From assembly GCA_947626075.1 (NCBI GenBank), contig CANQQW010000011.1:1-41733 (forward strand): a stretch of DNA of 41,733 nt, given 5' to 3'. The position numbers and the translations under genes are program-made. The notes beneath the pieces were generated by a model, which was not told the origin of the DNA, did not search any database, and was given only the letters and a program-made list of their open reading frames with translations. Positions within the stretch are counted from its first letter, which is position 1. Each line of letters starts with the position of its first letter. This document shows positions 1 to 41,733 of this stretch, piece after piece. Source of the DNA: an uncultured Clostridia bacterium. Its GTDB lineage: Bacteria; Bacillota; Clostridia; UBA1381.

Positions 1-2084
1 CCGCACTGGATACACGTTTCGTTGTTCCATACGGGAACGTCGATAGCGATACCTCTCTTTTCAAACGCCGATGAACCGAGAGGAACTTCGCCCGTCTGAT
101 AAGCTTCAAACGTTGAAACGGGAAGCTGCATACCGCGGAACTGATTTATAGGAACGAGTACGTTGTTTACATAGTCGATAAGCTGACCTTCGCCCTCGTG
201 CTTAACGGATAAATCCTCAGGCTCGGCATTCTTCCAGCTTTCGGGAACGTCAACCTTAACGACCTGCTGAGCGCCCGCGTCGATAGCGTCGTGATTCATC
301 TTAACGATAGCGTCGCCTTTCTTTGAGTACGAAGCCGTAGCCGCGTCTTTCATGTACTGAATAGCGTCCTCTTCGGGAAGAATCTTTGACAGCTTGAAGA
401 ACGCCGACTGCAAAACAGTATTGATTCTGTTTCCGAGACCGATTTCCTTACCTATCTTAACGCCGTCGATTGTGTAGAACTGAATATTGTTGTCGGCGAT
501 ATATTTCTTAACCTGACCGGGGAGGTGCTGTTCAAGCTCGTCCGCGTTCCATGAGCAGTTTAAGAGGAATACGCCGCCCGGCTTAATATCCGATACCATA
601 TCATACTGTCTGATGTACGAAGCCTTGTGACAAGCTACGAAGTCAGCCTTGTTGATAAGGTATGTAGACGTGATCTTCGGATTGCCGAAACGGAGGTGCG
701 AGCATGTAAGACCGCCCGACTTCTTTGAGTCGTAGTCGAAGTACGCCTGCACGTTCATATCCGTGTGGTCGCCTATAATCTTAACGGAGTTCTTGTTTGC
801 GCCTACCGTTCCGTCCGCGCCGAGACCCCAGAACTTACAGCTTGTGATACCCTCCGGCGTTGTGTCGGGATTCTCGTCAAGAGGAAGTGACAGGTTTGTA
901 AGGTCGTCGTTTATGCCGACCGTAAATCTTCTCTTCTCCGTGTTCTTGTATACCGCGATAATGCACGCGGGAGTCGTATCCTTTGAACCGAGACCGTAAC
1001 GACCCGCGTAAATGTCAACGTTCGCGAATTTGCTGTTTTGAAGAGCCGCGACAACATCGAGATAAAGCGGCTCGCCGATTGAACCGGCTTCCTTTGTTCT
1101 GTCAAGAACGGAAATCTTCTTAACAGTGTCGGGGATAGCGTCGATAAGGTGCTTAGCCGAGAACGGTCTGTACAGTCTTACCTTAATAAGACCGACCTTC
1201 TGACCGTTAGCGTTCAAATAATCAACGGTCTCCTCAATCGTATCGCAGACACTGCCCATAGCAACGATAATCTGCTCCGCGTCGGGCGCACCGTAGTAGT
1301 TAAAGAGCTTATAATCAGTACCGATTTTAGCGTTTACCTTGTCCATGTACGCCTCTACGACATCGGGAACAGCGTCATACGTCTTGTTGCATGCTTCTCT
1401 TGCCTGGAAGAATACGTCGCCGTTCTGCGCCGTACCTCTCTGAGCCGGATGCTCGGGGTTAAGAGATCTGCGTCTGAAATCGTTAAGCGCGTCCCAATCA
1501 AGCATTTCGGCGAGGTCGGCATAATCCCAGCAAGCGACCTTTTGATACTCGTGCGACGTTCTGAAACCGTCAAAGAAATGAATGAACGGTATTCTTGCCT
1601 TTATTGTCGAAAGGTGGGCGATTGCTCCGAGATCCATAGCTTCCTGAGGATTTGTCGAAGCAAGCATCGCAAAGCCCGTCTGACGGCACGCCATAACGTC
1701 CTGATGGTCGCCGAAGATTGAGAGCGCGTGCGACGCGAGAGCGCGTGCAGATACGTTAAATACGCACGGAAGCTGCTCGCCGGCAATCTTGTACATATTG
1801 GGGATCATAAGCAAAAGACCCTGTGACGCGGTATAGGTGGTAGTGAGCGCGCCTGCGGTAAGCGAGCCGTGAACAGCGCCCGCCGCGCCCGCTTCTGACT
1901 GCATCTCAACAACCTTTACCGTACGTCCGAAAATGTTTTTCTGACCGGCAGCGGACCATTTATCGGTTACTTCTGCCATTGTCGATGATGGTGTGATGGG
2001 GTAGATGGCAGCTACGTCCGTGAACGCATATGACGCGTACGCCGCGGCGTTGTTGCCGTCCATTGTTTTCATTTTTCTTGCCAT
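1..2084 (-). CDS. nifJ: Pyruvate:ferredoxin (flavodoxin) oxidoreductase, N-terminal part
   Basis: Oxidises pyruvate with CoA to acetyl-CoA and CO2 and passes electrons to ferredoxin, the central pyruvate step of strict anaerobes; cytoplasmic. The visible 694 residues begin MARKMKTMDGN and carry the pyrimidine-binding domain with YPITPSS near residue 28, the transketolase-like domain II, and the gamma domain. The reading frame leaves the window at NETCIQCG, the first cysteine cluster of the ferredoxin-like domain. The 4Fe-4S and thiamine-diphosphate domains (the family is about 1170 residues) therefore lie to the left. The start at 2084 is set by a GAGGAGG ribosome-binding site. A possible -10 TATAAT lies at 2154-2149, but I see no good -35 for it. 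The gene is monocistronic on its upstream side. The identification is firm; only the length is incomplete. Confidence 0.96.
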   Translation of the reverse strand, partial: MARKMKTMDGNNAAAYASYAFTDVAAIYPITPSSTMAEVTDKWSAAGQKNIFGRTVKVVEMQSEAGAAGAVHGSLTAGALTTTYTASQGLLLMIPNMYKIAGEQLPCVFNVSARALASHALSIFGDHQDVMACRQTGFAMLASTNPQEAMDLGAIAHLSTIKARIPFIHFFDGFRTSHEYQKVACWDYADLAEMLDWDALNDFRRRSLNPEHPAQRGTAQNGDVFFQAREACNKTYDAVPDVVEAYMDKVNAKIGTDYKLFNYYGAPDAEQIIVAMGSVCDTIEETVDYLNANGQKVGLIKVRLYRPFSAKHLIDAIPDTVKKISVLDRTKEAGSIGEPLYLDVVAALQNSKFANVDIYAGRYGLGSKDTTPACIIAVYKNTEKRRFTVGINDDLTNLSLPLDENPDTTPEGITSCKFWGLGADGTVGANKNSVKIIGDHTDMNVQAYFDYDSKKSGGLTCSHLRFGNPKITSTYLINKADFVACHKASYIRQYDMVSDIKPGGVFLLNCSWNADELEQHLPGQVKKYIADNNIQFYTIDGVKIGKEIGLGNRINTVLQSAFFKLSKILPEEDAIQYMKDAATASYSKKGDAIVKMNHDAIDAGAQQVVKVDVPESWKNAEPEDLSVKHEGEGQLIDYVNNVLVPINQFRGMQLPVSTFEAYQTGEVPLGSSAFEKRGIAIDVPVWNNETCIQC

Positions 2085-2282
2085 CGGAAAAATTCCTCCT
2101 CTTGATTTATTTGTCTTTAAGAGCGTTTAAAACTCTCGTTGCTGTATTATTATACATACATATCTATATAATACCACTTTTGCGCTGTAAAATCAAGGAG
2201 TACGCAAAAAAATATGCACGATTTTTTACGCCGCATTTTAATGAATTTGCACAATTAACGCCTTTTTCCCGTCTTTACGCGC

Positions 2283-2510
2283 TTAAAGCCCCGCCTTTTG
2301 CCGCGACATTTCAAAGCGCAGTTCCCTCTCGCGGGCGAGAAAACGCTCGTAAAGGGCGTAGCAGCGGTTGGAACGCTTTGTAAGTGACGGCGAGGAAATG
2401 TCCCCGCCGCTTTTTATACATTTGTCCATGAGAGTGTCGAACCTTTTCTTTGAAAATTCCACATACGCGCCGAGAAGAAAAAGATAAACGGATTTAATAA
2501 ATAATTTCAT
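2283..2510 (-). CDS. Small protein of unknown function (75 aa)
   Basis: I do not recognise the family. A GGAGGCGG ribosome-binding site sits just before the ATG at 2510, which argues for a real gene. The protein starts with a short hydrophobic stretch (FIKSVYLFLLGAYVEF, about residues 4-19). A charged, probably helical part with several Arg/Lys follows (SLTKRSNRCYALYERF), suggesting a peripheral membrane or small coiled protein. It lies between nifJ (same strand, downstream) and the divergent nrdD. A weak hairpin with a run of T on the minus strand near 2236-2207 could end it. No function is claimed. Confidence 0.5.
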   Translation of the reverse strand: MKLFIKSVYLFLLGAYVEFSKKRFDTLMDKCIKSGGDISSPSLTKRSNRCYALYERFLARERELRFEMSRQKAGL

Positions 2511-2656
2511 AAGCCGCCTCCAATAAGTTATTGTCTATATTATCCGCAGAATATGATATGTTACCCATGTAAAATTTGTTTAAGATAATAAAATTTGGGG
2601 TAAAAGAGAAACGGGCGCTGTAACACGGTTGTAAAAAACAGATAATAAGACTGTAA

Positions 2657-2685
2657 TTGTAAAAACAGATATTGGGTGCTATAAT
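2657..2685 (+). promoter_or_regulatory. Sigma-A type promoter of the nrdD operon
   Basis: TTGTAA (2657-2662), a 17-base spacer, and a perfect TATAAT (2680-2685). Transcription would start near 2692, leaving a leader of about 68 bases before nrdD. A NrdR-like palindrome lies just downstream. Confidence 0.6.
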
Positions 2686-2704
2686 AAAAAACAGACGTGA
2701 CAGG

Positions 2705-2718
2705 CACAAGATATTGTG
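2705..2718. promoter_or_regulatory. NrdR-like box upstream of nrdD
   Basis: The palindrome CACAAGATATTGTG matches the known NrdR box pattern (CAC-w-AtATmT-w-GTG) at nearly every position and sits about 15 bases after the predicted transcription start. A weaker copy sharing AGATATTG occurs 42 bases upstream (2667-2674), inside the promoter spacer. NrdR is the repressor of ribonucleotide reductase operons in many bacteria. Its gene is not in this window, so regulation by it is inferred. Confidence 0.55.
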
Positions 2719-2759
2719 GTTTACATAAAAATCATAATTTATAAGGGGTGTGAAGGGAA

Positions 2760-4877
2760 ATGAAAGTAGTAAAAAAGGATAACACAAAGGAGGAGTTTAA
2801 CGTTCAAAAAGTGGTTGTGGCGGTAAACAAGTCCGCTTTCCGCGCGCTCGTTAAATTCACCGATGAGGAACTGGATTTTATATGTAAATTCGTCGAGGAC
2901 GAAGCAAAGAAAATGGGCAAGGAGGAAATTCAGATTTCCGAGATGCACAATATAGTCGAAGGCGCGCTTGAAAGAATCAATCCAAAGGTTGCGAAAAGCT
3001 ACCGCGACTACAGAAATTACAAGCAGGACTTTGTGCAGATGCTTGACGAGGTATATAAAAAGAGCCAGTCGATTATGTACATAGGCGACAAGGAAAACTC
3101 CAATACCGACTCCGCGCTTGTATCCACGAAACGCAGTCTTATATTCAACCAATTAAATAAGGAGCTTTACAAAAAGTTTTTCCTTACCACCGAGGAATTG
3201 CAGGCTTGCCGTGACGGCTACATATATATACACGATATGTCCGCCCGCCGCGACACGATGAACTGCTGCCTTTTTGATGTTGAAACCGTATTAAAGGGCG
3301 GTTTTGAAATGGGCAATCTGTGGTATAACGAGCCCAAGACGCTCGATGTGGCGTTTGACGTGATCGGAGACATTGTGCTTTCGGCGGCAAGCCAGCAGTA
3401 CGGCGGCTTTACAGTACCGTCAGCCGACCTTATTTTAGAGCCCTACGCGGAAAAGTCCTACAAATCTTATACGGATAAGTATTTGCGGCTTGGGCTTACG
3501 GCTGAAAAAGCCGAGGAAACGGCTATGGCGGACATTAAGCGTGATTTTGAGCAGGGCTTTCAAGGCTGGGAGTATAAGTTTAACTCCGTATCTTCAAGCC
3601 GCGGCGACTATCCGTTTATAACCGTTACCATAGGCACGGGCGTCGGCAAATTCGCGAAAATGGCGTCTATAGCGATGCTCAATGTGAGAAAGAACGGACA
3701 GGGCAGGGAGGGACACAAAAAACCTGTGCTTTTCCCCAAAATCGTATTCCTGTACGACGAAGAACTCCACGGCGAGGGCAAGCCGCTTGAAGATGTATTT
3801 GAAGCCGGTATAGACTGCTCGTCAAAGACGATGTACCCCGACTGGTTAAGTCTTACGGGTGAGGGATATGTGCCGTCTATATACAAAAAATACGGAAAGA
3901 TAATTTCGCCTATGGGCTGCCGCGCCTTTCTGTCGCCGTGGTATGAAAGAGGCGGAGCGGAACCCGCGGACGAAGAGGACACGCCGGTATTCGTGGGCAG
4001 ATTTAACATAGGCGCGGTGTCGCTGCATCTGCCGATGATTTTGGCGAAGTCACAGCAGGAGAACAAGCCGTTCTTCGAGGTGCTGGACTACTACCTGAAT
4101 CTTATCAGACAGCTTCATCTGCGCACATATGATTACCTCGGCGAGATGCGCGCGTCCACCAATCCTCTCGCTTACTGCGAGGGCGGCTTTTACGGCGGAC
4201 ACCTGGGTATACACGATAAAATCAAGCCGCTTTTAAGGAGCGCTACCGCGTCTTTCGGAATTACGGCGTTAAACGAGCTTCAGCAGCTTTACAATAAGCG
4301 CTCGCTTGTGCAGGACGGCGAGTTTGCCATAAAGACGCTGGAACATATTAACGAGGAAATAGCGCGCTTTAAAAAAGAAGACGGCAGACTTTACGCGATT
4401 TACGGCACTCCGGCGGAATCGCTTTGCGGCTTGCAGGTGACGCAGTTTAGGAAGAAGTACGGCGTTATCGAAAACGTATCTGACAGAGAGTACGTTTCAA
4501 ACAGCTTCCACTGCCACGTTACGGAGGATATTACCCCAATACAGAAGCAAAATCTCGAGAAACGTTTTTGGGAGCTTTCAAACGGCGGAAAGATACAGTA
4601 TGTAAAATACCCGATAAGCTATAATAAAGAAGCTATACGCACTCTTGTCAGACGCGCCATGTATATGGGCTTCTACGAGGGAGTAAACCTTTCCCTTGCT
4701 TACTGCGACGACTGCGGTCACGAGGAGCTTGAAATGGACGTATGCCCCAAGTGCGGCAGCAGAAATCTGACCAAGATTGACAGAATGAACGGTTACCTGT
4801 CATATTCGCGCGTCAAGGGCGACACGCGTCTTAACAGCGCCAAAATGGCTGAAATCGCGGAAAGGAAAAGTATGTAA
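2760..4877 (+). CDS. nrdD: Anaerobic (class III) ribonucleoside-triphosphate reductase
   Basis: Glycyl-radical enzyme that reduces ribonucleoside triphosphates to deoxyribonucleotides without oxygen. Residues 1-90 form an ATP-cone allosteric domain (MKVVKKDNTKEEFNVQK). The catalytic barrel carries active-site cysteines in MNCCLFD and ISPMGCRA. A C-terminal zinc ribbon (CDDC...CPKC, about residues 651-669) precedes the glycyl-radical loop RMNGYLSY, with the radical glycine at residue 678. At 705 residues the length is normal. The start at 2760 follows AAGGGGTGTGAAGGG. Its stop overlaps the start of nrdG by one base (TAATG), so the two are translationally coupled. Promoter and NrdR-like box lie upstream. 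The motif has Met-Asn before the glycine where many homologues have Val-Cys. Confidence 0.97.
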   Translation: MKVVKKDNTKEEFNVQKVVVAVNKSAFRALVKFTDEELDFICKFVEDEAKKMGKEEIQISEMHNIVEGALERINPKVAKSYRDYRNYKQDFVQMLDEVYKKSQSIMYIGDKENSNTDSALVSTKRSLIFNQLNKELYKKFFLTTEELQACRDGYIYIHDMSARRDTMNCCLFDVETVLKGGFEMGNLWYNEPKTLDVAFDVIGDIVLSAASQQYGGFTVPSADLILEPYAEKSYKSYTDKYLRLGLTAEKAEETAMADIKRDFEQGFQGWEYKFNSVSSSRGDYPFITVTIGTGVGKFAKMASIAMLNVRKNGQGREGHKKPVLFPKIVFLYDEELHGEGKPLEDVFEAGIDCSSKTMYPDWLSLTGEGYVPSIYKKYGKIISPMGCRAFLSPWYERGGAEPADEEDTPVFVGRFNIGAVSLHLPMILAKSQQENKPFFEVLDYYLNLIRQLHLRTYDYLGEMRASTNPLAYCEGGFYGGHLGIHDKIKPLLRSATASFGITALNELQQLYNKRSLVQDGEFAIKTLEHINEEIARFKKEDGRLYAIYGTPAESLCGLQVTQFRKKYGVIENVSDREYVSNSFHCHVTEDITPIQKQNLEKRFWELSNGGKIQYVKYPISYNKEAIRTLVRRAMYMGFYEGVNLSLAYCDDCGHEELEMDVCPKCGSRNLTKIDRMNGYLSYSRVKGDTRLNSAKMAEIAERKSM

Positions 4878-5368
4878 TGCGTTATCACAATATAACAAAA
4901 GACGATATGCTTAACGGCGACGGTCTGCGCGTTGTACTGTGGGTAGCGGGATGTTCTCATCACTGCATCGGCTGTCAGAACCCCGTAACGTGGGATATTA
5001 ACGGCGGCATAGAATTTGACGGCAGCGCGAAGAAAGAGCTGTTTGCCGAGCTTGACAAGGATTATATTTCAGGTATAACGCTGAGCGGCGGCGATCCGCT
5101 TCATACGCGGAACCGTGCCGATGTCGGCTGCTTGATAGAGGAAATCGCCCGCGAATATCCGAATAAGACCATATGGGTCTACAGCGGCTACGAGTGGCGG
5201 GACGTAAAAGATCTGCCGTTTATGAAATATGTCGATATATTGGTTGACGGCCGCTTTATAGAAAAAGACAAGGACAATACAATACCGTGGCGCGGCAGCA
5301 CCAATCAAAAGGTAATAAACGTCAAAAAAAGCCTTGAGACTGGGGAAACCGTGCTTGCGATGAAATAA
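4877..5368 (+). CDS. nrdG: Anaerobic ribonucleotide reductase activating protein
   Basis: Radical-SAM activase that generates the glycyl radical on NrdD. The protein is 163 residues, typical for the family. The CSHHCIGC motif (Cys26, Cys30, Cys33; CX3CX2C) binds the 4Fe-4S cluster, and SGGDPL provides the SAM-binding glycine-rich turn. It overlaps nrdD by one base and is followed after 15 bases by dut with its own AGGAG site. It works only with the upstream NrdD, and the pairing on one mRNA supports the assignment. Confidence 0.96.
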   Translation: MRYHNITKDDMLNGDGLRVVLWVAGCSHHCIGCQNPVTWDINGGIEFDGSAKKELFAELDKDYISGITLSGGDPLHTRNRADVGCLIEEIAREYPNKTIWVYSGYEWRDVKDLPFMKYVDILVDGRFIEKDKDNTIPWRGSTNQKVINVKKSLETGETVLAMK

Positions 5369-5383
5369 AGGAGAATAAACGAT

Positions 5384-5890
5384 ATGCAAAGAGTAGCTCA
5401 GTTTGAAAAGGTCAGCTTCGAGCAATTTAAAAAGGACTGGCAGGACACGTTTTACACCACGGACGGGATAGAAGAGATTTACGATGATATAAAGCTGCCC
5501 AAACGCGCCACGGCGGGCAGCGCCGGATATGATTTTTATACTCCGATGCCGTTTGAGCTTAAAGCGGGCGAGAGCATAAAAATCCCGACGGGAATACGCG
5601 TAAAGATAAACGAAGGCTGGGTGCTGAAGCTGTACCCGAGAAGCGGTCTGGGCTTTAAATTCCGCCTTCAGATGAACAATACGGTCGGAATAATCGACAG
5701 CGATTATTATCTGAGCGATAATGAGGGACACATATTCTGTAAAATCACGAATGACACGCGCGAGGATAAAACGGTGTCGCTGCATAAGGGCGCGGGATTT
5801 TGTCAGGGAATATTCGTCGAATACGGAATAACCTTTGACGACGATGTACAAGACGAAAGAAACGGCGGCTTCGGAAGCACGGGGAATTAA
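5384..5890 (+). CDS. dut: dUTP diphosphatase (trimeric dUTPase)
   Basis: Hydrolyses dUTP to dUMP and pyrophosphate, keeping uracil out of DNA and feeding dTMP synthesis. All five trimeric-dUTPase motifs are present in order: AGSAGYDFY, PRSGLGFK, NTVGIIDSDYY (with the catalytic Asp), GAGFCQGIF, and the C-terminal arm RNGGFGSTG. At 168 residues it has about 30 extra N-terminal residues before motif 1. A GGAG site precedes the ATG. Its place behind nrdDG groups it with deoxynucleotide supply. A 9-bp hairpin (5878-5900) spans its stop codon but lacks a T-run, so it is probably not a strong terminator. Confidence 0.93.
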   Translation: MQRVAQFEKVSFEQFKKDWQDTFYTTDGIEEIYDDIKLPKRATAGSAGYDFYTPMPFELKAGESIKIPTGIRVKINEGWVLKLYPRSGLGFKFRLQMNNTVGIIDSDYYLSDNEGHIFCKITNDTREDKTVSLHKGAGFCQGIFVEYGITFDDDVQDERNGGFGSTGN

Positions 5891-5952
5891 ATTTTCCGTG
5901 GGGAATAAAAGTAACAAAATTGATAAAAATAAAATATAAGGAGGAACACAAC

Positions 5953-6753
5953 ATGAGTTTTCTGAAAGGTAAAACGGCTATTATAACGGGCGCGGGACGC
6001 GCGGTGCTTCAAAGCGGCGGATGCGGCGCCATAGGCTACGGTATCGCGACGGCTTACGCAAAGGAAGGCGCAAATCTCGTTATAACGGGACGTAATGTGA
6101 AAAAGCTCACCGATGCAAGGGAGGAGCTTGAAAGACTGTATGGCATAAAGGTACTGCCGGTAGCCGCCGACATAAACGCGGGCGCGGATAACGAAGCGAC
6201 GGCTAATAACGTCGTGAAACAGGCTGTGGACGCGTTCGGAGGTATCGACGTGCTTATAAATAACGCGCAGGCGTCTGCGTCGGGCGTTACTCTCGCGGAG
6301 CATACGACCGAGCAGTTTGATCTCGCCATGTATTCGGGACTTTATTCCACATTTTACTATATGAAAGCGTGTTATCCGTATCTTGTAAAGTCAAAAGGCT
6401 CGGTAATCAACTTTGCATCCGGCGCGGGACTTTTCGGAAATTACGGACAGTGCTCATACGCCGCCGCAAAGGAGGGAATACGCGGTCTTACGCGCGTTGC
6501 CGCCACGGAATGGGGCAAGGACGGAATCAACGTGAATATTATTTGCCCGCTCGCGTGGACGGCGCAGCTTGAAAAGTTTGAAAACGATTATCCCGAAGCG
6601 TTTAAACAGAACGTGCAGATGCCGCCGATGGGACATTTCGGCGACGCAGAAAAGGAGATAGGACGCGTATGCGTTCAGCTCGCATCCCCTGACTTTAAAT
6701 ATATGACCGGTGAAACGATTACGCTCGAGGGCGGACTCGGACTTAGACCGTAA
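5953..6753 (+). CDS. Short-chain dehydrogenase/reductase
   Basis: NAD(P)-dependent oxidoreductase of the classical SDR family; the substrate cannot be read from sequence. The 266-residue protein shows the nucleotide-binding start ITGAGR followed by an insert before GAIGYGIA, so the usual TGxxxGxG spacing is stretched by about eight residues. It also has LINNAQ, a catalytic Ser in NFASGAG, and YAAAK with the catalytic Tyr and Lys. The ending is MTGETITLEGGLGLRP, typical of FabG-like enzymes. The start at 5953 is chosen for the AAGGAGG site 10 bases upstream; an in-frame ATG at 5920 lacks one. It may be read from the nrdD promoter. A perfect hairpin terminator follows. Confidence 0.85.
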   Translation: MSFLKGKTAIITGAGRAVLQSGGCGAIGYGIATAYAKEGANLVITGRNVKKLTDAREELERLYGIKVLPVAADINAGADNEATANNVVKQAVDAFGGIDVLINNAQASASGVTLAEHTTEQFDLAMYSGLYSTFYYMKACYPYLVKSKGSVINFASGAGLFGNYGQCSYAAAKEGIRGLTRVAATEWGKDGINVNIICPLAWTAQLEKFENDYPEAFKQNVQMPPMGHFGDAEKEIGRVCVQLASPDFKYMTGETITLEGGLGLRP

Positions 6754-6771
6754 ATCTGTCAAAACAAACAA

Positions 6772-6879
6772 TTAAGAGAGTGTATCAATGATACACTCTC
6801 TTGCTGTTTCTTCTAACATTACGGAGTTTTGTTCAGTTTCATATGATGTATATTTTCTTTTATTTCTATCGTAGCTCAT
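6772..6879 (-). CDS. Possible tiny ORF (35 aa) running into the terminator hairpin
   Basis: An ATG at 6879 is preceded by AAAGGA and opens 35 codons starting MSYDRNKRKYTSYET. The last ten codons are the terminator stem itself, read as RECIIDTLS. I do not recognise the protein. It could be a real micro-protein, or the tail of a decayed gene that happens to stay open. It lies behind the nucleotidyltransferase and the tiny ORF at 6884-6973 on the same strand. Confidence 0.25.
   Translation of the reverse strand: MSYDRNKRKYTSYETEQNSVMLEETARECIIDTLS
6774..6802. terminator. Perfect 13-bp hairpin, probable bidirectional terminator
   Basis: AAGAGAGTGTATC, loop AAT, GATACACTCTCTT. The plus strand continues GCTGTTTCTTCT. 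The minus strand continues AATTGTTTGTTTT. It lies between the SDR gene and the oppositely oriented nucleotidyltransferase region, so it can stop transcription from both sides. Confidence 0.75.
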
Positions 6880-6883
6880 TCCT

Positions 6884-6973
6884 TTAATGTTTATCTCTTA
6901 GGATTTCAATCCATTCCCGCGTAAACTGCTGACCGCAGCGCGACGGCTCACCCATTTTAAATTCTTTTTGCAT
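6884..6973 (-). CDS. Possible tiny ORF (29 aa) overlapping the nucleotidyltransferase 3' end
   Basis: The ATG at 6973 lies inside the last codons of the nucleotidyltransferase in another frame. It opens MQKEFKMGEPSRCGQQF and ends at 6884; an inner ATG gives MGEPSRCGQQFTREW. The stretch is more GC-rich than its surroundings. It may be the remnant of a larger protein whose frame is broken between here and the next tiny ORF. Function unknown. Confidence 0.2.
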   Translation of the reverse strand: MQKEFKMGEPSRCGQQFTREWIEILRDKH

Positions 6974-7541
6974 ACTTCTTGCATGAAACAATATATTCAT
7001 ATAACGCCGGATTACAATTTTCTTTAAGATATTCGAGAGTGCCGAGCAACATATCTTTGGCAGTCTTACCGAAATGACCGAATACCTTTTTATACATTCT
7101 GTTTATGTCGCTTTCACAATCTATACCGCGTAAATAGTGCTTCGCGTTTGCAACCCACAGCTTTAAAATATGCGTATTTTTATCATTCACAATGTCGCGT
7201 TTTGAAATACTCATAATATGCAAAGCGGAGCTGCATTTAATATCAACAATCAGAAACGGATTTTCTTTGGAAATCGCGCAAGACACTATATATTCATTCG
7301 GCATTAAACTGGTCGCATAGTCACTGAAAATGACGGGATAAATTTCATTTAGTATTTCAGGCGCACGTTTTAAAAATTTGCCGTTATCATAGCCTGAAAC
7401 AACAACCTCAATATCAATATCTGAATATTCGTCATAATCTCCACGGCTCAGACTGCCGTAAATCTTACAAAAATTAACCTCCGGCTTCTTTTCAAATTGC
7501 ACGCAAATGTTTTTTGCAATTTCGAAATTGTTCCATTCAAT
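6957..7541 (-). CDS. Nucleotidyltransferase-fold protein, apparent ATT start
   Basis: A member of the polymerase-beta-like nucleotidyltransferase superfamily (as in aminoglycoside nucleotidyltransferases). The motif GSLSRGDYDEYSDIDIE gives Gly29-Ser30 and the metal-binding Asp41 and Asp43 when counted from 7541. The C-terminal half is helical (YLRGIDCESDINRMY onward). The substrate is unknown. Start choice is the odd point. An AAGGAG site at 7555-7550 is spaced 8 bases from ATT (7541-7539), which opens the expected N-terminus EWNNFEIAKNI, and an in-frame TAA lies directly before it. The first standard start is GTG at 7502 with no ribosome-binding site; it would leave only 15 residues before the GS motif. 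Either a rare ATT start is used or a former ATG has mutated. The region is AT-richer than the surrounding core genes. Confidence 0.72.
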   Translation of the reverse strand: MEWNNFEIAKNICVQFEKKPEVNFCKIYGSLSRGDYDEYSDIDIEVVVSGYDNGKFLKRAPEILNEIYPVIFSDYATSLMPNEYIVSCAISKENPFLIVDIKCSSALHIMSISKRDIVNDKNTHILKLWVANAKHYLRGIDCESDINRMYKKVFGHFGKTAKDMLLGTLEYLKENCNPALYEYIVSCKKYAKRI

Positions 7542-7553
7542 TTACAGCTCTCC

Positions 7554-7637
7554 TTAAATTCGCTGTTCCATTTTATATTCCCACACGGTCATACCGAGTG
7601 ATTTATAAAAATCAATTGCCGTTTTATTAAACTCGTT
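7554..7637 (-). pseudogene. C-terminal remnant of a GNAT acetyltransferase
   Basis: Directly after the stop of the intact GNAT gene, another frame reads NEFNKTAIDFYKSLGM then TVWEYKMEQRI and stops at 7554. The pattern N-x-x-A-I-x-F-Y-x-x-L-G-M is the typical last strand and helix of GNAT enzymes. There is no start or body for this protein. Its stop codon forms part of the ribosome-binding site of the nucleotidyltransferase (TAAGGAG). Confidence 0.65.
7556..7586. repeat. Direct repeat copy A (GNAT 3' end)
   Basis: 31 bases beginning AAATTCGCTGTTCCATTT match the copy at 8168-8198 at 29 positions. Both copies encode the same GNAT tail (W-x-Y-x-MEQRI then stop) on the minus strand. They bracket the intact GNAT gene. 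Confidence 0.8.
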
Positions 7638-8122
7638 TATAATAGTTTTTCAAAACTATAGGCGTCATATTTGTAGCCATTTTCTGCATTAAATATATTA
7701 TTTTTAATGACTTTATATCCGCACTTTTCATACAGAGAAACGGCTTTTTTATTGTCTATGGTAGTCTGTATTCCGACCGAAACAAAACCGTTATCTTTTA
7801 TGAAATCTTCCGCAAATTTAACCGCCGCTGTTCCGATACCTTGATTCTGATAATCGGCACTGATAACAAGCATTGAAATCCAAGCTTTATCCTTGCCGCT
7901 TAATCCGTTGACTTTAAGCCAGCCGATACGCTGATTGTCACGCCAAATAATAAAGTGCTTTTCATCTTTGTCATTTGCCCAATACTTTTCATATATATCA
8001 GTTAATTCGCTATACAAAATGGGGTTTGTATGCAATGATGAAGTGATAATTTCATCGCTAAGCAGCGCGGATAGAAAATTTATGTCCGTTGCATATATTT
8101 CTCGAAATTCAATTTTATTCAT
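7637..8122 (-). CDS. GNAT family N-acetyltransferase
   Basis: Transfers an acetyl group from acetyl-CoA to an unidentified amine. The 161-residue protein starts MNKIEFREIYATDINF. Acetyl-CoA binding motif A is MLVISADYQNQGIGTAA (the Q-x-x-G-x-G/A loop), followed by KKAVSLYEKCGYKVI, the usual C-terminal strand-helix. The start at 8122 is chosen for the AAGGAG site; a longer reading begins at 8236 but runs through a decayed repeat. It sits in the AT-rich patch between walK and the nucleotidyltransferase, all on the minus strand, and is flanked on both sides by leftovers of a related GNAT gene. Confidence 0.85.
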   Translation of the reverse strand: MNKIEFREIYATDINFLSALLSDEIITSSLHTNPILYSELTDIYEKYWANDKDEKHFIIWRDNQRIGWLKVNGLSGKDKAWISMLVISADYQNQGIGTAAVKFAEDFIKDNGFVSVGIQTTIDNKKAVSLYEKCGYKVIKNNIFNAENGYKYDAYSFEKLL

Positions 8123-8165
8123 ATAATTCTCCTTTGCTCCATAAATTCCATAATCAATTTGCCCC

Positions 8166-8201
8166 TCAAATTCGCTGTTCCATTTCATATTTCCACACCA
8201 T
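8166..8201 (-). pseudogene. Micro-ORF made of a GNAT start fused to a GNAT end
   Basis: Eleven codons, MVWKYEMEQRI then TGA. The 13 bases GGAGAATTATATG at its start are identical to the start region of the intact GNAT gene at 8122, and its 3' part is the direct repeat. This is what an internal deletion of a tandem GNAT gene would leave. It overlaps nothing else. Confidence 0.5.
8168..8198. repeat. Direct repeat copy B (GNAT 3' end)
   Basis: Partner of the copy at 7556-7586, 29 of 31 bases identical, same orientation, 612 bases apart. Confidence 0.8.
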
Positions 8202-8239
8202 ATAATTCTCCGCGGGTATGATTTTTCATATAACAAATT

Positions 8240-10051
8240 TTACTTGCACGGAATTGTTATGGTAACCTCCGTACCCTTGTGGAACTCGCTTGAAATTTTA
8301 ATTTTACCGCCGAAGCTCGATTCCAATGACTGCTTGGCGATTGCAAGTCCCAGTCCCGTGCCGCCGGTATCGCGCGAACGTGCTTTATCGACGCGGTAGA
8401 ACCTGTCAAATATATGCGGCAGCTTATCCTCCTGGATACCTATACCGTTATCAACGACCTTAATACATATATCATTGTACACCTTGCTTGAATATACCTG
8501 TATGCTTCCGCCCTCGCTCGTGTACTTGAGGGCGTTACTGACAACGTTTATTATGGCGCGTTCAAGCACGTCGTAATCTCCCGTTATTATAGGCACCTCG
8601 TTAGTCGGACGATAGGTAAGCGTCTGATTCTTCTTTTTCGCGGTAAGGCTCATACGCTCCACGATAGACTCAAGCATCTTGCGCACGTCTATCTGCTCGG
8701 GAGCCTTAATATATGTCTGATTTTCGTCAAGCTCCGAGAGCGTCAGAAGATCGCTTATAATTCTTGCCATTCTGTCGGACTCCGACGCGATTACATCGAG
8801 GAAGCGTACCTGGAGCTCTCTGTCCACGTCCGGCATATCCGCAAGCGTTTCGGAATACGATTTTATGGTGGTAAGCGGCGTACGAAGCTCGTGAGACACG
8901 TTTGCCACGAAATCTCGGCGCGACTGCTCCAGTTTTTCCTGTTTGGTAATATCGTGTATAATTACTATAATACCGCCAACCTTATTGTCTACCTTGAACG
9001 TTGCGAAGTTAAGGTGCAGGTACTGGTTCGAAAGCTTTATTTCACGCTCCACGCTGCCGTCGGGCTGCATATACAATAAATCTCCGAGCGTTATGTTGGC
9101 GTTTATTTCCTTAAAAAATCTGTCAAACTTTATATCGTCGAAGTAACGGCGTTTCAGGAGCTTTTTGGCTTCACGGTTATAGTGGATAAGATTACCTTTC
9201 ATATCAAACGCGAGTATTCCGTCGTTCATGTTCTGGAGGATTGTTTCAACCTTGATTTTCTCACCCATAGCCTGCTCGGAGGAAATCTTACGCGTTTTCG
9301 CAAGGTCTATCAACGAATTACGCAAAGTACCAAGCTCGTCCCGCGAATCCGACTTTTGCAGTGACGTCATATCTCCGTCGGCGAGCTTGCGCGCCTGCAC
9401 CGAAAGCTGATGTATCGGCACGGTGACGGACTTGGACATAATCGTACCGAATATAAACGAAACGACAAGCGACATCAGAAGCGATATTAAAAGTATGTTG
9501 ATCAATGTCCGCGTGACCGACTGCAGCTGATGGCAGTTATCCTTTATATACACAATATACTTTACCGTATTACCATCGGTAAGCGGGAACGCGTAATCCA
9601 TATAGCTTTTATTTATACCCGTTTCCCTTGCTTCCGTTCCGCCGAGCGCCTGCCCGACAGACGCCGTTTTATCGATACTCGTGGTACCGTCCGAGGAGAT
9701 AAGCACCGACGCGTCCTTACCGTCAAGTATACAGTAAAACCTTGACGCCGTAATACCGAGCGAGCCGGAATGTGACGACAGAATATCGTTTATCATCGCT
9801 ATATTGTTTGCCGCCGACTCCTCGATTACGGTAGACGCGCCATCCGCCGCCGCGGGGAATGTAAGCTCGTTCGCGGCTGCGAGCAAATCATTTTTAATAT
9901 CCTCCGTAAATACCGCGTCGATATTATCCGAAAAATCCCTGTGATAATGACTTGACACTCCTATAAGATTGAATCCTCCTATTAACAGCTCGGCTGCGAG
10001 TACAAGAAGCACAAACATAGAGGTAATTTTCCACCTTATACTTTTAAACAT
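8240..10051 (-). CDS. walK: Sensor histidine kinase of the WalK (VicK/YycG) type
   Basis: Membrane kinase that senses cell-wall state and phosphorylates WalR. The 603 residues run: transmembrane helix about 11-31; an extracellular sensor domain; a second helix about 182-204; HAMP about 205-255; PAS about 265-370; HisKA with SHELRTPL, the phosphorylated His being residue 387; and an ATPase domain with N-box NVVSNALKYT, G1 DNGIGI, F-box FDRFYR and G2 GGTGLGLAI. This order is that of WalK. The start follows AAAGGAT. It is second in a minus-strand operon behind walR, separated from it by a hairpin. The usual companions yycH, yycI and yycJ do not follow; the GNAT patch does. Confidence 0.9.
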   Translation of the reverse strand: MFKSIRWKITSMFVLLVLAAELLIGGFNLIGVSSHYHRDFSDNIDAVFTEDIKNDLLAAANELTFPAAADGASTVIEESAANNIAMINDILSSHSGSLGITASRFYCILDGKDASVLISSDGTTSIDKTASVGQALGGTEARETGINKSYMDYAFPLTDGNTVKYIVYIKDNCHQLQSVTRTLINILLISLLMSLVVSFIFGTIMSKSVTVPIHQLSVQARKLADGDMTSLQKSDSRDELGTLRNSLIDLAKTRKISSEQAMGEKIKVETILQNMNDGILAFDMKGNLIHYNREAKKLLKRRYFDDIKFDRFFKEINANITLGDLLYMQPDGSVEREIKLSNQYLHLNFATFKVDNKVGGIIVIIHDITKQEKLEQSRRDFVANVSHELRTPLTTIKSYSETLADMPDVDRELQVRFLDVIASESDRMARIISDLLTLSELDENQTYIKAPEQIDVRKMLESIVERMSLTAKKKNQTLTYRPTNEVPIITGDYDVLERAIINVVSNALKYTSEGGSIQVYSSKVYNDICIKVVDNGIGIQEDKLPHIFDRFYRVDKARSRDTGGTGLGLAIAKQSLESSFGGKIKISSEFHKGTEVTITIPCK

Positions 10052-10084
10052 AAAATAAAAATCCTTTCTTACATAAATACTCTA

Positions 10085-10117
10085 AAACACCCAAAACAAT
10101 ATATGTTTCGGGTGTTT
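10085..10117 (-). terminator. Intercistronic hairpin between walR and walK
   Basis: On the minus strand AAACACCC pairs with GGGTGTTT (8 bp), extended by 5 bp past one mismatch around an ATA-rich loop, and is followed by TTTTAGAGTATTT. It looks like a leaky intrinsic terminator that would lower walK relative to walR. Confidence 0.6.
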
Positions 10118-10131
10118 CTTGTAATCTGGCA

Positions 10132-10833
10132 TTATTTATTAAAGTAATAACCCACGCCTCTTTTTGTTATAATATACTTAGGCATACTCGGGTCATCCTC
10201 AATTTTTTCTCTCAAACGTCTTACGGTAACGTCGACCGTGCGCACATCGCCGTAGTATTCGTAGCCCCACACGTTTTCAAGCAGCTTCTCACGCGAGAAG
10301 ATCTTGTCCGGCTGCATAGCGAGGAAACGGAGCAGTTCAAATTCCCGAAGCGTTATGTCAATGACCTCGCCGTTCTTTGACACCTCATAACGCTCGACGT
10401 TGATAGCGAGGTCGCCGGAAATAATGGTATCCTGATTTTCGGGCTTTGTTTCGGGTACGGGGGGAACGACGGCGCTTCTTCTGAGATTTGCCTTTACTCT
10501 CGCGGCAAGCTCGCGCATAGAGTACGGCTTTGTTATATAATCGTCTGCGCCCAGCTCCAAACCGAGGATTTTATCGATTTCGTCCTCACGCGCCGTAAGC
10601 ATTATTATAGGCACCTGCGAGCTTTCGCGTATTTTCTTGCAGACCTCCCAGCCGTCAAGACCGGGCAGCATAACGTCAAGAAGTATAAGGTCGGGATTTT
10701 CGGTAAGAGCCATTTCAAGCCCCTTGATTCCGTCAAGCGCGGACAGCGTCTTGTATCCCTCCTTGCTGAGTGAGAATGTGAGAATATCATTGATATTCTG
10801 TTCGTCTTCAATAACCAGTATGGTACGCTCCAT
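10132..10833 (-). CDS. walR: Response regulator of the WalR (VicR/YycF) type
   Basis: OmpR-family regulator that, when phosphorylated by WalK, controls cell-wall hydrolase genes. The 233 residues hold a receiver domain with acidic pocket Glu9-Asp10, phosphoacceptor Asp53 in LLDVMLPG, and the conserved MLTARE and KPYSMREL. The C-terminal winged-helix domain ends DVTVRRLREKIEDDP and RGVGYYF, close to WalR proteins. The start at 10833 (MERTILVIEDE) is preferred over an in-frame ATG at 10854, because AAAGGATT lies upstream of it. A promoter lies at 10921-10893. It is divergent from pyrB. Confidence 0.92.
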   Translation of the reverse strand: MERTILVIEDEQNINDILTFSLSKEGYKTLSALDGIKGLEMALTENPDLILLDVMLPGLDGWEVCKKIRESSQVPIIMLTAREDEIDKILGLELGADDYITKPYSMRELAARVKANLRRSAVVPPVPETKPENQDTIISGDLAINVERYEVSKNGEVIDITLREFELLRFLAMQPDKIFSREKLLENVWGYEYYGDVRTVDVTVRRLREKIEDDPSMPKYIITKRGVGYYFNK

Positions 10834-10892
10834 TTGTTTCAATCCTTTCATTAAAAGAATGATATACAATATTTTCCGATATTATTACAAAT

Positions 10893-10921
10893 ATTTTATC
10901 AGAAATTTACATTAAATTCAA
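10893..10921 (-). promoter_or_regulatory. Promoter of walR-walK
   Basis: Minus strand: TTGAAT (10921-10916), 17 bases, TAAAAT (10898-10893) preceded by TG. Transcription would start near 10886, about 53 bases before the walR ATG. Confidence 0.55.
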
Positions 10922-10989
10922 GTATATTTTGAAAAAAAATAAACTTTTTTAGTAAAATATAATTTTATTTGAATATTTTTGCTATTATA

Positions 10990-11018
10990 TAGACAAGATT
11001 TCATTTTTATTGTATAAT
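10990..11018 (+). promoter_or_regulatory. Promoter of the pyr operon
   Basis: TAGACA (10990-10995), 17 bases, perfect TATAAT (11013-11018). The leader to pyrB is only about 53 bases. It contains no attenuator hairpin and no recognisable PyrR-binding loop, so the usual Bacillus-type attenuation is not evident. Confidence 0.65.
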
Positions 11019-11077
11019 TAATTAATGAGGTAAAAATATACAGCCGGTCTATCAATACGCGGCAAGGGGGAAAAACG

Positions 11078-11998
11078 ATGAAGAAAGATTTACTCGGACT
11101 CAAGGATTTAAGCGCGGAAAATATAAAGCATATACTCGATACCGCCGATGCCATGAAGCTCATTCTGAAGCAGCCGAACAAGAAAACTCCGCACCTGCAA
11201 GGCAAAACGGTAGTAAACTTGTTTTACGAGAACAGCACGCGGACAAGACTGTCGTTTGAGCTTGCGGCAAAGTACATGAGCGCGAACGCCGCCAATATAA
11301 CCGCCGGCGGCTCGTCGGTGCAGAAAGGCGAAACGCTTACGGACACCGCGCGGACAATTAACGCGATGGGTACCGATATACTCGTTATGCGCCACAGCAT
11401 GAGCGGAGCACCGCACCTTATAGCCCCCCTTGTGAGCGCGTCGGTCATAAACGCGGGCGACGGTATGGACGAGCACCCGACTCAGGCGTTGCTCGATATG
11501 CTTACCATACGCGAGAAAAAGGGACATATTGACGGCTTAAAGGTAGCCATTGTGGGAGACATATACCACAGCAGGGTGGTAAGGAGCAATATATACGGGC
11601 TTACGAAGCTGGGCGCTGAAATAAGCGTCGGAGGACCCGCCACGCTGATACCGCAGGGTATGGAGAAAATGGGCGTCAAGGTGTTCAAGAGCGTGCATGA
11701 GGCTATTGTGGACGCCGACGTGGTAATGGGACTTCGTATACAGCTTGAAAGACAGAAAAGCGGACTTTTCCCGACGCTGCGCGAATACTACCGCTTCTTC
11801 GGCATAGACGAAAAACGTCTGAAATTCGCGAAGCCGGACGCGCTTGTGATGCACCCCGGACCCGTAAATAGGGGCGTGGAGTTTTCATCGGGCGTAATAG
11901 ACGGCGCACAAAGCGTTATAAACGAGCAGGTAACGAGCGGAGTTGCTGTTAGAATGGCTGTAATGAGCATACTGTCTGACGGCGGCTTTGAGGAATAA
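11078..11998 (+). CDS. pyrB: Aspartate carbamoyltransferase, catalytic chain
   Basis: Condenses carbamoyl phosphate and aspartate to carbamoyl-aspartate, the committed step of pyrimidine synthesis. The 306-residue protein has the carbamoyl-phosphate loop STRTRLSFE near residue 53, [14 protein letters not shown], and the C-terminal HPGPVNRG. No pyrI regulatory chain follows, as is usual for the Bacillus-type enzyme. GGGGG precedes the ATG at good spacing. It is first in pyrBCFKD and is 16 bases from pyrC. Confidence 0.96.
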
Positions 11999-12014
11999 AG
12001 GAGGGGCGTAAAAA

Positions 12015-13307
12015 ATGAGAATACTCATAAAAGGCGGCAGGGTGGTTGACCCCGCGAACAACATAGACAAGGTTACGGATATCTTCATTGATAAAGGCGT
12101 AATCTCGGAAGTAGGGGACGACCTCGGACTTGACGGACTTGAAATGGAGGTCATAGACGCGTCGGGCAAAATTGTCACGCCGGGACTTGTTGATATGCAC
12201 TGTCATCTGCGCGACCCCGGTCAGGAGTACAAGGAGGACATAGAAACAGGCACGCGCGCCGCCGCTATGGGCGGTATTACGTCGGTGGCGTGTATGCCGA
12301 ACACAAAGCCTGTCATAGACAACGAGGCGGTTGTGACGTATATAAAGACAAAGGCGAAAGAAACGGGATACGTGAACGTGTTCCCGATAGGCGCGATTTC
12401 CAAAGGGCTTGAGGGAAAGGAACTCGCTGAGATAGGCGAGCTGAAATTCGCCGGCGCGGTAGCCGTTTCCGACGACGGACGCCCCGTAACCGACTCCGGG
12501 CTTATGCGCCGTGCTATGGAATACGCGGATATGTTTGACATGACCGTAATTTCACACTGCGAGGACTTGTCCCTCGCCGACGGCGGACATATGAACGAGG
12601 GCTATATGTCCACATACCTCGGACTTCGCGGCATCACAAGAGCGGCGGAGGAGGTTATGGTATCGAGAGATATTTTAATAGCCGAGGCGACGAAAACGGC
12701 GGTGCATATTGCCCATGTGAGCACAAGAGGCTCGGTTGAGCTTGTGCGTCGGGCAAAGGAGCGCGGAGTGAGGGTGACATGCGAAACATGCCCGCACTAC
12801 TTCACGCTTACCGAAAAAGCGGTGGACGGCTTCAACACGAACGCCAAAATGAACCCGCCCCTAAGAACCGATGACGACGTTCGGGCAATAAAGGACGGAT
12901 TAAAGGACGGCACGATAGACGCTATCGCCACAGACCACGCCCCGCACCATATAGACGAGAAGAACTGCGAATTTGCTATTGCGCTGAACGGCATAGTCGG
13001 ATTTGAAACCTCCCTCGGACTTTCACTCAAATATCTTGTAAAGCCCGGAATACTCACGATAGGCGAGCTTATCGAAAAAATGTCGCTGAACCCGTCGAGG
13101 ATACTCGGACTGAGCAAGGGTACGCTGTCTCGGGGCAGCGCGGCGGATGTCACAATATTCGATATGGATAAGGAATGGACGGTTGACGTGTCAAAGCTCC
13201 ATTCAAAGAGCAAGAACTCGCCCTACGACGGCTTTAAGCTTTACGGCAAGCCCGAATACGTAATCGTGGGCGGAGATATAGTTGTGAACCAGGGTATTTT
13301 ACTGTAA
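12015..13307 (+). CDS. pyrC: Dihydroorotase
   Basis: Cyclises carbamoyl-aspartate to dihydroorotate with a zinc centre. The 430 residues match type I dihydroorotase: the metal motif [10 protein letters not shown] near residue 58, [16 protein letters not shown], and ATDHAPHH with the catalytic Asp. GAGGGG lies before the ATG. The gene lies between pyrB and pyrF in the same operon. Confidence 0.96.
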
Positions 13308-13325
13308 ACGAGGGGAGGAAAAACA

Positions 13326-14243
13326 ATGTCGGTAGATTTGCTTGTGGAAAAAATCAAGGAAAGAGGCAACCCGTCGGTCGCGGGACTTGACCCGAAAATT
13401 GACTATGTGCCTATGTACATAAGGGAAAAGGCGTATACTAATTACGGCAAAAACCTTAAAGGCGCGTCCGAAGCGATATGGGAGTTCAACAGAGGACTTA
13501 TCGACGCGCTCTACGATATAGTGCCGGCAGTCAAGCCGCAGTCGGCGTTTTACGAGATGTACGGTCTGTACGGCGAGGAGGTATTGCACCGCACCGTATC
13601 ATATGCAAAGGAAAAGGGGCTTTACGTTATTCTTGACGTAAAGCGCAACGATATAGGCACAACGGCGGAGGCGTATTCAAGAGCGTATCTCGGCAAGGCG
13701 GAAATCGAAGGAGAGCTTTTTGACGTATGCCCCGTTGATTGCGTAACGGTAAATCCGTTTCCCGGCTCCGACGGCGTAAAGCCGTTTATAAACGATTGCA
13801 TAAAATACGATAAGGCAATATTCACTTTGGCTAAAATGTCAAATCCGTCGTCGGGCGAGCTGCAAGACTTGATTACGGAGGACGGCGCGCGCGTATACGA
13901 AAAAATAGCGGCGCGCATAAACGAATGGAACAAAAACACAATAGGCAAAAGCGGCTACGGCGCGGTAGGAGCCGTAGTCGGAGCGACATATCCCGAACAG
14001 GCGCGGACGCTGAGGAAGCTGATGCCCGAATCGTATTTTCTCGTACCGGGCTACGGCGCGCAGGGCGGCGGTGCGCAGGGCGTGAAGCCGTGCTTTAACG
14101 ACGACGGCTTGGGCGCGGTTGTCAATTCGTCGAGAGGAATTATGTGCGCTTACAAAAACGGCGGCTGGAGGGAAGAGCAGTTTGCCGAAGCCGCGCGGCA
14201 GGAAGCAATCAGAATGAGAGAGGATTTAGTCAGCGTACTGTAA
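13326..14243 (+). CDS. pyrF: Orotidine 5'-phosphate decarboxylase (long form)
   Basis: Converts OMP to UMP. At 305 residues it belongs to the long subfamily also known from mycobacteria rather than the roughly 240-residue form. Motifs are VAGLDPK at the N-terminus, the catalytic Asp-Lys network DVKRNDIGTTA, a VNPFPGSDG loop and PGYGAQGG near the end. GAGGGGAGG provides the ribosome site. It is 10 bases from pyrK. The orotate phosphoribosyltransferase gene pyrE is missing from this operon and must be elsewhere. Confidence 0.94.
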   Translation: MSVDLLVEKIKERGNPSVAGLDPKIDYVPMYIREKAYTNYGKNLKGASEAIWEFNRGLIDALYDIVPAVKPQSAFYEMYGLYGEEVLHRTVSYAKEKGLYVILDVKRNDIGTTAEAYSRAYLGKAEIEGELFDVCPVDCVTVNPFPGSDGVKPFINDCIKYDKAIFTLAKMSNPSSGELQDLITEDGARVYEKIAARINEWNKNTIGKSGYGAVGAVVGATYPEQARTLRKLMPESYFLVPGYGAQGGGAQGVKPCFNDDGLGAVVNSSRGIMCAYKNGGWREEQFAEAARQEAIRMREDLVSVL

Positions 14244-14253
14244 AGGAGAGACA

Positions 14254-15024
14254 ATGAAACACACTGAATTATGTAAACTAATATCAAAATCCGAGCCGAT
14301 ACCGGGAATATTCGATTTTACAATCGAGTCCGAGAGTATAGCAAAGGAAGCGCAGTGCGGACAGTTCCTGCACATAAACTGCGGAGAAAACTCATTTCTG
14401 CGCAGACCGATAAGCATATGCGACACGTATGACGGAAAGTTAAGATTTATTTTTGAGGTAAAGGGCGCGGGTACGCGCGAGCTGTCAAAAAAGCAAACAG
14501 GCGATATGATTGACGTTATGGGACCTCTCGGTCACGGCTTTGAAATTAAAGAGGACGTAAAAAAACCCGTCGTGATAGGCGGCGGAATAGGAGTGTTTCC
14601 GCTTTATAAGCTCGCCAAAGAGCTCGGCGGAAGAGCCGACGTGTTTTTGGGATTTCGCTCCAGGGACAGAGTAGTAATGGAAAGTGAATTTGAAAGCGTG
14701 TCGAACATGGTTATTACCGGCACCGATGACGGCAGCTACGGCTACAGCGGCTATATAGCTTCCGCAATGGAACAGTATCTGAATTTCCACGACTGCGGCA
14801 TGATTTACTCCTGCGGACCCATGCCGATGCTAAAAGCCGTAAAGAAAATAGCGGAGGAAAGAGGAATACCCTGCCAAATTTCGCTTGAACAGCGAATGGG
14901 CTGCGGAATAGGCGCGTGTCTTGTATGCGCCTGCGAGACGGTAAACGGCGGCGCGGACAAGTACGCGAAAGTATGCACGAACGGACCCGTATTTTATTCG
15001 GAGGAGGTGACGCTCAATGATTAA
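14254..15024 (+). CDS. pyrK: Dihydroorotate dehydrogenase B, electron transfer subunit
   Basis: Carries electrons from dihydroorotate (via PyrD) to NAD through FAD and a 2Fe-2S cluster. The 256 residues show the FAD-binding RRPISICDT near residue 50, an NAD-binding GGGIGVFPL, and YSCGPMPML. A C-terminal cysteine motif MGCGIGACLVCACET, with a further VCTNGPVF, holds the cluster. It overlaps pyrD by 8 bases, fitting a two-subunit enzyme. Confidence 0.94.
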   Translation: MKHTELCKLISKSEPIPGIFDFTIESESIAKEAQCGQFLHINCGENSFLRRPISICDTYDGKLRFIFEVKGAGTRELSKKQTGDMIDVMGPLGHGFEIKEDVKKPVVIGGGIGVFPLYKLAKELGGRADVFLGFRSRDRVVMESEFESVSNMVITGTDDGSYGYSGYIASAMEQYLNFHDCGMIYSCGPMPMLKAVKKIAEERGIPCQISLEQRMGCGIGACLVCACETVNGGADKYAKVCTNGPVFYSEEVTLND

Positions 15025-15928
15025 CACTAAGGTTAATTTCTGCGGCGTTGAATTTAAAAATCCGATAGTAACGGCGTCGGGAACTTTCGGCTTCGGCATG
15101 GAGTACGATCAGTTTGTGCCTCTGGAGGAGTACGGCGGTTTCAGCGCAAAGGGACTTACCCGCGCGCCGCGCGAGGGCAACAAGCCGCCGAGAATAGCGG
15201 AAACGCCGAGCGGTATTTTAAACAGTGTCGGACTTCAAAATCCGGGCGTGGAGTACTTTGCCGAAAGCATTATGCCGATAATTTCAGAATTTGACACCAA
15301 TATAATCGCGAACATATCGGGAAACACGGTCGAGGAATACTGTGAAATGGCTGAGATACTGTCGGACACCGCCGTTGCGATAGTGGAGCTGAACGTGTCC
15401 TGCCCGAACGTGAAACACGGCGGTCTCGCATTCGGCACGGACCCCAAGGTAGTAAACGATCTTACGCGCGAGGTTAAGAAGCGCTGCAAAAAGCCCCTCG
15501 TGGTAAAGCTTTCGCCGAACGTGACTTCCGTGAGCGAGATTGCGAAAGCCGCAGCCGACGGAGGCGCGGACGGTTTATCGCTCATAAACACGCTTTTAGG
15601 CATGAAAATCGACATAAACACGCGCCGCCCCGTACTCATGAATAATACCGGCGGTCTGTCGGGACCCGCGGTAAAGCCCGTCGCGGTGCGTATGATACAC
15701 GAGGTTTACAGCGCCGTGGATATTCCGATAATAGGTATGGGCGGAGTTATGAGCGGCGATGATGTAATAGAATTTATGCTCGCGGGCGCGTCGCTTGTGG
15801 CGCTCGGAACGGGGCTTTTCGTGAAGCCCGATTTGATATTGACCGTAAAGCGCGGCATTGAAGAATACATGAACCGTTACGGCATAGAAAATATCACTGA
15901 CCTCATCGGCGCGGCTGTTATGAATTGA
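15017..15928 (+). CDS. pyrD: Dihydroorotate dehydrogenase B, catalytic subunit
   Basis: FMN enzyme that oxidises dihydroorotate to orotate; class 1B, which needs PyrK and uses NAD. The 303-residue protein has NVSCPNVKHGG with the catalytic Cys typical of class 1, VVKLSPNV, NNTGGLSGPA, and IIGMGGVMSG for FMN phosphate. GGAGGTG inside pyrK precedes its ATG. It is the last gene of the operon; a strong terminator follows at 15935. Confidence 0.95.
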   Translation: MINTKVNFCGVEFKNPIVTASGTFGFGMEYDQFVPLEEYGGFSAKGLTRAPREGNKPPRIAETPSGILNSVGLQNPGVEYFAESIMPIISEFDTNIIANISGNTVEEYCEMAEILSDTAVAIVELNVSCPNVKHGGLAFGTDPKVVNDLTREVKKRCKKPLVVKLSPNVTSVSEIAKAAADGGADGLSLINTLLGMKIDINTRRPVLMNNTGGLSGPAVKPVAVRMIHEVYSAVDIPIIGMGGVMSGDDVIEFMLAGASLVALGTGLFVKPDLILTVKRGIEEYMNRYGIENITDLIGAAVMN

Positions 15929-15934
15929 AGTATT

Positions 15935-15971
15935 AAACGGACAAGGACGTTTCGTTCCGGGTCCGTTTTTT
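15935..15971 (+). terminator. Terminator of the pyr operon
   Basis: AACGGAC pairs with GTCCGTT, with an inner GGACG/CGTTCC helix, followed directly by TTTTTT. The 230 bases from here to dnaG are AT-rich; I see no other clear feature in them. Confidence 0.8.
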
Positions 15972-16204
15972 GCGTCGGAATAAAAATACGGTTATTTTTT
16001 TCGTAAAAAGAGGATTTTTCGTAATGGTTGCAGTACTTATTAAACGGAAAATTAAATTTATGCGGCAAAAAAATGTTATAAAGGGCGAAATGAGGGTAAA
16101 TATATGATGTGCGTTTTAATAAAAAGAGTGAAATATAGTGGAAATATAGGTATATTTTTCTGCGCAATGAGCGAAAATAATACCATTGGCAGGGAGGTGA
16201 AGGC

Positions 16205-18007
16205 GTGGCGAGACGCATTTCGGACGACATGATAGCGCGCATTTGCGACGAAAACGACATAATAGACTACGTTTCCGAGTACGTGCGCCTAAAAAAGTCG
16301 GGACGTGATTACAGCGGGCTTTGCCCGTTCCATCACGAAAAAACGCCATCGTTTCATGTAAGTCAGGAAAAGCAGCTTTTTCACTGCTTCGGCTGCGGAG
16401 CGAGCGGCAACTTGGTACAGTTTGTAATGCGCAGTGAAAACCTTGACTTTGTGGATTCCCTGAAGCTCCTTGCGGACAGAGCGGGTATTATAATACCCGA
16501 GGACGACGCGGATTTTAGCGACGAAAACCACGAAAAGAAAAAGAAACTGCTTGCGATGAACAAACACGCCGCGAGATTTTTCTATAACTGTTTAAAGGAT
16601 AATTCCATAGGTGAAAAGGGACGTAAGTATTTTATAAAACGTAAAATATCATGGAAAACCGTGACCGTATACGGGCTCGGATTCGCGCCGGACAGCCGTG
16701 ATATGCTTATCAAATATCTTGCCTCAAAGGATTTTACCGTAGACGAGATTGTGGAGGGCGGTTTGGCGGTACGCCGCGAGGGACGCGTATATGATAAATT
16801 CAGGAACCGCGTCATGTTCCCAATTATAGACGTTAGAGGAAACGTGATAGGCTTCGGCGGACGCGTAATGGACGACAAAAAGGAAGTCAACGGCTACAAA
16901 ATTCCGAAGTATCTGAACTCGCCCGAAACATTGGTATTCGATAAAGGCAAAAATCTCTTTTCGCTTAATCTCGCAAAAAACGCCAAAGCGTCCGACGTCA
17001 TACTGTGCGAGGGATATATGGACGTTATATCGGTATATCAGGCGGGTATAAAAAATATAGTAGCAACGCTCGGAACGGCGATTACGGAAAATCAGGCTAA
17101 GCTGATGCTCCGTTACGCGGGCGAAATACTGATATGCTACGACAGCGACGAAGCCGGAACAAAGGCGGCATTGAGGGCTATAGACGTAATAAGCTCCGTG
17201 GGCGGACGCTCGCGCGTGATACGTTTAAAGAACGCGAAAGATCCCGACGAATACATAAACAAAAACGGAGTTGAAAGGTTTAAGGAGGCTGTCAAGAACG
17301 CGATGCCCTCCACCGAATTTAAAATTTCGCTTATAAAAAATCAGTACGACACAACGACTGCCGACGGTAAGATACTGTTCATTGACGAGACGGCTAAAAT
17401 ACTTGCGGGTATTAAGGACGCAGTGGAGGTTGACGCGTATATCACAAAGATAGCGGATGACACGGGTATAAGCCGTGACGCTGTATTGAGTAAATATCGT
17501 GAAAAAACCTCGAAAAATACTTACAGAAGAATACCGTTAAAGACGGAATATCAAAAAAAGAATGAGCGTAAGGAACGTACAACTGCGCGTGAGGAAAAGG
17601 TAACGCCGGGACTTATCGCCGCGGAAAAACGGCTGTTGGGTCTTATATCGCAGAGCAGAAAGCTTTACAGAATCGCAGAAAAGCATATTAAGGCGGAAGA
17701 TTTTTCAACACCGGTCTACAGAAAGGTAGCAAAGCTGATTTACGAAAGCTACAGTCATGACAACGCTCCCGAGCCGGCAATAATATTAAATTCGTTCAGC
17801 GGCGACGACCTTGGCGAAGCATCGGAGGTTTTTTATAATCTTGAGGTTTACAACGGTGACGAGGCAACGGTCAAGGAGCTTTTATATACAATCACACTGG
17901 AAAAACTGGATATCCGCATCAACTCGGAGACCAACGCGGCGACTCTTGCCGAACTATTCAAGGAACGGGAAAAGGTACTTGAAGAAAAAAATATGTGGGA
18001 GGAATAA
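16205..18007 (+). CDS. dnaG: DNA primase
   Basis: Synthesises RNA primers at the replication fork together with DnaB helicase. The 600 residues begin at GTG behind a perfect GGGAGGTG site. The N-terminal CHC2 zinc finger is [11 protein letters not shown]...HCFGCG (about residues 40-65). The core is followed by the TOPRIM domain with CEGYMDVIS and the metal pair YDSDEAG near residue 320. A helicase-binding domain lies at the C-terminus. Its stop overlaps the proposed rpoD start by one base, the classical primase-sigma operon. Confidence 0.96.
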
Positions 18008-19170
18008 TGGTAATGCTTGAAAGGAAAAAGGCTATAAAAAAGGAGCTTATCGACAAGGGGAAGAAAAAAGGGGTTCTTTCCTATAAAGAAATAAACGACG
18101 CGTTTGAAGATATTGAGATCGCGACGGAGGAGATTGAGCAGCTTTATGACAAATTTGAAAAGGAAGGTATAGAGCTGGTAGAGGATCTCGACAAGGAGCT
18201 TGAGGAAATAGAGGTCAGCAAAGAGGAACTTGAAGACTTATCCGTGCCGGAGGGTATTAATATTGACGACCACGTAAAGATGTACCTAAAGGAAATAGGC
18301 AAGGTAAATCTTCTTACTGCCGAGGAGGAAATGTCTCTTGCTAAGCGTATGGCTGACGGTGAGGAAGCAAAAGCGGCGCTTGAGGACGAGGAATCGGAGC
18401 TTACCGACGCTGAAAGAGAACAGCTTGAAATTATTGTCGCGGACGGCGAACAGGCGAAAAAGGGACTTGCCGAAGCGAATTTGAGACTTGTCGTAAGTAT
18501 AGCGAAGCGCTATGTGGGACGCGGTATGCTCTTCCTTGACCTTATACAGGAGGGAAATCTCGGTCTTATTAAAGCTGTGGACAAGTTTGACTACACTAAG
18601 GGATATAAATTCTCGACCTATGCCACATGGTGGATAAGACAGGCTATCACACGCGCTATCGCCGATCAGGCGCGAACGATAAGAATACCGGTGCATATGG
18701 TAGAAACGATAAACAAGCTTGTGAGAGTATCGCGTCAGCTCGTGCAGGAATTGGGACGCGAGCCTACTCCCGAGGAGCTTGCAAAGGAGCTTAATATGCC
18801 GGTTGAAAAAGTGCGTGAGATTTCAAAAATTTCACAGGAGCCGGTTTCTCTTGAAACTCCGATAGGCGAGGAGGAGGACAGCCACCTCGGCGACTTTATC
18901 CCCGATGACGACGCTCCCGCGCCGTCGGAGGCGGCGAGCTTCGTACTCTTAAAGGAACAGTTGGGCGACGTTTTAAAAACGCTTACTCCGCGCGAAGCTA
19001 AGGTTTTAAGACTGCGCTTCGGTCTTGACGACGGACGCGCAAGGACGCTTGAAGAGGTCGGCAAGGAGTTTGAGGTCACAAGGGAAAGAATAAGACAGAT
19101 TGAGGCTAAGGCGCTTCGCAAGCTGCGCCACCCGTCGAGAAGCAAAAAGCTTAAGGATTTTCTTGACTGA
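18007..19170 (+). CDS. rpoD: Primary sigma factor (sigma-70/sigma-A)
   Basis: Directs RNA polymerase to housekeeping promoters. About 387 residues: an acidic region 1.1-like N-terminus; region 1.2 [11 protein letters not shown]; region 2 with [18 protein letters not shown] and [10 protein letters not shown]; region 3; and region 4 with the helix-turn-helix [20 protein letters not shown]. The start is taken at 18007 (TAATG overlap with dnaG), though ATG 18013 is equally possible; GGAGG at 17998-18002 lies 4 or 10 bases away. The housekeeping promoters found in this window match its known consensus. Confidence 0.95.
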
Positions 19171-19175
19171 TTTAA

Positions 19176-19205
19176 ACAGGGACGGTATATTTTGTGCCGC
19201 CCTGT
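19176..19205 (+). terminator. Hairpin after rpoD
   Basis: ACAGGG pairs with CCCTGT and an inner CGG with CCG around an 11-base loop. No T-run follows, so it may be an mRNA-stabilising or partial stop element rather than a full terminator before prmA. Confidence 0.4.
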
Positions 19206-19227
19206 ATTCATATAACGGAGGATTGAC

Positions 19228-20193
19228 ATGAATTGGATACAAATAACAATCTATACCACGTCTGAGGGCATAGAGCCGGTGAGCGGAAGACTGTATCAGC
19301 TCGGTATAACGGGACTTGAGATAGAGGACGAGCGGGATTTCAATGACTTCCTTGAAAACAACAGACAGTACTGGGACTACGTTGACGACGAACTTATAAA
19401 GAAAATGCAGGGCGAAACCAAAGTAAAGGTATACGTAAGCGATGACAGCGCCGGACGCGAGCTGCTTTTCGCGATAAAATCAACGCTTGCGCAATTAAAG
19501 GCGCTCGACTCGGAAAATGAGTTTGGCAGACTTGAAATTGAATTTGACAGCATGACCGAGGAGGACTGGGCGAATAACTGGCGGCAATATTTCCACACAA
19601 TGGAGATAGGTGAAAAGCTTATAATAAAGCCGGAATGGGAGAAGCTTACGGAGCCTACCGACAGGATTGTATTCAACATAGAACCTGGCATGAGCTTCGG
19701 TACAGGCTCGCACTATACGACGCAGCTTTGCCTGGAGGCGCTTGAACGGTACATAACACCCGGCGTAAAAATGCTCGATCTCGGATGCGGCAGCGGAATA
19801 TTGTCAATAATCTCACTGCTATTGGGCGCGGACGCCGCTGTGGCTGTAGACATAGACCCGAACGCCGTTGATACCGCCTACGCAAACGCCGCGAGAAACG
19901 GTATTGACAAGGCGAAATACACCGTACTTGCCGGGAACGTAGTTACCGATACGGACATACAGGCAAAAATAGCGGAAAACAAGTACGAGGTTGTGGCGGC
20001 GAACATTGTCGCGGACGTTATAATAGGACTTGCTCCGAAGGCAAAGGAGTATATGAAAGAAGGCGGCGTTTTCATAACCTCGGGAATTATTGAGGACAGA
20101 ATAGACGACGTTACAGCCGCGCTTAAAGAGAACGGATTTAATATTATTGAGATAAACAGACGCAAGGACTGGGCGTCGGTAATATGTGGATAA
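19228..20193 (+). CDS. prmA: Ribosomal protein L11 methyltransferase
   Basis: Methylates ribosomal protein L11 with SAM. The 321-residue protein has the PrmA N-terminal domain (MNWIQITIYTTSEG, EEDWANNWRQYFH), then FGTGSHYTTQLCLEAL. The methyltransferase core shows MLDLGCGSGILSI for SAM and VVAANIVADVI as the catalytic NxxA-type motif. GGAGG precedes the ATG. The following gene begins 11 bases after its stop. Confidence 0.94.
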   Translation: MNWIQITIYTTSEGIEPVSGRLYQLGITGLEIEDERDFNDFLENNRQYWDYVDDELIKKMQGETKVKVYVSDDSAGRELLFAIKSTLAQLKALDSENEFGRLEIEFDSMTEEDWANNWRQYFHTMEIGEKLIIKPEWEKLTEPTDRIVFNIEPGMSFGTGSHYTTQLCLEALERYITPGVKMLDLGCGSGILSIISLLLGADAAVAVDIDPNAVDTAYANAARNGIDKAKYTVLAGNVVTDTDIQAKIAENKYEVVAANIVADVIIGLAPKAKEYMKEGGVFITSGIIEDRIDDVTAALKENGFNIIEINRRKDWASVICG

Positions 20194-20204
20194 AGAGGCG
20201 GAAT

Positions 20205-21320
20205 ATGATAAAAATACAGGATAATATATATTATATCGGAGTTAATAAGGCAGGACGCGTAAGCGATAACGCGTATCTTATAACGGGCGCGAAAAACGCG
20301 CTTATAGAAACGGTTTCGGACGAAAACGCCGACGAATACATAAAAAATATCGAGTCCGTAATCTCGGTAAAGGACATTGATTATCTGATATTTACGCATA
20401 CCGAGCCGCATTGTCTGCGAAGCATGGAAGCCATTATCGGTAAAAATCCGAATATTGAGGTTATAGGAACAATTCCGACGGTGAAGAACCTTAAAGAAAT
20501 AACAAACAGCGCGTTTAACGAGAGCATAGCGAAAAATAATTCCGAGCTTGATTTGGGTAAAGGATTGACGCTTCGGTTTACGGTCGCTCCGAATCTGCCA
20601 TGCCCCGACAGTATGCTTGTTTTTCTTGGAAACGGCAGCGCGCTTTTTTGCGGCTGCCTGTTCGCGTCGGAATACGTTGGCGATGACTTGTATAACGCGG
20701 ATTTTAAATACGCGGCGGAGTATTACAAAAACAACTTGCTGCCGTTTGACGCGTTCGTGCGCGGAGCGCTCGGGAAAGTGCCGGATAGTACGGAGCTTAT
20801 AGCGCCGAAAATCGGAGGCGTAATAAGGGACGGAGTACAGAATTTCACAAAAAAATACGCGGAGCTTGTACGCGCCGGCGAGGACGGTAAAAAGACCGTT
20901 GCCGTATGTTATATACCCGACGGCGGTTACACGGCGAAAATGGCTGATATAATCGCAAAGGCGCTGTCGGAAAACGGCGTAAACGTATATATGGCGGACG
21001 CCGCAGGAAAGGGCGTCGGAGAAGCGCTTAACAGCGCCGATGCGCTTGTAATAGGCGCGTCTACCTTACACAGAAACGCAAAAAAAGAAATTTGGGACGC
21101 GGTTACAAGCCTTAACGCGGTCAGAGTAAACGGTAAGCCGTACTTTGTATTCGGCTCATACGGCTGGAGCGGCGAGGGCTTGGAGCTTGTTCATCAGCAT
21201 TTGAAAATGCTCCGCATGAAGCCGTTTTTAAAACCCATAGGCGTTCTTTTTAATCCCTCCGAAAAAGACATACGGGAGCTTACGGATACAGCCGCGCGCT
21301 TTGCCGAAACGCTTTTATGA
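20205..21320 (+). CDS. Flavodiiron (FprA-type) homologue with replaced metal ligands
   Basis: About 371 residues with the two-domain plan of A-type flavoproteins: a beta-lactamase-like domain (1-245) and a flavodoxin-like domain (250-371, with VIGASTLHRNA and FGSYGWSGEG). Canonical flavodiiron proteins bind two irons through H-x-E-x-D-H, a His, an Asp and a His. Here the first motif is HTEPHC (His65, Glu67, His69, Cys70). The next His is Pro132 in NLPCPDSM, the Asp is Cys151 in LFCGCLF, and the last His is Ile203. Only two ligands are unchanged, so ordinary oxygen or NO reduction is unlikely. The FMN phosphate loop is also changed (IPDGGYTAKMA). The start at 20205 follows AGAGG; an earlier ATG at 20184 has no such site. 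It may be cotranscribed with prmA. Confidence 0.82.
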   Translation: MIKIQDNIYYIGVNKAGRVSDNAYLITGAKNALIETVSDENADEYIKNIESVISVKDIDYLIFTHTEPHCLRSMEAIIGKNPNIEVIGTIPTVKNLKEITNSAFNESIAKNNSELDLGKGLTLRFTVAPNLPCPDSMLVFLGNGSALFCGCLFASEYVGDDLYNADFKYAAEYYKNNLLPFDAFVRGALGKVPDSTELIAPKIGGVIRDGVQNFTKKYAELVRAGEDGKKTVAVCYIPDGGYTAKMADIIAKALSENGVNVYMADAAGKGVGEALNSADALVIGASTLHRNAKKEIWDAVTSLNAVRVNGKPYFVFGSYGWSGEGLELVHQHLKMLRMKPFLKPIGVLFNPSEKDIRELTDTAARFAETLL

Positions 21321-21450
21321 ACCGCGTTTTGAGGTATAATAAAATACATTAAAAGTGTGCATAATATTCCTGTTGAGGAATTATGGACGCATTACCGCGC
21401 GTAAATGCGAATAAAGGCAACAAAAAATTAAATTTTAATTGAAATTACTA

Positions 21451-21479
21451 TTGATTTATTGGTAAAAATAGTATAAAAT
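21451..21479 (+). promoter_or_regulatory. Promoter of pgi
   Basis: TTGATT, 17 bases, TAAAAT, within a very AT-rich stretch. The start would lie near 21486, leaving a 40-base leader with AAGGAGG before the pgi ATG. The bases from 21321 to here hold only imperfect hairpins. Confidence 0.5.
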
Positions 21480-21525
21480 AATAGTTAATAAATGCAAATA
21501 AAATAAATAAGGAGGTACACGCGAA

Positions 21526-22878
21526 ATGAGCAATATCAAATTCGATTATTCAAAAGCGCTTCCGTTTGTAGGTCAGCATGAGATAGACAATATGTCGCCT
21601 TATGTTAAGGAAGCGCATAACATGATTCATAATAAAACGGGGGCGGGAAACGATTTTCTCGGTTGGGTAAATCTTCCTACCGACTACGACAAAGAGGAAT
21701 TTGCGAGAATAAAAAAGGCTGCGGAAAAGATACGCTCCGACTCGGAAGTACTTGTCGTAATAGGTATCGGAGGTTCATACCTTGGCGCGAGAGCCGCTGT
21801 GGAAATGCTTCAGCATTCTTTCTACAACGCGCTTGACGCCGATAAGAGAAAGGGTCCTGCCGTTTTCTTTGCCGGAAATAATATCAGTTCTACATATATG
21901 GCTGATTTACTTGAGACTATAGACGGCAAGGATATAAGCGTAAACGTAATATCAAAGTCGGGTACTACCACAGAACCCGCGATAGCGTTCAGAATTTTCA
22001 AGGATCTTCTCGAAAAGAAGTACGGTAAAGAGGGAGCGGCAAAGAGAATATACGCTACTACCGACAAGGCGCGCGGCGCGCTGAAATCTCTTGCCGACGC
22101 GGAGGGCTACGAGACGTTTGTAGTGCCTGACGACATCGGCGGACGTTACTCCGTGCTTACGGCTGTCGGACTTCTTCCGATTGCGGCGGCGGGTATCGAT
22201 ATAGACAAGATGATGCAGGGCGCAAAGGAAGCGCAGGACGAATACGCCAATCCCAACCTTGCGGAAAATGAGTGCTATCAGTACGCGGTTGTAAGAAACG
22301 CGCTTGCGAGAAAAGGCAAGACTGTTGAAATGATGGTAAATTACGAACCGGCGCTCCATTACTTTGGCGAATGGTGGAAGCAGCTTTACGGAGAAAGCGA
22401 AGGCAAGGACAACAAAGGTATTTTCCCGGCTGCCGCGGATTTTTCGTCAGATCTTCATTCAATGGGTCAGTATATACAGCAGGGACAGAGAATACTCTTT
22501 GAAACCGCACTGCTCGTTGAAAATCCGAGAAAGGACATAACAATCGAAGCTACCGAGGACAATATCGACGGACTCAACTTCCTCGCGGGAAAGACAATTA
22601 ATTTTGTAAACTCAAAGGCTGCTCAGGGAACCGCGCTCGCGCATACAGACGGACAAGTACCCAATCTTTCGGTTACGATACCCGCGCTTGACGCTTACAA
22701 TTTCGGCAAGCTTGTGTACTTCTTTGAAAAAGCTTGCGGACTTTCAGGCTATCTGCTCGGAGTAAATCCGTTCGACCAGCCGGGCGTTGAAGCGTACAAG
22801 AAGAACATGTTCGCGCTTCTCGGCAAGCCGGGCTACGAGGACGCGAAAGCGGCGTTGGAGGAAAGACTGTCCAAATAA
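21526..22878 (+). CDS. pgi: Glucose-6-phosphate isomerase
   Basis: Interconverts glucose 6-phosphate and fructose 6-phosphate. The 450-residue length is the short bacterial form. Signatures are [14 protein letters not shown] near residue 78, [22 protein letters not shown], the [11 protein letters not shown] active-site region, and a C-terminal QPGVEAYK containing the catalytic Lys. AAGGAGG precedes the ATG. A promoter lies upstream. Confidence 0.95.
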
Positions 22879-22936
22879 GTATTTAAGAGAGTGATCTCTG
22901 AAAATAGAAAAATTTTAATAAAGGAGGAAGATTAAC

Positions 22937-23347
22937 ATGGTTGAACTTCTGATTGGTAAAAAAGGCACGGGAAAAACGAAGGCACTTATTGATAAGGTAA
23001 ACACCGCGCTTACCGTCGCAAAAGGTAACGTGGTTTATATCAGTAACAGCGGCGAGAATATATTTGCGGTCAATTCAAAGGCGAGAATGGCAAACACGTC
23101 TGATTTTGACATCAGGTCATACGGCGAGTTTTTGGGCTTCATAAGCGGAATTGTAAGCCGCGATTACGATATTACAAATATTTTTGTTGACGGTACTTTC
23201 AAGATTGTAGGCACGACAAGCCTTGACGGCTTCGAGGAATTTCTTGAAAGACTTGAAAATATGAGTAAGAAGTTTGAAATTTCTTTTGTATTGTCAGTAA
23301 GCATTGACGCGGATACGGCACCGGAATACATAAAGAAATTGTCGTAA
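22937..23347 (+). CDS. Small P-loop nucleotide-binding protein of unknown role
   Basis: The 136 residues start MVELLIGKKGTGKTKALID, a textbook Walker A (Gly7, Gly10, Gly12, Lys13, Thr14). A likely Walker B strand is NIFVDGTF near residue 80. There is no further domain, so the protein is far smaller than usual ATPases. I cannot name the family beyond P-loop NTPase. An AAAGGAGG site precedes it. It follows pgi by 58 bases and ends at a strong terminator, so it is probably cotranscribed with pgi. Confidence 0.7.
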   Translation: MVELLIGKKGTGKTKALIDKVNTALTVAKGNVVYISNSGENIFAVNSKARMANTSDFDIRSYGEFLGFISGIVSRDYDITNIFVDGTFKIVGTTSLDGFEEFLERLENMSKKFEISFVLSVSIDADTAPEYIKKLS

Positions 23348-23357
23348 AAAATTAAGC

Positions 23358-23405
23358 TGCCTGCATGAATTGATACCTTTTCAATGAGTGCAGGCATGAT
23401 TTTGT
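23358..23405 (+). terminator. Terminator after the P-loop gene
   Basis: TGCCTGCA pairs perfectly with TGCAGGCA (23358-23365 and 23389-23396), with an inner ATTGA/TCAAT helix, followed by TGATTTTGTT. Confidence 0.7.
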
Positions 23406-23425
23406 TCATTTGGAGGTTAAAATAT

Positions 23426-24928
23426 ATGCAGTATCAAAGCACGAGGGATAAAAGCATTTCCGTGAGCGCCGCCGAGGCGATAAAAACGGGACTGAGCGCT
23501 GAGGGCGGATTATTTGTCCCCGACAGCTTTCCTTCGGTAACCATGGAGGAAATAGAGGCGCTTTCGGCGAAATCATATAACGAAAGAGCATATTTTATAC
23601 TGAGCAAATTCCTTACGGACTTCACCGAGGACGAGCTTAAAAAATGTATAGACAGCGCATACACAAAGGCGAAATTTGAAACCGACAGTATAGCGCCCGT
23701 ATATAAATTGAATGACAATACGTATTTTTTGGAGCTGTGGCACGGACCGACGTGCGCGTTTAAGGATATGGCTTTGCAGATACTTCCGCACCTTCTTACA
23801 ACGTCCATGAAAAAGACAAATGAGGACAAGGAGATTGTAATTCTTGTCGCGACTTCGGGCGATACGGGTAAGGCGGCGCTCGAAGGCTTTAAGGATGTTG
23901 AAGGCACAAGAATTATCGTATTTTATCCCGATAACGGCGTTAGTGAAATACAGAAGCTGCAAATGGTTACTCAGGAGGGTAATAACGTTAGCGTCGCAGC
24001 GGTAAAGGGTAACTTTGACGATGCGCAAAACGGCGTAAAAAAAATATTTACGGATAACGCTTACAAGAACCTGCTTGAAAGGAATCAGTTCAAGCTGTCC
24101 TCGGCAAACTCCATAAACTGGGGAAGACTTGTGCCGCAGATTGTATACTATTTCTCCGCATACGCGGAGCTTATCGCCAATAACGAAATCAATACCGGCG
24201 ACAAAATCAACGTGGTAGTCCCGACGGGTAACTTCGGTAACATACTTGCCGCATATTATGCCAATAAAATGGGACTTCCGATAAATAAGTTCATATGCGC
24301 GTCAAATGAAAATAACGTGCTCACCGACTTTATAAAGACGGGTATTTACAATAAAAACAGGGATTTCCACGCGACCATTTCACCGTCTATGGACATTCTT
24401 ATTTCAAGCAATCTCGAAAGATTTTTGTTTGACTTGACGGACAGAGACGACAATGAAATAAGAAATCTCATGGCAAAACTTGCGAAAGACGGTATTTATG
24501 AGGTCTCGGACGCTGTTAAGGAAAAGATGCAGAGTATGTTCTGCGCAGGCTGCTGCGACGACCCGAAAACGATGGAGACAATCAAAAAATGCTCCGAAGA
24601 ATACGATTATGTCATAGACACGCACACGGCGGTGGCAAAGTCGGTTTATGATGATTACGTAAAGGAAACGGGCGATACCACAAAAACAATCATAGCTTCG
24701 ACCGCCAGCCCGTTTAAATTCAATCAGAGCGTCCTTATTGCGCTTGAAGATCATAACGCGGTCGTGGGAAAGGATGAATTTACGCTGCTCAATCAGCTTG
24801 CCGACAAGAGCGGAATGAAAATACCCAAGTCGCTTTATGAGCTGAAAGATAAATCCGTACTGTTTGATTTTGTGTGCGACAAGGATGAAATGCAGCAGTT
24901 TGTAAGTGATTTTCTTATGATTGAATAA
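23426..24928 (+). CDS. thrC: Threonine synthase
   Basis: PLP enzyme that converts O-phosphohomoserine to threonine. The 500 residues fit the long fungal/Gram-negative-like class. The N-terminal MQYQSTRDKSISVSAAEAI is followed by the PLP lysine in WHGPTCAFKDMALQ, VATSGDTGKAALEG, and the phosphate-binding PTGNFGNILAAYYA. The start at 23426 is chosen for GGAGG at 23412; an in-frame upstream ATG lies inside the preceding terminator. It is 13 bases from the galactokinase-like gene and probably cotranscribed. Confidence 0.94.
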   Translation: MQYQSTRDKSISVSAAEAIKTGLSAEGGLFVPDSFPSVTMEEIEALSAKSYNERAYFILSKFLTDFTEDELKKCIDSAYTKAKFETDSIAPVYKLNDNTYFLELWHGPTCAFKDMALQILPHLLTTSMKKTNEDKEIVILVATSGDTGKAALEGFKDVEGTRIIVFYPDNGVSEIQKLQMVTQEGNNVSVAAVKGNFDDAQNGVKKIFTDNAYKNLLERNQFKLSSANSINWGRLVPQIVYYFSAYAELIANNEINTGDKINVVVPTGNFGNILAAYYANKMGLPINKFICASNENNVLTDFIKTGIYNKNRDFHATISPSMDILISSNLERFLFDLTDRDDNEIRNLMAKLAKDGIYEVSDAVKEKMQSMFCAGCCDDPKTMETIKKCSEEYDYVIDTHTAVAKSVYDDYVKETGDTTKTIIASTASPFKFNQSVLIALEDHNAVVGKDEFTLLNQLADKSGMKIPKSLYELKDKSVLFDFVCDKDEMQQFVSDFLMIE

Positions 24929-24941
24929 TAGGAGGTTTGCT

Positions 24942-26231
24942 ATGCGTTCTTTGACCGAAACAAAAAAAGCGCTTTTATCGGGCGAATATAATGACAAGCT
25001 GAAATATTTGTATTCCTGCGGTGACAGCGATGTAAAAGGCTACGCCGAAAGATATATCGACGTAATAGACAGCTTTGAGGAGACATACGGAAAAGCGGAC
25101 GAAATAGCGCTTTTTTCCGCGCCGGGACGAACCGAGATAGGCGGTAATCATACCGATCATCAGCACGGCTGTGTGCTTGCGGGAAGCGTTAATCTTGATG
25201 TTATCGCGGCTGCGCGCCCTAACGGTACGAATACGGTGCGTATACAGTCAAGAAACTACAAAATGGATATAATCGACCTTGACGACCTTGAAATACATAC
25301 GGAACAGTTTGATAAGGCGATCGCGCTTATAAGGGGTGTTATAAAAAGATTTGTCGATTTGGGCTGCGAAGTAAAGGGCTTTGATGCGTATACCACGTCC
25401 AATGTGCTTAAAGGCTCCGGCTTGTCGTCATCGGCGGCGTTTGAGGTGCTTGTGGGTACTATTATAAACGGTCTGTTCGCAAACAACGGGGTAAATCCCG
25501 TTGAAATAGCAAAATTCGGACAGTTCGCGGAAAATGTCTATTACGATAAACCGAGCGGTCTTATGGATCAAATGGCGTCGTCGGTAGGCTCCGTTGTGGC
25601 GATTGACTTCAAGAGCACGGAGGAACCTGTGGTTACCAAGGTGGATTTTGATTTACAGAAACACGGTCACGCGCTTTGTATAATAGATTCGGGAGCGGAC
25701 CATGCGGATTTGACGGACGAGTATGCCACAATACCGTCTGAAATGAAGCAGATAGCCGCGTTCTTCGGTAAGGATTACCTGCGCGAGGTTGACAAAGATG
25801 AATTTTTCAAAAATATCAAAAATATCCGCGCAGAAGTCAATAACGACAGAGCAATCTTGCGCGCAATACATTTCTTTAACGAGAACGAGAGGGCGCAAAA
25901 AGAGGTTGACGCGCTTAAAAACAATGATTTCAATGCCTTTTTAAGCCTTGTAAAAGAATCGGGCTTCTCGTCATATATGTATTTGCAGAATGTGTTTGCG
26001 GCGAGTATGCCGCATAATCAGGCGGTAGCCGTTACGCTTGCCCTTTGCGCGGAAATCCTTGGCGACAGAGGCGCGTACCGCGTACACGGAGGCGGATTTG
26101 CCGGCACTGTGCAGGCGTTTGTACCGTTCGATATACTTGATGATTTTAAGCGCCGCATCGAAACTGCTTTGGGCGAAGGAATGTGCCATGTGCTTTCCGT
26201 GCGACCCGTAGGCGGATATGAGCTGAAATAG
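24942..26231 (+). CDS. galK: Galactokinase-like GHMP sugar kinase
   Basis: Sugar 1-kinase of the GHMP family. The 429 residues hold motif 1 APGRTEIGGNHTDHQHG near residue 65, motif 2 KGSGLSSSAAFEVLVG (ATP loop), GLMDQMASSVG with the catalytic Asp, and motif 3 VHGGGFAGTVQAF. In well-studied galactokinases the first motif reads GRVNLIGEHTDY and its Glu contacts galactose; here that position is Asn. The overall match is to galactokinase, but the sugar may differ. The start at 24942 has AGGAGG. No galT, galE or galactose transporter is nearby. A terminator follows. Confidence 0.82.
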   Translation: MRSLTETKKALLSGEYNDKLKYLYSCGDSDVKGYAERYIDVIDSFEETYGKADEIALFSAPGRTEIGGNHTDHQHGCVLAGSVNLDVIAAARPNGTNTVRIQSRNYKMDIIDLDDLEIHTEQFDKAIALIRGVIKRFVDLGCEVKGFDAYTTSNVLKGSGLSSSAAFEVLVGTIINGLFANNGVNPVEIAKFGQFAENVYYDKPSGLMDQMASSVGSVVAIDFKSTEEPVVTKVDFDLQKHGHALCIIDSGADHADLTDEYATIPSEMKQIAAFFGKDYLREVDKDEFFKNIKNIRAEVNNDRAILRAIHFFNENERAQKEVDALKNNDFNAFLSLVKESGFSSYMYLQNVFAASMPHNQAVAVTLALCAEILGDRGAYRVHGGGFAGTVQAFVPFDILDDFKRRIETALGEGMCHVLSVRPVGGYELK

Positions 26232-26243
26232 AATATTATTTAT

Positions 26244-26278
26244 GAGAGTTGCAATATATAATGCGACTCTTTTTTTTA
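26244..26278 (+). terminator. Terminator of thrC-galK
   Basis: GAGAGTTGC pairs with GCGACTCT (one G-T pair) and is followed by eight T residues. Confidence 0.85.
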
Positions 26279-26301
26279 TGTTTTACATATTTTTTGAACC
26301 T

Positions 26302-26331
26302 TTTTGTCGAAATATTTTTTTCATTCGACAA
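26302..26331. promoter_or_regulatory. Two inverted Spo0A boxes upstream of spoIIGA
   Basis: TTTTGTCGAAA at 26302-26312 is a perfect Spo0A box (TGTCGAA core). TTCGACAA at 26324-26331 is the same box on the other strand. They lie about 70 and 50 bases before the predicted transcription start, just upstream of the -35, as expected for activation by phosphorylated Spo0A. Confidence 0.8.
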
Positions 26332-26337
26332 CCGTCT

Positions 26338-26370
26338 TTGACATTTTTCTCACATACATAGGAGTATAAT
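26338..26370 (+). promoter_or_regulatory. spoIIG-type promoter with long spacer
   Basis: Perfect TTGACA (26338-26343) and perfect TATAAT (26365-26370) separated by 21 bases instead of 17. The Bacillus subtilis spoIIG promoter is known for an unusually long spacer (22 bases) that makes it depend on Spo0A. The same design seems kept here. Confidence 0.75.
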
Positions 26371-26390
26371 ACTTTTTAGAGGTGAGGACA

Positions 26391-27230
26391 ATGGTCATAT
26401 ACGCCGATGTAATTTTTATCGTAAATTTTATATCATCGTATCTGATGCTTTTTATCCTTGCAAAATGCGTAAGTAAAATAAGACTTCGTAAAATAAGACT
26501 TACAGCCGCGTCCGTTTTGGGCGCCGCAGCGGCGACGGTAATATTCTGCACCGAAATAAGTGCCTACGCCGCGCTTATTTTAAGAGTGTTATCGGTATTC
26601 GCGATGATATTTACGGCGTTTTTTGAGCAGAGGAAGCAATTTTTTGAACAAATCGTCTATTTCACTCTGATGTCCGGCATAATGATTTTCTCTATGATTA
26701 TGCTCACCGCGCTGATGAAAAACACGGTCGCGGTCGCCGTAAAATCAGGAATTGCGTATTTCGATATTCCTCAAAAAACGTTTCTGCTGATGTTCGCCGC
26801 CTCATATTTTATAATGTTTTTCTTTGTAAAAGTGTTTAAAAACAGGAAAAATAAAAAATACTATATCATGTCGGTGACACATAACGACAAAACAGTAACC
26901 GTGACGGCATTGTTCGACAGCGGAAATTTATTGAGAGAACCTGTTACAGGAAAATACGTGAGTATTCTCGAATGGAACAGCGTAAAGGAATTGTTTGGAG
27001 CGGATTACGATTTCTCCGAAATAGAAAACCACGCGGATGATATGAAGCTTTGGATTGTGCCGTTCAGCACGATAGGAAATCCGTCGGGAATTTTATTCGC
27101 TTTCCTCGCTGACAAAATAAGTATTCCCGAGGAAAAGAAAACGTACGCGAAATCATTTGTGGGTATTTACGGAGCTTCGCTTTCAAAGGATAAAAAATAT
27201 AACGCGCTTATAAATGCAGGATTATTGTGA
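26391..27230 (+). CDS. spoIIGA: Sigma-E processing peptidase SpoIIGA
   Basis: Membrane aspartic protease that removes the pro-sequence of sigma-E in the mother cell after the SpoIIR signal. Of 279 residues, about the first 150 form five transmembrane helices. The cytoplasmic domain carries ALFDSGNLL with catalytic Asp176. The start at 26391 (MVIYADVIFIVNF) has AGAGGTG upstream and matches the family start; an ATG nine bases earlier is less likely. It is followed by its substrate gene sigE after 20 bases. Confidence 0.93.
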   Translation: MVIYADVIFIVNFISSYLMLFILAKCVSKIRLRKIRLTAASVLGAAAATVIFCTEISAYAALILRVLSVFAMIFTAFFEQRKQFFEQIVYFTLMSGIMIFSMIMLTALMKNTVAVAVKSGIAYFDIPQKTFLLMFAASYFIMFFFVKVFKNRKNKKYYIMSVTHNDKTVTVTALFDSGNLLREPVTGKYVSILEWNSVKELFGADYDFSEIENHADDMKLWIVPFSTIGNPSGILFAFLADKISIPEEKKTYAKSFVGIYGASLSKDKKYNALINAGLL

Positions 27231-27250
27231 AGGGAGTATGTAATTGAAAG

Positions 27251-27964
27251 ATGGAGATTTTAAGGAAACTCGGTAAGAAATTTATGTTCATAGGTTCAAA
27301 TCCGCTTAAGTGTGACGATGTGTTCTACATAGGGGGCAGCGACACGCTCCCTCCGCCGCTCAAAAGAGAGGAGGAAGCGGAGCTTATAGAAAAGCTTGCC
27401 GCCGGAAACATGTCCGTAAAATCTACTCTCATAGAGCGTAATTTAAGGCTTGTTGTGTACATCGCGCGAAAATTTGAAAACACGGGTATATATGTTGAGG
27501 ACCTAATATCAATAGGCTCAATCGGTCTTATAAAGGCAATAAACACGTTTAACCCGTCCAAAAACATAAAGCTTGCGACATACGCCTCGCGCTGCATTGA
27601 AAACGAAATACTGATGTATCTTCGTAAGAACTCAAATATGCGAAGTGAAATATCAATAGACGAGCCGTTAAATGTGGACTGGGACGGAAATGAGCTGCTG
27701 CTTTCCGACATTCTCGGCACCGATAATGATGTTATATGCAAGAACATAGAGGACGAGGTTGACAAGACGCTGCTCGCCGATGCGCTCGGCAAGCTGTCGG
27801 GGAGGGAGCAGCAGATAATGCGTCTGCGTTTCGGACTTGGCAGTGAAAAGGAAAAGACGCAGAAAGAGGTCGCGGATATGCTTGGCATATCGCAGTCGTA
27901 TATATCGCGTCTCGAAAAGAGAATAATCGGAAGATTGAAAAAGGAAATAGCTAAGATGTGTTAA
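27251..27964 (+). CDS. sigE: RNA polymerase sigma-E (pro-form), early mother cell
   Basis: Sporulation sigma factor of 237 residues. A short N-terminal pro-sequence ([13 protein letters not shown], about 28 residues to VFYIGGS) keeps it inactive until SpoIIGA cuts. Region 2 reads [34 protein letters not shown] and [16 protein letters not shown]; region 4 ends [21 protein letters not shown], all nearly as in Bacillus subtilis. The ATG at 27251 has only a distant GGGAG, so translation may depend on spoIIGA. Confidence 0.96.
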
Positions 27965-27981
27965 TTTAATTACATAATGTG

Positions 27982-28009
27982 TCATATCTTGTACATAGCC
28001 GCATATCTG
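27982..28009 (+). promoter_or_regulatory. Possible sporulation-sigma promoter before sigG
   Basis: TCATATC, 13 bases, CATATCTG. The two parts resemble sigma-E-type -35 and -10 elements and partly those of the related sigma-F/G group. The match is partial and no housekeeping promoter is visible in this 76-base gap. Confidence 0.25.
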
Positions 28010-28040
28010 ATAACGCGGTTTTAACAAGGAGGAATAAGAT

Positions 28041-28811
28041 ATGACAAACAAGGTAGAAATATGCGGGGTAAATACTTCTAAGCTTCCTGTGCTTTCGAGG
28101 GAGGAAAAGGACGAACTATTTGTTAAAATAAAGGCGGGAGATATGAAAGCGCGCGAGACGTTTGTACAGGGCAATTTGCGCCTTGTGCTGAGCGTTATAC
28201 AGCGTTTTAACAACCGCGGCGAAAATGCGGATGATTTATTTCAGGTTGGCTGCATAGGACTTATAAAGGCTATAGATAATTTCGACCTCAGTCAGAACGT
28301 CCAGTTTTCAACATATGCCGTACCCATGATTATAGGCGAGATACGCCGTTATCTTCGCGATAACAATTCAATACGTGTAAGCCGCTCGTTAAAGGATATA
28401 GCTTACAAGGCGATGCACATTAAAGAGAAACTTATAAGCGCGAATTCAAAAGAACCTACCATTTCCGAAATAGCAAAGGAACTTAATCTGCCGAAAGAAG
28501 ATGTGGTATTCGCACTTGACGCGATAGCCGATCCCGTGTCGTTGTTTGAGCCGATTTACCACGACGGCGGCGAAGCGATTTTTGTAATGGATCAGGTTAA
28601 GGATACGAAGAACGTGGACGAAAACTGGCTTGAAAGCATTGCGTTAAGCGAGGCTATGAAGCACCTCGACGAGAGGGAGAAGCATATTTTAAATCTCCGC
28701 TTTTTTCAAAGCCGCACCCAAATGGAGGTAGCTGAGGAAATCGGCATATCACAGGCGCAGGTATCGAGACTTGAAAAGAGTGCGCTCAAACAACTCAGAA
28801 AATATATATAA
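28041..28811 (+). CDS. sigG: RNA polymerase sigma-G, late forespore
   Basis: Sigma factor for late forespore genes. The 256 residues begin MTNKVEICGVNTSKLPVLS, a hallmark of SigG. Region 2 has NLRLVLSVIQRFNNRGENADDLFQ written as usual for SigF/SigG proteins, with IKAIDNFDLS and YAVPMIIGEIRRYLRD. Region 4 ends VAEEIGISQAQVSRLEKSAL. AAGGAGG precedes the ATG. It stands in the spoIIGA-sigE-sigG order conserved across spore formers. No spoIIR or spoIIIG-control gene is adjacent. Confidence 0.95.
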   Translation: MTNKVEICGVNTSKLPVLSREEKDELFVKIKAGDMKARETFVQGNLRLVLSVIQRFNNRGENADDLFQVGCIGLIKAIDNFDLSQNVQFSTYAVPMIIGEIRRYLRDNNSIRVSRSLKDIAYKAMHIKEKLISANSKEPTISEIAKELNLPKEDVVFALDAIADPVSLFEPIYHDGGEAIFVMDQVKDTKNVDENWLESIALSEAMKHLDEREKHILNLRFFQSRTQMEVAEEIGISQAQVSRLEKSALKQLRKYI

Positions 28812-28848
28812 AATCGCAAATAATGTCAAAAAAAATCGCTGTCTACTC

Positions 28849-28877
28849 TTGCATTTGTCAAAAAATTCATGTATAAT
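28849..28877 (+). promoter_or_regulatory. Promoter of the CdaR/PucR-type regulator
   Basis: TTGCAT, 17 bases, perfect TATAAT preceded by TG. The start would be near 28884, about 50 bases before the ATG. Confidence 0.6.
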
Positions 28878-28933
28878 TAAAATATATATCGCGTACAGGA
28901 TTGTTTTCAAATTATATATGTGGAGGAGTTAAA

Positions 28934-30019
28934 ATGATAAGCAAGGCATTTCAGAATATTATAACGCAGATGGCAGACGTATTTCCGAAGAAATTCGGAA
29001 TAGTCGACTCGCACGGGCTGATTTTGGCGGCAAACGGAGGAGAACCGACGGACGATGTGATAGAAAGCATCATAGCGGCAGCATCGAGCAGTGATAAGCT
29101 CCTTTTCAAGGACGGCTATACGGTGCGTTCAATGTCAAATAAGCCTTACGCGGAATATGTCGTTTATGTGGAGGGTACGGACGAGATTGCGAAGTACTGC
29201 TGCAAGTCTATAGTAGTTGCCGCCAATAACGTGCGTTATTACTACGACGAAAAATTTGACAAGAACAATTTCATGCAGAATATTATTTTTGATAATCTTC
29301 TTGCGTTTGACCTTCATCAGAAAGCGCGCGAGCTGCACGTTGACACGGACATTCCGAGAGCGGTATTTTACGTAAAGGTGCTTGAGGAGGGCGAAAACGG
29401 AATTTACGAGGTATTGCGCAATATGTTCCCCGACAAGGAGAGGGATTTCCTTATAAACATAGACTCAAGCAACATAGTGCTTATCAAGGAACTTAAGGAA
29501 ATTGAAATGTCCGACAAGCTGGAGGAGCTGGCGCAGTCCATTGTAGATACGGTAAATGCGGAAACCATGCTTACCGTATGCGTGGGACTTAGTACCATAG
29601 CGCTAAATATTGATCAGATTAACAACGCCTATAAGGAAGCGCAGATTGCCATTGAGGTCGGAAAGGTATTCGACGAGGAAAAGTATATTCTGAACTACGA
29701 TAGTCTCGGAATAGGCAGACTTATCTACCAGCTTCCGATTAAACTGTGCGAGCTGTTTTTGCAGGAGGTATTTAAGAAAGGAGATATTTCCACGCTTGAC
29801 GACGAGACTATTCTCACCATTAACAAGTTCTTTGAAAACGACCTTAACGTAAGCGAGACGTCGAGACAGCTTTTCGTACACAGGAACACGCTTGTATACC
29901 GACTTGAAAAGATTTACAAGCTCACAGGATTGGATTTAAGGAAATTCGACCAAGCTATCGTGTTTAAGGTAGCAATGATGGTTCACAAATATCTTGAATC
30001 AAACTCTATGAAAATATGA
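28934..30019 (+). CDS. CdaR/PucR-family transcriptional regulator
   Basis: A 361-residue cytosolic regulator. The C-terminus (LNVSETSRQLFVHRNTLVYRL) is the PucR/CdaR helix-turn-helix, where the R-N-T-L-x-Y-R-L signature is diagnostic. The middle (about 140-270) resembles the GGDEF-like domain of CdaR proteins. The N-terminus (KKFGIVDSHGLILAANGG) looks like a small sensing domain. The inducer is unknown; family members answer to sugar diacids or purine compounds. The GGAGGAG site sets the start at 28934. It has its own promoter and a terminator behind it. Confidence 0.82.
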   Translation: MISKAFQNIITQMADVFPKKFGIVDSHGLILAANGGEPTDDVIESIIAAASSSDKLLFKDGYTVRSMSNKPYAEYVVYVEGTDEIAKYCCKSIVVAANNVRYYYDEKFDKNNFMQNIIFDNLLAFDLHQKARELHVDTDIPRAVFYVKVLEEGENGIYEVLRNMFPDKERDFLINIDSSNIVLIKELKEIEMSDKLEELAQSIVDTVNAETMLTVCVGLSTIALNIDQINNAYKEAQIAIEVGKVFDEEKYILNYDSLGIGRLIYQLPIKLCELFLQEVFKKGDISTLDDETILTINKFFENDLNVSETSRQLFVHRNTLVYRLEKIYKLTGLDLRKFDQAIVFKVAMMVHKYLESNSMKI

Positions 30020-30024
30020 TTTAA

Positions 30025-30056
30025 TGGGGGGATAAACGTCCCCCTATATTTTTATT
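30025..30056 (+). terminator. Terminator after the CdaR/PucR-type gene
   Basis: GGGGGA pairs with TCCCCC around TAAACG, followed by TATATTTTTATT. I see no separate promoter in the 22 bases left before ctpA, so that gene may rely on read-through. Confidence 0.7.
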
Positions 30057-30078
30057 GATATATTCAAGGAGATTACTA

Positions 30079-31296
30079 ATGGACGACAATAAAAAAATCA
30101 TTAAAGCGATTGTTATAACTGCGGTCGTCACGGCTGTTGTCACGGGAGTTTTGACGTCGTTTGTAAAGGATAACATATCGATATATTTTTCGCCCGGGAA
30201 CGATGACAAGGCGTTTTCCAATAAAGTAAAGGCGGTTGAAAATATACTCGAAAAGAAATATCTCTATGATTACGACAAACAAAAACTTCGTGACAATGCG
30301 CTGCAAGCATACATCGAGGGACTTGACGAACCGTATACTCATTACTACACCGCGGACGAATTTTCGTCGTATATATCTAACGTACGGGACGGGTATGTCG
30401 GTATCGGCGTAATAGTCGGAGTAAACGACAATAACGAAATAGAAATCATAGCGCCGTTTGAGGGCAGCCCCGCATACGAGGCGGGAATAGAACCGGGCGA
30501 TGTGCTGACGGCTGTCGAGGGCGCGGCGTACAGTGGAGATATGCTTACCGAGGCGGTGGATGCTATAAAAAGCGGCGAGGAGGGTACGTCCGTAAATATA
30601 ACCATCCGTAAAAGCAGCGGCGAAAACGTTGATTTAAGCGTCGAGCGACGCGATATATCATCCGATTCTGTAAGCGGCGAAATGCTGGACGATAATATAG
30701 GATATATCCGCATAACAGGCTTTAATATGGATTCAGAGGACGGTACGCACAGTACCGCATCCGAATTTAATGATGAATTCGCAATGCTGTCCGAGCAGGG
30801 AATGAAGAAGCTCATAATTGACTTACGGGACAACCCCGGCGGCGTGCTTACTGAGGTATGCAAGGTTGCCGACAAGCTGCTGCCTGAGGGTACTATCACA
30901 TATACGGAAACGAAGGACGGAGACAGGAAATACTACAGTTCCGACGCGCAAAGCGTTGATATGCCTATGGTTGTTCTCATAAACGGAAACAGCGCCAGCG
31001 CGTCCGAGGTGCTTACGGGAGCACTGAAAGACTATGGCAAGGCGGTCGTAGTGGGAACGACAAGTTACGGAAAGGGAATAGTACAGGACGTCTACCCGTT
31101 CTTTGACGGCTCGGGCATATCGCTTACTTCGGCTAAATACTACACGCCAAACGGTGTATGTATACACGATGTGGGAATAGAGCCTGACGTGACGGTTGAA
31201 ATGAGCGGGGAATATAAGGACAGCTATGCGTCGGAGGTAGCGCACGAGAACGACGCGCAGCTTAATAAGGCAATAGAAATAATTAAGGAGAAATAG
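30079..31296 (+). CDS. ctpA: Carboxy-terminal processing peptidase, S41 family
   Basis: Membrane-anchored serine protease, 405 residues. An N-terminal transmembrane segment lies at about 9-28. A PDZ domain spans about 100-180 (GYVGIGVIVG, GSPAYEAGIEPGDVL). The S41 core holds LIIDLRDNPGG and the catalytic pair Ser307 (in NGNSASASEVL) and Lys332 (in TSYGKGIVQ), 25 residues apart as in CtpB. Bacillus CtpB signals in sporulation by cutting SpoIVFA. A SpoIVFB-like gene exists in this window, but a link is only a guess. AAGGAG sets the start at 30079. The LtaS-like gene begins one base after its stop. Confidence 0.92.
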   Translation: MDDNKKIIKAIVITAVVTAVVTGVLTSFVKDNISIYFSPGNDDKAFSNKVKAVENILEKKYLYDYDKQKLRDNALQAYIEGLDEPYTHYYTADEFSSYISNVRDGYVGIGVIVGVNDNNEIEIIAPFEGSPAYEAGIEPGDVLTAVEGAAYSGDMLTEAVDAIKSGEEGTSVNITIRKSSGENVDLSVERRDISSDSVSGEMLDDNIGYIRITGFNMDSEDGTHSTASEFNDEFAMLSEQGMKKLIIDLRDNPGGVLTEVCKVADKLLPEGTITYTETKDGDRKYYSSDAQSVDMPMVVLINGNSASASEVLTGALKDYGKAVVVGTTSYGKGIVQDVYPFFDGSGISLTSAKYYTPNGVCIHDVGIEPDVTVEMSGEYKDSYASEVAHENDAQLNKAIEIIKEK

Positions 31297-31297
31297 A

Positions 31298-33241
31298 ATG
31301 GTATCACTTAAGAAATGGCCGTGGATAGTGCTTGGAAGCATTCTTTCACTGGCGCTGTGGACGTTTATAAGCGTCAATACGGGACTTTTTTACGCTAAAG
31401 AGGACAGCTTCGATTACTTTATATATCTGACGTCATACGTTCTTGTAATAGGCTTTTGGGCGCTCGTGGTAGCCGATGTCAAAATATCGCCCGCGCTGCA
31501 TAAGGTAATTTCGGTTGCGATATTTGCGCTGACCCCGTTTTTCTGTATGCAGATAGCAATGATTTTGTCGGGCTCGCCCGAGTACTCTTTTGGGATATAC
31601 TTTATAAATGTAATGTTCTATTTCGCTATAATGGCGATTGTTATGGCGATAAGCCGCAGTATGAGAATAAGCTCGATAGTAACGGTGGCGATATCCTATC
31701 TCTTCAATACGGCGAGCTTCGTTGTGAATATCCTCCGCGGCACTCCGCTTATACCGGGCGATTTCCTCGCCATAGGCACGGCGGCGCAGGTGGCGGAAAA
31801 TTACGAGTTCGAGATGCAGTATCCGATTATAGCGGCTACGGTAATAGCCGCCCTTGTGATCGTGCTTTCGGCAAGATTTTCGTTTAAGCTTAAGTTCAGG
31901 TACAAGAATATCATAATACCGTCGGCGTCGGCGGCGTTTGTGCTTATATTTATGTTCTCGTTAGGCTCCGTGGACTATACAAGCAGCGGTATGGACGTAT
32001 TTGACCAGTACCATGCGAACAATACTCATGGCACTCTTTACAGCTTTTATATTAATGTGCGTAAGATGATTTTACAAAAGCCGGACGGTTACAGCGCGGA
32101 GGAAGCGGAGAAACTGCTGGAAACGGACGCGGAGCCTGCGGCGGCGCCGGATTCTCCCAATATAATAGTAATTATGAATGAAAGCTTTGCGGATTTACAG
32201 ACGGTGGGCGGCTTCAATACGAGCGAGGACTATATGCCTTTTATACATGATTTGAAAAAAAACGCGATAAAGGGCGAGCTTTTGGTATCGCCGTTTGGCG
32301 GATATACGTGCAATACGGAGTTTGAGTTCCTTACGGGGCTGTCTATGGGACTTTTGCCCAACGGCTCCGTGCCGTATCTGCAATACGCATCGAAACCGTA
32401 TAATTTCGCGCTGCCGAATCATTTGTCGGAGCTGGGCTACAAGACTATGGCGCTGCACCCGTATTACGCGCGGTGCTGGAACAGGAAAAAGGTGTACGAG
32501 CTTATGGGCTTCGACGAATTTGTAAGCCTTGACAATCTCGACGACCTCATTCCCGAGGATGAATGGGAATATATGAGATTTTATATAAGCGACAGGACCG
32601 TCTATAAAGGTATTATAAAAAGCCTTGAAGAGAAGAAAGACGGCGAGAAAATGTTTATTTTCAACGTGACGATGCAAAACCACGGCGGATACACTTACGG
32701 AGGAGCCGAGTTCCCGACGGTGACTATTTCAGACATGGAGGGACATTACAAAGAAACGGAACAATATTTGTCGCTGATAAAGGAAAGCGATGACGCGTTT
32801 GGCGAGCTTGTAAATTATCTTAAAAATTACGATGAACATACGATAGTCGTTATGTTCGGGGACCACCAACCTGCGGTGGAACAGCAGTTTTACGAGGAGC
32901 TTTACGGAAAACCACTTTACGAATTAACGCCGGAGGAACTGCAAAAACGGTACAAGGTGCCGTTTGTGCTTTGGGCGAACTACAAAATAGAAAACAGCGG
33001 TGACGGCGTTAAAACAAGCCCGAATTATCTTGCCAATCTTGTGCTTGACACGGCGAAGATAGATAAGACGGACATAGGGAATTTCACATCAAAAATAAGC
33101 GCCGATATTCCGCAGATAAACGGGATGGGACACTACAGCAAGGACGGAGTGTGGAGCAGGAACGTTGTGGACGAATCAAAGCCGCTTCGCGATTATGGCA
33201 TTGTTGAATATTACTCGCTTAAAAATAAGGACAGTCAATAA
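31298..33241 (+). CDS. LtaS-like sulfatase-family phosphoglycerol transferase
   Basis: A 647-residue membrane enzyme. The first 240 residues contain about five to six transmembrane helices. The extracellular sulfatase-fold domain begins near 280 with NIIVIMNESFADL (metal-binding Glu), the nucleophile Thr in FGGYTCNTEFEF, and FGDHQPAV near the end. Such enzymes polymerise or attach glycerol-phosphate for lipoteichoic acid or other glycopolymers. It is not certain that the product is true lipoteichoic acid. It is tightly coupled to ctpA (AAGGAG inside ctpA), suggesting a shared role in envelope assembly. Confidence 0.88.
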   Translation: MVSLKKWPWIVLGSILSLALWTFISVNTGLFYAKEDSFDYFIYLTSYVLVIGFWALVVADVKISPALHKVISVAIFALTPFFCMQIAMILSGSPEYSFGIYFINVMFYFAIMAIVMAISRSMRISSIVTVAISYLFNTASFVVNILRGTPLIPGDFLAIGTAAQVAENYEFEMQYPIIAATVIAALVIVLSARFSFKLKFRYKNIIIPSASAAFVLIFMFSLGSVDYTSSGMDVFDQYHANNTHGTLYSFYINVRKMILQKPDGYSAEEAEKLLETDAEPAAAPDSPNIIVIMNESFADLQTVGGFNTSEDYMPFIHDLKKNAIKGELLVSPFGGYTCNTEFEFLTGLSMGLLPNGSVPYLQYASKPYNFALPNHLSELGYKTMALHPYYARCWNRKKVYELMGFDEFVSLDNLDDLIPEDEWEYMRFYISDRTVYKGIIKSLEEKKDGEKMFIFNVTMQNHGGYTYGGAEFPTVTISDMEGHYKETEQYLSLIKESDDAFGELVNYLKNYDEHTIVVMFGDHQPAVEQQFYEELYGKPLYELTPEELQKRYKVPFVLWANYKIENSGDGVKTSPNYLANLVLDTAKIDKTDIGNFTSKISADIPQINGMGHYSKDGVWSRNVVDESKPLRDYGIVEYYSLKNKDSQ

Positions 33242-33247
33242 AATTTT

Positions 33248-33278
33248 AAAGAGTAAGGATACAGCTTCCTTACTCTTT
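33248..33278. terminator. Shared convergent terminator
   Basis: A perfect 12-bp stem, AAAGAGTAAGGA with TCCTTACTCTTT. It ends the LtaS-like gene on the plus strand. On the minus strand the stop codon of the deacetylase lies inside the stem and TTTAAAATTTTATT follows. Confidence 0.85.
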
Positions 33279-34154
33279 GATTATATCCTTAAAAAATTCC
33301 CATGTGCTTATGCCGCTCGGACGGTTGTAGCGTTTTAAAATAAACAGACAGTCGGGGTCGGGTACTATATGATTGATACCCTCCGTACATGACAGACTCA
33401 TTTTAAAACCCATTTCCTTTAAAACGTCTGTGGTTATCTCATCGTACTCACCGAATGGATAGGTGTATATAACAGGAGCAAATCCCGTTTTTTCCATACA
33501 TCTGTCCTGCATTCTTTGCGTGTCCTCACAGAAAATACTTAAGTATTCCTCGTCGCTTTCCCCCTCATTACGCCCCGAGCCCATTCTGCCTTGGTCGGTT
33601 GAGTGGAAATTATACGAGTGATTACCTATTTCTATATGCTTCGACAGGAACATATCGTAAACGTCGCTCCAGCGAAGATAACCGAAGCTTGGATTTGCGA
33701 TATTACTTTCTGAGAACTCGTCGGTATAGCTGCCAACAACGGATATGACGGCGGACGCTCCGTATTCTTCAAGCAGGGGCTTTACATATTCGTAGTTGTT
33801 GTAAAAACCGTCGTCAAAAGTGAGCATTGCCGGCTTGTCGGGAAGAATACCGATATTTTCCGTATAGTCGATAAGCTCCTGCGCAGTGACAAATGTATAT
33901 CCGTTTTCAAGGAGGTATACAATATCGTTTTCCAGCGTTTCGGGAGTTATCACATAAGCGCCGGAACGGCTTTCGTCCTTTAAAACACTGTGATACATTA
34001 TGATTGGCAGTTCGACCGCATCGCTGCCGTCGTTTGTCGAAAGTACTGGTACGGACGATATATTATTGAAAAACATTCCGAGAATAGCGCAGTAAAGAAC
34101 CGACACAAACACAATAACCGAAAATGTTTTTAGCTTGCTGCTTATATTTCTCAT
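33270..34154 (-). CDS. Membrane-anchored polysaccharide deacetylase
   Basis: NodB-domain enzyme acting outside the membrane on N- or O-acetylated sugars of wall or capsule. In 294 residues, a signal anchor (about 10-30) is followed by IIMYHSV, the catalytic TFDDGFYNN, the metal motif HSYNFHS (His-x3-His), and TYPFGEY. The start at 34154 (MRNISSKLKTF) follows GAGAGGTG by 8 bases; the ATG at 34175 has no site. That ribosome-binding site is inside a hairpin terminator. It is downstream of fba on the same strand. Confidence 0.88.
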   Translation of the reverse strand: MRNISSKLKTFSVIVFVSVLYCAILGMFFNNISSVPVLSTNDGSDAVELPIIMYHSVLKDESRSGAYVITPETLENDIVYLLENGYTFVTAQELIDYTENIGILPDKPAMLTFDDGFYNNYEYVKPLLEEYGASAVISVVGSYTDEFSESNIANPSFGYLRWSDVYDMFLSKHIEIGNHSYNFHSTDQGRMGSGRNEGESDEEYLSIFCEDTQRMQDRCMEKTGFAPVIYTYPFGEYDEITTDVLKEMGFKMSLSCTEGINHIVPDPDCLFILKRYNRPSGISTWEFFKDIIKE

Positions 34155-34195
34155 AAAAAATACACCTCTCATCAAATAATATGATAAGAGGCGTA
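34155..34195 (-). terminator. Terminator hairpin of fba that encloses the next ribosome-binding site
   Basis: Minus strand: a 14-bp stem (34195-34182 with 34174-34161, two G-U pairs), a 7-base loop, then exactly six U (34160-34155) that touch the deacetylase ATG at 34154. The 3' arm of the stem contains GAGAGGTG. Confidence 0.8.
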
Positions 34196-34210
34196 TGTAA
34201 ATTACAAAAA

Positions 34211-35074
34211 TTATGCCTTGCCTACGGAACCGAACAGCTCCATCTTTTCCTTTACGATTACCTTTATAGCCTCCGTGCCGGGAGCCAAAAGCTTTCTCGG
34301 GTCAAAGCCCTTGCCCTCAAGGTCTTTGCCCGCCTCGATGTACTTTCTCGTAGCTTCCTGGAAATAGAGCTGACATTCGGTATTTACGTTGATTTTAGCC
34401 ACGCCGAGCGAGATTGCCTTCTTGATCATATCGGCGGGTATACCCGTGCCGCCGTGGAGAACGAGCGGGAGGTCGCCGATAAGCTCCTTCGTCTTTGCGA
34501 GCGCGTCAAAGTCGAGACCTTTCCAGTTGGCGGGGTACTTGCCGTGAATATTGCCTATACCGGCAGCCAAGAAGTCAACGCCGAGATCCGCTATTTTCTT
34601 GCACTCATTCGGGTCGGCGATTTCACCCATTCCGACAACTCCGTCCTCTTCGCCGCCTATGGAGCCTACCTCGGCTTCGATTGACATACCCATAGCGTGG
34701 CTTACCTTTACAAGCTCCTTTGTTTTTTCGATATTTTCCTCAATGGGGAAGTGGGAGCCGTCAAACATTATAGACGAAAATCCTGCCTTTATGCACTTGT
34801 AGCAGCCCTCATAAGTACCGTGGTCAAGATGAAGCGCGACGGGAACGGTTATGTTCATTTCTTCTATCATAGCCTTAACCATAGCCGCGACGGTCTTAAA
34901 GCCCGTCATATATTTACCCGCACCCTCGCTTACGCCGAGAATAACGGGCGACTTGTTTTCCTCCGCCGTGGCGAGGATTGCCTTTGTCCATTCAAGATTG
35001 TTGATGTTAAACTGACCGACCGCGTACTTGCCCGCGACCGCCTTATTTAACATTTCCGTAGCTGAAACCAACAT
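34211..35074 (-). CDS. fba: Class II fructose-bisphosphate aldolase
   Basis: Zinc-dependent aldolase cleaving fructose 1,6-bisphosphate in glycolysis. The 287-residue protein has GQFNINNLEW, the catalytic LHLDHG near residue 83, IEAEVGSIGGEEDG, LHGGTG and KINVNTE with phosphate-binding residues. The zinc histidines in HLDHG, GNIHGKY and LHGGTG are all present. AAGGAGG precedes the ATG. A terminator hairpin follows at once. Confidence 0.95.
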   Translation of the reverse strand: MLVSATEMLNKAVAGKYAVGQFNINNLEWTKAILATAEENKSPVILGVSEGAGKYMTGFKTVAAMVKAMIEEMNITVPVALHLDHGTYEGCYKCIKAGFSSIMFDGSHFPIEENIEKTKELVKVSHAMGMSIEAEVGSIGGEEDGVVGMGEIADPNECKKIADLGVDFLAAGIGNIHGKYPANWKGLDFDALAKTKELIGDLPLVLHGGTGIPADMIKKAISLGVAKINVNTECQLYFQEATRKYIEAGKDLEGKGFDPRKLLAPGTEAIKVIVKEKMELFGSVGKA

Positions 35075-35137
35075 TTTTAAATTCCTCCTTGTAAATTAAA
35101 ATAAAATAAATATATTTTTGTCTATTTATTTACTTGC

Positions 35138-35749
35138 CTAATCGCCGATAATAACGGCGTGAGCGTTTAAAAGACGCGTGAGCGCGTCCTCGCTCGTTTC
35201 TATCACCTTTGATTTTCTGCAACGTGTGCAGGTAAGGATTACGTTTCCGTTTACGATATTGAAATCGATGTCATCATGACCGCACACACAGGAAATACGG
35301 TGGCGCTCATGCAGCTTGTGCAGACGGTCAACAATGGCGTATAAGAGGTTAAATGTTTCCTCGTCCTCCTCCGGCGCGAAATCGCCTATTATATCCGAGT
35401 ATATATCGGTGCTGTCGTTCAGCTTGTTTTCAACATCCGACTCATCGCCCGCAAAGAATATGTCTATGCCCGCGACGGGACATTTATACGTGATAATGTT
35501 CTTGTGCCAAAAGCTTTCGCGCGATATTGAATACGAATGTCTTTCACCGCACAAAGGACATTCAATGTCTATCTTGTAGCGGCTGTTCTTCTGCGTTATA
35601 TGCACGCATACCTCGTGACAACCGTGAGTGGGACATATAAGCTGAATACTGTCCGTGCCGGAAAAATTAAATACGGAAAGTATCTTTGACGAAATATTGG
35701 AACAGAACGGACATATATAAGCTACCGTTCTTTTCAAATCAACAAGCAT
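35138..35749 (-). CDS. Cysteine-rich zinc-ribbon protein of unknown function
   Basis: I do not recognise the family. The 203 residues contain 12 cysteines in paired patterns: CPFC (13-16), CPTHGCHEVC, CPLC, and near the end CVC with CTRC. These suggest two or three zinc ribbons separated by an acidic helical stretch (EEDEETFNLLYAIVDRLHK). No catalytic motif or membrane segment is visible, so an adaptor or nucleic-acid or protein binding role is possible but unproven. It lies 63 bases upstream of fba on the same strand and may be cotranscribed with it. Confidence 0.75.
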   Translation of the reverse strand: MLVDLKRTVAYICPFCSNISSKILSVFNFSGTDSIQLICPTHGCHEVCVHITQKNSRYKIDIECPLCGERHSYSISRESFWHKNIITYKCPVAGIDIFFAGDESDVENKLNDSTDIYSDIIGDFAPEEDEETFNLLYAIVDRLHKLHERHRISCVCGHDDIDFNIVNGNVILTCTRCRKSKVIETSEDALTRLLNAHAVIIGD

Positions 35750-35810
35750 TTATCCATTTATCCTTTCAGCCCACATAATCATATTCCGGCCGCCCGTGGG
35801 CAAGCGGCGG

Positions 35811-36683
35811 TTAAACCGTGCCTATTTTATTTTCCCTCGCGTAAAAGAACAGGTATTGCTGGGCGAAACCGCCCAAATCTCCGAACCGTTCCAAAGCGAA
35901 ACGCGAGATTGCCTCTATGCTTTCCTCGCCGTCAAAATAACAGTATTCCATAATACGTTTTATCCATACGTCCACGGGAAAAGCCTCGGTGTGTGAAAGC
36001 CCGAAAAGCAGTATACAGTTCGCGACCTTGTTACCCACGCCGTTTATGCGCATAAGCTCTTTTTTCGCGCCCTCCGCGTCAAGCGAGCGTATGTATTTTT
36101 CGTCAATATCGCCGGACGCGAACCGTCTCGCCGCGTCAATAATATACTTGTCGCGAAAGCCGGCGCGTATCGGTGCCAAATCCTCCGGCGTAAGACGCGC
36201 AAGCGCCTCAAAATCGGGGAATGAGTAATATATTTCGCCTCCGTACTCGATTTCCTTGCCGAAAGCGGCGCACAGCCGTTCTATTATACCTTTTATGCGC
36301 GGTATGTTGTTGCTCGCCGATATTATAAACGACACGACCGTTTCCCACAAATCCTGATTAAGTATGCGTATACCGCCGCCGTACAAAACAGCCGCGCGCA
36401 TAACATCGTCGGACGCGAGCTTTTTCTTTATCTCACCGTAATCCCTGTCAAGGTCGAAATACCCGCGCCAGACGCTTTCAAAATCCTTTTCGCTCGTATC
36501 GTAAAGCGTAAGCGTATCGCCGCTCTGCTTAATGCGAAGCGCCCTGCCGCGCGCGACGCCGATGTACGAGCCGTCTCCGTCCGCGTTCCAGCGGAAGCAC
36601 TGACCGCAGTCGAATATATGCTTTAAATCAAAATCCTTTAAACCTGTGACAATCAGATTATTGCCCTTATATTCCAATTCCAT
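35811..36683 (-). CDS. ogg: 8-oxoguanine DNA glycosylase (OGG1 type)
   Basis: Bifunctional glycosylase/AP lyase removing 8-oxoguanine from DNA. The 290 residues show the OGG N-terminal domain with DCGQCFRW near residue 25. The helix-hairpin-helix INGVGNKVANCILLFG contains the catalytic Lys, and the catalytic Asp is in AFPVDVWIKR. The length is normal for bacterial OGG1-like enzymes. There is no ribosome-binding site. The promoter at 36718-36690 places the predicted transcription start exactly at the A of the ATG, so the mRNA may be leaderless. It diverges from the aminopeptidase gene. Confidence 0.9.
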   Translation of the reverse strand: MELEYKGNNLIVTGLKDFDLKHIFDCGQCFRWNADGDGSYIGVARGRALRIKQSGDTLTLYDTSEKDFESVWRGYFDLDRDYGEIKKKLASDDVMRAAVLYGGGIRILNQDLWETVVSFIISASNNIPRIKGIIERLCAAFGKEIEYGGEIYYSFPDFEALARLTPEDLAPIRAGFRDKYIIDAARRFASGDIDEKYIRSLDAEGAKKELMRINGVGNKVANCILLFGLSHTEAFPVDVWIKRIMEYCYFDGEESIEAISRFALERFGDLGGFAQQYLFFYARENKIGTV

Positions 36684-36689
36684 AAAATT

Positions 36690-36718
36690 ATTATACCATA
36701 TAAAGATTATTTTAGCAA
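36690..36718 (-). promoter_or_regulatory. Promoter abutting the ogg start codon
   Basis: Minus strand: TTGCTA (36718-36713), 17 bases, TATAAT (36695-36690), then six bases and the ATG at 36683. Confidence 0.65.
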
Positions 36719-36747
36719 TTAAAATTTAATTAATTTACCAAAAAATA

Positions 36748-36776
36748 TGGACGAAATTTCATATTTGTGGTACAAT
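36748..36776 (+). promoter_or_regulatory. Promoter of the M18 aminopeptidase gene
   Basis: TGGACG, 17 bases ending in TGTGG, TACAAT. The start would be near 36783, giving a short leader with CGGAGG before the ATG. Confidence 0.5.
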
Positions 36777-36808
36777 GACTGTATAAAAAATGAATCGGAG
36801 GCGTAAAA

Positions 36809-38215
36809 ATGACGGATAAAGAATTATTTAAGCATTTAAGTTATACGCGAAAAAACGCATATGAAAGCATGAATGAAGAGGAAAAGCGGGAAATGTTTGA
36901 GCTTTGCGACGAATACCGCGAATTTCTGAATGAGGGCAAGACTGAGCGCGAATGTGCGGCGAAAGCCGTAAAAATGGCGGAGCTGTGCGGATTTAAGGAC
37001 ATAAATACAGTAAGCAGTCTCAAGGCGGGAGACAAGGTATATAAGCTTAACCGCAATAAGAGTATTCTTCTTGCCGTTATCGGCAGCGAGGATATAAAGA
37101 ACGGCATCAATCTTGTCGGCGCGCACATAGACTCTCCGCGTCTTGATTTGAAACAAAATCCACTTTATGAAAGTGACGGCATGGCGCTTTTAAAGACGCA
37201 TTATTACGGAGGAATAAAAAAGTACCAATGGACTGCTATGCCTCTTGCGATACACGGCGTTATATTCACCGATAACGGCGAAAAAGTGGAGCTGAATATC
37301 GGCGAAAACGACGACGACCCCGTATTTTGCATTACGGATTTGCTGCCGCATCTTGCAAAGGATCAAATGTCGAAAAAAATGACTGACGGCATAGAGGGAG
37401 AAAGTCTTAACATACTTATCGGCGGAATGCCCGCCGAAACGGAGGACATAAAGGAAAAGGTCAAGTTTGCGGTTCTTAAAATTCTTAACGAACGCTGCGG
37501 AATAACCGAAAGAAATTTCCTGAGCGCGGAAATAGAGATTGTTCCCGCGTTTAAAGCGAGAAACGTCGGTCTTGACGAGAGCTTTATCGGTGCGTACGGT
37601 CAGGATGACAGAGTATGTGCTTACACTACACTGAAAGGTATATTCGCGGTCAAAGCCCCGAAAAAAACGGCGGCGGCGCTGCTCGTTGATAAAGAAGAAA
37701 TAGGTTCTATGGGCAATACAGGTATGCTGAGCGCGTCATTTGAAATGACCGTGGCGGAAATCATTGAAAAGCTGACAGGTAAATGCTCACTGACCGATAT
37801 AAACACCGTAATATCCAATTCGAGATGTCTTTCCTCGGACGTGGGCGCGGCTTTAGACCCGAACTATGAAAGCGTGTCGGAAAAGAATAACGCGGCTTTC
37901 GCCGGCTGCGGCATGGTACTGATGAAGTACACAGGCGCAAGAGGAAAATCAGGTTCTTCGGACGCGTCGGCGGAATTTGTGTACGATATAGGCAAAATAC
38001 TTGATAACGACGGAGTAATTTGGCAGACTTCGGAACTTGGTAAGGTCGATCAGGGCGGCGGCGGAACGATTGCTCAGTACGTCGCTAATCTCAATATGGA
38101 CGTGATTGACTGCGGTGTGCCGGTTCTTTCGATGCATTCGCCGTTTGAAATTACGGCGAAAAGCGACGTGTACATGGCGTACAGATCTTACCTCGCGTTT
38201 TATAACAGTTTATAA
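36809..38215 (+). CDS. M18 family aminopeptidase
   Basis: Two-metal aminopeptidase removing N-terminal, often acidic, residues from peptides; cytoplasmic. The 468-residue protein shows LVGAHIDSPRLDLK (metal His and catalytic Asp), KTHYYGG, LLVDKEEIGSMG with the catalytic Glu pair, SSDVGAALDP with a metal Asp, and a C-terminal SMHSPFEITAKSD with the last metal His. The order is that of M18 enzymes. A GGAGG site and promoter lie upstream; a terminator follows. Confidence 0.92.
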   Translation: MTDKELFKHLSYTRKNAYESMNEEEKREMFELCDEYREFLNEGKTERECAAKAVKMAELCGFKDINTVSSLKAGDKVYKLNRNKSILLAVIGSEDIKNGINLVGAHIDSPRLDLKQNPLYESDGMALLKTHYYGGIKKYQWTAMPLAIHGVIFTDNGEKVELNIGENDDDPVFCITDLLPHLAKDQMSKKMTDGIEGESLNILIGGMPAETEDIKEKVKFAVLKILNERCGITERNFLSAEIEIVPAFKARNVGLDESFIGAYGQDDRVCAYTTLKGIFAVKAPKKTAAALLVDKEEIGSMGNTGMLSASFEMTVAEIIEKLTGKCSLTDINTVISNSRCLSSDVGAALDPNYESVSEKNNAAFAGCGMVLMKYTGARGKSGSSDASAEFVYDIGKILDNDGVIWQTSELGKVDQGGGGTIAQYVANLNMDVIDCGVPVLSMHSPFEITAKSDVYMAYRSYLAFYNSL

Positions 38216-38220
38216 TACAA

Positions 38221-38257
38221 AAAACGGTACATGGATTTTCATGTACTGTTTTTTTGT
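38221..38257 (+). terminator. Terminator after the aminopeptidase gene
   Basis: AACGGTACATG pairs with CATGTACTGTT (one G-T pair) and runs into seven T residues. Confidence 0.85.
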
Positions 38258-38294
38258 TTGACGCATAGGCATAAACAGACAGGAGGTGTGCGCT

Positions 38295-39122
38295 TTGATA
38301 AAAATTACAAAACATCTGCGCGTTCACATACTGACCATAGCAATGTTTTCGGTATGCGTTATATTTCGTTATCCCATTATTTTTTATATGACCTATGCCG
38401 CCATGATTATGCACGAGGCGGCGCATTGCGCAGCTGCGGTGTGCATAGGACTTAAAATTGATTACATGGCTTTTTTGCCGTTCGGAGTGAATCTTAGGCT
38501 GAAGAACAAAATGGTATACTCCGCGGCAGACGAGATAATTCTCTATATAAGCGGTCCCGCGTCAAACGTATTGCTCGCGCTTATAACCGCGTTTATATGT
38601 AAACACTGGAACTATGAAATTCTTCGTATGTTTTATATAAGCAACGCGGTTCTGTTTTTAATGAATATGCTTCCGGCTATACCGCTTGACGGCGGTATCA
38701 TAATACGCAGGCTTGTCGCGGGTAAAATAGGTTATAGGAGCGCGGCGCGCGTCATGCGCTATATTACAGCGGTCACGGCGGCTTTGCTGGCGGCTGCGGG
38801 AGCCGCAGCGCTTATCAGTACGCGTTTCAATTTTTCGCTTATGATGTTTGCCATGATGATTGCGGGTAATCTATTTACCGAAAAAGAGAAATACGACGTT
38901 GACTTTGTGCGCGGGCTAATGTTTCACAAAAAGAAAAACAGGCGTAAAATCCGCCACTTTATAGCGGACAATACCTCGGACTATCGCTCCATAGCGGAAA
39001 AATTTGATACAAACGCATACAGTATTGTTTATCTGACGGATAACGACGGAAAAATCACCGATATTCTTACGGAGGATAACATTATAAATCATCTTATAGA
39101 CAGTAATATTACAATCTCTTAA
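38295..39122 (+). CDS. spoIVFB: SpoIVFB-like site-2 metalloprotease (M50) with CBS domain
   Basis: Polytopic membrane zinc protease, 275 residues. The zinc motif is HEAAH at 40-44, in a helix; the third ligand is Asp132 in NMLPAIPLDGG. About 60 C-terminal residues (IAEKFDTNAYSIVYLTDNDG) look like a CBS domain, as in SpoIVFB, which activates pro-sigma-K in the mother cell. The start is TTG at 38295, six bases after a perfect AGGAGGTG; the GTG at 38286 overlaps that site. The partner spoIVFA is not adjacent. Because a terminator lies just upstream and no sigma-A promoter is seen, a sporulation promoter may be used. The substrate is inferred, not shown. Confidence 0.75.
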   Translation: MIKITKHLRVHILTIAMFSVCVIFRYPIIFYMTYAAMIMHEAAHCAAAVCIGLKIDYMAFLPFGVNLRLKNKMVYSAADEIILYISGPASNVLLALITAFICKHWNYEILRMFYISNAVLFLMNMLPAIPLDGGIIIRRLVAGKIGYRSAARVMRYITAVTAALLAAAGAAALISTRFNFSLMMFAMMIAGNLFTEKEKYDVDFVRGLMFHKKKNRRKIRHFIADNTSDYRSIAEKFDTNAYSIVYLTDNDGKITDILTEDNIINHLIDSNITIS

Positions 39123-39216
39123 TAATTATGGATAGAACTTAAATTGATTTTTGCATACTATATAAGCAAATTATAGAGTTTCATAGTTGCTTTATATGAT
39201 TTGCGAAAAATATCTA

Positions 39217-39245
39217 TTGCAAAGATACGAATATTGGTATATAAT
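39217..39245 (+). promoter_or_regulatory. Promoter of the binding-protein gene
   Basis: TTGCAA, 17 bases, perfect TATAAT. The start would be near 39252. No purine riboswitch fold is visible in the short leader. Confidence 0.65.
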
Positions 39246-39257
39246 GTATTTAAATTC

Positions 39258-39276
39258 GTGACAATTTGTGACAATT
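39258..39276. repeat. Tandem repeat in the leader of the binding-protein gene
   Basis: GTGACAATT occurs twice with a 10-base period (39258-39266 and 39268-39276), from about +7 after the predicted start up to the AAGGAG site. One helical turn apart, it could be an operator, or a simple duplication. Confidence 0.45.
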
Positions 39277-39289
39277 AAGGAGATTTAAA

Positions 39290-40411
39290 ATGCGAAAAAT
39301 AATTACATTATTTATGACGCTCACTTTGATAACAGCATGTCTTGCGGGCTGCTCCGCAAAGGAAAATAATAATCCTGTGGCAGGGGAAAAAGTAGCGTAT
39401 ATCATGTATATGTCCTCCTCGCCGATTTTTGAGATGTGGTCGGAGTCCTTTACAGAGACGGCTAACGCCCTCGGCATGGAGGCGGACACCTTTTTCTGCG
39501 AGGACAGCGACGAGGAATGGAAAAACAGAATTTTGCAATGCGCAAAGGACGGCTATGACGGACTGCTTGTTTCACACGGCGGAGAAGATTACGCGTGGGA
39601 TTTTCTGACGGACGTGCTGGAAGAATACCCGAATTTGAAAATAGCGACCTTTGACACCTCTTTCAAAGATGAAAACGGGGAAACGAAAACGATTGACGGC
39701 GTGGTTCAGCTGTTCCAGCAGGATTCGGGACTTGCTTCGGCTCTGGTGGAGGAAATCCTTGCCATGTATCCTGACAAAACGGCGAACAATGAACCTGTTA
39801 ATATCCTGCAAGTACAGGAGGAAAACTACATTGCCGCTTTTGACCGACGCCGGGTCGGCTATGAGCCTTATGAAACGGCGGGTTGGATAAAGACGCTGGA
39901 GCAGATAGTCCCGGAGGATCACTTAAATCCTGTATCTTCCATGCAGGAGGCGGCAAAGAACATTATCGGAAAATACAATGACGGTGAAATAGACGCCATA
40001 TGGTGCTGCTATGACGCATATGCAAGAGGTGTGTATCAGGCTCTGCGGGAATTGGACAGCGATATTCCCATGGTATCGGTAGATATTTGTGACGAGGATA
40101 TCCGGCTTATGGCGGAGGGCAAAAACTGGAAGGCATGCGCCACGACCAACTGGACGCTAAACGGTGAATTTGCCTGTCGGGTACTGGCGTTGGAAATGGC
40201 GGAGCAATATGACGATATTAAAGCGGCTTCAAGCTATTATGAAGACCCCGGAATGTGGATGGAGATCCCGTCCGCAGTGGTGACGCAGGAGCAGGTTATG
40301 TCGGGACAGAATATTACGGTAAAAAATCTTTCGGATGTGTCGGACGACGCCTATACGGACAGAAGCTTTATGCCGTCCTGTGACTGGATGGATTCCGCTC
40401 TAAAAGATTAA
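39290..40411 (+). CDS. Solute-binding lipoprotein (sugar/nucleoside-type periplasmic-binding fold)
   Basis: A 373-residue exported lipoprotein: a signal peptide with lipobox LAGC, lipidated Cys21. The mature part has the type I periplasmic-binding fold of RbsB-like proteins (KVAYIMYMSSSPIFEMW, ADTFFCEDSDEEW, YDGLLVSHGG, IDAIWCCYDAYARGVYQAL, IPMVSVDICDEDI). The ligand is unknown. No ABC permease or ATPase gene follows; a purine permease does, which suggests a purine-related ligand, by context only. The start has AAGGAG. Codon use looks richer in CTG and CGG than in the genes before it, so later acquisition is possible. Confidence 0.8.
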   Translation: MRKIITLFMTLTLITACLAGCSAKENNNPVAGEKVAYIMYMSSSPIFEMWSESFTETANALGMEADTFFCEDSDEEWKNRILQCAKDGYDGLLVSHGGEDYAWDFLTDVLEEYPNLKIATFDTSFKDENGETKTIDGVVQLFQQDSGLASALVEEILAMYPDKTANNEPVNILQVQEENYIAAFDRRRVGYEPYETAGWIKTLEQIVPEDHLNPVSSMQEAAKNIIGKYNDGEIDAIWCCYDAYARGVYQALRELDSDIPMVSVDICDEDIRLMAEGKNWKACATTNWTLNGEFACRVLALEMAEQYDDIKAASSYYEDPGMWMEIPSAVVTQEQVMSGQNITVKNLSDVSDDAYTDRSFMPSCDWMDSALKD

Positions 40412-40428
40412 CCGTTAGGAGGTATCGT

Positions 40429-40485
40429 GTGGTAACCAATCGCAGTGAAAAATTTAATCTGTCGGAACAGACGATTACGGAGTGA
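40429..40485 (+). CDS. Possible micro-ORF between binding protein and permease
   Basis: GTG at 40429 stands 6 bases after a perfect AGGAGG and opens 18 codons (VVTNRSEKFNLSEQTITE) before TGA. It could be a leader peptide or the stump of a lost gene that once had this strong ribosome site. I do not recognise it. Confidence 0.25.
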   Translation: MVTNRSEKFNLSEQTITE

Positions 40486-40513
40486 TTTTTAAAAAAAGAA
40501 AGAGGTGCAAGAG

Positions 40514-41733
40514 ATGAAGTTATCAATAGAAAAAATATTTCATATAAAGGAAGCCGGCTCCACGATGAAAACGGAGGCTCTGGCAGGACTTACGACCTTT
40601 ATGACTATGGCGTACATACTCATGGTCAATTCGGGAATGTTTGCGGAGCTTCCCGGGGTGTCATACAACGCAATCTATATCGCGACCGCAATTTCCGCCT
40701 GTATCGGTACGGTACTGATAGGACTTCTGGCGAACCTACCGCTGGCGCAGGCGTCCGCCATGGGCTCCAATGCGTTTTTCGTCTATACGGTGTGCTTCGG
40801 CTTTGGTTTGAGCTACGCCAACGCATTGGTACTCATTTTGCTTGACGGCATCATGTTCATACTGCTTACGGTAACAGGACTTAGAAAGAAAATATTTGAG
40901 GCGATACCGACGGCGGTAAGGGTGGCGATCCCTGCGGGAGTCGGACTGTTTATTGCCTTCATCGGACTTAAGGATTCGGGAATCGTGGTAGCGGATCCGT
41001 CCACCTATGTAAACCTTGCATCATTCAACCTGCTTTCCGGGAATGTAGCATGGAAAGATATTATGCCGATGCTTGTCACAATTGCCGCTTTAATTGCGAT
41101 TGCGGTTCTGACATACAAGCGGGTAAAGGGCGCTGTGCTATGGGGAATACTCGGCGGAACGGTGCTGTATTATCTTCTCGGTTTTACCGTCCCGGGATTT
41201 TATGAGGGCTTTACAGCCAATCTGAATTTAAATCCGTTTACGGCATTCGGGGACTTTGGCGCGCATGCGTTTGGCAAGGTTTTTACGGAAGGCTTTGACT
41301 TTTCGGCGTATCTGGCAAATCACAGCGGAACGGAGCTTGCCGTATTGATTGCGACGACCGCGCTCGCGTTTTGTCTGGTGGATATGTTTGATACGATTGG
41401 CACGTTGTACGGAGCCTGCGCCAGGGGAAATCTCCTGACCGAGGAGGGCGAAGTGCCAAACCTTGATAAAGCGATGCTTGCGGACGCCATAGCCACCACG
41501 TGCGGTGCGGTCTGCGGCACGTCCACGGTAAGCTCTTATGTGGAGGCTTCCACCGGCATTGCGGAGGGCGGTAAGACAGGTATGGCTGCTATGGTGACTG
41601 GTGCGCTGTTTTTTGTCAGCATGTTTTTAAGCCCGATCGCGATGCTTGTACCGGGGTGCGCGACAGCGGCGGCGCTCATCTATGTGGGAATTATGATGAT
41701 GAACTGCGCCAGAAGCATAGACTGGCTGAAAAC
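40514..41733 (+). CDS. NCS2-family purine permease (AzgA-like), cut by window end
   Basis: Membrane transporter for purine bases (adenine, guanine or hypoxanthine in the AzgA branch), probably with protons. The visible 406 residues hold LAGLTTFMTMAYILMVN in the first helix, QASAMGSNAFFVYTV, DMFDTIGTLYGACAR and GTSTVSSYVEASTGIAEGG, all diagnostic for the family. At least ten hydrophobic helices are seen; the end lies beyond the window. AGAGGTG precedes the ATG. It probably shares an mRNA with the binding lipoprotein upstream. Confidence 0.92.
   Translation, partial: MKLSIEKIFHIKEAGSTMKTEALAGLTTFMTMAYILMVNSGMFAELPGVSYNAIYIATAISACIGTVLIGLLANLPLAQASAMGSNAFFVYTVCFGFGLSYANALVLILLDGIMFILLTVTGLRKKIFEAIPTAVRVAIPAGVGLFIAFIGLKDSGIVVADPSTYVNLASFNLLSGNVAWKDIMPMLVTIAALIAIAVLTYKRVKGAVLWGILGGTVLYYLLGFTVPGFYEGFTANLNLNPFTAFGDFGAHAFGKVFTEGFDFSAYLANHSGTELAVLIATTALAFCLVDMFDTIGTLYGACARGNLLTEEGEVPNLDKAMLADAIATTCGAVCGTSTVSSYVEASTGIAEGGKTGMAAMVTGALFFVSMFLSPIAMLVPGCATAAALIYVGIMMMNCARSIDWLK

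Follow-up and report, generated by a model that had tools for sequence, protein, structure and literature searches.

The gene at 20205..21320 of the window (the whole stretch of 41,733 nucleotides that was analyzed) derives from a flavodiiron protein (FDP) whose iron site has eroded. Its orthologues at the dnaG-rpoD-prmA locus, present in about 50 genomes of one Clostridia family, carry almost any residue at the ligand positions. The product of this locus is probably a metal-free FMN protein that remained after an FprA assumed O2/NO reduction, in analogy with Flv1/Flv2. The gene and its upstream neighbors are arranged as follows:

16205..18007, + strand: dnaG, a conserved neighbor.
17995..19170, + strand: rpoD (major sigma factor), a conserved neighbor by synteny.
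19228..20193, + strand: prmA, the direct upstream neighbor in 40 of the 40 orthologous regions retrieved.
20205..21320, + strand: the FDP-derived paralogue gene, 371 amino acids, lactamase-like at about residues 1-226 and flavodoxin-like at about residues 230-371.

The open reading frame of 371 amino acids extends on the + strand from an ATG at 20205 to a stop at 21320. It starts 11 nt after the stop of prmA, and a ribosome-binding-like sequence, AGAGGCGGA, is located ahead of it at 20194-20202. Pfam models match the N-terminal half (ODP/Lactamase_B) and the C-terminal half (flavodoxin), and NCBIfam flavorubredoxin models match residues 20-369 with scores far under their cut-offs. The domain order, metallo-beta-lactamase-like and then flavodoxin-like, is that of class A FDPs, but the seven-ligand set of that class, H-E-D-H-H-D-H, is not present; the flavodoxin domain runs to the last residue, 371, and is not followed by the C-terminal flavin-reductase domain that is a trait of class C (class definitions in PMC4390876 and PMC6616624). 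Since the protein descends from class A but fails the defining ligand set, the label of oxygen or nitric oxide reductase would be unwarranted. The Pfam ODP match and a related lactamase fold are shared with ODP, an oxygen-binding diiron chemotaxis sensor; ODP chains match mainly the lactamase-domain part, whereas the window protein continues into the flavodoxin domain. A free-standing flavodoxin was rejected because a complete N-terminal lactamase-like domain is retained and predicted to be folded.

A preliminary description of this DNA had proposed structure prediction as a check. An AlphaFold (AF2) model, built on 41 orthologues, has a mean pLDDT of 93.4 and the full FDP fold, and it aligns over its full length with ROO (1e5d, Z 37.7, the best match) and with Moorella FprA (1ycf, Z 37.6), with 367 residues aligned. 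Other FDPs align with it as well, among them the Flv1 core with a full-length fold match (Z 32), and in a sequence comparison with solved structures the top hits are FDPs, led by the Flv1 core. The window protein thus has in common with the class A proteins ROO and FprA both domains, the fold and FMN loop 3; it differs from them in the replacement of five of the seven ligands, in the loss of the phosphate-loop Ser and in an identity of only about 24%. The ligand positions and FMN loops are located as follows:

20397..20414, + strand: HTEPHC, residues 65-70, a remnant of the HxExDH iron-ligand motif with D changed to H at 69 and H to C at 70.
20598..20603, + strand: Pro132-Cys133, where the HWPD motif has the ligand His followed by a conserved Trp.
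20649..20657, + strand: Cys149-Gly150-Cys151, in place of the segment with the bridging Asp.
20811..20813, + strand: Ile203, in place of the seventh ligand His, in the SHGP motif.
20913..20933, + strand: IPDGGYT, residues 237-243, the FMN phosphate loop, with Ser238 lost (Pro) and Gly241 and Thr243 kept.
21150..21176, + strand: FGSYGWSGE, residues 316-324, an FMN loop nearly invariant across the orthologous group.

Alignment with canonical relatives placed the ligand positions at H65, E67, H69, C70, P132, C151 and I203, exactly the residues that the preliminary description had named, with unchanged spacing among the first six and with Cys133 and Cys149 beside changed positions, as it had also stated. 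H65 and E67 are retained, and the canonical residues at the five changed positions are Asp (69), His (70), His (132), Asp (151) and His (203). All seven positions are 100% identical in 88 canonical-type proteins. A chance misalignment of the ligands was rejected in view of the conserved spacing and the structure match over the full length. The observation that the FMN phosphate loop is altered while GSYGWSG is kept was borne out as well: Ser238 is replaced by Pro, and G241, T243, T287 and FGSYGWSGE are intact. Among 43 degenerate orthologues the FMN contacts G241, T243, T287, G317, G320, W321 and G323 are conserved at 95-100%. Residue 238 is P, P, A and P in the window protein, L047, L048 and L049, respectively, so FMN binding is less sure in this subclade than in the group. 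One orthologue, L054, has FGSYGRGGE for FGSYGWSGE, with Arg at the otherwise nearly invariant Trp of position 321. Lys110 occurs in every degenerate member and in 69% of the canonical ones.

In the 40 regions retrieved, rpoD and dnaG also adjoin the FDP gene wherever the contig extends far enough, and the adjacency to prmA holds in most further family members. Because of this common position after prmA, the copies in the family are orthologues by position. Three of them (L052, L055 and L056) read HEDHHD at the first six ligand positions; other states are HEDLHD, HEDNHD, HEDRND, HEDCND, HENRND, HSERTE, CGEYPR, SSYNPS, TKEFPE and TREFCE, among others. The three canonical orthologues share with the window gene its place and its loops, but they keep the seven ligands, evolve more slowly and belong to genomes in which no second FprA was found (G001, G024 and G026; 99, 88 and 81% complete). 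Within the 43 degenerate orthologues the commonest residue accounts for 70, 51, 30, 37, 33, 44 and 16% of the seven ligand columns. The mean of 40%, compared with 44% for the average column of that domain, indicates that there is no visible constraint on the ligands. A scan of a wider genome collection by the FGSxGW loop, which returned the best 80 matches and covers FDPs of that subclass only, found HEDH-H-D-H in all 80 relatives, one of which (L087) is in fact the L056 contig from within the family. The full site was also present in all five FDPs taken from elsewhere in the order, outside the family (one of these five, L167, is identical with L089). Two g11 copies, L076 and L078, have open frames of 700 and 634 residues, longer than the FDP core, and three regions (L193, L195 and L196, from G058, G065 and G063) contain dnaG-rpoD-prmA without an FDP match in the retrieved region.

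In the wider clade the degenerate members replace ligands by Arg, Lys, Phe, Asn or Pro. Of the 27 members with Lys or Arg at position 67 or 70, 24 carry Asp or Glu at residue 151, versus 6 of the remaining 16 (p 0.0012, uncorrected for kinship). This pattern suggests that in certain lineages the space left by the metal may be occupied by a basic side chain.

The preliminary description had advised a search for a second canonical FprA, and one exists: the window genome (G000) carries elsewhere (G000:C22) a fully canonical protein, L002, with ligands HEDH-H-D-H. The combination by which Flv1/Flv2-type proteins are recognized, substituted ligands in a genome that also encodes a canonical FDP, is therefore found here. 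A second FprA occurs in 48 of the 49 degenerate genomes counted, G002 and G020 being included from short fragments; the exception, G068, is 73% complete. The association of the second FprA with the state of the site has a Fisher p of 1.8e-4, uncorrected for kinship; once kinship is considered, the independent contrasts number three and agree in direction, and with that number a sign test cannot reach 0.05. Two of the three canonical genomes, moreover, are only 81 and 88% complete. Both FDP types are present in G092, from another family, and the site is kept there, which indicates that redundancy allows decay but does not force it. No full FDP of either type was found in G058, G021, G028, G030 and G061 (58-91% complete). 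A rubredoxin domain (PF00301) was not detected in 14 of the 16 genus g1 genomes, including G000, so a rubredoxin partnership was rejected for the window genome. Within genus g1 the domain was found in G001, which has a canonical site and no second FprA, and in G004, which has 8% contamination. Rubredoxin presence across the family does not strictly track the state of the site.

These observations are best accommodated by the following pathway. A canonical two-domain FDP would have been inherited vertically at the dnaG-rpoD-prmA locus in one Clostridia family. As the genome encodes another, canonical FprA, the diiron site at the prmA locus would have become dispensable and would then have eroded repeatedly, with selection continuing to act on the flavodoxin domain that binds FMN. 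The flavin of the metal-free protein would face the empty former metal pocket, and the protein would either carry electrons or work as a simple flavin oxidoreductase, leaving O2/NO reduction to the other FprA. We infer that the metal is absent, that FMN is bound, that the role is one in electron transfer and that FprA came first and the erosion after.

The strongest rival to this explanation is that the degenerate protein is a non-catalytic partner, which would join the canonical FprA head to tail in a mixed oligomer and offer its FMN to the diiron site of that partner, on the pattern of cyanobacterial Flv1/Flv2 with Flv3/Flv4. Mixed FDP oligomers occur in cyanobacteria (PMC4390876, PMC6658166), and a Flv2/Flv4 heterodimer has been modeled with the FMN of one and the diiron site of the other (PMC4390876). 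Such a partnership would agree with the finding that almost all genomes bearing a degenerate copy also have a canonical FprA, with the retention of the FMN loops and with the alignment, in which Flv1 has the same D83-to-Asn and H84-to-Arg changes as the HENR members. A common interface should slow evolution, but the evolutionary rate of the degenerate protein far exceeds that of FprA: the identities between the window genome and G009 are 76% for the degenerate protein and 94% for FprA, and those with G012 are 52% and 86%. Furthermore, the two proteins belong to different FDP subclasses (GSYGWSGE versus ENGSW loops) and their genes are not adjacent. We regard the mixed oligomer as doubtful. It would likewise be rather surprising if, in convergence with the Flv1/Flv3 and Flv2/Flv4 pairs, an FDP paralogue of anaerobic Clostridia had turned repeatedly, and independently, into a partner of FprA that bears FMN but no metal.

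The dN/dS of the FDP gene is 0.19 between the window gene and L047 and, for further pairs of close species, 0.27 and 0.14-0.15, compared with 0.02-0.12 for intact neighbor genes (dnaG values for L063 were omitted because the gene is cut). As judged from these sequence pairs, purifying selection on the FDP gene is real but several-fold weaker than on its neighbors. At a prmA identity of 56-62%, canonical FDP pairs are 57-62% identical and degenerate pairs average 32-33%. The three canonical members occupy three different places in a species tree made from rpoD, prmA and dnaG, on which irreversible loss of the site would require about 11 events, and they lie near the base of the FDP gene tree. 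The latter rejects the monophyly of genus g1 (AU p 0.009), which may be due to long branches or gene exchange; a grouping of L052, L058, L050 and L051 is not rejected (AU p 0.26). This conflict makes the number of losses uncertain; more than one in the family is likely. A gene on its way out, that is, a near-neutral remnant whose decay is recent or whose transcript is needed for the neighbors, would also evolve fast and could show the altered FMN loop of the window subclade, and the absence of a downstream FDP in G058, G063 and G065 is compatible with it. This possibility is made quite improbable by a dN/dS well under 1 in each close pair measured and by reading frames that stay open in almost all orthologues, even deep within the family. 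A recent pseudogene is disfavored by the same dN/dS values and open frames.

Four of the five cysteines of the window protein (C70, C133, C149 and C151) lie in the old pocket, C133 at a position normally occupied by Trp and, like C149, adjoining a changed ligand position. The preliminary description considered the metal site rebuilt and saw in the protein either a redox or scaffold protein free of metal or a thiolate-containing metal site with a new activity, and it named free variation of the cysteines among homologues as one result that would refute its view. All four recur only in L047, the nearest species; L048 keeps C70, and L049 keeps C70 and C133. Among strict orthologues C70 occurs in six species of the genus, C133 in three, and C149 and C151 together in only two. 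This free variation led us to reject a conserved cysteine metal site across the clade; the sharing that exists is what common descent would give and does not in itself demonstrate a conserved thiolate site. The metal-free reading is supported and the thiolate reading is not, and, as conservation in the ligand columns does not exceed that of an average column, the clade is better described by an eroded site than by a rebuilt one. A thiolate-containing metal site or a redox-active Cys site formed by H65, H69, C70, C133, C149 and C151 could exist, confined to the window species and the relative closest to it, given the four pocket cysteines that both possess. Residues shared at 76% identity are weak evidence, the sets in L048 and L049 are partial, Pro and Ile occupy two of the seven ligand positions, and the erosion in the wider clade leads to other residues. 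We therefore give such a site little chance.

At its metal site the window protein comes closest to cyanobacterial Flv1/Flv2 (class C; Flv1 core 6h0c/6h0d), with which it shares ligands replaced by non-ligand residues and a canonical FDP in the genome. It differs from them in having no third, flavin-reductase domain, in its anaerobic Clostridia host and in replacements that vary from species to species instead of being fixed. In the titles and opening parts of abstracts found by a small number of searches of the openly licensed literature, no ligand-lacking FDP family in Clostridia is named. Overall similarity to FDPs is a poor basis for annotating such genes as nitric oxide or oxygen reductases. 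Flv1 and Flv2 raise the question of whether FDPs without iron ligands have a function. The orthologues described here include, at one fixed locus, a complete site, the loss of a single ligand and no recognizable site at all, and these graded states make the step from an iron enzyme to a metal-free flavin protein traceable and testable.
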